A stretch of 64,000 nt of DNA. Source: Botryotinia globosa. Taxonomy: Eukaryota > Ascomycota > Leotiomycetes > Helotiales > Sclerotiniaceae. Shown in pieces: positions 1 to 64,000 of this stretch (position 1 is the stretch's first letter; the number at the start of each line of letters is the position of its first letter). A program made the position numbers and the translations under genes. A model generated the notes under the pieces. It saw only the letters and a list, made by a program, of their open reading frames with translations, was not told the origin of the DNA and ran no database searches. Where the stretch lies: the NCBI GenBank assembly GCA_014898425.1, contig RCSZ01000007.1, positions 1,798,001 through 1,862,000 of the forward strand, in the 5' to 3' direction.

Positions 1-325
1 AGTCGGTGGGCAGAGTACCGGGGAGTCGGGCCAAGAGTTGCGTGAGGAGATCGAGGGATGTGGCGGAAAACTCGCGCAGAGAATCGCTTGGCGAGGGGAT
101 GTTGATTTTTCCCTGCATGGTGGTGCGCGGTTGCGGGAGGAGGGGGTCGAGAAACTTCTGCATGGCTGCGAGGTTTTCAGGGGTTGTTTGGGGGCTCGGT
201 TTACGGTATTTGAATAGAGATGGTAATTGAATTGTAAACTGGGTGTGGATGGTGGGTAGTTCGGTCTGCTGAATCTCCTCTTCGATTCTGGAATTGAAAT
301 CGTCTTTGTAGTTTGATAATAGCAT
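1..325 (-). CDS. N-terminal part of an unrecognised protein, cut by the window edge
   Basis: An open minus-strand frame starts at the ATG at 325 and runs without a stop to the window edge (108 codons). The product begins MLLSNYKDDFNSRIEEEIQQ and has an acidic stretch, then a Pro-rich segment (about residues 40-60), then a helical-looking stretch ending LLTQLLARLPGTLPTD. Its composition is balanced, and the antisense frame at 6-230 is Arg/Gly-rich and implausible, so I take the minus strand as coding. The family is not recognised and the C-terminal part lies outside the window. The start could move if an upstream exon exists, because the flanking DNA up to about 550 is T-rich and leader-like. 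Confidence 0.55.
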   Translation of the reverse strand, partial: MLLSNYKDDFNSRIEEEIQQTELPTIHTQFTIQLPSLFKYRKPSPQTTPENLAAMQKFLDPLLPQPRTTMQGKINIPSPSDSLREFSATSLDLLTQLLARLPGTLPTD

Positions 326-717
326 TGTTTTGCATTTCTTCTAGAAGATTACATCTTCTTTGTCTTGCTTGTTTGGTACATGCCACCCTTTTTCCTTTGT
401 TGGGGAAGTTGTTTGGAGAAGAGATTCTCTGGGTGTTGAGCATTGTTTTCTTCTGGTTTCTTTGTATGTTTCAAGATTCTTTGTGCTGAGAATACAAGAG
501 AACATTGTTTAAATGTATTTCCTTGAATCTCTTGTGAAGAGATAATCCCATTGTATCTCTCCTTTCATAAAACAGATGGTAGACAATCCTTCAAAGAACC
601 TCGATTTCCTTGTTCTCGGCATATAAAAACCTCCCCTCCCCATCTCCATTACCTCAAGCACAGCACAGCACAGCTTCCAACCCCAACACCCTCCCTAGAA
701 GAAAACGAAAACGAAAA
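326..717. promoter_or_regulatory. divergent intergenic region between two outward-facing genes
   Basis: This interval separates the minus-strand gene starting at 325 from the plus-strand ORF starting at 718. It is T-rich on the left half. On the right it becomes a C-rich and A-rich leader just before the ATG at 718, as fungal 5' UTRs often are. No other coding frame is convincing. Confidence 0.5.
621..629 (+). promoter_or_regulatory. TATA-box candidate for the small ORF at 718
   Basis: The string ATATAAAAA lies about 90 bp before the ATG at 718 and is followed by a pyrimidine-rich tract, a classic fungal core-promoter arrangement. The transcription start is not known. Confidence 0.4.
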
Positions 718-1002
718 ATGCGCTTCCACATCCCCCCCCTCCGCACCCTCTCCCTCTCATCCAAGCGATCCAAGCGATCCCAACGCACCAAATCCCCCCC
801 CCCCACCCGCAGCATCGGCACCCAAACCACGCTCACCCGCACGCACAGCTCGCGCTGGACACAAACGCCTCACAGATACATTTCCTTTCATGAAGAGCAT
901 GGGCTGCAGCCGCCTAGGAAAAGCAGATTCGCGTGGCCGGCTTGGTATGCGGTTCTTGGGGGAGTGGTGCTCGGGTGGTTTGGTACGAGGGAGTGGGTGT
1001 AG
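718..1002 (+). CDS. small basic protein with one C-terminal membrane segment
   Basis: This 94-residue ORF starts at an ATG in an A-rich leader (AAAAATG). The N-terminal 60 residues are Ser/Thr/Pro/Arg/Lys-rich and probably disordered. Residues about 71-89 (FAWPAWYAVLGGVVLGWFG) form one hydrophobic span with small residues, so the protein looks tail-anchored, possibly to an intracellular membrane. A TATA box and C-rich leader precede it. The stop TAG at 1000-1002 is followed two bases later by a consensus donor (GTGAGT at 1005), so the mRNA may be spliced in its 3' UTR. An intron-like repeat array begins 270 bp downstream. An alternative reading is that a donor further upstream, such as GTATGC near 943, removes this stop and joins other exons. 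The family is unknown. Confidence 0.45.
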   Translation: MRFHIPPLRTLSLSSKRSKRSQRTKSPPPTRSIGTQTTLTRTHSSRWTQTPHRYISFHEEHGLQPPRKSRFAWPAWYAVLGGVVLGWFGTREWV

Positions 1003-1270
1003 TGGTGAGTAATTTTTCTCTTTTCTTTGGTTGGGTTTTGAGGGTTGAGGGTTGAGTGCTGATTTGGTTTGATTTGATTTGATTCTTTCCTTTCTCTTCC
1101 CTTTTTTCCTCTTCTAATCTCTCATATGTCGATTTCTTACACTTACAACAAACAAACAAATGGTCGTCACTCTTTAGACTTCCACACACCGCTAGGAAAT
1201 AGATGGAGAAAGGGAAGAAGAAGAAAAAAAGTTTCGTTTCTCTAAATGTAGACATATATATAATAAGTTT

Positions 1271-2799
1271 GTAAGTTTTCTTCTCGTCCCTGTCTTTGCT
1301 AATGGTTTGTAGGTATGTTTTTTTTCTTTCTCTCGTTATGGTTTGGTTTTGGTTTTGATAATGGTTTTTTTGGTACACGGGTAAGTTTTTCCTCGCTCCC
1401 CTTTTTTTGCTAATCGTGTATATAGTGGATACTATTTTTGAAGTTCTTTTTATTATCATCCGCTTGTTCGGAAGGCTAGGTAGGTTAATTTCTTCCCCCG
1501 GTTTTTGCTGGTTTTATATAGGTACCTGCTTCTTCTCAAATCAGAAATAGCAACTTTAGGTAAGTCATTCTTCTCCCGTTGTTCGCTAAATGAGTATAGG
1601 TGTTTTTACTTTCATATTCTAGGATTCAAAGATCTAGGTAAGTCGCTCTCCCGGTTTTGCTAATTGTGTATATAGTCATCCCCTCTCACCGTTCGCTAAT
1701 CAAGTATAGGTATCCTCACTCTCTTCACATATTCGTAATTAATACTTGAAGATGTAGGTAAGTCACTCCCTCTCCCTTTTGCTAATAGAATGTAGGTTTC
1801 CTTTTTCTTTTTCTTTTTCTTTTTCTTTTTCTTTCCCTTTTCTCCCTATTAAGATTTCAGGTAAGTCACTTCCGCCCCCATTTCGCTAACTGTGTACCGG
1901 CAGTATAATCACTATCTCATTCTTTCAATCCTAATACAGACTAGAATACAGGTAAGTCACTCTTTTTCCCCGTCCTGCTAATTGAACGTGTAGGTATCGC
2001 ATTACACTTTTCAAATATTCAACTCAGTTATACACTGCCATCTAAGTTTAAGGGATGAAATCTAGGTCAGTCGCTCTTCCTTTCCCGTTTTCGCTAATCA
2101 AATCTGTAGGATTTTATTTTTTCTTTTTCTTTTTCTTTTTTCTATTCTTAGAATACAGAGATACAGGTACGTCACTTCCTTTCCTTCTGTTCGCTAATCA
2201 GAGATATACATAGGCATCATCGTTATCCTTTCGGTTATTCAACCTTAATGCACACCACACTGCGCAGTTATAACTAACACTCCAGCTACGTCACTTCATC
2301 CTCCCTTTATCGCTAATTGAGCTTAGAGTTGTATCAGCTTTCCAGTCTACGAGCAATCTGAATAGCAAATTTATCTCCGATTTAGATTATGTCAAGTAAG
2401 TCATTCCTCCCCCTTTTAGCTAATTGTTTAGGTATTTTCAACCTTCTCTCTTCATCTACGAAGATCCATGATGTAAGAGACATTCAGGTGAGTTGCTTCG
2501 CTTATCTCCATGAGTTGTAGTACTCACGCATATTAGACTATTTGTTCAAATGTTGCATACACCAGTGGATGATTGTATCATCTCCTACCCACCTGCATCT
2601 CACTGTGCTAACCGACAACACAGGTAAACTCAATTTCATCTGCTTCAAACTCGCTCATGTAGGTAATCGAAATATCCTTCTTCGCATTCCCTCATACTTA
2701 ACAACTCATAATTATGTGATCATGGGGAACTGGCATAAATATGATCTTACAGGTAAATCATTCCGTCCCTTTCCATCAACTAACTATCTAACTTCACAG
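1271..2799 (+). repeat. tandem array of abutting intron-like units (candidate recursively spliced or stwintron-type array)
   Basis: About 14-15 degenerate units, spaced 80-135 bp (usually about 100), lie head to tail. Each has a half of about 38-47 bp built like a complete mini-intron: a donor close to GTAAGTCACTC, a C/T-rich stretch, GCTAAT and an acceptor TAG. It is followed directly by a second half that itself begins GTATC/GTACC/GTGTT and ends TAG or CAG. Unit starts are near 1271, 1381, 1480, 1560, 1638, 1758, 1861, 1952, 2066, 2167, 2286 (decayed), 2396, 2488, 2624 and 2753. Nineteen junctions read AG|GT, after 1312, 1479, 1521, 1559, 1599, 1637, 1709, 1757, 1795, 1860, 1951, 1993, 2065, 2166, 2431, 2487, 2623, 2662 and 2752. 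A last acceptor with a CTAAC branch site ends at 2799. Two halves carry CTTTTT runs (1800-1842, 2117-2140). Spacers are of irregular length (38, 48, 57, 65, 72 nt) and not coding. The bases 1003-1270 are T-rich and hold a possible 3'-UTR intron. The periodicity is clear by eye; recursive splicing is an inference. Confidence 0.7.
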
Positions 2800-3980
2800 A
2801 TAGATTAATTTTCTTTTCTCTTAACTTTCTATTCCTCAAATCGGAATTAGAATGTCAATAATAAAATACATTTCAAAACTAAAACCAAATCTTTGTGTGC
2901 TGTTAGGCGAACTATATGTACCCGTGAATGCATCATCAATATATAATATCACTATAAATTGGAAGTTTCATGGTTCCTCGAAATCAAAGGGATAGTAGTA
3001 GTAGTAAATTCATAATCGATTCGATCTATATAGCTATGCTAAGACCATGCGATGCGCCTGTATCTGTGTCTAATTGAATGAAGTAGATAGGAAAAAGATA
3101 TAAAATCGAAGGGATATGTTATGGAGTTGAATTGATATTTGATTACCACGTGAGGAAAACAATGAACATTGTCGACCAACAGACATGATCGCAGTCAACT
3201 ATATACCCACCCGTATCTCAATCTCCTCCATTCAATCCCTCAAATCTCAATTTCCAAGATCCTTATCTCTTATCCAGGAATGCAACAAATCCTCCATGAT
3301 CCCCCCTAACCCACACTAAAATCATGCTAAAGAAGCAAGCGAGCTTAAAAAGCGTAATTTAAGCTTCTAGATCCTTTCTTCTCAATTCACCTACTAGATA
3401 TCTTGTGTCTTCTTATATATCCTTATCTCTTATCCAGATATGCAACAAACACTACAATAATCCCTAAAGTTCTGAAAATTTGTCATAGAGAGGTAAGTAA
3501 TCTCTGGAGAGACTGACTCAGACGATCAATCTCATTAGGGTTTTCAACTACTGAATTACCTAGTATTTCTAAGTTTTTCAATAGCGATGCGCCTCTCCAT
3601 CGTCTTCCCTATACTCAGTAATTGACTATAATACTTGAATTCTCATGCATAAACTCAAAAATGTACCTCTAGATTTGATGCAGCAGACCAAGTAGCTTTA
3701 CTCGATACTTTATATCTTGTCTCTGAATCACAGGACTACGCAAGTGTAGTTTTAGCGTATCTACAACTAAATATATCATCCGGACCTTTGAACACCTGAC
3801 CACAACCATCTCTCTTCATAAAATACAAAACTCGCCGAATACCATAGCTGGAAGGAATGAGGGAAAGCTCGCTAGGCGTCGAATATTTCCCACAACACTA
3901 GCGAAATCTTACGATCTTCACTTTCCACCTTCATTTTCAACTTCATTGTTTTCCTTTTCATCAACTTCATTACTAGGAAG
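2800..3980. other. AT-rich intergenic stretch with one short direct repeat
   Basis: No coding frame of note occurs. A segment of about 31 bp beginning ATCCTTATCTCTTATCCAG occurs at 3259-3289 and again at 3419-3449, exactly 160 bp apart, with one or two differences. The last 150 bp are C/T-rich and read like the leader of the gene starting at 3981. Confidence 0.5.
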
Positions 3981-4592
3981 ATGTCATCAAATTTACACAG
4001 AACAATCATCTTGTACAGTAATCAACCTATAACGAATCTGATTGCATCCATATGGCCTATCTTTACACCGAAGGGAACGAAGATGAAGGAGACTCAAGAA
4101 TTGCAAGAACTTCTGTACAATGACTGTGAGTTGATTTTCATCTCTTCTAATGCCACCGATTGAGCCAAACTCACCAGCTCCCAGGCAGATAACTTTCGCT
4201 TCAGTAATTTCAAAGAAGAAAATACAACTTATTGAGGACTCTGAGAAGAGGGATTCGAAAGACACGCTACGCAATACTGGTAAAAGATGGTTTTATCGAA
4301 AACAAAGGTACTTCTGCTCCCAATGACACTCATTCAAGTTGGCTAATCGTTAGGTGTAGCAGGACAAATTCGAAGGAGACGATATAAGGCCATCATATCG
4401 ATATCGATGACCGAAGGCGAGAAGATAGCACAGAGAGCAAAACGTGTCATTGTACAACAGAAAAGCTTGGCAAAACGAAGCGATACAAAAAAAGAAGCAG
4501 ATTTGAAGCATCGTAGAGAGATGAATCGCGAGAAAGCAAAGGTTAGAGCAGAAGAGGAGCGGCAGGAGCGAAGAGATATCGCAAATGGATAA
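3981..4592 (+). CDS. hypothetical small charged protein, three exons
   Basis: Proposed exons are 3981-4125, 4178-4279 and 4354-4592, which close to 161 residues. Intron 1 (52 nt) has donor GTGAGT and acceptor CACCAG. Intron 2 (74 nt) has donor GTAAAA, a GCTAATCG branch-like site and acceptor TTAG. The C-terminal half is strongly charged (REMNREKAKVRAEEERQERR) and should form a long helix or coiled coil. No domain is recognised. A second frame, shifted by one and also Lys/Arg/Glu-rich (4585-4788), overlaps the stop. The true protein may therefore be longer, through an unseen intron, or the gene may be broken. Intron 2's acceptor is AG followed by GT, like the junctions in the array upstream. 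Confidence 0.35.
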
Positions 4593-5757
4593 AGCGGCCG
4601 AGAGAGACAGACAAAGTAATCTGGTTGATGAGCTCCGTGGTGATTATGAGCGAAGGATGGTTAAAAGTTGGGTTAAGAATTTAGTTGTGGGGAAGTTGGG
4701 AAGTTGGGAAGTTATGGAGATATCGATGATGGAGATATATGAAATCCTAATACACAAGAGATATTCACAAACAACCATCACGCCCTAATCATGAGAGAGA
4801 AGAAGAACAAAAGAAAGTAGCCCACCAGTGATAGCCTGCTCAGTAAAAATGTTCCCTCATCTCTCTTGTCCTTCTCCCTCACTACCCATCCGCACCCCAG
4901 CCCTCTAATTCAGCCTAACTAATACTAATACTAATACTCACACTGAACATTAACACCAATCCTAAATACCAATCCTAAATACCAATCCTAAATACCAATC
5001 CTAAATACCAATACCAACACCACCATCACCATCACCATCACCATCCATTTCAACCAAACCCACTACTATCCATACGCATATCCTAAGACAATGAAATCCT
5101 CTAGAAAACCCAGATGTTCTGCTAGATTTGGACATCAAGAATGTCTAATTTCAAGTTTCTAATTTCAAATTTCAAATTAGTTTGCTATACTATACCGATA
5201 ATCCACACCCCACCCATTCCCACTCACGAATAATAGGAAAAAGTACGCACATCAAGACTCAACAGAGAAAGCTCAGCTCCCAGTTCTCAGCTCTCGGCTC
5301 CAAAAAGCTATTATCAGAAACGCGGCTCACCCACCCGATCAAAAGAAGCGAATACCTACCTACCTACCTACCTATCTTGGCTCACCACCGCCCTTTGGAT
5401 CGAGTCTAGGTCTATTATTCGATTTTGTATATAAGCCCCACCAAATAACAAAATGGTATCTTATCCATACAAGTAAAACTTTGAATTTCGGATATTTCAT
5501 TATTCTTTCTCCGCTTGTAAATCATAATTCTTAATATATTTCTTTCTTTCCCGTGTTCCGACTGCCATTCCTTCATATCTATTCTCTTCGCTCCTCTTAA
5601 AAGTGTATTCGCCATTCCATGCATACATGCGTACAATCATCCACCCACCCATCCATCCATCCCAAACCCTCAAAAATATAATAAAAATATAACTCAACGC
5701 TCTACTCCCCAATCAACAAACCAACTCACCCATTCATTTTCATTTTCCCACAAAACT
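4593..5757. other. intergenic region rich in simple repeats
   Basis: Apart from the shifted charged frame to 4788, no gene is seen. The stretch holds AATACT triplet-like repeats (about 4919-4939), four tandem 13-mers (separate entry), a CACCAT run (about 5019-5045), a TACC tetranucleotide run (about 5356-5375) and a CCAT/CCAC run near 5640-5662. The right third is probably the 3' UTR of the minus-strand gene ending at 5758. Confidence 0.5.
4955..5006 (+). repeat. four perfect tandem copies of a 13-bp unit
   Basis: The unit ACCAATCCTAAAT is repeated at 4955, 4968, 4981 and 4994 without a mismatch, then decays into ACCAATACCAAC and a CACCAT run. It is a minisatellite, useful as a polymorphic marker. 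Confidence 0.85.
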
Positions 5758-8307
5758 TTACCTCTTTAAATCCTTAACCTTAATCTCTCCACCTCCTCTC
5801 CCAGTCTTTCCTTTCCCATTTCCATATCCTTCTACCCCCATCTCTCGCATAGCTTGTTCAACCATATGTACAGCCTCTATACATACATCACCACCGTTCC
5901 TCCAAGCTCTGAGCGTTACACCTTGTCCATCAAGAATGTCTTTTGAGCGCTTCCAACGACGTCTCCAGAGATCGAATTTTTTGTTTGCTGGTGCTCCACT
6001 GGATGCTCGGTGAAATTCATCGTCTGATGAATCAGGGGAGCTGGAGATTGAAGAATTAATGGTAGATTTTCGACTTGGGAGAGGCGGTGGTCCATTGTTT
6101 GATGATGGACTATACGATGGATCGAATGCAGGTTGGGGCCTTGGATTCGATTCACCCATGCCTGGTATGTAAGATCTCATTTCTGGAAGATTGTTATAGG
6201 TCTCTGTAACCTTATGACGAGCACTTGAGATATAACCTTCACTAGATGATTCTGATAGCTCTGCACTACTTTGTGCCTGCTTCAATGGGTGATTATTTAC
6301 ACTTCCACGGATAGCACCTGAGCGACGAGGTTTTGGTGGTGGTGGTGGTGGTGGAGTATTTTGCTTTGGGGGTTCGGATGATTCGGGTGGAACCATTGTG
6401 ATTGTACTGGCTCCACGAAGGGATAATGGCTTAGAAGGTCGAGGTGGAGGGGCTTTCCCATCATTGGCGGATTTTCGTCGTGGAACATTTGGTACTTCCA
6501 TCTCTGACATAGATCGAGGTACTACTTGCCTATGAGATGTATGTATTGGCTCATTCTCAGGCTCATCTCCGAAATCAATAAGGGTTCCCATGGTTGGACC
6601 ATTACTGGTCTGGAGTTTAGTTTCCGAGGGAACTCTGGGAGGCAAAGATGGTCGTTTCTCTGATAGCTCAGATTTACTAAATGTAGATGATCTCCTGCTA
6701 TCAATGGATTGCGTCCGAGATTGTGTTCGAGATTGAGGTTCAAACCTTCGACGGTCTCCGCTGAGTGGGCCCAATGCAGGATCAAAGAAACCTATATCTT
6801 CAGGTGTTGTGACATCTCTGATAAAGATACCCAGGATCTTCCCCGGATTTGCTAAAACGACATCGGTATAGACTTCTAAATCTGCTTCACCACTATCTCC
6901 AATCAAAATGAATTTCCTTTCCGAAAAATCTCGCATGATCTTCTCAAGGGTACCCTTCTTTCTTTCTGCAACAGGTTCAAAAATACCCTGAAGCATCCCG
7001 CTGTATTGTTTTAGGTGATAAGATCCAGGTGGTAGCCCTGCTTTTCTGAAAAAGCTCACCAAGACTGGAAACAATTGCCAAGGTGAATTGGATACATAGT
7101 GTACCCCAACACCCATATCATACATTGTGTTATACCATTCCCTGACACCTTCAATTGTGAGATCAGCAAATTCGCGAATGAAGACATTTCTAAAAATCTC
7201 TCTTGATCCTGCACCAATTGAAGAGTGCTTGATTGTATCGTCAACATCAGTAATGAGACTAACTCCTTTTGGCTCAGTAATTTTGACTTCTTCAATTGCT
7301 GAAAGGTTTTCGGAAGCCAACACTCTAACGTGTGTGGGAACAAACTCTAAAGCGGCTCGCATAATGAAATGGCCTGCTTCGTTTGTTTCTATTGTTCGCG
7401 ATGAAGAATTCTTCTCATCGTAAAAGAAAACCGTAATCGCTGTTTCGACCTTTGGATTCGTAAGGAATGGTCTTAATCGTGCCATCAAATGAGCGTTTGC
7501 TGTTAATAGTTCCGCCTGAGTCATCTCGGATGGTTGATTCCATGATGTACGTTTTGTTAGACGACTTGGAGCAGGTGATGACTCTGGTGATACCCGCGAA
7601 CTGCTACCCCGCTGCCTGCCGCGTTCACTATAGATACTATCACCATCCGATTCCCGTTTTGGCTTTTCACTATAGTCACCCCGTAGTGCTGCCTCCTCCT
7701 CCCCTCGACCCTTTTTCAGTATCTGTTCTGCCTCTCGGGCAATCTTCTCCTCATCACGCCTCTGTTCGAGTTCTCTATGTTTTGCTCTCAATGAATTTGA
7801 ATCCGGACTGGTCTCTCGAGAACCAGATTTTGGTGCTGGGATCCCACTCAACTGGCGTGCAAGACCAATGAGTAACCTGTTCTTTCTTGTCATAGGTCCT
7901 CTATGAGGAGAGTAAAGCCATCCTCTAACATCCACATCAACTATAGCCCTATCATCCTCATACTTTTGCCATTCCCTCGCCCAATACTCCGCATCTCCGG
8001 GTTCGTTCAATTTAGGATTCATGTTGGCATTTTCAAAGAATGGTTTCTCTTTGGTATGTCTCCGCGCATATGATGGAAATAATATCATTTGCTCATCACC
8101 ATGAGAAACAATAGATACATCCGGAAATGAACCTGGTATTCCATGTTCATCGTCATCTAATCCACTACTCCCACCCCATTTCTCCGAGTATGATTGTTGA
8201 TACGATTGACGAAGTTCGTTTGCAGCTTTCAAATACCCTGCCAATTTCCCCCTCTTCCCCCCTCGTTTTTTATCCTCCCCGTATCCATCTGCGACATAGC
8301 CAGACAT
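5758..8307 (-). CDS. APP1: APP1-type phosphatidate phosphatase (DUF2183)
   Basis: Actin-patch APP1 enzymes dephosphorylate phosphatidate to diacylglycerol, Mg-dependent, at endocytic sites. From the first in-frame ATG (8307) the protein has 849 residues. The N-terminus is basic with KLAGYLKAANELRQSY, followed by a Ser/Arg-rich linker. The catalytic domain carries the HAD signature DVDDT at residues 354-358, then HYVSNSPWQLFP and FILIGDSGEADLEVY. The C-terminal 300 residues are disordered and hold PPPPPPPKPRR and similar SH3-binding Pro runs, as expected for a protein recruited by actin-patch SH3 proteins. The frame stays open upstream to 8625 with coding-like basic sequence but no ATG (only GTG), so a 5' exon may exist. 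No intron is needed in the body. Confidence 0.9.
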   Translation of the reverse strand: MSGYVADGYGEDKKRGGKRGKLAGYLKAANELRQSYQQSYSEKWGGSSGLDDDEHGIPGSFPDVSIVSHGDEQMILFPSYARRHTKEKPFFENANMNPKLNEPGDAEYWAREWQKYEDDRAIVDVDVRGWLYSPHRGPMTRKNRLLIGLARQLSGIPAPKSGSRETSPDSNSLRAKHRELEQRRDEEKIAREAEQILKKGRGEEEAALRGDYSEKPKRESDGDSIYSERGRQRGSSSRVSPESSPAPSRLTKRTSWNQPSEMTQAELLTANAHLMARLRPFLTNPKVETAITVFFYDEKNSSSRTIETNEAGHFIMRAALEFVPTHVRVLASENLSAIEEVKITEPKGVSLITDVDDTIKHSSIGAGSREIFRNVFIREFADLTIEGVREWYNTMYDMGVGVHYVSNSPWQLFPVLVSFFRKAGLPPGSYHLKQYSGMLQGIFEPVAERKKGTLEKIMRDFSERKFILIGDSGEADLEVYTDVVLANPGKILGIFIRDVTTPEDIGFFDPALGPLSGDRRRFEPQSRTQSRTQSIDSRRSSTFSKSELSEKRPSLPPRVPSETKLQTSNGPTMGTLIDFGDEPENEPIHTSHRQVVPRSMSEMEVPNVPRRKSANDGKAPPPRPSKPLSLRGASTITMVPPESSEPPKQNTPPPPPPPKPRRSGAIRGSVNNHPLKQAQSSAELSESSSEGYISSARHKVTETYNNLPEMRSYIPGMGESNPRPQPAFDPSYSPSSNNGPPPLPSRKSTINSSISSSPDSSDDEFHRASSGAPANKKFDLWRRRWKRSKDILDGQGVTLRAWRNGGDVCIEAVHMVEQAMREMGVEGYGNGKGKTGRGGGEIKVKDLKR

Positions 8308-10108
8308 CGAATTGGATGATGGGTTCAGCTGTCTAGAAGCCGTCGCATTGTCTTTAGAACCGCCACCGAAGAATCTTCTCACTGGTCTTCCAAGAATTTG
8401 AAAGGCAGTTTTCCCAGCAGCTCTCTTTCTCTTTCGGCTCAACCGAGTCCTGACTATGTAATTATAGATTCGTGATTGTGCGCCGAGTTTGTAGGATGGG
8501 AATGTTTCGAATCTGAAATTTGCAAAGCACTGGCGGATAGTCTGCCGAAAATGCGGGAACAAGTATCGGAAAAATGATGTCCTACGATGAGCATTACCTG
8601 CTCGACGAAATGAAGGAGGGGCCACGATGAATGTGCGAGGCTGTCAGCTTGAATGATGTTGAGTGCTGTGGAGACGTTCCAGTCCTTTTACCTAGGTAGT
8701 TTGGTGGGTGTTAAAAGGAACAAGCTAGGTTAATAAATAATAAATAGCAAACCCAAGCAAGCCTGCTTATTATTTATTTATGCTATAGGTATGATCTGAC
8801 AATACTCTTTCTTACTGGGGTTATGAGGAAAAATAAGGGCAGACGGGAGATTTTGATCAATTGATTTTCATTGTACGAGATCGAGGGAATAATTAAACAT
8901 TGACGACCTTGGAATTATGGTTATCTACGAGAGAGAGTACATAGGTAGGTAGGTACTTTTACTATCATTGTCCTAGCTTTATTACTTGATTATTAGATAC
9001 CTTCCTTACCTACCTAGTTGCTTGGGTATCCATGGATCACCAGGATTTCATAAGAATTACATCCATCCTACGTCACTTTTGGAAAAGGCGGTCCACCCTG
9101 TCCAGCCCAGCCCTACAATAAAAATAACCTGGAAGGTTAACAGATTTACAAGTCAGGTAGATTTATTACTACCAAGATGTATATAAAGGTATATAAAGGT
9201 ATATAATAATGATAACAAGTGATATATCCCTATATACTTTTAGACGTTACTATTATCTAGATACAAAGTAAAGACAGAATAATCAGAATAAGCAGAATAA
9301 GCAATTAAATATGAAACTTTCTCTCTCACAACCATCACATGGAAACAAATACACCAGCAAATCTAGAATCCATCGTCTTGGGGTGAGACACGTAGTAGTC
9401 TCGGAATCTGAATTGTATTGATTTCTTAAAATACATAGTCATCTATCTATGTAGTCATGTCGTTTGAAAATGACCTAGACTAATTCCCGCGCCATCTTTC
9501 AACCAATGCTTGGTCGTGTCAATTTCACTTGACAAACTCCCCCCTTTCCCTTTCCCTTTCCCTCAACCCTCAATAAAGTGAAGCAATAGTCTCTAAGAAC
9601 GCCGGTGCCGGATTATTTTCAGGAGGATCTGCCCTTTCAATTTGCCTCAACACTGTACCCAGGCCTGAATGTGAATTTTCATTATTACGGCTTTACCCCG
9701 AAGGAATATCAAGGAAGTAGGTGATACTTAAAGATTTACTTAATGAAATGATTGAATGAATGAATGTGTTGATGCAAACTGCCTCAGGTCAGTAAGTTAT
9801 TAAGTTGGTCGTTTTTCCGGTTTTTTTTTCTTCTTCTTTTCAAATCTGATTATATGATCGCAATGATCGAAAGCTAATGTAGAGCAAGCCTGTCGTTAGA
9901 TACCATCAACGATAGTAGAGTAAGAGATGATATGGTTCCACACTGAATCATTATCCAGCAGCAACTACCTGCCGTCTCTTTGTGGATGCATTTTCAACGT
10001 CCTAGATAAAGTGTTAGTAATGCTTGGAATTTATCTGAGAAAAATCCCAATCAAAAATGAGATCTTCCGCCTTTAACCTTGGGCCATATCCCGAACGAGG
10101 GATTGGCT
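8308..10108. other. intergenic region with a possible missed 5' exon part and simple repeats
   Basis: Bases 8308-8625 are open in the APP1 frame without an ATG (see that gene). Beyond this no gene is seen. Features are TAGG/CCTA tetranucleotide runs (near 8692, 8942-8954, 9004-9015), a triple 10-mer TATATAAAGG (about 9179-9205), CTTTCC runs (about 9544-9563) and a poly-T stretch near 9822. The right part is likely the 3' UTR of the poly(A) polymerase gene. Confidence 0.5.
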
Positions 10109-12153
<2,045 letters not shown>

Positions 12154-12570
12154 TTTGATGAAGATACCGAGACTGAGAGCTTTGAAGTGGCTTCCAAGGC
12201 TGTCGAGATGAACAGCTTAAAATTAATGTTGGTATCAATGTTTGGTTGTTTGGTTGTCTTGTTAAAGAAGATTGATAGAAAGTCAAACACCGGCGCGACC
12301 ATAAATTGGTCTATGTACTATCATGCATAAGCGAACTATTTATTTTAGGTTCACCAGTTCACTTGGAAAGCACCCCCACTTGTACCATGAGGAGCGGGAA
12401 CTACCTAGGTACAATAGTTTCCCTGTGCCTACCTAAGCAAGTGAATAATACTGTACACCGTACCTTCCTTGTATTCACTTGATGAAGGTCCTAATCCTTT
12501 GATATCTCTAAACTTCATTCTCTTGATAAAAACAATTATCGAAGGTTTATGAAGAGATTGAATGTACGAG
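12154..12570. promoter_or_regulatory. bidirectional promoter of PAP1 and the methyltransferase gene
   Basis: The two genes start head to head 417 bp apart. The interval holds the palindrome ACCTAGGT within CTACCTAGGTAC (12401-12412) and another CCTACCTAAG 17 bp later, motifs that recur in other intergenic regions of this window. No TATA box is obvious. Confidence 0.5.
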
Positions 12571-14184
12571 ATGGCCGATTCTAATAATGCTTGGGAGGGC
12601 AACGAGGAAACTCAAAATGATCCTGATGAGAGAAGAGTTCTTCATCAAGCCTTGGATTCTTTCTAGTAAGGATAGTTCTATTTGATGACGGCATCTTTGA
12701 GTCCGATAAGAGGGGGGTCCGGCTAGAATCGTAACACCACCTAATTCATGGGACTATCAAGCGAGTTCTATCTGTGCCATGTTAGGGGGGACCTTTACGT
12801 GTTCGGTGAGCACGGGAGCCGAGGGAATATGATATATGCATGCTCATTGACATACACATATGTCTCTTCTTATTACCACACAAATACATGTACTCTTATT
12901 GACATACACACTAGCCACTACCAAAAGACCGCTCACTACAACACCACTCATCTACGAAGACAAGCCTTCTACGCATTACCTCGAGCTCACTGGGAACTTC
13001 TCGCATCACCACCCATTAATTATCTGAACACCCTAATAGCCGTCGACGACGCTATAGATCAAAATGCCGAACTCTCAGAAGCCATCTTATCAGCGGCCCT
13101 CCCATCCTTCAACCTTCCATATCCCTCTTCAAACTTCAACCCTTCCACCAAATCTCCCGATGATTTCCGAGGTACAGCAACCTCAAGTGATCTCGAAAAA
13201 GCTCGAAGTACCCTCCGGCAAATGTATCGAGACTGGTCTTCCGAAGGAGCAGTCGAACGCGAAGCATCCTACCGCCCTGTAATCCGCGCCCTCCAAGACG
13301 AAAAAGCTAGATCCTCTCCCCTCAAACGCAATATGCGCGTTCTAGTTCCAGGCGCAGGTCTTGGGCGTCTAGTATTTGATCTTTGTATGCAGGGCTTCGA
13401 CGTCGAAGGCAATGAAATTAGTTATCATCAACTTCTTGCCAGCGCCTATATTCTCAATTTCTGTCCCCAAAAGGAAAATCATACTATTTTCCCTTGGGTT
13501 CATTCCTTCTCCAATCACAAAACTCGAAGCAATCATCTCCGATCCGTCAAAATCCCAGATGTTCACCCAGGAGATGCGTTAAATTCCAACCCACAAGCAG
13601 GAGAAATGACAATGAGTGCCTCCGATTTCCTTCTCTTATATGGCGATGAAGAACGTGCCGAATCCTTCGACGCAGTAGCTGCTGTCTTCTTCCTCGATAC
13701 AGCTCCAAACATCATCCGCTATCTCGAAGCTATTCGCAACTGCCTCAAACCTGGCGGCATACTCATAAATATGGGACCACTCCTCTGGCATTTCGAAAAC
13801 AATCCTCCTGGTTCCTCTACCCCTCCATCATCAAAACAACCTAGCGATCAGATTCAAGATCATGGTATTGCCGATCCTGGAAGTATCGAACTTACAAACT
13901 CAGAAGTACTGCTTCTACTTCCTAAGTTGGGGTTTGAGGTCCTTACTTCCTCAACTGATTTACGAGCGCCCTATATTCAAGACCCAAATTCCATGCTACG
14001 AAATACTTATTCGGCTAGTTTTTGGGTGGCGAGGAAGAGCGAGGAGAGAGGAAATGCGAATCATGGACATGCACAGCCACGTGATAATGGTATGCAAGAA
14101 GGAAAACATGAACATGGCATCCCACCCATAATCCGAGAAGAGGATGAAGAAGGAATTGAACCAGCACCGGAAGGCTGGGTATAG
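12571..14184 (+). CDS. carnosine N-methyltransferase-like SAM-dependent enzyme (N2227 family)
   Basis: Family members use S-adenosylmethionine to methylate a histidine nitrogen (carnosine to anserine in animals); the fungal substrate is less certain. Exons 12571-12665 and 12915-14184 join to 454 residues. The 249-nt intron (GTAAGG...ACTAG) restores SFYHYQKTAHYNTTHLRRQ, which leads into the conserved RRQAFYALP. The SAM site is VLVPGAGLGR (about residues 174-183), followed by GNEISYHQL and later DTAPNIIRYLEAI, where acidic and backbone contacts lie in this family. PLLWHF and the C-terminal FWVARK also fit. The tail is acidic and disordered. An ATG three codons earlier (12562) is in frame; the one chosen has a better context (GAG ATG G). 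Translating without the intron adds an implausible N-terminus. Confidence 0.9.
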
Positions 14185-14760
14185 ATTTTTCTGCTTGCGT
14201 TGTGGATAAAGATTTTATGAATAGATGAGCGAGAGTTAAAAAGAGCTAGGTAGACCGATGATAAGATGTATAGAAAACCTTCCAGAGATCGAATACCACA
14301 TGAGCATATAAAATTGAGATAGTATCAAAACCCCAGATCTGATTTAGTGAGCGTGTATCCAGCTCGTGGGCTTTGCTATCTAACTTACCTCGGAAAATAT
14401 AATCCAATGTACATCCGTATGATTTCCTGATACTCATAATCAAAAGAAATAGCCAATGTAAAGTAGAGCTGGTAATTATCTATCGAATATTCCCCTTTTG
14501 CTTTCCTTGACGAGATCAGAAAGACACCAATTGACAATTCTATTCAGTCATATGAATCAAGTGATCGGGTTCCATACAGACAGTACACGAATCGAACCCA
14601 TCATCTCCTCCAACGTACTGCCCCTCCCCTTCTTTCACAACGTCTCTTCATCTACGAAGGAAGGGCGTGGAATGTCCCCTCTCCCCTACCCATCCTCTAG
14701 TATCAACAGGTCTTAGCGATTGCACAACACTAATACAACAAATTGAACTAGATACTAGGT

Positions 14761-14795
<35 letters not shown>

Positions 14796-15462
14796 AAAAA
14801 CTCTATCATATCCAGAACAGGAATCATATAATCTTTATAGTTCAGAATGACCTTGCACAAAACAAAAACGTCATCACAATAAATTTCTCGCAATCTATAA
14901 AGCATTTCACATTCCCTCTCCCTCTCCTTCTCCTTCTCCCTCTCCTTCCCCTTTTCCCCCTCACAACCACCCAACCACCCAACCACCCCTCAAAACAACA
15001 TAACAAAACAAAACAACCATTCAGCACAGACAACGAATCACAAAGAGTAAAGATTCAGCTACATCTACTAATTCCATTGCATACGTATATCCATATTCAA
15101 ACATTCATCCAAACAACTATTTCATGCATCATGTATCATACATCATTCCATCATTCCATCATATTTAAATCCTCGTATCTTCGTATGTGATTTTTTTTCT
15201 TTTCCATATCTTGATTTCCCGATTCCTTAATGTGCAATCTCGTAAACCATTAATCTTCAACTCATTTTCTGCGTGGGGAATATAAAAGCAAAAGTTAAGA
15301 CTCCTAAAGTCCAAACAAAAACAAAAAAACAAATGCGTATCCAATCTAGTACCACCCAATCGTTAAATCGTCTCTTTTCTGATCTTCTGATTTTTTTTCA
15401 TCGCTTCATTTTCCCTCCTTTTCATCTCACATTTCATGTTGCCGAGCCCTTTCTCAACTCAA
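14185..15462. other. convergent intergenic region, simple repeats
   Basis: The region lies between the 3' ends of two converging genes and no gene is seen. It contains a TA dinucleotide run (about 14764-14792), a CTCTCC/CTTCTC pyrimidine run (about 14913-14960), an ACCACCCA run (about 14967-14990) and AACAA-rich sequence near 15000. Confidence 0.55.
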
Positions 15463-16743
15463 TCATAGCCCTTGACTTTTGGCCCCAGTACTCATTCCAC
15501 TCCCCCTTTCACTCCACCTCTGCCGATCCCTCCTACTCTCTCCAAGTCTACTCGGGACGGGACTATGACCACGTTTTCTCTCATCATAATTGTATCCCCT
15601 CCCATGCCATCTTTCCCCCTCTCCTTCATACCCACTATCCCTCTCCCTCTCTCTTTCTTTCTCAACCCTCTCTCTTTCTCTTTCTCTCTCTCTATCCACT
15701 CTACTCCTCTCCCTAGCCCTCGCACTAACCCCACTCCTTGTCCCTGGCGTCCTTCCTCCACTCATAACCGTACTCGCTCCCACCTCACTCCTCTCCCACG
15801 TATCGACCGTCCTAGCTGTACTTCTCGCCCTCGCCCCCCTTGATTTTGGCGTCCTACTTTTCTCCCCCTCTCTTTGAGTCAAAACCGTACTTTCAATATC
15901 GCTTCGCTCCCAACTATCCACACTTCTAGGAACGCTCAACTCTCTTTCCCTGACACTTACACCCGGACTCTTTAAATCCTTTTCTCCAAGTCCGCTTCGC
16001 CCTCGCGATCTATTTCTAGGCGTGGGTGTAAAAATCGTGCTCTCACCCACTTCACTTCTCTCCCATGTATCGATTGTTCTCGCCATACTTCTAGCACGAT
16101 CACGAGCGCCGACTCTAGATCTACGATTCGTGCGTTCGTCTGGACTATCGTGTTCTTCGAATACGACAATTTCATCCTGTTCCTGAGGTTGGATTTCGAC
16201 TCGAGATCGTCTAGGCTTATCTTTCTTATCATTTTCCTCTTCTCCAACAGGGACAATTCTAATTCTCGAATTCGTCGCGTTTGTCATATTTCCGCTGATC
16301 CCCGCTCTTCTCTCCTCCATCTCCCTCATATCTTTCTCTAATTCCGAATCCCTCGGATCAGCCGTAACTTTCGTGCGACTTCTAACCGGTAATTCTCCCA
16401 ATCTCTCCCCAAATCCCTGGCCATAAACCCCCGGTTGTCGAGACTTCCTTCTTTCTCCATTATAACTCGAGTACCCATGTAATTTATCCAGTTTTTCATC
16501 CGGTTCCAATTCCTCCCCAATAATCACCGGCCCACTTCCATAACTAACCACCTCATCTCTTCCCGCTCTATTTCTTCTTCTTCCCAAGTCTCCATTCACG
16601 GCCGTATCTCCTAATAACAAATCATCGGCTGTCATATGACCCTTTTCAGTCCCTGCTCTAGATGTTCGATGAGATCTTCTCTTTTTCTTTTTGCGTCGTC
16701 GATGCATAAGTGATTCTTGATATACAAGCCGGTCTATGTTCAT
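15463..16743 (-). CDS. Arg/Glu-rich hypothetical protein with repeated WERS motifs
   Basis: This single-exon ORF of 426 residues starts at a true ATG. The N-terminus has a basic cluster (HRRRKKKKRRSHR, about residues 14-26), likely nuclear or phospholipid-binding. The middle is charged, with a Glu/Asp patch (EQDEIVVFEEHDSPDE). The C-terminal half contains three imperfect copies of a block centred on R-[TS]-[IV]-D-[TS]-W-E-R-S-[ED], about 45-50 residues apart, each followed by a STxxT/S segment. It ends in a nearly pure Arg/Glu tract (REREREREREKERERE type). No enzyme domain is visible. The DNA of the Arg/Glu tract is a CT-rich quasi-repeat (about 15610-15715), so that part may vary in length between strains. 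The repeated Trp motif suggests a short binding peptide used several times; this is inference. Confidence 0.6.
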   Translation of the reverse strand: MNIDRLVYQESLMHRRRKKKKRRSHRTSRAGTEKGHMTADDLLLGDTAVNGDLGRRRNRAGRDEVVSYGSGPVIIGEELEPDEKLDKLHGYSSYNGERRKSRQPGVYGQGFGERLGELPVRSRTKVTADPRDSELEKDMREMEERRAGISGNMTNATNSRIRIVPVGEEENDKKDKPRRSRVEIQPQEQDEIVVFEEHDSPDERTNRRSRVGARDRARSMARTIDTWERSEVGESTIFTPTPRNRSRGRSGLGEKDLKSPGVSVRERELSVPRSVDSWERSDIESTVLTQREGEKSRTPKSRGARARSTARTVDTWERSEVGASTVMSGGRTPGTRSGVSARARERSRVDRERERERERVEKERERERDSGYEGEGERWHGRGYNYDERKRGHSPVPSRLGESRRDRQRWSERGSGMSTGAKSQGL

Positions 16744-17123
16744 GGAAAATTAGATAATCAGCAAATTGGTCTACTAAGATTGGAGTTTAGAGATGACATC
16801 TCCTCATTACATCATCATTTCATCTAAAGATGGTTCTGATATGTGACGTGATGTGATACAATTATTAAAACTTCAGATAATAAAAAATGCTCTTCTTGAG
16901 CGCTCAGCCATTAATGCTTTGGTATCAATGCCCCCTTTTTAAAAGAAATAAGAAAAAAAATAAAAAGATAACAGCGTAAAATGAACGGTCGTTAATGTTT
17001 GAAAGAAAGCAACCTCTGAAAATGAGAAGTAAACTTCAACGCATCCCCTCGATACAAACATCAAATCAGATCATCAGACGGAAACTAGCCCCCAATAAAT
17101 CAAAAACGCTTATGAATAGTACT
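16744..17123. other. intergenic spacer
   Basis: This is a short AT-rich spacer between two minus-strand genes. It holds the promoter of the WERS-repeat gene and the 3' UTR of the DUF2235 gene. Nothing else is seen. Confidence 0.5.
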
Positions 17124-19261
17124 TTAGGCATCACTTTCACGTCTTGCATCGATTTCTGCTGAGATTAAAGCTCTACGATCATCTGCAGTCGCCTCATCAA
17201 TAACCTTGTGAAACATTCCCTTACCTTTATTCAATAGGAGTAGTTTTCTCTCATATGGACCGAGATTTTCTTCAATAATAGTTTGAATGACGGGCGCGTT
17301 CTTTTCTGTTCCATCATATTCCCACACCCATCTCAGATCGCTGGTTCGTTCATCATCCAATGCTGCTGGAGCTGTTGGACCCCATGTGGCTGTTGGTGGA
17401 ATAGGATCGGTGACTTTGATTCGAATTTGATCTAGGCGCCATGGTCCTTTCTTTAAAAGTGCTGGACACTTATACTTTGTCATATCCTCTTCACCAAGTC
17501 CCCCGAGATCAAGTCGAACTCTTACACTTGAATGGATACGTTCATTAGTATGCGTCATTGGTATTCCAGTTGGAGCGCCAGTATCTGGATCTAAACGATG
17601 GTAAAGACCAGGAGTTCTAGTCTCTTTACCTGCGAGGGTCCACTGATAACTGTTAGTTTACCTGCTTTCCAACGAAAAGCTAAATGATGTTAGAACTTGA
17701 CCAGTAACATGTACTTACAATTCCAGTATCTGAGTTATAAATCTTCCCAAGAGCCCATGGACGAACTGGGTGATGTTTCTCATAAACGGCAGGCGTTGCC
17801 CATTCGTTGATTGGCTTCGAAAACCTAAAGATAGATGTGGAAGGAGGTGGTAAAGTTTCGTAATAGTGGACGCTTTTTTGAAATATTACGTCAATAGCAT
17901 CTTCGTGAAAAGAAACCCCAATGGAGGCAAGCTGATCCATCATCCAGGCCAAAGTAATGTTTGCGATTTCCTGATCATCGTAACCTCCTCCAACATTGGC
18001 ATGGCTTCCTGGGAACCAGACTTGTCGCAAGTCAGTGGGTTCATCTTCGAAATCTCTTATCTCCCAAACGGCGGGACTAAAAGGTCGTCGATGTTCGTCT
18101 AGTGCCAAAGCTTGGAAAGCATGTCTGATGTAGCCAGAAAGATTCGTATCGTGAAACTTGTACTCCTTAGTAGAATGTGGAAGTCCAAGTTTTGCAAGAA
18201 GAGCGATATTTGGAATACCCAAAGATCCTACAGTATCCCACACAGCAACCGCATGAACTCTGATTCTAGAACCATTCGGATCATAAACCCGGGTTAAATT
18301 TTGTTCTACCAATCTCTTCTTGTACTCATCGCCATCCTTTGGTTTGTTTGGAAAAGGTATATCCGGAAAGATATCTTTGTAATTGGCATTTCTGAAGTTT
18401 TCCTGGTCTTTGAATATAGCATAGAAATTCGACATGCCATAACGAGTGAGTAGTCCGATGTCAGAGATCATTCCTGCAACACTTCTGGCAGTGAAGGCAC
18501 CGCGAGAGAATCCAACAAGGATTATTTCATCCCCGGGAGTATAATTGGCGGCAATGAAACTATAAACTTCACGAATGTTCTTGTCGCATGTCAGTATGCA
18601 GTCTAACATCATGTAGAATAATTCTTACCTCGGAAATACCAGTGCCAAGCATACCTCCACTGAGGGTATCCAACATACTACTACCCGTGCCAACACCAGA
18701 ATGATAGTAGATGATCTGATGAGTTCCATCTGGACCATATCTTCTCAGGCATCTTGATAGGCGGGTCACGTTACTTGGAGTCTATGAAGGGGTAAAATTA
18801 GTGGATGAGCTTTGCTTGATTGGCTAGAAATGGAGATGGCGGTGAAGGGGGCATGCTACGATAACGTTGAAAACAAATAACGCCAACCTCAAATTTGATG
18901 AATGAGGTATGTATTTATTATGATGAGAATAAGACGTGTATAACTCACCTGTAATGTACCAGTCGGTTTGTAGGGAATCAGTGTCGGTTTATTGAATCCA
19001 TCATCACTGATATTGATCGTCAACATTTTTGGTCATATGACTTGAATGGAGGGGAATTATAAGAACTTACCTATCCATCCATGTTCCATCACAACATAGA
19101 ACTATACGTTTAGGATGGATGTGCTTTTGACCTTCAAGATCATCCATGTTGTTTCGTGTAACGTGATAATGGTGAAGAGACGGTAGTGTTCTCGGTATGA
19201 CTGAAGGACCGTTTAGTGATGTGAAACCAGGAGGACGTATAATAGAAAAGATTGAATTCAT
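17124..19261 (-). CDS. DUF2235 alpha/beta-hydrolase-like protein (Tle1-type catalytic fold)
   Basis: Minus-strand exons are 19261-19071, 19006-18949, 18781-18629, 18579-17719 and 17642-17124, closing to 593 residues. The family opening RIVLCCDGTWMDSDDGFNKP is rebuilt exactly by the 64-nt first intron. Intron 3 (49 nt, branch TACTGAC) joins GTGISE to NIREVYSFIAANY. The nucleophile elbow is GFSRG, with Ser159 as likely catalytic serine, followed by AFTARSVAGMI. AVWDTVGSLG and WFPGSHANVGGGY carry the expected acidic and His residues. Bacterial relatives are phospholipase effectors; the fungal role is unknown and no signal peptide is seen, so a cytosolic hydrolase is likely. The start chosen is the first ATG in frame; MDDLEGQ further in is an alternative. 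The last intron offers two acceptors 19 nt apart. Confidence 0.88.
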
Positions 19262-20721
19262 ACCGATATTCTCAGAAGGGAATATATATATATATATATA
19301 TATCAACAGTAGAGAATGGATATCAATGATATCAAGGAATGGGTGATCTGATGCGCTTTCCCAAATTGAATCTCAGACGCGTAATGAAGAATCACTTCGT
19401 ACCAAACTCTTGAGTTCCTAGAAACTAGATGTGAGGAGAGGAGTGAAAAACAAATAATTTATACAAGAGTAGAAAGGAGCAAGCCTCTTTCCTTTCCCCC
19501 CCTCGCCCGTGTATGTATTGATTTCTCGATCAGTATTCGCTTGATGCAACAGAACGTATCACAACTTATTTTCAGCCATATCTCAAGAACGTTGCAGTGA
19601 CACTCATCACAAATATGGCTCTCTTTTCAGCACCGATTTGCCGTTATTCTCAAGCCTCCGACATCATTTTGATGGAGGGTATAGCTTGTAATAGATGGAG
19701 TATTTAAGGAATACAATTTTTGCTGTTCTAGATAAACGTTAGGTCGATCAAGGTGGTGTTGAGGTTGACTACCTAGTAAGTGGTTGATGTGGTTGATCAA
19801 ATTTCTTATGTGCTGGTCTCTTTCTTCCGCCTCTTTCTTCCGCCTCTTTCTTCCGCCTCTTTCTATGGATGAAATAACAGCTGCCAATCTCACCGTGCCA
19901 GCCCAGCCAGCCTTACAAATGATTTCATTCAAGGATTAATGGAGCATTCTGAGAAATTTTGAGGAATTTGATTCGTCAAGCCAGCTTAATGTATTTTGCC
20001 ATGTCAGAGGATATGTCATTGGATGAATGGTATAAAACAACTCCATTTTGTTATGTTGTGGACCCGAGGTGGCTTTACATGAACAGTGCGTTGAGAATCT
20101 TTTCTTCACCGTTGTGCCTTGATATGATCAAGAGTTATTTCTCAACCACTTGGCGTTGATGCGATAGATATCATTAGGGAGATGTTTTGACTCGAGATGC
20201 ATTTTTCGTATGAGAAAGTTCTATCGAGAGAAGATAGACACTGGTGCGCGCGAAGTGTGTGTGTGTGTGTGTACTTCGTATGTATGTATGTATATGTGGT
20301 AAGATTATGGTATGATGTGGATTACTTCGTACTAGTCATCATTAGTCCCCGTTTGTAACTTCTGCAGATTATCTATCTGTACAATGTTAACCATTTCTCA
20401 GCTCCTTACCTCGCATTCTGTATATATTGGAAATGATTTACGGACTCGACTCAAGGGATCGATCAACTTTGTGTCACTCCATGAAGAATATGTTACCATA
20501 CTCTTTCAAGTGATTGGAGAAATGTGAGGTTCGTGGCACAAAAATCTCTCATGTCCACGGGTCTTATCTCACTTGCACAAGTCACCAGATAAAGTGATGA
20601 GGGCGGGGTTAATGTCCTTAGCCGTGCCGCTTTCTTGGAGTTTGTCAGAACTCTGGTGTTACAATTTGATAAGACAAACGATCGTGGATACATATATGAA
20701 GTATCATCATGCACAACCAAT
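19262..20721. other. intergenic region, no gene seen
   Basis: This interval separates two outward-facing genes and so holds both promoters. It contains an AT run (19280-19303), three tandem copies of a CTCTTTCTTCCGC-like 13-mer (about 19824-19862), a GT run (20256-20272) and a GTAT run (20278-20296). The frame 19627-19932 on the minus strand is driven by the 13-mer repeat and is not credible. The APH-like frame is open upstream to 20635 but without an ATG. Confidence 0.5.
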
Positions 20722-21765
20722 ATGTCTGTCAAGCAGACGACAGATCTTTTGACTCTGGCTGATGATTTCTACATTCGCAATGGACTCGATCAAGGAGATC
20801 AACTTACTTGTTACGAATTCGTTCAGAATGCTTTCCCAGGGAAGAATATCGAGGAGCCTGCATGTCAAGGATATTGCTCGCTGACTTTTTTGGTGGGAGA
20901 CGATATCGTTATTCAATTTCGACCTGATAGATATCGATTGAATCTCATGACAACTCATGCTGCACGAGAGATATACGGGAAGTTTTGCCCTCGAATCACT
21001 CATGTTACCAGTCTCCCGAAATCCGGATTGTTAGTATATTCGATGAACCGATTACCTGGTGTCTCATTTCAAGATTTCCGAGCAAGCAACACATCCATAG
21101 CTACCAACACCGAAACTCGAGCAATGTTATGTAAAGATTTCGCCGCATTTCTCGCAGTAGGATGGCATCGAAAAGATTGTGTATCTCTTCCGCGTGGTAT
21201 TGTAGGATCATCATTGCTATCTCGCCTTAAATTACTATGCAATGATCTACCAATCCGATTCCAGCCATTAGCTAAAAGAATTCGCAAAGATATGCGATTC
21301 GTTGAATCTATGCCATGGGTACTAACTCACGGCGACATAATTTCAAGCAATATCATGATCAACCCCCTTACGCACCACCTTACTGGACTTGTTGATTGGG
21401 CAGAAGCCGAGCCTCTACCATTTGGAACCTGTTTCTATGGACTCGAAGAAATTCTCGGTGAAATTACGCCCGTCGGTTTTCATTACCATACCGATGCGAC
21501 ATATCTGCGAAAGGTTTTCTGGGCAGAGATCGTCAATCTGATCCCCGAGCTGAAACAAGATGAGTTGATGAGAACAGTTAGACTTGCGAGGGATTTGGGA
21601 GTATTGCTTTGGCACGGTATTGCATGGGACGACGGTGCCATTAATCGAGTTGTAATGGAGGAGAGAGACGAGGATGCAGATGAGATAAGGAGATTAGATG
21701 CTTTCTTGGATACTGATGTTAGAGTCCAGATTACTTCTGAACCAGAGCATTCGTCAAAGCTTTAA
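20722..21765 (+). CDS. APH/choline-kinase-fold phosphotransferase-like protein
   Basis: This intronless ORF has 347 residues from the ATG at 20722. The aminoglycoside-phosphotransferase signature is clear: THGDIISSNIMI provides the catalytic-loop Asp205 and Asn210, and GLVDWAEAEP provides the metal-binding Asp225. The N-lobe contains DDIVIQFRPDRY, where the nucleotide-binding lysine of classical members appears replaced or shifted, so activity is uncertain. Such fungal APH proteins are numerous and mostly act on unknown small molecules rather than on antibiotics. The frame is open upstream but starts there with TTG, which is unlikely in a eukaryote. No signal peptide or membrane span is seen. 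Confidence 0.8.
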   Translation: MSVKQTTDLLTLADDFYIRNGLDQGDQLTCYEFVQNAFPGKNIEEPACQGYCSLTFLVGDDIVIQFRPDRYRLNLMTTHAAREIYGKFCPRITHVTSLPKSGLLVYSMNRLPGVSFQDFRASNTSIATNTETRAMLCKDFAAFLAVGWHRKDCVSLPRGIVGSSLLSRLKLLCNDLPIRFQPLAKRIRKDMRFVESMPWVLTHGDIISSNIMINPLTHHLTGLVDWAEAEPLPFGTCFYGLEEILGEITPVGFHYHTDATYLRKVFWAEIVNLIPELKQDELMRTVRLARDLGVLLWHGIAWDDGAINRVVMEERDEDADEIRRLDAFLDTDVRVQITSEPEHSSKL

Positions 21766-22521
21766 AGAGCGCCATATATTCAACTAGGGCATGGAAAGAC
21801 CGGCCTGAACTCCGATGACCAATTTACATGACGATTTACAACTTCCATCCATACGATACGCTGCGAGAACGCGACCTACCTCGTTGAGAGCAAGCTGATA
21901 GCTATATCTCATACCATCATCCAATTCTGTTCTCCGAGCTGATTGAGAGTGCCAAGCAAGAATTATCTATTTCAACAATATTCAATTCTTGGCAGCATCA
22001 ACACCTCTCTTGCCTCCGCCCTAAAGAGACACCAGCAACTTGTCCTCCTTCTATCCCCTCGTCTTTTCTGATGCATAATATTGATTTATCACGATTCTAC
22101 TTTTACTATTTGAAGACTTCGAGTTTCTTTTATATTGGAAGATCGGGCCTCACTATCTTACATATGTAGATCTATACATACATGTCGCACTTTTCTTTTC
22201 AACCTGGATCACATCTTTATTTCTTTATTTTTAGCAGATATTTTTCTTTGACATAATTTTCATGAATCGGATACTCATTTGAGCAAGACATGACAGTTGG
22301 TAGCCTTTTTATTCGGATTTTATTTGTTGTCTGGGTATTGTTGCTCGTAATTTATTTCTCTATTCAAAATTAATATTCTATTTACATGGAATGAAATGCC
22401 TACTTTGTATTCGAACGCTATATACTTATAGATATACTACATCTACCTTCCACTTCAAGGTATGTCCCAGTGCTCTGAATGTGAGTTATAAATCGCAAAC
22501 CACAAATCTGAAGCTCCCAAT
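21766..22521. other. convergent intergenic region
   Basis: This is 3'-flanking sequence between converging genes, T-rich toward the right. No gene, repeat or RNA structure was recognised. Confidence 0.5.
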
Positions 22522-23596
22522 CTAAAGTTTCGCTTTCTCCCCACCCTCGTCAATTGCTTCACCTCTACTCAACACATCCCCCCCATCAACCACCAAGTTA
22601 GCCCCATTAACATGACTTCCTGCCCTACTAGCCAAGAAAACCACCGCGCCAGCAATATCTTCCGGTTTTCCCAATCTCCCATTCGGCACTGCTTTAGACA
22701 TCTTCGCAACTCCCCCTTTAGACTCCATAAGCACATTGGCCATTTTCGATGGAAAGAATCCGGGAGAAATGGCATTGCAAAGAATGTGACGGGGACCGAG
22801 TTCGACAGCGAGATTTTTGGTGAGATGGATTGCCGCAGCTTTAGAAGCCGCATACCCAATTGCGGAGTTGGGGCCTGGGGGAGCGACGGAGAGACCGGCG
22901 ATGGAGGCTGTCACAATTACACGGGAGGGTTCTGAAGCGCTGGCGCGCGCTTGAAGGAGAGGTGCGAATCTGGGGGTTTGTTAGCGGATTGATTGAATTT
23001 GTATGGAGGGGGGTTTGGGGGAAAGAAGGGAAGATGGGGTACGTACAATCTCACCGTTCCAAAAACACTCTTGACGTTTAAATTCATTACTTTCGCAAAC
23101 GCATCGTCGGGATGGGTATCGAATTTTTCTCCCCACGAGGCTCCCGCATTTGCAAATAAGATGTCGATATGATCTGTGGTTTTGGAGACTTCGGATACCA
23201 AATGCTGGATACCTTCAATAGTTGATATGTCTGCGGGGACGGAAACGGCTTTTGCACCCGGAGAGAGATTGGGAAGGGAATTGAGAGTTGCGACAGCGGC
23301 TTCGCAGGCGGAAGCTTTGCGGGATGTGATGTAGACGATGGAGCAGCCGGCTTGGAGGAAACTAAGAGTAGAGCGGGAGTTAGTGGCTGGAAGGGGTGGG
23401 ATGAATGATAAATGACTAGTGTCAATGGATTTCCGCCCGGAAGGAAAAGTGTTTTTCACACTTAATGAAACGGAATTACTCACGCAGAAGCAGCATGTAA
23501 TCCCAATCCTCTCGATCCCCCAGTAACCACCGCGATCTTCCCCTTTAGGGAAAACAGAGACCCAAAGTCATGGAGTTGCGTGTCGTAACTAGACAT
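22522..23596 (-). CDS. short-chain dehydrogenase/reductase (classical SDR)
   Basis: Minus-strand exons 23596-23484, 23361-23047 and 22969-22522 join to 291 residues. The Rossmann cofactor motif TGGSRGLG is at residues 25-32, NAGAS follows in exon 2, and the catalytic Ser165, Tyr182 and Lys186 (YAASK) are intact. ISPGFFPSKM and the C-terminal NLVVDGG fit the fold. No Asp follows beta-2 at the usual NAD-selecting place (ITSRK instead), so NADP(H) is the likelier cofactor. The closest general type is the gluconate/3-oxoacyl reductase-like group; the substrate cannot be told. Introns are 122 and 77 nt with GTGAGT and GTACGT donors. No biosynthetic cluster surrounds it. Confidence 0.92.
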
Positions 23597-24385
23597 TTTT
23601 TCTTTTGCGTATTCCAACAATCTTCGATCTATTACTCAAATATTCGCATATATTTATACTCTACAACCAAAAGCGCGAAGAAGATATCGAGAGCAATATG
23701 AATTGAGGTGATACAATGAATGATACTTTATATATCCATCCCCCAGACCACTATACATATGGTACTCTCGGATAAGCATAAGCGGAGAACCCGGAGAACC
23801 CGGGGAACCCGGGGAACCGAGGTTGCGCTAATGAGCTGATAAGAATCGATAAGACATTTCGATTTTTGATAGTTGCAGCAGCAGCTAATTAGCTTTTTCC
23901 CACGGATCGGATGGACTTCCTATCTAGATATACGAGTTATATCAACTTCCCAGAATTTTTCTCTTTTACTCTTGCGGGATAGTTCCGTGATTAAGAATTC
24001 AAGCGTCATGAACTTTCACAAGGGAAAAGTTGTTATCATGAGGTATGTGAGTGACGCTGGAGCTGGGGGTTTTGACAAGCGACGGATATCGCGATATGGG
24101 GATTATTCTACGAATGGAATGTGATATTGGGGGTTTGCTGGGGATAGCGCTGTTGGGCAAGGGAAGAAAATTGATCTGCAGATGTGCGTGAGGCGAAAGT
24201 ATTCGAGTCCCTGTTTTATCTCCATAGTTGTTGCTACTCTGTTTTGTCTCCAGCAGCACGAAAAAGCTGGGGTATCGAAGATATACGCTGTTTTCAATAT
24301 TCCATGTCAAACTGTATAATTATTATTTCAAATTATAAAAGTTGTATAAATCTGTTTATGGATTTTGAGATTAGAATATATTATA
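23597..24385. other. promoter-side flank of the SDR gene
   Basis: No gene is seen. A short GGAGAACCC/GGGGAACCC tandem (about 23786-23820, four copies of roughly 9 bp) is present. The sequence becomes steadily richer in A and T toward the transposon remnants that follow. Confidence 0.45.
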
Positions 24386-24889
24386 TATCCCCTAGACTGT
24401 TTTACTCTATAGCGCTCAATGTTGCCTGTACGCAGAGCAAAACCATCAATAACTTTGTAAATATTATTATATATATATAAAGTTTTATATTAAATTTGAA
24501 TATTAAAATTTATTTAAAAATAATAATAAATATTTGATATATCTCCTTATAACTTTTTTATTATAAAATAATATTGAAATGATTTTATAAATATTATTTA
24601 TTTCATTTTTGAAAACAAAAGATATTTATAAATGATTACCATACAATTTATATTTAAAAATACAAATCAAATCAAAAAACTTATATTTATAAAAAAGAAT
24701 ATATATATATAACACGATAGTATAAATAATTAAAAGATTATCAATTTATATTTATCAAAATAATAAATATTGAATAATTATTATAGAAAAATATATTGAA
24801 ATAATAAGAATTCTCGAAATCCTGATGTTTTGATTGGTTAATAGTTCCCTGTTAGGCGAGGGCGCTATAGAGTGACAGTCTAGGGGATA
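24386..24889. mobile_element. small AT-rich element with ~30-45-bp terminal inverted repeats
   Basis: The left end reads TATCCCCTAGACTGT, then CTCTATAGCGC about four bases later. The right end carries the inverse (GCGCTATAGAGTGACAGTC followed by TAGGGGATA). The inverted match continues weakly inside (GTTGCCTGTA against AACAGGGA), so the TIR is roughly 30-45 bp. The 400 bp between are close to pure A/T with no frame. The size, TIRs and lack of coding suit a non-autonomous DNA element (MITE-like) or its RIP-damaged remains. Target duplication cannot be settled because both flanks are TA-rich. Confidence 0.6.
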
Positions 24890-24912
24890 AACTATATGTT
24901 AAAAAAGAACTA

Positions 24913-25268
24913 TAGTAGAACTTGATTATACCGGAATGAAATATTTGACCAATCAAATCCGGTATATATAAGATTCCGGTATAAAAAATAGTGGTCCAAG
25001 CGTTTTTATCAAAATTTATTTTCGATTTTCATTCCAAACCCCGATATTTTCGAAAGTTTATTATGTGATCAAGCTTATTAATATTAAAAAAGCTTATTAA
25101 GCTAAATTCACTACCAAAATTTACACCGGATTTTTAAAAAATCAATCCGGTATTCCGGTTTTGCCTAAAAATCCGGTATTATTATATAAAAAGTGATCAA
25201 ATCAGGAAATTTTTCCGGTATATCCAAGATTCCGGTATATCCTAGTCCGGTATAGCCAAGTTCTACTG
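24913..25268. mobile_element. pogo-like MITE, copy 1, with TA target duplication
   Basis: The left end TAGTAGAACTTGATTATACCGG mirrors the right end (inverse: CAGTAGAACTTGGCTATACCGG), a TIR of about 22 bp with two or three changes. TA is present on both sides (24911-24912 and 25269-25270), the duplication typical of Tc1/mariner/pogo elements. The CAGTAGAACxTxxxTTA.CCGG style of TIR is the one seen in pogo/Fot-type elements, from general knowledge. Inside, CCGGTAT is repeated many times and GTGATCAAATCAGG occurs once. There is no ORF. A second decayed copy lies at 56244-56573. Confidence 0.75.
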
Positions 25269-25270
25269 TA

Positions 25271-27887
25271 GTATCATTATAAAGTATTGACATTCAACTA
25301 TTATCAATATATGATTTGAGATATTCGTTTCTCCGCTCTCCCAGGCTCCGGTACCTGCAAAGCCGGCCGTAGTTGGCGAGGGATAGTTTTCTATGCAGTC
25401 ATCTAGCATCTGGCACCACATCCGTCCCATCAGCCTTGATTGTGATGCCGGGTGTGTTTCGGTATTTGTCTGACTCGTGAGTCGTGAGTCTCGACTCTCA
25501 AATAGCAATCATTGTGTTGCTCAAATGATTATCCTGGTTTGATACCTGCATCTGTTTGAGATGAACGGTTGTGCGGCTGATTCCCCGTGGTTTTCGATGG
25601 AGATTGGTGGCAAATGCTTATGAACCTCAAAGTTTAATGTTTCTGCATCAAATTGATGGCTGCAAACCGTTCCCAGGCTTGCAGATATGGGGTGTTTAGC
25701 TCCGGCATTGGTTGCCGATTCTAAAAGAGTTCCAAGTTATTTATGCAAGAGCCTTTAGGTTGTGCTCAACATCATCTGACTTGTTTCTCGTCGCCGTTTA
25801 TCGAGTAGAGTAGAGTCGAGTTATGCTTGCTTATATCAACAGTTTTCAGAGTTCTAGATCCAAGAGTTGTGAGGATATCCGATGGGCACTCACCCAATGA
25901 CTTTGATGATATTACTATTTGGAAAACAGAAGCTACCAGGAGCAGCCAATCATATCAACAGTGTCGTATTCTTGGCCATTAGCATCGCCGCATGAACACT
26001 TTGAACCCGACTAACCTTACTCGGATCGTCTAGACCATACCCACCACATTACATTGTATGTAAATTTTAGACATTTTGATTGATGAAATACCAAACCTTG
26101 GAAATCGATGATGAAGACTTGAGCGCTCATCAAATACCTGGAACACCGCTACAAAGTGACATAAAAAGCTACAAGTTTTGACATAACACGAACAGAACCG
26201 GTCTCACAATTTAAAGTGGCAGGAAATGCTCCCTGCGTATAGTACTGTACTCCGAGATAGATTAATTCTCACCAAGGATTTCCGGAAGTCAGGGTATGCA
26301 CATTCCGCTTGATTGGATAATTTGAATCAATTTAGGCGTCGACCCCGCGATTTTCTTCTGAGATAGGGATATGAGTCCGACCACAGTATTATTTTATAGC
26401 ACACTTTCGGGGTTGTACTTGTGAATCGCCGTTAGCTTCAAGCCATTGGACCCCAGCTTATTACCTCCCCGACTTTGGAGCTCCCACTTTGTACAACAAT
26501 CAAATGTATCGAGCTGTGCCCGACGCTCGTATCTGGAGTATGGCCAAAGATTTTTGCGCGTGGGGTATGTTCCCATACTCCGAGGAAAACAGCTGAACTT
26601 GGAGGCTGCTTTTTGAAGATCATCGAAATTCAAACTTGTGGGTATTCCAGGATCTCCAGTTCCAACATAGTGTTGACTCCTTTTATGGCCAAACGTACAG
26701 ATAATCACAGTGCGCCGAGTGTAAAGACTGAGCATGCCATTGCAGACAGTTTGGAGGTGTGAACACGATTATTACTGGAGAGCAATGGTTAAAGTCCCTG
26801 CAGGACGACATCCCACGAGATATCTCCTTCCTGCAAACCGAGTCAATAACCTAGTTATCACTTCATACGCCCCAGGTCTAAAGAATCAATACATGTACTA
26901 CGTACAGTACATGCTGCATCTCTGCTTCATGATTGGGGTAAGGGAACTTGTGAGACTGTAAAACCAAGAAAGCTATCGAAGAAGCATCTCAACCAAGATA
27001 AATATCCGGATTGCATCCTTTCCAAAGAACTTTCTTTGGATATCAAACCTATCAGGTAGATCATGCTTTATGGTCGGTGTATATCATGTATGCATTCTTT
27101 CCAAGCACGTACTTGAACAAGCATTGTGATAGAGTATATAGAATCTAGAATATATAATGTATGGATAGTATAGATTTCAGTTTGTCGATGAATATTTCAG
27201 TGAATAGACCATAGACCAAACATAAAAGCAGCATCTGATTCTCATGCTCAAAGAAGGGGAAATGTTTTTGTGGATGCATGCTCGCACGGTCTAGATACCA
27301 AAGTACCCAGCCAAAAATCATCTTCAAAGCGGCACGTGTGTAATCCCAGTAATCCCAGTACTGGTACTTTTGACTTACTCTCTTCTGTACATACCTAGAT
27401 TTCTACACCTTTATCATTATACCTAGGTAATTCCTACCTACCTGTTAAATTTCGTGATCATTGTGCGACAGCAACCCTTACCTTGCAAGTACCTTATCCG
27501 CATGCTTCAAGATCAATTCCTCAATTTTTGAAATGAGAGCCATAGCTCAACTCAGCTATACATACCAAATTCACCAAATCTCACTCAGTCGCGAAGTTCG
27601 AACTGTTTCACAGCTGCAAACCTAGCTGCTCATCAAAGCACTCCCGCTCACACATCGACGTCATCCGAACCTCCCGATCATCCGAGTTCTAAATTTGCGA
27701 TTTATCGCGATTGAAACACACATGAGTACATAATAAATTCGCGGACTGCTCAAAGACTTAGGGCTCACAAAGCTGTTAGAAGTGGTGTTGTTTAGGCGGA
27801 TTAGGGGTCTGGAACAATAAATGTATATGGTTCTGTGAAACAGGCATTACACAGCAAGTAACAGGATCTTAGAAGGCGCTCACAGAA
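25271..27887. other. 2.6-kb region without a convincing gene, upstream of the C6 regulator
   Basis: Base composition returns to normal after the MITE. Short frames on both strands (for example 26394-26735 minus) lack family features and codon regularity. Near 27405-27445 there are TACCTAG and ACCTAGGTAATTCCTACCTACCTG motifs. The last 400 bp, C/A-rich with short upstream ATGs, look like a long 5' leader for the regulator at 27888. The region could hold a non-coding RNA, but nothing proves it. Confidence 0.4.
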
Positions 27888-30800
27888 ATGATGCCCTCGG
27901 GTCAACATCAAAACTTTCAGGCGCAGAATGCCTCTGATTATCAGAATGCAAATCACTCTCATCAACTGTTAGCACAGGACACCCCGCCCCTTGATGTATT
28001 AGGAACGCCTAATCTTGAAGGATTCGCGTTTCCCTATGTATTCGGGGAGAATACCGTAACTCCAGGTGAGCTGAAGTTGGATAGCACTTCAGATCCATTT
28101 AATCTCGCGAATTCTACCGAACATCGAGATTCCATATCATCTATACCTCCCATGCATCGAAATGGTTATGGCAGCATATCTGGACCAACGGCTCGGCATC
28201 CTAGCTTTAGTGGGGGGTCAGATGAAGCAAGTCCCACAAGCAGTCGAATGGTAGGAAATTTTCACCAAGGCGACACCTCTATGGTGGATGATCTCAAGAC
28301 GAATACAGGAGGTTCTGGGGATGGCAGTGAAGAGAAAGGAAAGGACAAACCTGAATTGGCACCTGCATGGACCGAACTCAAAACTAAAGCAGGTAAAGAG
28401 CGAAAAAGATTGCCACTGGCTTGTACAGCATGCCGAAGAAAAAAGATTCGTTGTTCAGGAGAGAAGCCTGCATGTGTAAATTGCACCAGGTCGAAAATTC
28501 CTTGTGTGTACAAGGTCACGACAAAAAAAGCGACGCCAAGAACGGATTACATGGCAATGCTTGACAAGAGGATAAAGCGAATGGAAACGCGCATCATGAA
28601 TACTATGCCAAAGGAAGAACAAAAAGAACAAACTGGCACGCTTTCATTAGCAAGAGCTAATGTTAAGCCTCCAATTCCGGGAACCTTACCATCTAAAACT
28701 TCTGCTGGAAAAAAACGAACCGCAGAAGAAGCATTTGGGTCAGATTTGAATGATTGGTCGAAGTCGGCGATTAAGCTTCCGAAGGAGAACGGGAAAGCGG
28801 CTTTGAAATCCAAGGTTGTATCAGCACAGGAAGACGCAGAAAGCAAACTCCTGAAAGATGGCAAAGATAAGCTACCTTCGCGAGAGCTTCAAGAGCACTT
28901 GGCAGAGGTATTCTTCGAAAAGGTTTACGGCCAGACGTATCATTTACTACACAAGCCAAGCTTCATGATGAAATTAAAGTTAGTTTTGACACAAATAATC
29001 TGATTCTGAATACTAACAAAATGTGTAGGTCCGAAGCACTCCCTCCTGTCCTAGTGTTAGCCGTCTGTGCTTGCGCAGCTCGATTTTCCGATCATGTTGA
29101 ATTGACTACAGCGCCGCCCTTTCTAAAAGGGGAAGAGTGGGCCTCTGAAGCTCGTGATATTGTTTTGAAACGATACGACTTTCCAAATATCACAATTTTG
29201 ACGTGCCTGCTTATTTTGGGGTTTCATGAATTTGGCACTTGTCATGGCGGTAGAAGCTGGGCATTGGCAGGGCAGGCAATCCGGATGGCATATGCTTTAC
29301 AACTACATAAAGATCTTGACTACGACCCTCAGAAGCCGAAGCTTGATGAGAAAGGCAATGCGGTGAAACTCAGCTTCATCGATAGGGAAATCCGACGAAG
29401 AACAATGTGGGCATGCTTTCTCATGGATAGGTTTGAATCTTCTGGAACTGGTCGACCAACATTTGTCAAAGAAGAAACTCTTGAGATTCAGTTGCCTGTG
29501 AAGGAGAACATGTTTCTGCTCGACATTCCAGGACCAACAGAAAGTCTCCACGGGGAGGTTGTACATCAGAGCACGCCTAGTGGTCCAAGATTGGCTAGCC
29601 CAAAACAAAATTTAGGTGTAGCAGCATATGTGATTCGATCAATTGCACTGTATTCGAATATTGTCACTCATTTCAATCAAGGTGGTTTCGACAAAGATCC
29701 ATATCTTATATGGTCACCGGAATCGAAGTACTCTAGCCTAGTCAAGAAATTGAAGGGATTTAAAGAAGCTATGCCAAAAGAGATGGTATATAATGCCGAA
29801 AATCTTAGTTCACATCGATCCGAGGGACTAGCAAATCAGTTCATATTTCTTTACATTGTCATTGAACAATCGAATCTATTCCTCGATCACTATCCGGTAA
29901 TTTTAGAACGGAGTGGGCCTCGATCCGATGCTTCCAAAGAATTCATAACTCAACAAGAGTCCAAATCGATAGAAGCAGCCGGTCGCATCGCTGGACTTAT
30001 AGATGACGGAAAATCTTTGTCTCTCACTGCACCTTTTGTTGGGTATTGTGCATTCTCGGCCAGTATGCTTTTAGTCGGTGGTATCTTTTCGGGAAATCCT
30101 AGTTTGGAAGAGTCTTCTAGGAAGCACCTTACAATTACTCTGCGATACATAACAATGATGAAGAAACACTGGGGCATGTTTCACTCGTTATCGGAAACTC
30201 TCAGAAGTCATTATAAAGCATGTGCAGACAAAGTTATTGCTGGTTCGAGTAACGACTCGAGGTCAAGCATCCCTCAATACGGAGACTGGTTTGATAAATT
30301 CCCACATGGTGTATCACAGTCTGACTTTGAAGATCCTGCTGCGGCTGTCAAGAAAGAGAGAGGGGACGATGCTGTTCTCGAACAAAAGTCGGACTTGAAG
30401 ACTGTGGCGAATTACGTCAAGGATCTACCCACCGCCTCCCCCAAACAACAACCAAATTCCAAGCCGGCAAAGCAAAAGGCAAAAAGAACCCAATCTACAT
30501 CACAGTCTTCACATCCCCCACAGCTGGACACCATGCAAGCCATGCCTTCTGATATGCAAGCTTCACATCAAGGAATGCAGGTATCGACCCCATCATCCTC
30601 TCATCCACAGATGACATCTCAACAAGCACCTCAAAATTCATATAACCAAAGTATTATGTCACCAGCTGCTCTCTATCCGCCACCACAGTATGTTAATCAT
30701 CACGACCTTCTCATGCGGTCGCAACGATCGCAACAACCACACAATATAGGCCAGCGGCAACTTAATGAAGTTTTAGGATTCGATTACGCGACAATGGATC

Positions 30801-31171
30801 ACTCGGCTATGAATGGCAACGGTTTGCATGGTGGTATCATGAACGACAATAGTATGAATGGCAGTATAAATAACAGTGGTACGCCAGGCACAAATCATAA
30901 TGGCGATGGATCAATGTTGAATTGGGGAGATATTGGCCTGGGCGGAATGGGTAATGGGTATGATATGCTGGGCCTTGAGAATGGAATGCCTAACGCATGG
31001 TATCCGCCTTTTAATTTGAGTCCGCCTCCTATCAATGTGGACGGAATGAACGATGATGCATATGGAGGTAATTCTGTTGGAGGAGATTTCGAAATGAGAA
31101 TGGGTGGTCAGGGTATGATGGGTATGAATATGGGTGGAGTAAATGGAGGTGGTGGTATGAATGGGCATTGA
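27888..31171 (+). CDS. Zn(II)2Cys6 transcription factor with fungal-specific TF domain
   Basis: Exons 27888-28978 and 29029-31171 join to 1077 residues across a 50-nt intron (GTTAGT, TACTAAC, GTGTAG). The zinc cluster CTACRRKKIRCSGEKPACVNC continues to ..SKIPC (about residues 180-207), followed by a Lys/Arg-rich linker. The middle holds the fungal_trans dimer/ligand domain (PF04082 type): LPPVLVLAVCACAARFSDH, then GRSWALAGQAIRMAYALQLHKD and RRRTMWACFLMDRFESSGTGRP. The C-terminal 300 residues are Gln/Pro/Ser-rich, then a Met/Gly/Asn-rich tail likely used for activation. The nuclear role is certain by family; targets are unknown. The long leader with upstream ATGs hints at translational control. 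Confidence 0.9.
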
Positions 31172-32055
31172 TGAAGTATTGACCTGTATCATTCTTGCTT
31201 GAGGTGGTTGTCAATAGGAAAATATGGAGAAAATTATATAATTCTGCGTTTGGAGTTTGGATTTGGATTTGGATTTCTACACGGTTTAGTGCCAGTCCGG
31301 TTTGTATTTAGGTATGGATGGGTATTGTAACAAACATATCCTTGGCTGGGTGGTTTGGGTGATCGGTTGGTCGGTTTGCTTAAGGGATGGGTTCTTTCTA
31401 GGGCAAACGGAAAACGGAGAAAACTTCTCACGAGGGCTGTATGGAATGACTGGGACGGACTGGGTACTTCTGGTTTCTATTCTTTTTTGAAAATAAGGAG
31501 TTGGCGGAGTGCGAATGAGTCGTATATGTTAGACACCAGACAAGATGTTGGGAGTAGCAAGGAGACTTGAAACTTGAGACTTGGGTATCCAAAGATATAT
31601 GTGGAATACGAAATGCCTGAACGCGTTATGATTATATATGGCATTGCGATGTACAATTTAGGGAAGTTATATATATCGGTATGGGAGATGTGGATATTAG
31701 AGGATGAGATGAAAATATGAGAATCAATATGTTTATTGATATGATAATATATGTATGTCATATTGCATTGAGTATTGTTTTTTTTTCGATGATTTTAATT
31801 CATCCTTTTGATTGAGTGTGTCTGCTTGAACTTACAAGATCATTCTGAGTGTAAGACTGCCCAGGTGTAGATGGAAATTCCAGGCCTATAACCAATGCGG
31901 TCGATATGATATTTTCTGTTTCGCAGCATGTCGAACAACATTAAATTAGTTGTGGAGAAGCATTAATCAAGAATTCACAATTAGCTCTTACACACATAAC
32001 AAAACAATGGATTGGTATCTCAACTGTTCCTCACTACCGGTATTAATCTACACAT
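31172..32055. other. convergent intergenic region
   Basis: This is 3'-flanking DNA between the C6 regulator and the DRS1 gene. It holds a TTTGGA hexamer run (about 31247-31275) and a poly-T run near 31780. No gene is seen. Confidence 0.5.
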
Positions 32056-34515
32056 CTATCTCCTCTTTGCTCCTCCCGTTCTCATAGGCCTCATAGGTTT
32101 CTTTCCACCTGGTCCAGGAGGTTTTCCACCCTTAACCTTCTTCTTCCCCTTCTCCTTAGCCAAGACGCCCTTTCCATCTCTCTCCTGTCTACCCTTCTTC
32201 CAGACCCTCCCCTCTAATCTCTCTCCCTTATCATCCAACTTCTTCTTGTCTTTATTACTCAACTTGCCCTTTTTCTTTCCCCCCACCACGCCATTCAATT
32301 CCTCAACACCCAATTTCTTCGCCGCCAACTTCTCCTTCTCAGTCTCAAACCATGTTCTCTTAGGTCTTCCCTTGATTTCCGCTTCGTGATCTATGAAATT
32401 TTGTCCCTTGCGAACCTCCATTTCTGCTTGCGCAAGAATCTTATCTTCTTTTTCTTCTTTCAAAATTTCTTCAATCTCATCTGCCATCTCATCAACCTTC
32501 TCGCTCCAACCATCTGCCTCGCTAGCCTCGATCACTCGACTAACAACCTTGGCTCCTTGTGTACGACTAGACTTTACTGCTGCTTTGACAACTTTACGAT
32601 CGGGTTCTGCAGCAATAGTACAAGCACGTCCCGAACGACCAGCACGAGCTGTACGTCCGACACGATGAAGATAGATGTCGTGAGATTGAGGGGCTTCATA
32701 GTTGATTACTGTGTCAACACCCTTGATATCGAGACCACGGGAGGCAAGATCAGTAGCGAGAAGGAACGAGGCTTTTCCATCACGGAATGCTTCTACACTT
32801 TTGATACGCTGAATTCATTCGTTAGTGGAATATCAGTGACGGGAGTAGAAGTAGAAGCATACCTGTTCTTGACTCATGCTACCGTGCAATTCAGTAGCTT
32901 TGAGACCAGACAATCCAAAGATAATACGTGCTCTATGAGCTTCCTTCTTCTGTCTAAAGAAGACAATGACTCGATCAGTGTAGACATTTGCGCAGAGATA
33001 CAGAAGATAACCCATGCGTTTACCCTCTCTTCCTGGACGAAGACGAATGAACTCTTGTGTCAAAGTGCCCGCAGTTGACTTCTGGGAATCAACAAGTAAT
33101 CGAACAGGTCGGTTGAGACCAACACGGATAAGATTATCTACAGATGAAGACATTGTTGCAGAGAACAACATAGTCTGTCTTGACTTAGGAATAGTCGTTA
33201 AAATTTCATTCAACTCATCAGCGAAACCAGCTTCAAGCATTCTGTCGGCTTCATCGAGAACAAGAATCTCCAGTGTATCGACAGTAAAACTTGGGGAATT
33301 GCGCATATGATCGATGAAACGACCTGGAGTAGCAATAATGACATCTGGACGAAGACGTAATTCAGCTTCTTGAACTTTCAAACTAAGACCTCCGACTGCC
33401 AAACAAAATTTGATATCTGTATGACTTGCGAGTTTCGTAGCGACTGCATGACATTGGATTGCCAATTCACGAGTTGGCATAAGAATAGCCACTCTACTGG
33501 TTGGCACTTTCTTTGGTCTGTATAGAAGACGTTCAAGAACTGGAACAATAAATGCTGCTGTCTTTCCAGAACCAGTGACAGCACCACCAACAACATCCTT
33601 TCCAAGTAAAGCGACAGGTATAGTTTTCGATTGAATTGGTGTAGGTTGCGTGAAACCGACAGTGGCAAGACCTCGAAGAATTGGTCGAGATAATGACATG
33701 CTTTGGAATGTTGTATTGAGTTCTTGTTTTGCACCCTTGACTGGCTTTTCTTCAGGAGCGAAAAATGCCTCTCTCTTAGCAGCTTCTTCTGGGTCATCGT
33801 CCATATCCTCATCTTCGTCGGAACCCTCGGAAGCAGCATCGTCTGGGTGAGGTGCCGGAGATGCGACTGAGTCGTTATCTGAACCGTCATCTTCTCCCTC
33901 TTCATCATCTTCTGCATCAGAATCCTCCTCTGCTCCAGACTCTTCCGCAGATCCAGCGCCCATTCCGAATCCATCTTCGGCCATGAATTCATCATCTTCA
34001 TCCTCAAAATCCATACCCTCGGGCGCATCTTGTTCTTCGTCTGAAGCTATGGCGTCTTCTTGGTCTGCCATTACTTCTTCATCTGCTTCTCCCTTCTTTC
34101 CAGAAGCCTTATTCTTTTCTCTTCTTCGTGCAATAATTTCATCAATATCCACTGCTTTTTTATCACCTCCATTGAGTCCCTTCTTCGCTCCATCAAATCC
34201 CCAACCCTCAAACTCCTCTAAATCTGCGCCACCTGTTCCGTCTGCTTCCAATGCAAATTCAAAATCGGAGTCCATTGCCCCATCATCGGCATCCTTAATT
34301 CCCCATATTCCCTCTTCTTCCACCTCTTCTTCCTCAGACTTCTTCTTTGATTTTTTGGACTTTTTTGTAGAAGCAGTATCATCGTTGCGTTTGCGTTTTT
34401 TGTTCGAGGAAGGATCTAGAGGCAATTCTTCTTCAACCACATTAGTTAAGTCTTCGCCTTCATTATCTGATAGTGTGAGAACAAAGTCATCGTCGCGATT
34501 GCGTTTGGGTGCCAT
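32056..34515 (-). CDS. DRS1: DEAD-box RNA helicase of the DRS1/DDX27 type
   Basis: DRS1 unwinds pre-rRNA in the nucleolus during 27S processing and 60S assembly. Exons 34515-32863 and 32808-32056 join to 801 residues across a 54-nt intron. The N-terminal 240 residues are acidic ([24 protein letters not shown]) with a KKSKKSKKK nuclear signal. Helicase motifs in order: Q-motif (GFTQPTPIQ), GAVTGSGKT (about residues 308-316), PTRELA, DEAD (about 421), SAT, and in exon 2 [11 protein letters not shown] (about 600). The C-terminus is very basic ([13 protein letters not shown] ... GGAKRR), as in yeast Drs1. The intron lies between SMSQEQ and RIKSVEAF. The opposite-strand frames here (such as 33983-34609) are shadows of the acidic repeats. 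Confidence 0.95.
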
Positions 34516-35125
34516 GTTTGGGTTATACTGTCTTAAGATTTTCGATCACTGGAGAAAAAAAGTTAGAGGGTGGTTTTACCGCCCGGCAGAATCTTTTTTT
34601 GCTGACTAAATTGGTTAGTTTTCATGGACTGCATAAATCTCGAGCACGACAAATGATGTGCATAAATCATGCTTCACAATTATAGTAGGAGGAAAATCAC
34701 AATAATAAAGCTTTAACAGAGGAACAGATGTTGATTTCATGTATTATTTCCTGTGTATTTCTCAATTTAAGTACATTCAGTTCAATAAAAGCTCCGTCGG
34801 TCGTTCATTAACTGCAGATCTTTGAGTAATTTAGCATCAAAGGTTAGAAATTCCTCGCAAACTGTATTCCATCGTTCAATGCTTCCATTCTTTCCCTCAT
34901 TTTGTCAACTCCAAATTCTTCACATTCAACCCAGAACCTTTCCCTGATTATCACCCTCGAAAATAGAAGCAATTAAAATCAATGATCCTAAGCACAGCCG
35001 CCTCCAGAGTGATGGAATCTGCTATGGTGACACATTGAAAAGAAAAGAAGAAAAATGGAAATAAAGGGTATTGGATATTCGAAAATCGAGACTGTCTCAA
35101 TCAATCACGCTCATGATTAAGACAG
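34516..35125. other. intergenic spacer with the DRS1 promoter
   Basis: No gene is seen. The left part is the DRS1 upstream region and the right part the 3' UTR of the GNAT gene. An A-rich stretch lies at about 35037-35065. Confidence 0.5.
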
Positions 35126-38100
35126 CTAGACCATATGTGTGAATTCGCCTGAGTGCTCGAGTTCCTTTTGGAAGTGCACGACGTCGAGCCACTCTACTGG
35201 ACTCTTTGACACAGAAGTTCGACCAACAGAAATGAATCGAATTTCATCCAGGAACCAGAAGTTGCGCAAGAACTTCTTCATCCACTCGTAATTGATGTTA
35301 TCCTTTTTGACGGGAACCTCGATGATCAGTTGGTGACAGCGGGCGCCACAACCGTGGCCATAGGCACGATCATTATCAGGGTTGAGCCAGTTGTATCCAC
35401 CATGACTAGACCAAGCACGACTTGAAACCACGAGGAGCCGATCTAGAACACAACCACCAATTCCCTTGCGAGTATATTCAGGGTGAACATAAAAGTGTAA
35501 ATTGTGTGTAAATCTGGATCGACCATTAGATTTTCCAGTAAGTCCACAACCACGAATCTCGGTGTATCCAAAGCCAACGATATTCTCATACTGCGGTAAC
35601 TTGGTCTTGTCCTTTGGATTGGTGGATTTCGCTGGAATACAACCTTTGACGGCAACCACGAAAGGCAACTTCTCTTTTTTGGTGACCTGAATGAGGTAAA
35701 GAATGTCGTTGTCAGCGACTGGCTCTTGATCCTCTGGAATATAAGACTCGCGAATGTAATGGTTGTAAATCTCCAAAATTTGCTCTGCATCAGCTTCAGT
35801 GGCGGGTCGTAGATAAATCTCAATCTTAGGAGCAGATGTATTTGGCTCGGGTTCTTCTGCCATTTGCCGCTCATAGTGAGCATTACTTGCTATGACAGAT
35901 TGTTCTTGTGCTTTTCGAGCCCTCTCTACATTCTGGAAGTAAGCTGCAGCGTTCTTGGCTGCAGTCTGATGGAGTCTCTTTTGTTCATCGGAGGCATTTG
36001 AAATATCTAGTAGCAAAGTTAATTCATCGAACCAAGGCCAAGTACATGAACTTTTCAAGAAAACAAACTTACCAGGAATTGTTGGCTCATGATGGGGTGC
36101 TTTGGAGAGGACGACGTTGTTGACAACGAACTCGCCAGATCTAAAACCTTCGGCAGAGGTGTCGATAGTAATTGTTACTGGCTGCACAGGGCTAACATTG
36201 TTAGACCACTCACGAATATAAGATGGAATGTAAGCAGAATCGAAAGCTCCACGCTCCTCCCAAATTGGCGGTGTACACCATTCACCATCCCAATCGCACA
36301 AGGTCAAGATTGCATCTTTTGTTTCAGATAGACGAACGCCTTCCTTGGACTCTGTACCAATTTCGGCCTTTTTCAACTTATCGCCAATGTCAGAGAAGCT
36401 AGAAATTGACCAGAATGGAGGCGAAGAAACCAAGCTAACAGCTTGATCTAAGTTATCCATAAGCTTTCCATTCGGTGGATCGTTGACTTGTGTGTTGGTA
36501 AGAATGGCAGCCTGTTTCTCCTTTGGTGCGAAACTGTGAACAGCAATGTGGGAAATTTTGTCCTGGGAGGATTCGCCCTTCAAAGCAGCCAAATTAATAG
36601 CAGCATTCGTATTGTTATCATCAATCGTGCTCATTACACTAACAACTTTCTCAGTGAATGGATTTGCATTGAAAATATTTTCCTTCTTGGTGATCGGGGG
36701 ATGCGCGAAGCGGCGAGCAAGAAACACACTGAAATCGGCTGTTCCAGCAGCTAGCTTGCGCTTATCTGCATTTGCTTCGAACTTTGTCGGCTTTCTTGGG
36801 GCAGGCTTTGGTGATATAGGCTGTGGAACAGTTTGTTGTTGTGCTCGTACCTCCGCATCTGCAGCTGCTTTGTTCGCAATGAATGTCTGGAAGTCTTCAT
36901 CTGCTTTGCTTAGAGTCTTGCCTCGAGTCAACTTTGCCGTGGTCCACTGTATGAATGTATGTTAGCAAGGTTCGTAGTCTCCAGAGTCACGACAGGTACA
37001 GCGATGAAAGAGGGGTGTATCAGAGAATTAAACATCAAACAGAGGGCAATTATCGTGTGAAAGCAAGAGAAAACGGACAGATCAAGTGTCCAAATGCTTA
37101 CGGAGTTGACTGGTGCGGGTATTAGAGGCTTATTCGACATGTTTGTGTCTGAGTTCTGTCTTTGAGGAAAGGTCGACTTTTCAGTACTGGGGGATTCTGG
37201 ATAACGCTATCAGTAATTGTTGAATCAATCTGAAGCCAGCGCCAATATAACCTACCTAACTTGTTCTCAAAGGTATTTTTGATATTCGAGTTGACTTCCT
37301 CATCTGTAGAGCTTTGGGGCTGCTGGGAAATTGAAAGGGGAGGGTAATTCGGAGAAGAGGGAGGAGACTCAGATTCTTCTTGCTGTATATTCACTAGTGC
37401 ACAATTTTATTAGCATTAACTTTTTCTGATTTTGAAGACTTTTTCAGTTTTGAAAGTGAATAGTACCCTTGAAACTTTCGGCTTGTGCTGTTTGTTTTGA
37501 AGCAGCGATAGACTTTCTCTTCAGATCTCTCTCTTGTTTATCCTTAAGTAGCATTCTCATAAACTCGTCTTCCCTCATCAGAGACCGACCAGAGATGAAT
37601 GCCTGGGTGGGGGCAATTAGTGGACATGACTCGCTACTTACACCACCAGGAACCAAAGCTTGCACCGGAGAGCTGGTGATGTGCGTAGCTGGGATAGAAG
37701 ATGGTGCAACAGAACCAATAGCAACAAAGAGCTCTTGGCTTGCGACTGGGATGTTTTCATTAACTGTAGTGTTTGCTTTGGCATCTGGGATAATCGCAAC
37801 AGGAGACTGGGTTAAAGTTAGTGATGTGAATAGATGATAGAATCAAAAGCCATACCAAGGCTGGGACCATGACAGCTTCATTGGCACTGTCGACTCCGGG
37901 TGAATTGGCATTTTGAGATTTACCCATGCGCTTGTGAAAGTCTGCCATGAGCCTCTGCTCCATCAACTTCTCAGGAGTTGGCTTCTTGAATGCGCCATCC
38001 TTGACAGCAGTGGTTGAGCACTTGAGTATATAGTCAGTAATAGCAACACATACTAAAAGGTAGACTAACCGGAGCCAAAGAAACACCACCGCCGCCACTA

Positions 38101-38693
38101 GAGGGCGATTCCTCGAGACTCCGAGGTGTGAAAGACTTGGCTGAACCACTCGAAGAAGGAGATATACTCTTCGGCTTGGTTGGGGTAGAAATGATCGCAT
38201 TTCCCATGAATGCACTTTCCCTGGAACTGCTTTGAAAGTTGAATTTGTTGATGGCGTTGTCGTGAACCTTAGGGGAAACTTACACAATCAGCGAGCGAAA
38301 GAAGGGATTTGGGGAAATATGCTTACAGCGAGAATTCTTTAAGCCTTCCAGCTTTGACAACTGGGACGCCAGGTCTTTATTTCCTGTCAACACGCTTATT
38401 TTCGCCATATTTGGTGGCGGTGAAGGTGTATGTCTACAAAGGGAGTTGTCATCCAAGTCGAGATTTCTCGGACCGCCTGGTGTGACTTGATAAAGCTTCT
38501 GATGACCAACTGCGAATCGTGATGAACCAAGACCGTTTACCTTCCCGGCGATCTCACGCACCTCATCTTTGAATGCTAGATAATCTTGTTCGAAATTTCC
38601 TCGGAGGCGTTTGATGCGGGCCTTCTCAAACTCCTCGTCTCTCTCTGTTGAAACTATTATTCCAGAGGGGTGTTCCATTGAGGGATGTTCCAT
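35126..38693 (-). CDS. large GNAT-domain protein with long disordered N-terminus, nine exons
   Basis: Minus-strand exons are 38693-38327, 38278-38070, 38020-37856, 37806-37642, 37602-37467, 37393-37256, 37196-37102, 36946-36073 and 36006-35126, closing to 1009 residues. Eight introns of 39-155 nt mostly have GTAAGT/GTATGG-type donors. About 700 N-terminal residues are low-complexity and Ser/Pro/Lys-rich, with a charged start (TERDEEFEKARIKRLRGNFE). The C-terminal 240 residues hold an acetyltransferase fold: IYLRPATEADAEQILEIYNHYI, VGFGYTEIRG, and the acetyl-CoA loop region VHPEYTRKGIGGCVLDRLL, where R-x-x-G-I-G-G is the P-loop. The substrate is unknown. Two introns (66 nt at 36007-36072 and 39 nt at 37603-37641) are multiples of three without a stop, so unspliced forms would still be translated. 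The start could be further upstream; the leader has an open frame but no earlier ATG. Confidence 0.75.
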
Positions 38694-39624
38694 TGCCTTG
38701 AGACTATTATAAAGGCGAAATTAATCGCACAAAGATGCCTGGTGAGGAAGAGTATAAATTGTAATTGACAAAGCAGTAGAGTGTCGCGAAAAGGAGGGAA
38801 ACTGCAAAGTGATTCGCTATCTGTGCGTGAAATATTGAACAAGACGGATAAGATGAACAGTGAGTAAAGTAGATGGTAATTCTGTCCGTTTGCATAGGCT
38901 GTTGAGGAAAATACGAAGAAATTGATACCAACTTTGTAGAAGAAAGAGACACCTTCAACGGAAAGTGACAACAAGGTACCAGCTGGAGGGCTAGGCAATC
39001 TTTTATTGTCGTGGCTGAGTTATTGTTCAGTGTTTTTGAGACGAGTCCGAAGGTAAGTATGTGACTACCTAGTTACCTTGTTAACTAAAATGAGGTGTGT
39101 TGTGGAAGAGTGAATTGAGTGAAGTAGAATAATCGGGAGGAACAGAAATTGAAATGCTTCATGGATGTTGGGACTTTTTCTTCTTCTTCGAATAAGATCA
39201 AACTTTCGAGCCGAGAGAAGAGTAAGAGGAGTTTCCAATCTAGGAATCACAAACCATACCATACGTCTATCATTAATCCCATTATGAAAGAATGACTACA
39301 AGAGAGATTGTGGTTTGAATCGGGAAGCTACAACTTGCAGTATCGAAACATTGACATCTCGTTGCGCAGACTGACGAGCACGCGAGAACATCTCCAGCAG
39401 CCGCGAATGACAATCTGATCTATCATCTACCTACTGGTAGCGAATAAATCTTCATCTACCAAATGATTTACTTTTCAAACGAATATTGAAGCGTCAGAAC
39501 ATTCGAATATATCACGTGATTCAGTTGTCTCTACATAGAATGTAAGCAGGACGCTTCATTTCTTCCCTGCGATGAACCTTTGAGGAGAGCAATACCAACG
39601 CCGACACAGAAAGATTTTGTAAAG
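38694..39624. promoter_or_regulatory. divergent promoter region of the GNAT and ARL2 genes
   Basis: The two genes start head to head about 930 bp apart. Frames here (38657-38998 minus) begin with TTG and are leader sequence. CTACCTAG occurs near 39065. A palindromic E-box lies at 39511-39520 (separate entry). Confidence 0.5.
39511..39520. promoter_or_regulatory. palindromic ATCACGTGAT site
   Basis: This is a perfect 10-bp palindrome containing TCACGTGA, the core recognised by bHLH factors such as Cbf1/CpcA-type partners in fungi (general knowledge). It lies about 105 bp before the ARL2 start, a typical promoter position. Confidence 0.45.
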
Positions 39625-40474
39625 ATGTTATCCATATTACGCAAGGCGAGACTCAAGGACAAGGAGATGAGAATTCTGATGCTGTATGAGACTGCTATTT
39701 CCCCTGACAATCCTTCCTTGCTGATCGTCTGTTTTTGATTTTTCGCACAGCGGACTGGATAATGCTGGCAAGACTACGATAGTCAAAAGAATCATGGGCG
39801 AAGATGTCAATACTGTGAGCCCAACACTGGGTTTCATCATCAAAACTATTGAGCACTCTGGGTACATCTTATGCCACCTATGAAGAAGTTACAGCACGCT
39901 GACCATTTAAAGTTACAAGCTGAACATTTGTATTGCCTCTTTAACTTTCCGCTATTTCTAGTGAAATATATACTGAACCTTACAATTGTAGGGGATGTTG
40001 GTGGTCAAAAGACTCTCCGATCATACTGGAGAAACTATTTTGAGAAGACCGATGCTTTGATATGGGTGGTTGATGCCACTGACCGTCTACGTATTGAAGA
40101 TTGCAAGGAAGAGCTGCATGCTTTACTGCAGGAAGAGGTTTGTCAATAGTAAAGTATTGAGTTTTTACAATGCCAATAACTGACACTCTATAGAGACTTT
40201 CTGGGGCGAGTCTTCTTGTATTTGCCAACAAGACAGATGTTAGTGGCTGCATGACCAAGACCGAAATAAAAGATGTGAGTGAAGACCGAAAGACATGCAG
40301 GCGTAGAGGGCGTCGTCTCTTGGACATACTAACCGGAAATAGATGTTGGTGCTAGATGAAATTCGGACGCACAAATGGCACATCATTAATTGCAGCGCGA
40401 TCACAGGCGATAATTTGGACGAAGGACTGACTTGGGTTGTCGAAGACTCCAAGGAACGATTATTTCTATATTGA
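39625..40474 (+). CDS. ARL2: ARL2-type small GTPase with a 17-nt microexon
   Basis: ARL2 (Alp41 in fission yeast, Cin4 in budding yeast) controls tubulin folding with cofactor D. Exons are 39625-39683, 39751-39861, 39913-39929, 39992-40137, 40194-40274 and 40343-40474, closing to 181 residues (family about 184). Nucleotide motifs are GLDNAGKTT (21-29), switch I Thr45, WDVGGQ (63-68) and NKTD (123-126). The 17-nt third exon supplies the tail of Gly57 through Ile62 (YKLNI) and the first base of Trp63; without it the frame and the WDVGGQ motif are lost. It is bounded by a CTGAC branch site with acceptor AAAG and donor GTATTG. Residue 2 is Leu, so no N-myristoylation, in line with the cytosolic behaviour of ARL2. 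Introns are 51-68 nt. Confidence 0.95.
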
Positions 40475-41283
40475 TGTCGGTGAACGAGTCGAAAAATTCC
40501 ACTACAACCGAAATAGAATACTAGGTACACTTACTATACCTACTAGGAATATCCCATTCAACTCATTTTAGTGACATAGTTACGAAAAGAAGAGATTTGT
40601 TTGTTTGTTTATTTTAATTTGGGACTTCTCTAGTGTCTTTTGATTCTGTGCCCACTGCCCAGCCCAGCTTACTTATTAATAACCTTACCCCTTTGTGAAA
40701 AAAATTGATAATCGGGCCAGGATCGTCTTTGTTTTGGGTCATAGGAGCTTCTCCTGTTTATTGTTTGTATACGACATAAGCGCGTAATTGTGTGACAGCC
40801 GCCGCTCCAGGAACGGCACGAAGTACATCCAGTAGATATTGATCAATTATGAATGGGTTCACAGGTAGGTAGGTCGGTAGCTAGGTAGGTATAGAATATT
40901 CGAAACTTATCGTCAGAAGTGTGCATCAATACATCTGTCATGACTTTTTGAAGCACGCAAGTATACGACGATAGAATATGTGCCACGTTTTATGTATGTA
41001 CAGTTGTAAAAACAAAAATGGCAACAACCCATATCTATGTGCTCGTAACCTTACTTAAATGAAAGCTTGCAGCTTAAGTTATGAACTTTATGAAACCTTG
41101 ACCAAGCGAACCTTGGAAGCTTCAACCTTCCTTACTAGAACAATCCTTCGAGGTACTCAACAACCTCGACCCCTCGTGCAAACGCGTTTACCCCGCCGAG
41201 TTGTAACTTGGATTGTCCTGTTTTCCAAAATACACCATTTAAATTTCTTCTCCCGTGTTGTTGTGCCGCCGCCTCCTATAAAC
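40475..41283. other. intergenic region
   Basis: No gene is seen. It has a TTTG run (about 40597-40612) and a TAGG run (about 40864-40890, AGGTAGGTAGGTCGGTAG). The right part is the leader of the gelsolin-repeat gene; an ATG-led frame from 41059 is in phase with it, so a longer N-terminus is formally possible. Confidence 0.45.
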
Positions 41284-44200
41284 ATGTCGAACACCGAAGG
41301 AGAGCCCGATGTCAATGATTTCTTGCAGCGTATCAAAGAATTGGGCAATAAACGGGACCAAGAAGACGAAGACCGCACAAGAAAGTTAGAGGAAGAGATA
41401 TTGCAAGGCAGAAAAGAAAGACAAGCTCGCAGAGCTGGTAATTGATTTCTATTTAAACTTTCTTTTCAGAGACATTGTTCCGCCCGTCGCCATGCTATAA
41501 TATGATAGGTCAGAAAGGTATTTATTGCTAATGTTTACTTCAGAAAGGGCATTATCCATCTCACCTACGAAGTCCTCTCCTATGAGCACACCTAGAAGAC
41601 CTATATCAGGCGTTCTTTCAACTTCAGACGACCAATCTTCTGAGTCTCGGCGCGGGAGTGTTGTTGACAACGACGTAGACGAAATGGCCTTAAACTCAGT
41701 GCCGGATTTGAAGCGGATCTCTCAGTTTAGAGATTCACCGTCAAATGCTATGCCCTCAAGAAATTCACCTTTATCATGGGCTCGCAGACCAGAACCTTCC
41801 GATAGACCGCGGAGTCGACCTTTATCCATGGTTGCTACAGATAGGGTAATGCTATCGAAAACAACTACACCGACACCTGAGAATACCACGTCTGCCGATG
41901 ATAATACCCTTTCTCGAGAACAAATTGCGCAATCGCTAGCATCCAAAGATCCAGCTTGGTTCAGGCAAACCGCTGATCGAGGCGTTAATTCACCAGCTTA
42001 CAGAAAGAATCAGGTAGAAGACGAAGAGAGAGCAACACACGGGTCAATTCAGATGCCAGGAATGGCTCGTAACAATTCTACGCCAGACAAGGCACCGAAC
42101 GAGGTCAAGGATTATTCTTCAACTCCTACAAGATCGCCCACAAGGCCTCCGGCAAGGAATAGCATTTCATATGGAAGTGGCTCTAGAATGTCATTTCAGA
42201 GCAACCCGGGTGTTGGCATGGGATCACCAATTCCAGTGACTGACGCTCAGAGATTGGATCCACCTGCTGCTGATAGTTCTTCGGACACTCGAGGCCTAGC
42301 AATGTCACCTTCGCAGGGTCGCATATCGCCCGATAGACTAGACCGGCCCAATTCTCCAACCAAAGGAATGGGTGGATTTGTCCAAAGTGCGATGATGAAA
42401 AGATCGGAGAGTATGAATAAGCGGTGGTCTGTTGCTTCACCGTCCTTAGATCGGAAGAATTCGTCTTTTGATCCTACTGCGGATAATCAATCAACTTCTC
42501 CCTCGAGGCCTGCATCAAGACCTACCTCAAGCCATGGTGAACTCCACCGCCCGGGCACATCAAGCTCTATGAAAAGCAATGTAACCAATTCTACGATGAA
42601 TGATAATTCCAACTTCATGAGACCATCTTTGGCAACTGCCAGATCTTACACCCCGGCCGAAGCTAAAGAGATAGATAGTGGGAATCAATCGCCTCCAGCA
42701 GATGATAGTTTGCCTGTTAGTCCTACGAAAACTGCGGACTCAAGACGATGGAGTCCCACCAAATCTAGTTGGCTCGAGAGCGCGTTAAACAAACCTGAAT
42801 CACCGAAACCTAAAGCTACACCACCGCCTCAACAGCCATCGTGGATGTCAGAAATTAACAGGGCGAAACAGAAAGGCAGTGTCGACTTGGGTAGAAGTCA
42901 GACCGTGAAGCACGAAGTAAACATTGGTGGGCTAATGAGATCTCCTCCTCCTGGCGCATTGATAACGCCTTCGAGTATTCGAGGCTTCCCAACAGCATTT
43001 TCTCCTGGCATTACACCACAGCGAAACATTGAGAGCATGATTAATCAGGATAGTAAGAGCGCCGCTGGGAATGCAAAAGCCGAAAGGCCATCGACACCCT
43101 CCACTTCCACTCCCGTTTCTGACACCACACAAAAATTCAATCCAATATTCACATCCACCCCATCTGGAACACCCAAAGCCAACTTGAATTCACCTGCTAG
43201 TTCAGTGAAAGTCAAGCCCACAACTCCTCCAAAGAATGATTTCCGCTCTGTTTTGAAATCACGCCAGGTAGCTGCTGATGAAAAGCCCAAAGAAGAGCCA
43301 GAATTTAAGAATATCTTTGGTCAACTACGGAGGACGAAGACTCAAAGTTACATTGCGCCGGATATGCTCAAGGACAATATCACACGTGGAAAGGCAGGTC
43401 TCAACCTTACTGGAGGACCCGTAAAGACTGAACGTAAAGATGAATTCAAAGACGCGATATTGAAAAAGAAAGAGGATTTCAAGAAGGTACAAGCTGAGGG
43501 AAATGGAGTTTCGAGATCTGCCAGTAGCGAAAGTCGGGAGAATGTGGTACCTGAAGCATTGCGCCGAAGAAACACCCTTGGAAGAAATGGTTCCGTTTCT
43601 AATATTGCATCGACCTGGGAATCCAGTTCACCACAGCGTAATGCTTCTGCCAATCCCACGCCAAACTTAGTCAAGGAGACCAGTGCCCCAGCACGCATGC
43701 AAGAAAAGAATGCAATTGGAGGTAAGCTTGCTGGACGTTTTAATCCTGGTCTCGCAGATTTACTTGCCAGGGGCCCGCCTTCACTTGCTAGTGAAACCTC
43801 GAGATCTTCAAGTGCCTCGTTATCTCAGCGCACAATCAGTATGAGCACTTCGACAACTAATCACGAATCGAGCGAGAATGGACCACAACTCACACATATG
43901 ACTAAAGGGCGTGCCCGTGGACCAAGACGAAAGGCGCCATCTACAGCCGCACCAGCCCAAGCTACATCAGCGCCAGAACCCGAAGAAAGAGCCGAAGAAA
44001 ATGTTCCCGTTACATCCCCTACCAAATCTATCGTTGCGTCTGAGCAACTTTCATCGCCTGCTACAAGCCCAATAAAGCAGACAATTTCAGCCTTGAACAC
44101 AGAACAGGTGCCAGAAAGCACTCCCGTTTCTCAGCCTTCATCACCACGGAAGCTAGATATGAGAAGACGATCTCTTTTCCTACAAGAAGCACCAAAGAAT

Positions 44201-46157
44201 AAGGATACACCATCGTTGGAAGCCCCTAAACCACTTTCTTCCGTCAAAATTGCTAATTTCCCCGAGAACACGGTAAAGGCACACCACAACAAGCTCGAGG
44301 CAACAGTTTTGCCAGATCCACCAAAGCCAGAGCCCCTAGCGCCTGCCAAATTTCCATCACCAACCAAAATTTATGAGGATCGTACATTCAATGAACCTGT
44401 GTCACCAGAGACTGCAAAGCTTCGTCCTGCTCCGTTATCCCCAAGAAAAGCAAATTCGTTAAAATCTCCACCGCAATTCTCACCTCATTTTGATCAGCCA
44501 CCACCACTCAGTCCATCGAGATCAGTTAAGCATACTGCAGCATTGTGGGGTCGATCCACTGCAGAACCACCTGCTCGTATACCTTCTCCAATACAATTGC
44601 CAACCTACGAAGATGAGAAGGCTGCTTTAGTAGGCGCAGCTTTACGACCTACAAGTCCATTGAAACGAAACAAGTCTCATGAAGACGATAAGATAAAACT
44701 AGCAGGTGTAGGTTTACCGCCTATTAGTCCGTTGAAGCGAAATAAGTCTATTGATCTAGGACTACGAATGGGACCAAAATCTACAAAAGAGTCAACACCC
44801 GCGCGCGCTCTTCCCATCCCTCCAACCAAAACACTAACATCACCAGTAATGAGCCCAGGTCTTCGTTCACCCAGCATGGCCTACTCTCCAGTACCTCAAG
44901 CATCTGAAGCGTCCCAACTTCTTGCTGATTTCTTCGGTGAGGAACCCAAGCCAACCCCAACTTACTCAGTCGATACAGCAAGCATTTTGATGGCCCGACA
45001 AGACAATATCTCAACGATACGGACATTGCAATCCAGTCTATTTTATTTATTTGGGGATGGAAAGAGGCAGTCTGTTCCTACTCACCAAGAGCGTGTTCTT
45101 TTTGCGCGTGAGATGTACATATGCCCCCATACATTTACCAATGCGACTGATAGAAAAGTGACAGAAGTATACTGGTGGATTGGGGATGAAGTTCCTGAAC
45201 ACGTTGTTACCGGCGTCGAGATATTTGCTCAGAGAGAAGCCAAAGGTTTTGGTGGAAAGTTCGTAACATTGAGACAAGGCAAAGAAACCCCAGAGTTTTA
45301 CCAAGCTTTGGGTGGTATCATCATTATCAGGAGAGGATCTTCTAACAAGTATGATTCTCTCGCTCCTCATATTCTCTGCGCAAGACAACAGTATGGAATG
45401 TTGGTATTTGACGAGGTTGATTACTCTCCTTCAGTCTTATGCTCCGGGTTTCCATATCTTATATCCTCACCATCAGGCAAGACATATCTATGGAAGGGTC
45501 GAGGTAGTACCGCTGAAGAACATGGTTGTGCAAGACTCCTTGGAATGGAAATATCGATGACTGGTGATATCGAAGAAATTGAGGATGGCGATGAACCTTC
45601 GTCATTCTTGAGAGTGTTCGAGAATTGCAAACAGATTCCACAATCAGCTGATCACTGGAAACTTAAGCCAGCCTATAATAAATATTCCGCTCGTTTGTTC
45701 TGTGCTACCGCTACAGGAAAAGAACAAGTATGTCCTCGGTTTTTTCCATGCACAACCTCCCACTAACATATCTCAGATCATCGAAATAAACCCTTTCTCC
45801 CAAGCCGACCTCTCTCCAACTGGTATTTTCATTCTTGATGCCTTTTTCGAAATCTACATCGTCATCGGGGCCAAAGCTCAGTCCCAATATGGCCCCTTCC
45901 ATACCGCACTTCAATTCGTACAGGAATATGGGATTCTGTCAGCGGGCATGGAAGATCGCCCTTTTGTCCCTGTTTCAACAGTAGTCATCGAAGGAATCCC
46001 GAAAGATTTGAAAAGTGTGTTTAGAAAGTGGAGTGAGGGAAGGGCCCCAACTATTACTGTACAACCGAGCGTGAAACAAGGGGGAACTGATTTGAAAAGA
46101 GTGAGAAGTTTGAGGGTCGTGCCGTTGACGGCGGCATTGGAGGCTACGAGGGGTTAG
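41284..46157 (+). CDS. gelsolin/villin-repeat actin-binding protein with DUF4045-like disordered region
   Basis: Exons 41284-41437, 41544-45727 and 45777-46157 join to 1572 residues. Introns are 106 and 49 nt; the second has CACTAACAT and TCTCAG. Residues 1-50 are charged (DFLQRIKELGNKRDQEDEDR). About 1100 residues of Ser/Pro/Thr-rich, basic disorder follow, with many S-P and T-P sites and a repeated [TI]SPLKRNKS motif (two copies about 30 residues apart). The C-terminal 380 residues carry gelsolin-like repeats: VYWWIGDEVPEHV, IIIIRRG, LIDEVD-like LVFDEVDYSPSVLCSGFPYL and YLWKGRGST, then FILDAFFEIYIVIG as the last repeat. Such fungal proteins are expected to cap or sever actin filaments or act as scaffolds at hyphal tips. 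The start at 41284 (CAACATGTCG) is preferred over the in-frame ATG at 41059 because of its leader context. Confidence 0.88.
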
Positions 46158-47504
46158 ACGAGTATGGGAATAGTCGTGTATTATCTACTGCTTTTTAAGG
46201 GGTGACTCGCTTGGGATGAGTGGATTGCTTGGTGCATGTATTTTTTAATTTGCTGGACTTTAAATTTGACGCAACTTTAGTAGTAGATGGAAAAGGAATG
46301 GATTGGAGGAGCATGTTTGTTGCGGGTTTTTGTTTCCTTTCTTTGTAAGATATATCATTTGACATGCGCATACTCCATGGAGTACACTTTTGGGAGGAGG
46401 GGTGAGTTTGAGGTTTTACATACAGATAGTGTAATTGTAAGAATTCAATATATTTTCTGTTTACGTTAAGGTTAAGGTTTAGGTCGGTGTTTGTGTTTGT
46501 GTATATTCATTTTCGTGAAGAGACGTGAGGGGAATCACTGCACATGGTGTGGTGTATCACTACCATATGAGATGATTCAAGAAGAACCAAAAGGAAGATT
46601 TGGGCATCTGAATGGTGTGATTTGATCTGATTATAAATTATGAAATTAAAGATTAAAGAATATAAGCTAGGATTTCTATCAACGAGATGATAGCTGGATA
46701 AAATTTAAATACATGACGTCGAGATCTATTTATAAATTAGGAGGAAGAACCCCAACGGTTCGGATAAGCATTGTTATTAAGAGTGTTGTTGCATGTCGAG
46801 TTATCTCGAGAATGGGAATGAATACTTCGGTAGGTATTGATATCGGTATTGGTAATGTGCTGTGCTGTGCTGTGATGTGACGTGGTGTAGTGGGAGAGTG
46901 GTATGGTATTTACCAAGAAGGTAGATGCTGATTTTCTTTTTGTAGATTCTGAGGCCGAGGGCTCTTTTGGATTGGGCTGATGGTTAAGTGGGCTGTAGTT
47001 CGGAAGGGGTTGGAGGTGTGGTATGAAGATCGCGAGGATTGGAGCTATTCTCGAATGGTTGGGTTAGGTCCGAAGGAGTATTTTGGCGTTAATGGATATT
47101 GATTCGTGGCGGTTGATGTGGTGTCTGACTCGAGGTGGAGGGCGAGGGTGAGCGAGAGTAGAGAATCTTATTCGCAACTTCGAAACAACTCCGGACCCCG
47201 CTTCATCGACCTCTATGCGATTGTATGCCCAAATACGGTTTCGATCCATCTACAATGAAAGATAAGCTGTATTCAATGATACGCGGCTTTCCAATGGATG
47301 TAGAATGTCGTATGTGCACTGTGGATAGTATCTCGAACAGTTGGTAACAAGGACGGCAACCAGGTCGTGAACAAGAGTGACGACTGATAGAATGACGCCG
47401 TGTTTCGAACATTGGAAAGGCGGAAGCTAGTCGCTCACTGATCATCACAACGAAACGTCCAGTTGTGGTGTGGGGGAGTCGCGGGCGTAGTCGTATGTGC
47501 ACGA
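46158..47504. other. convergent intergenic region, 1.3 kb, no gene recognised
   Basis: The frames present are short and lack features. A GTGCTGTGCTGTGCTGTGATGTG stretch near 46856 and a GTTAAGGTTAAGGTTTAGG stretch near 46465 are the only simple repeats; the latter resembles but is not a telomere repeat. Confidence 0.45.
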
Positions 47505-48140
47505 TTAAGCTTCAAGGAGCTTTTGCAAGTGCTTTGCATGTTCCTCTTTAAGCTCATCACTTAAAATCCCTATGTACACCCCATTGCACATTTCCGCGGA
47601 ATTTTGTAATATTGAGCATTTAATCACATCATCCAATTTACGGAGTGTTATCTCGTTCACTACCGGAAATATACACTGATCCATCGTTTTGTCAGTAAGG
47701 TGTTTGTATTCATCGCCGCCAAAGCGAAACATTTTTCGTGCGACTATCCATCGAGCTTCGGAGCTGGTATGAGCATGTCTTAACATCATCTTGCAGCTCC
47801 AGATAACTTCTTTCTGTGGATATACAAATTGAGTCAAGTGACGGCTATCTTCGTGGACCTCGATGAGTGTGGTGTTTATTGCAAGCTTCCATATAGTTTC
47901 TCTGGTTTCTGTAGGTAACTTGCGGAATTTAGTGAACTCGTGTAATGGAGAAGAGGCTTTCGCATTCACGCTCTCGCGATGAACTGCCTCTACATCGTTG
48001 ACGTCACCATCGATAATATCATCATGAATCTTGCATTGCTTGTAATTGTGCTCCTTATCTTCTTTGTCCGCGTTTGCGTCGCTTCCATGTATTCTCCTAA
48101 GCTCTTGCTCGCCTAGGTGCTTATTGTGAGCGACCTGCAT
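47505..48140 (-). CDS. 2EXR-domain protein
   Basis: This single-exon ORF has 211 residues from the ATG at 48140 (upstream frame only TTG). The N-terminal third is acidic and basic by turns, with Asn/Asp/Glu/His-rich low complexity. From about residue 67, FTKFRKLPTETRETIWKLA is the 2EXR signature (F..KLP.E.R..IW..A), a domain confined largely to filamentous fungi where it occurs in large families of unknown function, partly F-box-like. The rest (VYPQKEVIW, MMLRHAHTSSEARWIVARKMF) fits the same family. No catalytic residues are known. It is shorter than many relatives. Confidence 0.7.
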   Translation of the reverse strand: MQVAHNKHLGEQELRRIHGSDANADKEDKEHNYKQCKIHDDIIDGDVNDVEAVHRESVNAKASSPLHEFTKFRKLPTETRETIWKLAINTTLIEVHEDSRHLTQFVYPQKEVIWSCKMMLRHAHTSSEARWIVARKMFRFGGDEYKHLTDKTMDQCIFPVVNEITLRKLDDVIKCSILQNSAEMCNGVYIGILSDELKEEHAKHLQKLLEA

Positions 48141-48981
48141 ATTTGATTGTTGCAAGGGAGGTAGACGTGATGAAAGTCTTTTTGAGTATGCGTTATTGTG
48201 ATAGATGAAATAGATCAAGTAGAATGAGCTTCCTCTGGATAGATGATGTATCCTTCTCAAGAAATAGAATTGAAAACGGCAATCAATATGATTTCAAGTG
48301 TGATTTCATTGGAAACTAGTCTTGAGGATGTTTCGTCATGGAATTGAGAATCGAGTTGTCGTAGGAGTAACATACATTATACTGTGCATTGACCCGAATT
48401 GAGAAGATATGTGATCAATAATTATTGGATACACATTAGAAATGAGAAGTATGAGAAATGAATTATTAATTGTCACGAGGAAAGAATTGCAGATGAAAAT
48501 CCCATAATCTGTAGGGAATCTGGGGATTTAAAGGTTCTAGGAAAAGATGGCTGCGCAAGCTAGTCGTTAGAGTGAAGCTAAACACGCTCGAGACACGGTA
48601 GTGGAAAAAGCTAATCTTTGGACTAACATCAGTTTCTGTGGGTACGAAAGAATAGAGAGAATCATAATAACTGGGACAATGATTCACGACTAGTAAATAA
48701 AAGCACCTGCAGTGCATGGCATAAGAAAATGGTAATCAACAGTAGGTAAATATCGAGATGCTGCCCAAAAGAATCAAAACGAGGGAATAACACCCACAGT
48801 ATGAAAGGAGAAAGTGAATTCCGGAAGCAAAGATAAGTTTGTATATATAAAATAAATCGCTGCACAAACATTTCTTGGTCATACCTCTGGATATCCGGAA
48901 AACAAACCCTGAGGCGTCTTCTATCTCTATAATATAAGTATTGCGTCTCTTGATAGACTTTCATCGTCTTTTCGCATATAG
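48141..48981. other. spacer between the 2EXR gene and the second C6 regulator
   Basis: This holds the 2EXR promoter and, on the right, the 3' UTR of the regulator. The frame 48662-48991 (minus) is hydrophobic and Leu/Phe-rich but sits directly after the stop of the regulator, so I regard it as chance. Confidence 0.45.
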
Positions 48982-50791
48982 TTAGGGCCACGAAATTCCG
49001 AGAGTAGGACTTCCGCCAAGCATTTCGAATAATTCTATATCTTCCATTTCATTGGGTAGACAACTGAACTCCTCCAGATTCGAGAGGTCGTCTCCATATG
49101 TGCATCGAGGAGGTTCTATTCTCTGGGGTTCAGAGATTTTCCATTCCCATTGCATTTTCTCGTTCAGGACAAGGTTCGCTAACTCACTCATCTGCATGAG
49201 TCTTTCTGAAACCGGGTATACTTCTCTAGGTTGGTAAATCAGTTTCTGTTCGAGTTTCCAGAAATCTCGTACGAGGTTGATAGTCGATGAGCTGTCCCAC
49301 ATCCCCTCCTTTCTTGGACACCGCAGTAGAAGTTCCAATGCTTGGTGACGAGTTATTTCATTGAGCGATTTAATGCAAGTGACTGATCAGGAAGTGGAAT
49401 CAGTATTAAGTTATAACTTTGTAGACTAGACAACTTACAATATAACGGAGCAACCAACCCCAAATCTGTTGAGAATGTGAATGCAGGTCTCCCAGCTTTA
49501 GCATCTTCCTCTGCAGCATCAATCAAAGATCTCGCAAGACTGACGATGACTTGGAACTCCGAATCAAACACTGCGAACTTTTTGGGTTCATTGATGAAGT
49601 CCTTGATCATTCGAGGATCGTCTGGGTCTAGTTCGGTAACTCTAGCCATAATATGCACAGTTGCATAATGTACTTTGCACAGTGCAGCACCCCTCAATTG
49701 TTTACTGTCAAAAGTATGACTGTGGCTTTTCATGAAGTTCTCAAATGAGACTCTCCAAGCGTCCAATTGCGTGCGAGATTTTACATATAAATCCATCGCC
49801 GATTTTGGTTGACAGGCGGAAGGAAGGTTGCCATCCCATAAGTAACCGCCTCGGAAAAGGCTATCAGATGCGTGAAGGAGACTTCTTCTTGCTGCATCCA
49901 GGTTTTTGAATTCTCTCGGTATAATATTTTCTCGAGTACTGATAGTTAATATTACTTTTGCGAAAGCCATACGTTCTGGAGTTTCTCTGGTGTCGATGTA
50001 AAGAATGGCTTGTATGCAAAGTCTCATGAACATAGGCACAATGTTTTCTTCTATCAGATCCTCGTCTTGAGACTTATTTTGTAATCGCAAATTCTGCAAA
50101 ATCTTTAAGCCACTCTGCAAATGCATCACTGCGCTCGAGAAATGACCGCGTAAAGAATCAAAACAAACGAAAAGAATACAAGACAATAAAGCTGTGAGAG
50201 GTTTCTGTTTGCCTGCCGCTAAAGACCGTCTAAGGTGCGAAATGGCCTTTGTATATTGACTTGTAGCGAACCCAAATCCTGATCTTGCAGCATCGCATTT
50301 CGTCGCAAGATCCAATCTTCGGTTCGAGAAATCCTCGTGGAGAGTTCCAAGCCCTATGATAGCATGCCGAAGAGATGGATCCACAGAGCTTGCTTGCAAT
50401 ATGAGATGATTCCAGAAAGAGGGATCAAAATAACCACTGAGCTCGGTCGCTGTATTGGAAACAAAGTATTGAAAACCTCGCCGTTCATTTACAGTACCAG
50501 GTAAAGATGTAGGGACTCGTTGGATGTCTGTCAATGTTTGTATTTCCGGGCTCAACCTCTTTAGGTCTGTGGAATACCCATCACATTTTCGTCCAGTGGA
50601 AACACATCGTTCACATGAAGGCTTGGCTTCATCGCACTTGACTCGACGTATCCTGGATTATATCAATTAGGATCATTCTTTGGCTGGAACAACATTTCAG
50701 ATTCATACTTGCAAGTTTGGCAGCCTGTCTTCACTTTGGGTCCACATCTCCTCGATCGGGGTATTATTTGATTAGGGGTTTCAATAGGCAT
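48982..50791 (-). CDS. Zn(II)2Cys6 transcription factor with DUF3468 (PF11951) domain
   Basis: Minus-strand exons 50791-50709, 50652-49439 and 49382-48982 join to 565 residues. The zinc cluster is TGCQTCKIRRVKCDEAKPSC then ERC..TGRKC (about residues 20-49), split by the 56-nt first intron inside the codon after TC. The DUF3468 region follows: GFQYFVSNTATELSGYF, FWNHLILQASSVDPSLRHAI, KAISHLRRSL and ALLSCILFVCFD. The second intron (56 nt) joins LVAPLY to FTCIKSLNEITRHQALELL and REGMWDSS-type sequence, a hallmark near the end of this family. The protein should be nuclear; its targets are unknown. No secondary-metabolite or transport cluster is adjacent. Confidence 0.9.
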
Positions 50792-51656
50792 TGTCTCTTC
50801 AAAACTTTCGAAAAATATCCGGGGAATCTGATCAAATTGTCAATGATGGTGGGAATGAACAAGCAACCTAAGTAGATACGATGCAACCTCTCACACGAAA
50901 GTAGAAAAGGCTTGGAATGGAAAGCTAAAAGTCCCTATGTCAATATATACATATATGGCACTGCCCACCTGGGCATTACATGAAAATCTTACATGCTCCC
51001 CTTTCTTGATACTCAGCCTTATGTGATGTGGAAGGTGCATGAGATAGTGCATATAGAATTCCACCAATCTGTAGGCATTCTTCTCTTGCCTGAGATATTG
51101 TAAATCAAGAAAGCCCTCGACACTGTGAAATTAATAAGTTAACTTGGAAATCCTCTTTGCTTTGCCTTCGGCGGCAGCCTCGCCTGAGCCACAAGGCTAA
51201 CATCGCAAAAGATGCGAGCGAACCAATGAAACATGATTATATAATATCTTACCAAATAAAGCTCCATTCTTCACCGCCTCAATTAAGCTCTGACGCCACA
51301 TTTGGCGTCGACTTTTATGTCAAAGAATGGGATTCATTCTACAAATTCTTACCTCAACTCGATGCTCCACGCGCTCCTCTTCTAACACAGTCAGATCTTA
51401 CAGATTGAGAGTAATTCAAGTCCTTGGCCGAACGGCGCAGAACCCCGAATTGATGACATTTAATGGTGTCCATGAAAGGTAAAGAAAGATATAAATGAAG
51501 AAGGCTCAGCTCTGATCTTACACTCGTGCACTTACAGATCTCTCTACGGGCCATAATATTGATTGCTTTCGTTTCTTTAAGAATGAGAGCCAAAAAGAGA
51601 AAACCAACGAGTACGAAAAATCATAGGTCAAAAATGCAAAACTTAAATTTCGACCC
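50792..51656. other. intergenic region left of the tRNA
   Basis: This is the promoter of the C6 regulator (CT-poor, AT-rich) and the tRNA's downstream side. Poly-T on the tRNA strand near 51630-51640 could end Pol III transcription. The small frame at 51157-51408 (plus) is not supported. Confidence 0.45.
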
Positions 51657-51753
51657 CGACACCTGAGTGATTCGAACACTCGCTCCCGAAGGAAATGCCT
51701 GACTCTGTTCGTACAGTAGCAGGGCATCGCGTTAACCACTCCGCCAAAGTGCC
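51657..51753 (-). tRNA. tRNA-Ser(GCU) with a 16-nt intron
   Basis: The 97-nt minus-strand gene folds as a class II tRNA. The acceptor stem pairs GGCACTT with AGGTGTC (two G-U pairs), with discriminator G. The D arm is GCG...CGC with GAGTGGTTAA in the loop. The anticodon stem is ATGCC/GGCAT, the anticodon GCT at positions 34-36 (51720-51718), followed by A37. A 16-nt intron (51716-51701) sits at the canonical 37/38 position. The long variable arm is TCCTTCGGGA, as serine tRNAs require, and the T arm is GAGTG-TTCGAAT-CACTC. It decodes AGC/AGU. Confidence 0.95.
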
Positions 51754-53474
51754 TATTTGTTGTACCTTGTCCCGCTCAAGTATCTATAAGTTGTAGGCAA
51801 AAGACAGTGGGGATCTGGGGATATCAAGTTTGGTTGAGCGGGTGTGGTGGAGCTGGCAAGAACCCGCATGGATCCACATAGCGCGACTACATGCACATAG
51901 GATTTCCATCCCTCAAAATCATTGGCAAGCGTTATGATAGCTTCAAGGTTCAGGCCCAACAGCTCCAAAAACGTTCAGAGGATCTGGTTTATCTCATCTT
52001 GTATATGAGCCTCAACCTGCGACGTGCAACAAATCGTTGAGGGCATGTAGCTTTGATCAAGTGATGATCAGCCTCCTCCAATCCTTCACCATACAAGAAC
52101 CCACGGCTACCTTATTGATCCAGCAGATTTAGCATTGAATGGATTCTGTTCAAGGTCATCGGCAGGATGCACTGAGTAGCAGCTGGACTCACATTTACCA
52201 CATCGCCGTGGGTCCAACTCTCGATTATTTGGTTGGGGACATCTTGATAACAGACAGGTACCATGGCGATTGAGCATGACATGGATCTGATCATGGCTTT
52301 TTGTACTCGCAATAACCAAGTTGGTCTATAGCATAAATATAATGTATTTGATTTCATACGTATTATGACTTGTTCTAAAGTCAGAGACCTTACTCTGTGC
52401 TACCTGCAATCATTGAAACCTTACCCCCTATTACCTCCCCCTTTCTCTCCTGGGCCCTGCAAGAAACTACTAAATTCTGTCAGTCATTCAGTCCTCATCA
52501 TCTCTCCTTGGCGAAAGAAGAAGGAAATTGATTATGTGATTGACTTTCAATGCAAAATACTATGATCTGAGGTCAATCTGACGCCATCACGGGAATTTCT
52601 GATTTACCTTTTGCCTTCCCTACCCTCCTCTGCAACTTCTCATGATCAGCTTGATACCTACCTAATCCTGCCGATTTTCTTCTTTTCTCTCCTCACTACG
52701 GGGGTGAGAATTCCTTCCTTCCCTAATCAAGGAGAGGAAAGGAGTTTGACTACTCTGGACCTTGCTTGCAGATACATCATGTGTGGGTAGGTAGCTCTCA
52801 AACGTCAAAGACAAAAGTTTGGTAGGGAAAGCTTCTGGCGAAGACATCTCCTCATCATTAACAGACATTGAATTCGTTATTCTAGAAAGCCAACTGCCTC
52901 CCGATGGCCATTTGAATTTCATGAAACCACGTGCGTCTACGGAGAAGCCGTGATGACTGAATTTACTGAACGTTCTTATTGCGCGTTTAATTCATGCAAG
53001 TTAACTATCGTCAGCTAATTCTTTGTCATCAGTGTCTCTTGGCTCTCACAGAGGCGCCGCTGAGACGGTGGCCTGGATGGCTGGGCTGGAATGGCTAGCA
53101 TGGCTGGCTTCTCATGTAACCCCCTTTGTGACTTTGTTATTGGGGAATCCTATCTAATGGTCTCAAAGCAACAAAACTTGGGTAATAGAGCTATTCAAAC
53201 CAATAGCAAATATGGTCAATAATAAGTTCACGTGTTCAGAATCACATTTGAAGCTGTTGATAAAAAGTTATAGGTATATGATTTTAACCATATCATAGTC
53301 AAATCCAATAATCAATACGTTGAACTAGAGCCTATATCGGGTTACCCTTGTTGAATAGAAAACCCCGAGGATAAAAGGTCATGAAACGAAAAACCAAAGA
53401 CTGGCAAGATGGAAACCAAGAATCGCTGCAGACACGCCAAGCAAAATCTCCAGATCCAGTTACAACATCAGAGC
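51754..53474. other. 1.7-kb region without a convincing gene
   Basis: There are short frames only; the best is an 86-codon minus-strand ORF from an ATG at 52922 (to 52662), with no recognisable domain. A GGCTGG/ATGGCT-rich stretch lies near 53072-53110. The right part is 3' flank of the pore-former homologue. Confidence 0.4.
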
Positions 53475-55011
53475 TTACTGCTTCACTCCACGCACATATC
53501 CTGGAAGGTCCGTTGTTTTTATGGATGTACTTGCAGAGGATGCCAGACTACCCGTCAAGGTAAGTGTCACGTCCTCAACGCGCTTGTACCAACCATTATT
53601 ATCTTGATCGGCTTTGCCGCCGCTGACTGGATCGACATACCAGCGTTGTGCCGTAGTGCGATATTCCGCGGCAGGAAGTTGTCCAATGATCACTAGTAGC
53701 GTAGCTACATAGCTTGTTCGTGGTGGCGCTGTAACAACTTGTTCGATAGACAAATCAATCGTCTTGGTTTCGCTTCTGGTATTGGTTTCGGTGTGCGTGT
53801 AGGAGTAACTGACGGACATAGACCACTGGAAAATCGCCAGGTCAGTAATAGCTTACAATGAATAGGAGACAATGCGTGAGAGCGCATGCCTCGGGCGGCC
53901 ATTGACAGACAACGGATCAGGATATAGAACATTTGAAGTATTAGAAGTGGAAGGAAGAACTCACCTGCGTCTCAGACTCAGCAATGCCTTCAGCTCCCTC
54001 ACTAAACGTTTGACTGAATGTCGAGGAAACCCCGGTCACATGCTGGTCTGAAGTCTGCACTGTCACAGTCTGGGAAGTCGAATTCGTAATGGCTACAGTG
54101 ACATTTTGGCTTGCATCGCTGTCGTTAATGCCAGTGTTGTTACTGGTAAGGCCAGATGTATTCGATGCACTCCCTGTCGTGATTTTGAGAGGCTCAATGA
54201 TTTCCTTGACCGGGTTGATACTGTTCCATTTGAACGAGGTTATACAATCATTCATGAAAAATTCTGGTAGGTTCGCACACTCCTTAGTGCTGCCCCAGCC
54301 TTTAATGTTGGCGAATTGCGCATAACCGGCATACTGGGGAGTGTCATCGCCGTCGTATAATATCGCCGTCTGCCGATCTTGCAGTGTTTTCCAGCGCACA
54401 GAACTGGTACTATCCTGTAACTGCCATTCTTTGATATTGTGGCACACTCCTGGTTGCCATTCACTTAGGAAGATCGTTGACCGTCTGCCTGTGAAGTTGA
54501 TAGCGTCGAAGAGCTCAATCGCGCCCATATTGAGATCAACTTTCCGCCAGAAGAACATCGATACACTATCGTTAAAACCGAGGGGTATCAATGAAAATGC
54601 TTCAGTCTTCCCAGTGCCAACTAGGTCAACACAGGTTCCGCAATTGCTCAGGTCGGCGATATTTCCATTACTGTTTATGAGTGCGTCCTGCAAGGTCATC
54701 ACACTTCCAACCGGGAGATTATATACGACCTGGGAGGTCGTATCATACTGAGAGGCTGGTACTATATGACGCTGGTTCGGCACCCAGTCTTGGATAAGGA
54801 GGTCTGTTTTGTAACTGTTGAAATCGCCTACGAACAGCGATACTGTCCCGCTAGCTACCTCATAGGGGACTGCTAAAGGATCTGGCTTTGTAAGAAGCTC
54901 GACTAATTCTTCTGGGGTTGCTAACTTGACCGTATTTGCTGAGTCCGTTGGTTTGACAGGAAGCTTACTGGTAAATAGGTCAGCTGACGGTGGAGTGTAC
55001 CGAGATGCCAT
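53475..55011 (-). CDS. aerolysin-like beta-pore-former homologue with beta/gamma-crystallin-like domain
   Basis: Minus-strand exons 55011-53965 and 53825-53475 (139-nt intron, donor GTGAGT, acceptor TTCCAG) close to 465 residues. There is no signal peptide and no membrane span. After about 160 residues containing SLFVGDFNSYKTDLL comes a crystallin-like segment: IELFDAINFTGRRSTIFLSE, then CHNIKEW and FMNDCITSFKW (about residues 165-260). The last 200 residues are Ser/Thr-rich with alternating polar/hydrophobic strands, resembling the amphipathic pre-stem of aerolysin/ETX-MTX2 proteins and ending in an Ig-like beta region. The intron falls inside that stretch. In such proteins the stem forms a membrane pore; whether this one does is unknown. 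Fungal members may serve defence or competition. Both exons are intact. The start is the ATG at 55011; the TTG five codons earlier is not used. It is the last gene before the AT-rich block. Confidence 0.7.
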
Positions 55012-55554
55012 TCTTGAAGAGGCCAAGGAGGATTTGAGTGAGGTTCAAAATAAGCAGTGTTGATGATGGAATAGATAGGTTGTGATTTTATGAGCGATAG
55101 AGCTTTTTATACACAATACCTCAGTGGTTCACTTTCGGACCTATAAAGCACGACTTGAGGGAATTTGGCTGATACACAAAATATGTGACACGTACTTCCT
55201 TAGATTGCCATCGAAGTGCTCACCAGACATTCAATAATCTCGAAGGCTAGGAAGCTATGTGCATATACAACTGAGGGGTACAAATGTAGCTGAGTACAGA
55301 AGGAGACTTAAGGTGGTTCGGCTGAGGGGATCTAAGGAAGAGGGGCTTAGGCTGAAAGCGTTGGCAGATACTGCTTGAGTAGCGAGGGAAAACGAGATCT
55401 ACGCTTTTGTATAATAATTGTAAACCCCTACGAATTCGTAGACTTCAAACTCTTTTCCCTCGACGGCTAGGACTAATATAATATATGTAAATTCTAATTC
55501 TAATTCTAATTCCAATTCTAATTCTTAAAAGCCCCCCCTACTTAATCCGAAAAA
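55012..55554. other. transition from gene-rich to AT-rich DNA
   Basis: The first 300 bp are the promoter of the preceding gene. From about 55480 the base composition shifts to A/T. A hexanucleotide run of TTCTAA (55491-55526) marks the border. Confidence 0.5.
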
Positions 55555-56096
55555 AATAAGTTTCAATTAATTAAAAGTTTAATTTATTACTTATAACTAA
55601 TCAGAAGGAGTTTTAGGAATATATAAATAACAAAAATAGTCTAATTATAAAAATAAAAATAAAATAAAATTATTCTATTGAATTAATTATAGTATAAATA
55701 TTTGAAAAAGATTTATACTATACTTTCAGTGATTTTATTGAAGATTTATTAAAGATTTTTTTAAGATTTTAAGATTTTAAAGTTAAATGAGAAAGTTATA
55801 GAGATTGATTTTTGTTGTTTTTGATATAAAAAGCAGTCGAGATTATAAGTGATCGATAAGTAGAGATTAACAACGCCCTCCCACACCGGACTATCTACTT
55901 CTTTCTTTTCCGATCGATTTCTCAATTCGTTTAAGGTTGTATACTAGATTGAAATGATTTTCATAATTTTTCTCTCGTACTTGACTGAAACAACTAATAA
56001 GCTTCAATGAATCAAAAGTTTCACAAATTATTTATAACCTATCAGAAAAGGGTTTGAATATACCAAATAAAAAAAATGCTTTAGTTATAGAAATAT
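55555..56096 (+). repeat. pair of diverged ~100-bp direct repeats
   Basis: The segment 55555-55655 (AATAAGTTTCAATTAATTAA onward) and the segment 55996-56096 (AATAAGCTTCAATGAATCAA onward) align over about 100 bp with many C-to-T and G-to-A type differences, 441 bp apart. They flank a sequence whose minus strand starts TGTGGGAGGGCG at 55885, like the head of an LTR. They are probably remains of repeated elements damaged by RIP. Confidence 0.45.
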
Positions 56097-56243
56097 AGTT
56101 ATGTAATATATAGAGTATAGCTTGATCTTGTTGACTTTTACGAATTCATTATATTAGTTATAATCTAATCTAATCTTTCTAATAGATATAAAATTAAGAA
56201 TTTTTATCAAGCTTGTCTCGCTTATTCTACTACAATCTACTGT

Positions 56244-56573
56244 ATATAGAATTTAGTTATATCGAAATAAAAATTTTGATCAATAAAATCTGATATAAAC
56301 AAGATTCCGATATAAAAATTAATAGTCGAGTACTATTACTAATATATATATTCGATTTCAGCTTCAAACCCTAAAATTTTCGGAAAATATTATGTGATAT
56401 CAGCTAATTAAGATTACTTATACATAAAAAAGCTTATTCAGCTAAATCTATTATTAAAACTTATATCGGATTCGTGAAAAATCAATTCGGTATTTCGACT
56501 TTATCTAAAAATCCGGTATCGCTATATAAAAAGTGATCAAATCAGGAAAAGTTTCCGGTATATCCCAGTCCGG
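56244..56573. mobile_element. pogo-like MITE, copy 2, RIP-damaged and cut on the right
   Basis: It aligns in order with the copy at 24913: a decayed left TIR (TAGAATTTAGTTATATCG), AAGATTCCG, AAAGCTTATTCAGCTAAAT, TCAATTCGGTATT, AAAATCCGGTAT and AAGTGATCAAATCAGGAAA. Differences are mostly C-to-T or G-to-A. The right TIR is missing: the element stops at AGTCCGG and TGTGAGGGCG begins, where the retrotransposon has entered. Confidence 0.7.
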
Positions 56574-56700
56574 TGTGAGGGCGCACAGACCCTCTCTGCA
56601 CGTGACCGGTTATACTAGCCATTTTAGCTAGTCCTTTCAAATATAAGTTGGAAGCCTCGCTTCCAACTTCCTCTTAGATCTTTATCAATAACTAAATCAT
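56574..56700 (+). repeat. LTR head with two hairpins, little mutated
   Basis: This stretch keeps a normal base composition. It contains a perfect 10-bp stem with a 3-nt loop (56646-56668, AGTTGGAAGC against GCTTCCAACT) and a second hairpin, ACTAGC against GCTAGT (56614-56632). The TG start and the position suit an LTR. Its right end cannot be set. Confidence 0.5.
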
Positions 56701-59469
56701 TAAAACAACTCCTTTTCAATTTATAATCTTTATAGAATTATTAATTATTTTTTGAATTAGATAGAAGTTGTTTGTATACAAAATATATATAAAATAGATC
56801 TAAATTATTTCTAAAGAAAAATTATAATAATCTATAATACTATTTAAACAAATTTTAAATCATTTGTAAGTTTTATACAACAAGATTAAATTAACAAAAA
56901 AATGGTTATTAGGAATATAAGATTGTAAGAGTTAATAAAATTAGAAGTGTTATTCAATCTATTATTCTTTAAACAAAATAAAACTTTTTAATCAAAATAA
57001 ATAATAATCGAAAAAGTATATACAAAAGAAGCTATTAGATAAGGAAAACAATTAGAAATAAATACAAATCAAAATAAAAAAGGAATAAACTATCCGAATC
57101 TTCGAATTTGATTCAAGGAAATAGTTATTATAAATCTTTAAAAAACAAACTATTCAAACCTTCGAATTCAATTTGAAGAAAAAGCTAATATAAGTTTTCA
57201 AAGAGAAAATCAAATAAAAAGTTTTTTATTATTCGAAATAAACAAATTTGAAATTTTTATTTTAATATACTTTTATTTATTAATTATTATTAATTGTTAT
57301 TATTAAATTAATTTATAAGAAGATATGAATAATCAAGCTGCTATAAGACAAAGGGATTCCTTGTTTTATTCAAATATATTGAAAGAATTATAAAAGATTA
57401 TAATCTAATAAAAAAGATAATTGGAGATATAAATTGAGAAGAATAGAGAAAGAGAAGTAAGAATAATAATAATGGAATGTTAATTAGTAATATCTATATA
57501 TAATATTTCAATTAATAATATTGTAAAATCTAATAATTTACAATTCTTTGTAAATAAAAGAATCTTTATAGATATTAGATTAAATAAATTATTATTATTA
57601 AATATCCGAAATATATTAATTATTATTGGTATTAATACTTTATTTATATTATTTATAGAATTCTTTTAGAATAAATCTAGGATCAAAGTATTTTTATTTT
57701 TTGAAAAAGGGAAAATTAATATTAGATTATAGATTATAAAGTTAGAAAACTATTTTGTATTAAAAAATATTTCTAATGTTATACAATAAGTAATATTAAT
57801 AAGAAATTATATTGATAAAGGTATTAAAAAGTGAATTATATTAATACAACTATATAATAATCCTTTAATTATTGTAAAATTCGAGAATTGGAATTTCTTA
57901 AAAGATTAATTATTCAATCAATATAATTCTATCGATATAGATTTAGAAATCAATTTTTAAATAATAAAAACTATTATATTCGAAAAACAAATGATATAAG
58001 ATTTTAACAACTATTTCGAATCAATCCTTCAAAATGTTTTGTAGATATATAAAAATCAAACAGTGGTTATATATTATTCTATAAAATTAATTAAATTTAT
58101 TCTTTTATATATTTATATAAATTATAATAGAATATTACCTATAATATTTAAAGGATTGAAAATAGTAATATAAAATATAAAGAATTTCCTATATATATAA
58201 AAACGATTGTTTTCAATCAATAATAAGCAAATAAGATTTGAAAAAAAAAGAAAATCAAATAAGAATATATAATACAATATTTTCAATTCAATTAAATCTA
58301 ATAATAATTTATATAAAAAAAAAAGAAAAAAGATAAGATTTCTTAAAATCTCAATAGAATAAAAAAAAAGATATAAAGAAAACAAAATATATTTCAAATA
58401 CAAAGAAATAAATTATTGGGCTAGTAATTATAAGAATTAGTCAATTAATAAAAAAGAAAATAAATAATTGAAAAACAATAGCTCTTTTCAATAATAGAAG
58501 TGTTGGAATAAAAAAGAGATAATCACTTTAAAGAAAATTATATTAAGCTAAAAAAAAACCTAGGAAAGTTTTTAATTGTTATTATAAAAAAGGATAAGAA
58601 TTTATATAATTATTAATTATTAAATCTAATATAAAAAACAATAATCTAATATTAAATACTCAGTGTTATACAATCAATATATTCAAATCAAACTGAAAAG
58701 ATATTATTAACATTAGCTCTAATACAAAAAAGGGAATTACAATAATTAATAATATTAGAATTATATAATATAAAATTATCAATAGAAATAAAAAATCAAT
58801 TATATCAATATTATAATTATAAAAATATTATAGATTTTTTTCAATTGTTGAATATAAAAGATTTTTTTCAAATAACAATTATTATTTATCTAAATAAAAA
58901 CAAAAACAAAATATTATTTATAATAATTATTAATTTTATTATAATAATGAATTTTATTTTTTTAAAAATAGTAAAATAAATCTAATATAAAAAGTTAAAT
59001 ATATACTATCCATCAATCAAAAATATAAACAAAAACATTTTAGAATTAGTATTTATTTTAATTTACAAGAAAATTAATTTCGAATATTTATTAATTAAAA
59101 ACAATATATTATCAAAATTCAGAATTATACCATTAAAAATAAGCGATATTATACTCGGATTTCTATAACTTCAATAATATAATTCGAAAATAAATTGAAA
59201 ATTAAATAAAATATCTAATAATAACAATTTAGAATTATAAACTATATTAGATATACTTGATTTTTTGAATCTTATATATAATACAATTAAGAAAATAGAG
59301 ATTATATCAAAAAAAATACAATTGTAGTGATACTATTATTCCTAATACTTATAGATAATAATAGAATAGATTATACAATTACTTAGAAAATATTTAGAAA
59401 AATTCTAGATATATATTTGAAATACTTTTTATTATTCAATAAAAAAAAAGCAGAAAAATTATTATTTTA

Positions 59470-60100
59470 TAAATCCAAAATTGATTATAAAATCGTTTTT
59501 TGAAAAGATTATTAATCAAAATTTGAATTGTTATATAATCTATCCAAATATAAACTTGAAATACTTAAAAAATATATTACAAAAATATTTGTATTAGAAT
59601 TTATAAAATTATCAAAATCAAAAATAGAAATACTGCTTTTGTTTATATATAAAAAAGATATTAAGAAATTATATTTATATATAGATTTTAAAAATATAAA
59701 TAACAATATAATATTAAATTAATATTTTATTCTATTTATCTTGAAAATACTAAATCACTTTGGAAAAGCAAAGATATTTATAAAATTTAATCTATATAGA
59801 ATCTATAATTTAATAAGAATTTATTTAAATAATAAATAGAAAACAGTCTTTTATATATATTTTGGATTATTTGAATATTTAATATTATTATTCGATTTAT
59901 ATAATACTTCAATTATTTTCTAAGTATATATCAATTAATATCTATAAGAATTTGTTAATAAATTGGTTATTATATATTTAAATAATATTTTAATTTATTC
60001 GAAAAATAAAGAAGATTATAAGTTTTATATAAAACAAATCTTGAAAAAACTATTAAAATAAAGATTATTTTATAAATTCGAAAAATATCAATTTAATATA
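59470..60100 (+). pseudogene. reverse transcriptase relic (Ty3/Gypsy)
   Basis: One open piece (59528-59722) corresponds to the Gypsy RT start: LYNLSKYKLEILKKYI, FIKLSKS and LLFIYKKDIKKLYLYIDFKN stand where family members have a PLS..EL, GFI.PS.SP and FV.KKDG.LR.C.DYR pattern. The next piece contains HFGKAKIFIKFNL and FGLFEYLILLFDLYN. The catalytic Tyr-x-Asp-Asp box is at 59975-59986 and reads Tyr-Leu-Asn-Asn, both Asp codons changed to AAT. In-frame stops stand where Gln or Trp is expected. It cannot be active. Confidence 0.8.
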
Positions 60101-60339
60101 AAAAAAAAAATTCCTAAATTATATTATTTCAAATAAAAAAATCGCTATAAATCAAATTAAAATTGATTTAATTATAAAATAACTAATATTAAAATCAATA
60201 CAAAAAATATTATTATTTTTAAAGTTTTATAATTTCTATAAATAGTTTATATTTAGTTATAATAATATTATATTATTAATAATAAATAGTACAAAAAAAA
60301 AAAAGTTTGAATAAATTAAAAATTATAAAAAAGCTTTTA

Positions 60340-60660
60340 ATATATTTAAAACCGTTTTTATCAAGATTTTATTATTATATTATTTTATTGTAATATTAAT
60401 CTATTTTTTAAAAACAAATATATTTATTAAAATATTATATAAAATATTATTATAAATCCAAAAAGATATATATAAATATTTGATTGTATTTTATTTTCGA
60501 AAACTAATACTAATAAAAATAAACTATATAATATTCAATTAAAAATTACTTACAATAATAAAATCTATTAAATATTAGTATTATTTTTTGAAAGAAGTTT
60601 AATATCAAGTAATCATTATTTCCAATTATAATAATTTAAAGTATTTTATAATTTTCAGAA
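60340..60660 (+). pseudogene. RNase H relic of the same element
   Basis: The frame reads YLIVFYFRKLILIKINYIIF, a stop, KLLTIIKSIKY, a stop, then YYFLKEV and NYNNLKYF. The order matches the Gypsy RNase H pattern (AFYSRKL..AE.NY...DKELLAI, then TDHKNL.YF), with the Asp of the last box changed to Asn. It is broken by several stops. Confidence 0.75.
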
Positions 60661-61319
60661 TCCTTATAAAAAGATAAACTAAATAGATAATAATATTATT
60701 AATAATCAATTATATTATTATATATAAACTAAGGGAAAAAACCCCTGCTAATAACCCCTTAAGAAAAACGGATTATTAATACAAGATAATAGAATTAATA
60801 TCTCTTTTAAAACTATAAAAATAAATTATAGATTTATTATTATTATTAAATAGTTAATTTAATATATTACATTTAATTGAAGATATTATAAAAAGGGAAA
60901 TCAAGGAAAATATATTATATATATTTAAAAAATTATAAGAAATAGATAAAAATTGTATTGATATAAAAAAAACCGAATTCTTTGTTATATTTTAAACTAA
61001 AAAGATATTAAAAAAAAGTTTAAATAATATTTAAAAAAGCTTAAAGTAATAATTAGATTTTATTAATTCAATTCAATACTATTAATAATTATATCCTAAT
61101 TTAATAGGAATTTAATTCAATTTGAAAAAAGGATTGTAGTATTATAATAAAACAAAATTGTTTATTTCAATAAATAAAATATTACAAAAAGATTTAATAA
61201 AAGAATTTTACAATTCCTCAATTATAGAATATTTTGATAAAAATAGAATAATTAGAATAATAAAAAGAATATTGTATTAGTAAAAAATAAATATGAATAT
61301 TAAAGATTATATATACTTA

Positions 61320-61865
61320 TATTTAGTTTGTTAATATAACAAATCATTATATATAATAATTATAGAAAAACTAGCTCTAATATTTATTCCAAATAAATTA
61401 TAGGGAGGTATAATATTGAATCTAATTATAGATTTATTAATATCAAAATTTAAAGCAAATTTTAATAACAAGAAAAAAAGAAATATATAATTATATTCTG
61501 TTTATAATATTATATTAAATATAATTTATAGAATAACAAAAAAAACAAAGTTTTTATTATACAAAAAGAATATAATATCAATCCAATTTGTTTATCTTTT
61601 TTTAAAAAAGATATTTATAGAATATAAAATATCAAATTCTATTATTACAAATAGAGTAAATTTATTTATAAATATATTTTAAATAATATTTATAGAATAT
61701 TTAAGTATAATTTGAAAATTATTCATAATATTCTATTTATAAATAAATAATTCAATTAAAAAATTAAATCAAATTATAAAAATATACTTTAGAATATATA
61801 TTAATTATAAATAAAATAATTAAATAGATTTATTATATTTAGTAGAATATATATATAATTTGATT
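61320..61865 (+). pseudogene. integrase core relic of the same element
   Basis: Readable pieces are IPNKL, a stop, GGIILNLIIDLLISKFK (where the first core Asp lies), then SNSIITNRVNLFINIF (second acidic site, Asp to Asn), INNSIKKLNQIIKIYFRIYI and IDLLYLVEYIYN. These follow the Gypsy integrase layout. Stops replace Gln and Trp codons. It is inactive. Confidence 0.75.
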
Positions 61866-64000
61866 TCTATTTTAAGTACTAAATTATTACTTTTTGAAAT
61901 AAATAGAAAAAATATCTTATTATTTCAAATTATTACAATTATAAATAAAAGACTAGGAAATGTAAAACAATTAATAAAGAAATTAAAAGAATTATATTAA
62001 TAATTAATAAAAGATTTAATATATATATAAGATATATAAGCAAAATATTACAATATAAAATATTATTTATTATTATTCAATATCAAAAATCAAATATAGT
62101 TATTTTATAAAAACCTGATAATAAATTGAAAATATAAAAAATTAGGGTTTAAAAAATTAGGATTTTTCAAAGTATTTGAAAGTATTAATTTGCAAAATTA
62201 TTAAATCAAGTTTTTAATATTCTATAAATACTATAATGTTTTTTATATAAGTTTGTTGATATTATATAGAATAATAAAAAGAATGAATAGATTCGAAGAT
62301 ATATTAAAACTATTTGTAATAGAAATAATTATAAATAAGATTTATAAAAATAAGATATTGAAATAAGAAATAAAAAAAATCCTGAATTCAAGAATATATA
62401 AATATTAAAGAAAATTATAATATCAAATATATTAAAAAAACTATTTTCAGAATAAGGATAATTAATAATTATTAAAAAATTTAGAGAACTCTAAAAAAGA
62501 AATTGTAGAATTTTATAAAAGAAAATCTTTTGTTTTAAATAGAATTATAAAAGAATAATTATATCGATTTTATTTCTATTTTTTTAAAGAAAAAAAACTT
62601 GATAAAATCTAAAAGAATTATAATTAATTTTTATTTTATAAAATATATTATAAATATTAGATTATAATTATTTATTAGTTAATAGTTATAATTCAGATTT
62701 GATAATATAATTGTTTATTAGAAAAATTTTCAAATTTATTTAAATTGAAAGTGAATATCAATTATATATTTTAAGATAAGGGATATAGGATAGTTAGTAG
62801 ATATTAGAATAGAGTTTATAATATAAATAAAAATATATAGAGTAAATCTCATTTTCAAATAAAATAAAATAAAAAACTATAGCTTTCTTTTTAATATAAT
62901 TAAACGGAAAAATGAACCTTTGATTATTGTTGTTGATCTATGAATTTGAAGTTTTATCAAAAAATTATGTTTTTTAATTAATATTATAATATAATAAATC
63001 ACAAATAAAAGAATGAATTATTAAATAGCTTTTTTATTATAATTCAAATTATTATTATTATTTATTTAAAAGTAGAAATTAATATAAAAATAGGATAATG
63101 AATATAATCAATTTAAATAAACTTAATATTATTCTAAAAGCAAAAATGAAATCAATTCTATTATATATATTTTAAATCTAAATCGAAGTATAAGAAAAAG
63201 AAATCAAACATTTATTTATTATAAATTTCGAAAGAAAAAACAAGGAATATTGAAAAAAGATAAAGTAAATAATTATCAAGATATATAGGAAAATATAGAT
63301 TTGGTTTTAATTAAACTTTTGATTAAATAATTATAGATAAATATAGATATTGGTAGTAGCCTTTGATATATTTAGATTTGGATATAAAAAACTTAATTAA
63401 AAGAATTAAGAAAATCAAAATATAATAGTAAAAGCATTTCTAAAATATAATCGAGTAATAATTTATAAAGTATATAAGGAGTATATTAAATACTAAGAAT
63501 TTGTTTTGTTGATCTTTAATAAATCAAAAGGATTTATAAGAATTGTTTTTATTAAATAATAACAAAAATAATTATTAGATAAAAGTAATATTAAAATAGA
63601 ATTTAAAAACAATCTAGGATTACTTTGTGAAACCAATAATAATTATATTTATAATATTATAGAAAATCAGAAGATAGATAATATTGTATTAAAAAATCAG
63701 AGTATAATTATAAAAAGAAATAATTTAAATCATTAATATTTGAATAACAAATTTAAACAATTTGTATTGAAATCCGTAAAAAAATTAATTGAAAACGATA
63801 TCAAGTATCTCTATAATAAAATTAGTAATTTATATTAATTGATACAATAATATAGCAAAAATATAAAATAAGATTTTTTACAATAAATTTTTCATTAATA
63901 AAATATTATATATAAATTTAATTCAAAATCAAATAAACTAAAGAGAATCAATAGTAATGTAAATATAGTTTACAAATATTTGTAAATAGATTTATATATA

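Follow-up and report, generated by a model that had tools for sequence, protein, structure and literature searches.

Tandem intron-signal cassettes bounded by AG/GT downstream of a small gene in Botryotinia globosa

INTRODUCTION

Intron growth by tandem duplication of AGGT-bounded sequence is known from fission yeasts: in SPOG_01682 and SOCG_00815, an intron is reported to span two or four AGGT tandem duplicates (Zhu and Niu 2013, cited after PMC4974935); the copies described there are 24 bp long, exonic, located in coding genes, and supported by ESTs. Among ascomycetes, excerpts on stwintrons (PMC8469720, PMC9024468), including the sequence-similar sister stwintrons of Hypoxylaceae, present complex introns made of two nested introns, found in many genes and removed by consecutive reactions, and introner-like elements of Dothideomycetes form families of related introns with copies in unrelated genes (PMC4457414, in part). 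In Drosophila, acceptor and donor are juxtaposed at ratchet points, two of which lie in the intron of the kuz example (PMC8605326, in part). Mutually exclusive exons, of alpha-tropomyosin and others, are small clusters of animal coding exons in which donor and branch site are too close to react (PMC6692369, PMC5740500, both in part), and in human systems donor and branch are reported to need a distance of at least about 50 nt, 35 nt having abolished assembly on one pre-mRNA (PMC6692369, in part). In the portions of the open-licence papers considered, we recognised no report in which more than a few spliceosomal introns abut in a row.

Here, we describe an array of intron-like cassettes in a 64,000-nt stretch of the B. 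globosa genome (contig RCSZ01000007.1, positions 1,798,001 to 1,862,000; the window, to which all other positions refer). Its tandem copies carry AGGT as do those of the fission yeasts, but they are about 15 diverged cassettes in non-coding DNA, and most of them hold donor, pyrimidine tract, branch motif, and acceptor. Whereas stwintrons are pairs of nested introns, the array has many cassettes in one place, most of them too short for an internal intron, and unlike introner-like elements, the family was found in one 1.5-kb stretch only by the genome searches made. Its main branch motif follows the donor at a short distance, whereas that of ratchet points precedes the junction of acceptor and donor. 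Compared to the clusters of mutually exclusive exons, the array offers up to 14 spacers without a reading frame.

RESULTS

A one-stranded array of cassettes at a single locus

The array spans positions 1271 to 2799 on the plus strand only (Table 1). About 15 cassettes recur every 78 to 136 nt, donor to donor, each in the order YAG/GTAAGTCACTC (the slash marks the junction), a pyrimidine-rich tract, GCTAAT, usually 4 to 12 bases, and TAG. Boundaries were set by hand and gave 15 donor-bearing cassettes, a donor-less remnant (1676 to 1709), and 14 second halves of units. A preliminary description of this DNA had reported 19 AG/GT junctions and a recurring unit of donor, pyrimidines, GCTAAT, and TAG, followed by a second half that starts with GT and ends with AG. 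The array of AGGT is borne out, with a count of 20, one of which (1482) is a by-product of GTAGGT; the unit recurs in about 15 cassettes, with altered or weak signals in the units at 2286, 2488, 2624, and 2753, and the GT to AG form is seen in 7 of the 14 second halves and not in the remaining ones.

Table 1. Positions of the cassettes and neighboring features in the window. Gap, distance from donor to branch motif.
Feature	Position	Strand	Remarks
Putative TATA box, TATAAAA	622..628	+	Upstream of small gene; predicted function
Small gene	718..1002	+	94-aa predicted protein with hydrophobic C-terminal stretch; upstream neighbor of array
Possible 3'UTR intron of small gene	1005..1177	+	GTGAGT ... 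CTAAT ... TTTAG; predicted
Possible proximal poly(A) signal, AATAAG	1262..1267	+	After TATATATA, just before cassette 1; by resemblance
Cassette 1	1271..1312	+	Gap 22 nt
Cassette 2	1381..1425	+	Gap 23 nt
Cassette 3	1480..1521	+	Branch changed to GCTGGT
Cassette 4	1560..1599	+	GCTAAA branch; gap 20 nt
Cassette 5	1638..1675	+	Gap 16 nt; unit also includes the remnant's GCTAAT (gap 52 nt, allowed)
Donor-less cassette remnant	1676..1709	+	Pyrimidine tract, GCTAAT, TAG
Cassette 6	1758..1795	+	Best consensus; gap 18 nt
Cassette 7	1861..1903	+	Gap 19 nt; unit also has CTAAT at gap 64 nt
Cassette 8	1952..1993	+	Gap 20 nt
Cassette 9	2066..2109	+	GTCAGT donor; gap 22 nt
Cassette 10	2167..2213	+	GTACGT donor; gap 21 nt; CAG right after branch motif, TAG 12 nt after
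Cassette 11	2286..2326	+	Donor G lost (CTACGT); gap 21 nt
Cassette 12	2396..2431	+	Gap 18 nt
Cassette 13, degenerate	2488..2520	+	Without own branch motif; unit has CTAAC at gap 114 nt, CAG abutting next donor
Cassette 14, degenerate	2624..2662	+	Without CTAAY
Cassette 15	2753..2799	+	GTAAAT donor; CTAAC at gap 21 nt, second at gap 29 nt; CAG at 2799
Possible distal poly(A) signal, AATAAA	2860..2865	+	Just past array; sole AATAAA on the plus strand of 1 to 3300; by resemblance

Compared to 500 first-order Markov resamples, positions 1261 to 2830 were enriched in AGGT (20 occurrences; resampled mean, 6.7; maximum, 16), YAGGT (20; mean, 4.0; maximum, 10), GCTAAY (12; mean, 0.55; maximum, 4), and GTAMGT (9; mean, 0.69; maximum, 4). 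Over the whole window, the donor 11-mer with up to three mismatches was not enriched (111 found versus 130 expected). By counts per 1.5 kb over 282 kb, the array ranked top for GTMMGT (10; next, 6) and GCTAAY (12; next, 5), and it held nine AGGTRNGT versus eight at locus L020. This donor cluster outside the array was rejected as a further candidate, as it is a run of AGGT-like short repeats.

Among the checks that the preliminary description had proposed, alignment of the units showed strong similarity among cassettes (below), and Tandem Repeats Finder missed the array itself, reporting only a TTTTCT run inside it; a repeat finder recovered 9 to 10 donor-block copies at 74- to 124-nt spacing, the tenth lying 357 nt further on. 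A DNA search with 1260 to 2830 over the 45.7-Mb, 27-contig assembly (E ≤ 10) returned the array alone and no second copy, and the pattern YAGGTAAGT..CTAAY..YAGGT matched twice in the same assembly, both times inside the array (cassettes 6 and 8), with one match for the reversed control. The cassettes are thus related, one-stranded, and found only at this locus by the searches made. A dispersed intron family was rejected, since in these searches pattern and DNA matched only here; near-identical copies in many unrelated genes, as with introners, were not found. Coding exons were likewise rejected: the longest stop-free stretch of the joined second halves was 86 codons versus a shuffled mean of 77, which gives no sign of a reading frame. 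A search of positions 1 to 6000 for RNA families gave seven matches up to an E value of 5, every one far under its gathering score.

Signals are kept while the intervening stretches have diverged

By summed pairwise alignment scores, similarity among cassettes exceeded dinucleotide shuffles with z scores of 30.6 in global and 31.2 in local alignment (reached by none of 200 shuffles), and z scores of 18.6 and 21.2 were still obtained when 6 nt were trimmed from each end. The second halves, scored the same way, gave global z scores of 5.7 whole and 4.0 trimmed and local z scores of 0.9 and 1.2. Cassettes are mostly 60 to 85% alike, while second halves are near-random and the 38- to 103-nt stretches between cassettes are almost unrelated to one another. 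Information per position peaks at donor, branch motif, and AGs. The few bases between branch and acceptor vary; the first YAG comes 4 to 12 nt after CTAAN, but directly after it, as CAG, in cassette 10. Donor, pyrimidine tract, branch motif, and acceptor have therefore been kept, as the preliminary description had noted of the splice signals, and the stretches between them and the next cassette have lost almost all similarity.

Among the 11 cassettes with an intact GCTAA, the core pyrimidines were changed in 0 of 44 positions versus a minority C or T at 41 of 143 in the tract (Fisher test, 5e-6), the branch half of the 0/44 count being biased because the cassettes were chosen for this motif; donor purines in the same set were changed in 4 of 44. 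Across all 15 donors, T2 was present in 15 and T6 in 14, so that the pyrimidines of GTAAGT were changed once in 30. C7 and T10, which lie beyond the classical donor consensus, are also kept, and common descent explains this. Their retention, along with the roughly regular spacing of 78 to 136 nt, would also suit an array that acts at the DNA level, in which repeated AAGTCACTC and a homopurine strand provide binding sites for a chromosomal protein and the splice-like look is coincidental; we regard this as very unlikely, given that donor, branch, and acceptor stand in the right order on one strand and are each enriched over resampled sequence.

Cassettes nearer each other are more alike (permutation P = 0.001), as fits the earlier suggestion of a family grown by tandem duplication; spacers show no such trend (P = 0.14). 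Blocks 6 to 8 and 9 to 11 aligned above shuffles (z = 10). Since their score of 70 was narrowly surpassed by one of five permutations of the spacer order (74), these blocks do not establish a duplication of three units. TTTTTC runs in two spacers that lie three units from each other (1797 to 1841 and 2112 to 2150) are a possible trace of such a duplication or of slippage. Related tandem copies bounded by AGGT, as in the AGGT tandem-duplication model, are present with a weak relation among spacers; because spacer similarity is weak, the case for duplication is built mainly on the cassettes and less on whole units. The likeness of whole units, with spacers as similar as cassettes, expected of a simple minisatellite was not seen in the array.

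The main rival to a spliced array is a decaying, minisatellite-like repeat that derives from an intron, is neither spliced nor functional, and carries splice signals because these were what was copied, its spacers having diverged faster through slippage and indels. We consider it unlikely on balance. First branch motifs too near their donors, degenerate units toward the 3' end, a unit without a donor and another with CTACGT, the TTTTTC runs, and the failure to find a second genomic copy all agree with such decay. It accounts poorly for core pyrimidines that have hardly changed while C/T exchange is common in the tract, and for second halves that are near-random next to cassettes so much alike.

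Most cassettes fall short of a genome-wide donor-to-branch step

In all 12 cassettes with CTAA followed by C, T, or A, the first branch motif lies 16 to 23 nt past the donor, with the branch A at 26 to 33. To place this in the genome, we counted matches to GTAAGT, gap, CTAAY, 3 to 14 nt, and TAG over the 45.7 Mb, overlapping matches at one place being counted repeatedly. Gaps of 19 to 26 nt gave 76 matches (4, 2, 7, 6, 8, 6, 8, and 35 by gap), 3 of which are array cassettes; that is, counts jump at 26 nt, with 35 matches versus 2 to 8 at each of 19 to 25 nt. Gaps of 24 to 35 nt gave 710 matches, and gaps of 12 to 23 nt gave 62, of which 6 are in the array. Reversed-pattern controls gave 277 (gaps 12 to 23), 254 (24 to 35), and 185 (19 to 26) and exceeded the matches at short gaps (277 versus 62; 185 versus 76) because the control words are commoner; for this reason we rely on the step between neighboring gaps and not on the controls. 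With GTATGT/CTAAC/CAG, the 36 matches at gaps 19 to 27 (3 at 21, 1 at 22, 6 at 24, 5 at 25, 8 at 26, and 13 at 27 nt) rise less sharply, from about 24, so that the array gaps of 22 to 23 nt are close to the limit. The donor-to-first-branch spacing is below the genome's jump in all 12 motif-bearing cassettes. The jump at 26 nt possibly reflects a species-level steric rule for the introns of this genome; the limit it suggests is shorter than the human one of about 50 nt and of the same nature (PMC6692369, in part).

In 10 of the 15 units, no CTAAY at an allowed distance is followed by YAG within 3 to 20 nt. Units 5, 7, 10, 13, and 15 hold such a CTAAY at gaps of 52, 64, 101, 114, and 29 nt, respectively, and in-unit splicing is therefore open to these five. 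The accompanying YAG abuts the next donor position in units 10 (a further CTAAC, with CAG) and 13, and in unit 5 with a looser motif. Cassette 15 could possibly be an ordinary 47-nt intron. An open reading frame-based scan of 282 kb predicted 39 candidate introns, 4 of them of 47 nt or less; 1 of the 27 strong candidates is that short. YAG stands directly before 12 of the 15 array donors, compared to 3 of these 27 strong ordinary candidates; a pyrimidine occupies -3 in all 15 array donors.

These data bear on the earlier proposal of abutting mini-introns removed one by one, with AG/GT as zero-length exons in ratchet-like or stwintron-like stepwise splicing. The juxtaposed YAG/GT is more acceptor-like than exon-like, half of the second halves run from GT to AG, and units 10 and 13 (and 5, with its looser motif) could form whole-unit introns, although unit 10 is followed by a donor that lacks its G. 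One-by-one removal along the chain fits poorly with first gaps below the jump in 12 of 12 cassettes and with the 10 units that have no allowed CTAAY of their own. An internal intron that is itself canonical and excisable, as in a stwintron, is not seen in these 12, with cassette 15 (gap, 29 nt) as a possible exception. At a ratchet point, a branch site would precede the juxtaposed acceptor by a short distance; here this is the case for a minority only, with YTRAY 3 to 20 nt before the end of 4 of the 14 second halves. Ratchet points in Drosophila are few per intron. They also lie mostly in long introns (PMC8605326, in part), and altogether we hold stepwise splicing of this kind to be improbable.

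The small gene and the flanks of the array

The small gene upstream possibly provides the host transcript of the array. Its predicted protein is 61% identical to BOTCAL_0380g00060 of Botryotinia calthae and 73% identical over the aligned 73 residues to EAF01_007316 of Botrytis porri, and it had no match in Pfam at an E value of 0.001. Two TQT motifs (GTQTT and WTQTP), shared with the B. calthae and B. porri proteins, precede the C-terminal hydrophobic stretch and are reminiscent of sites bound by dynein light chain. A weak resemblance (tblastn E value, 0.43) links 1138 to 1188 with the tail of the B. calthae gene model. Against positions 1 to 6000, the B. calthae and B. porri gene-model tails gave weak matches, the best with tblastn E values of 0.016 and 0.043, both outside the array, and their local alignments remained below shuffled maxima.

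Poly(A)-like signals flank the array on both sides. Such an arrangement, with strong donors at unproductive spacing, would suit a decoy in which donor and branch sites at blocked distance hold U1 and U2 snRNPs and bring about nuclear retention, preference for the distal poly(A) site, or RNA silencing like the stalled-spliceosome pathway of Cryptococcus. The SCANR precedent (PMC5851062, in part) lends it some plausibility but comes from a basidiomycete yeast, and we give the decoy only a slight chance.

Elsewhere in the window, the carnosine N-methyltransferase-like protein encoded at 12748 to 14181 is 98% identical to a Botrytis hyacinthi protein over 88% of the query. An open reading frame at 5758 to 8643, on the minus strand, represents an APP1-domain gene. 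At 4955 to 5012, in intergenic DNA, a 13-bp repeat, ACCAATCCTAAAT, occurs in 4.5 perfect copies. From 56000 to 64000, GC content drops to 12 to 20%, with many short AT repeats, versus 34 to 48% in the other 2-kb steps; by its composition, this region looks like a RIP-degraded or centromere-like block.

DISCUSSION

The reading we prefer, tentatively and at somewhat less than an even chance, is that an intron cassette bounded by AG/GT was amplified in tandem in non-coding DNA downstream of the small gene and that, if transcribed, it would yield long, variable introns. A short cassette of intron signals may have been duplicated to about 15 copies. Most donors would then be unable to react within their own cassette and would have to pair with branch site and acceptor further along, in a later unit, a choice that the spacing limit leaves free because donors are 78 to 136 nt apart. 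In effect, the array would form a single long intron or a small number of overlapping ones, whose ends are redundant and mutually exclusive; adjacent second halves would tend to exclude each other, much like sterically enforced exclusive exons (PMC5740500, in part), and the transcript of the small gene would carry variable non-coding 3' ends. Against this amplified-intron reading, the small-gene transcript could already terminate at the poly(A)-like signal at 1262, ahead of the array, and selection on single copies within a redundant array is hard to explain.

A bolder version, which we judge rather improbable from the sequence patterns at hand, has the roughly 15 cassettes under selection, with a spacing that mostly forbids reaction within a cassette, so as to produce combinatorial non-coding 3' ends or to hold parts of the spliceosome on the RNA. 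It would amount to the steric exclusion of small animal exon clusters, multiplied in tandem in a fungus.

Because most of the signal sets fall below the length needed for excision on their own in this host, two options are left for the array: a single long intron with many redundant ends, or a repeat with only the appearance of introns. The 26-nt donor-to-branch jump, if borne out with RNA-proven introns, would be a useful rule for intron annotation in Botrytis-like fungi. If the array is not spliced, it warns that well-formed, ordered splice signals do not make an intron, since spacing vetoes them. If it is spliced, it would provide a natural multi-copy test of how the spliceosome chooses partners when most nearest pairs are sterically blocked, as well as a record of intron growth through tandem duplication.
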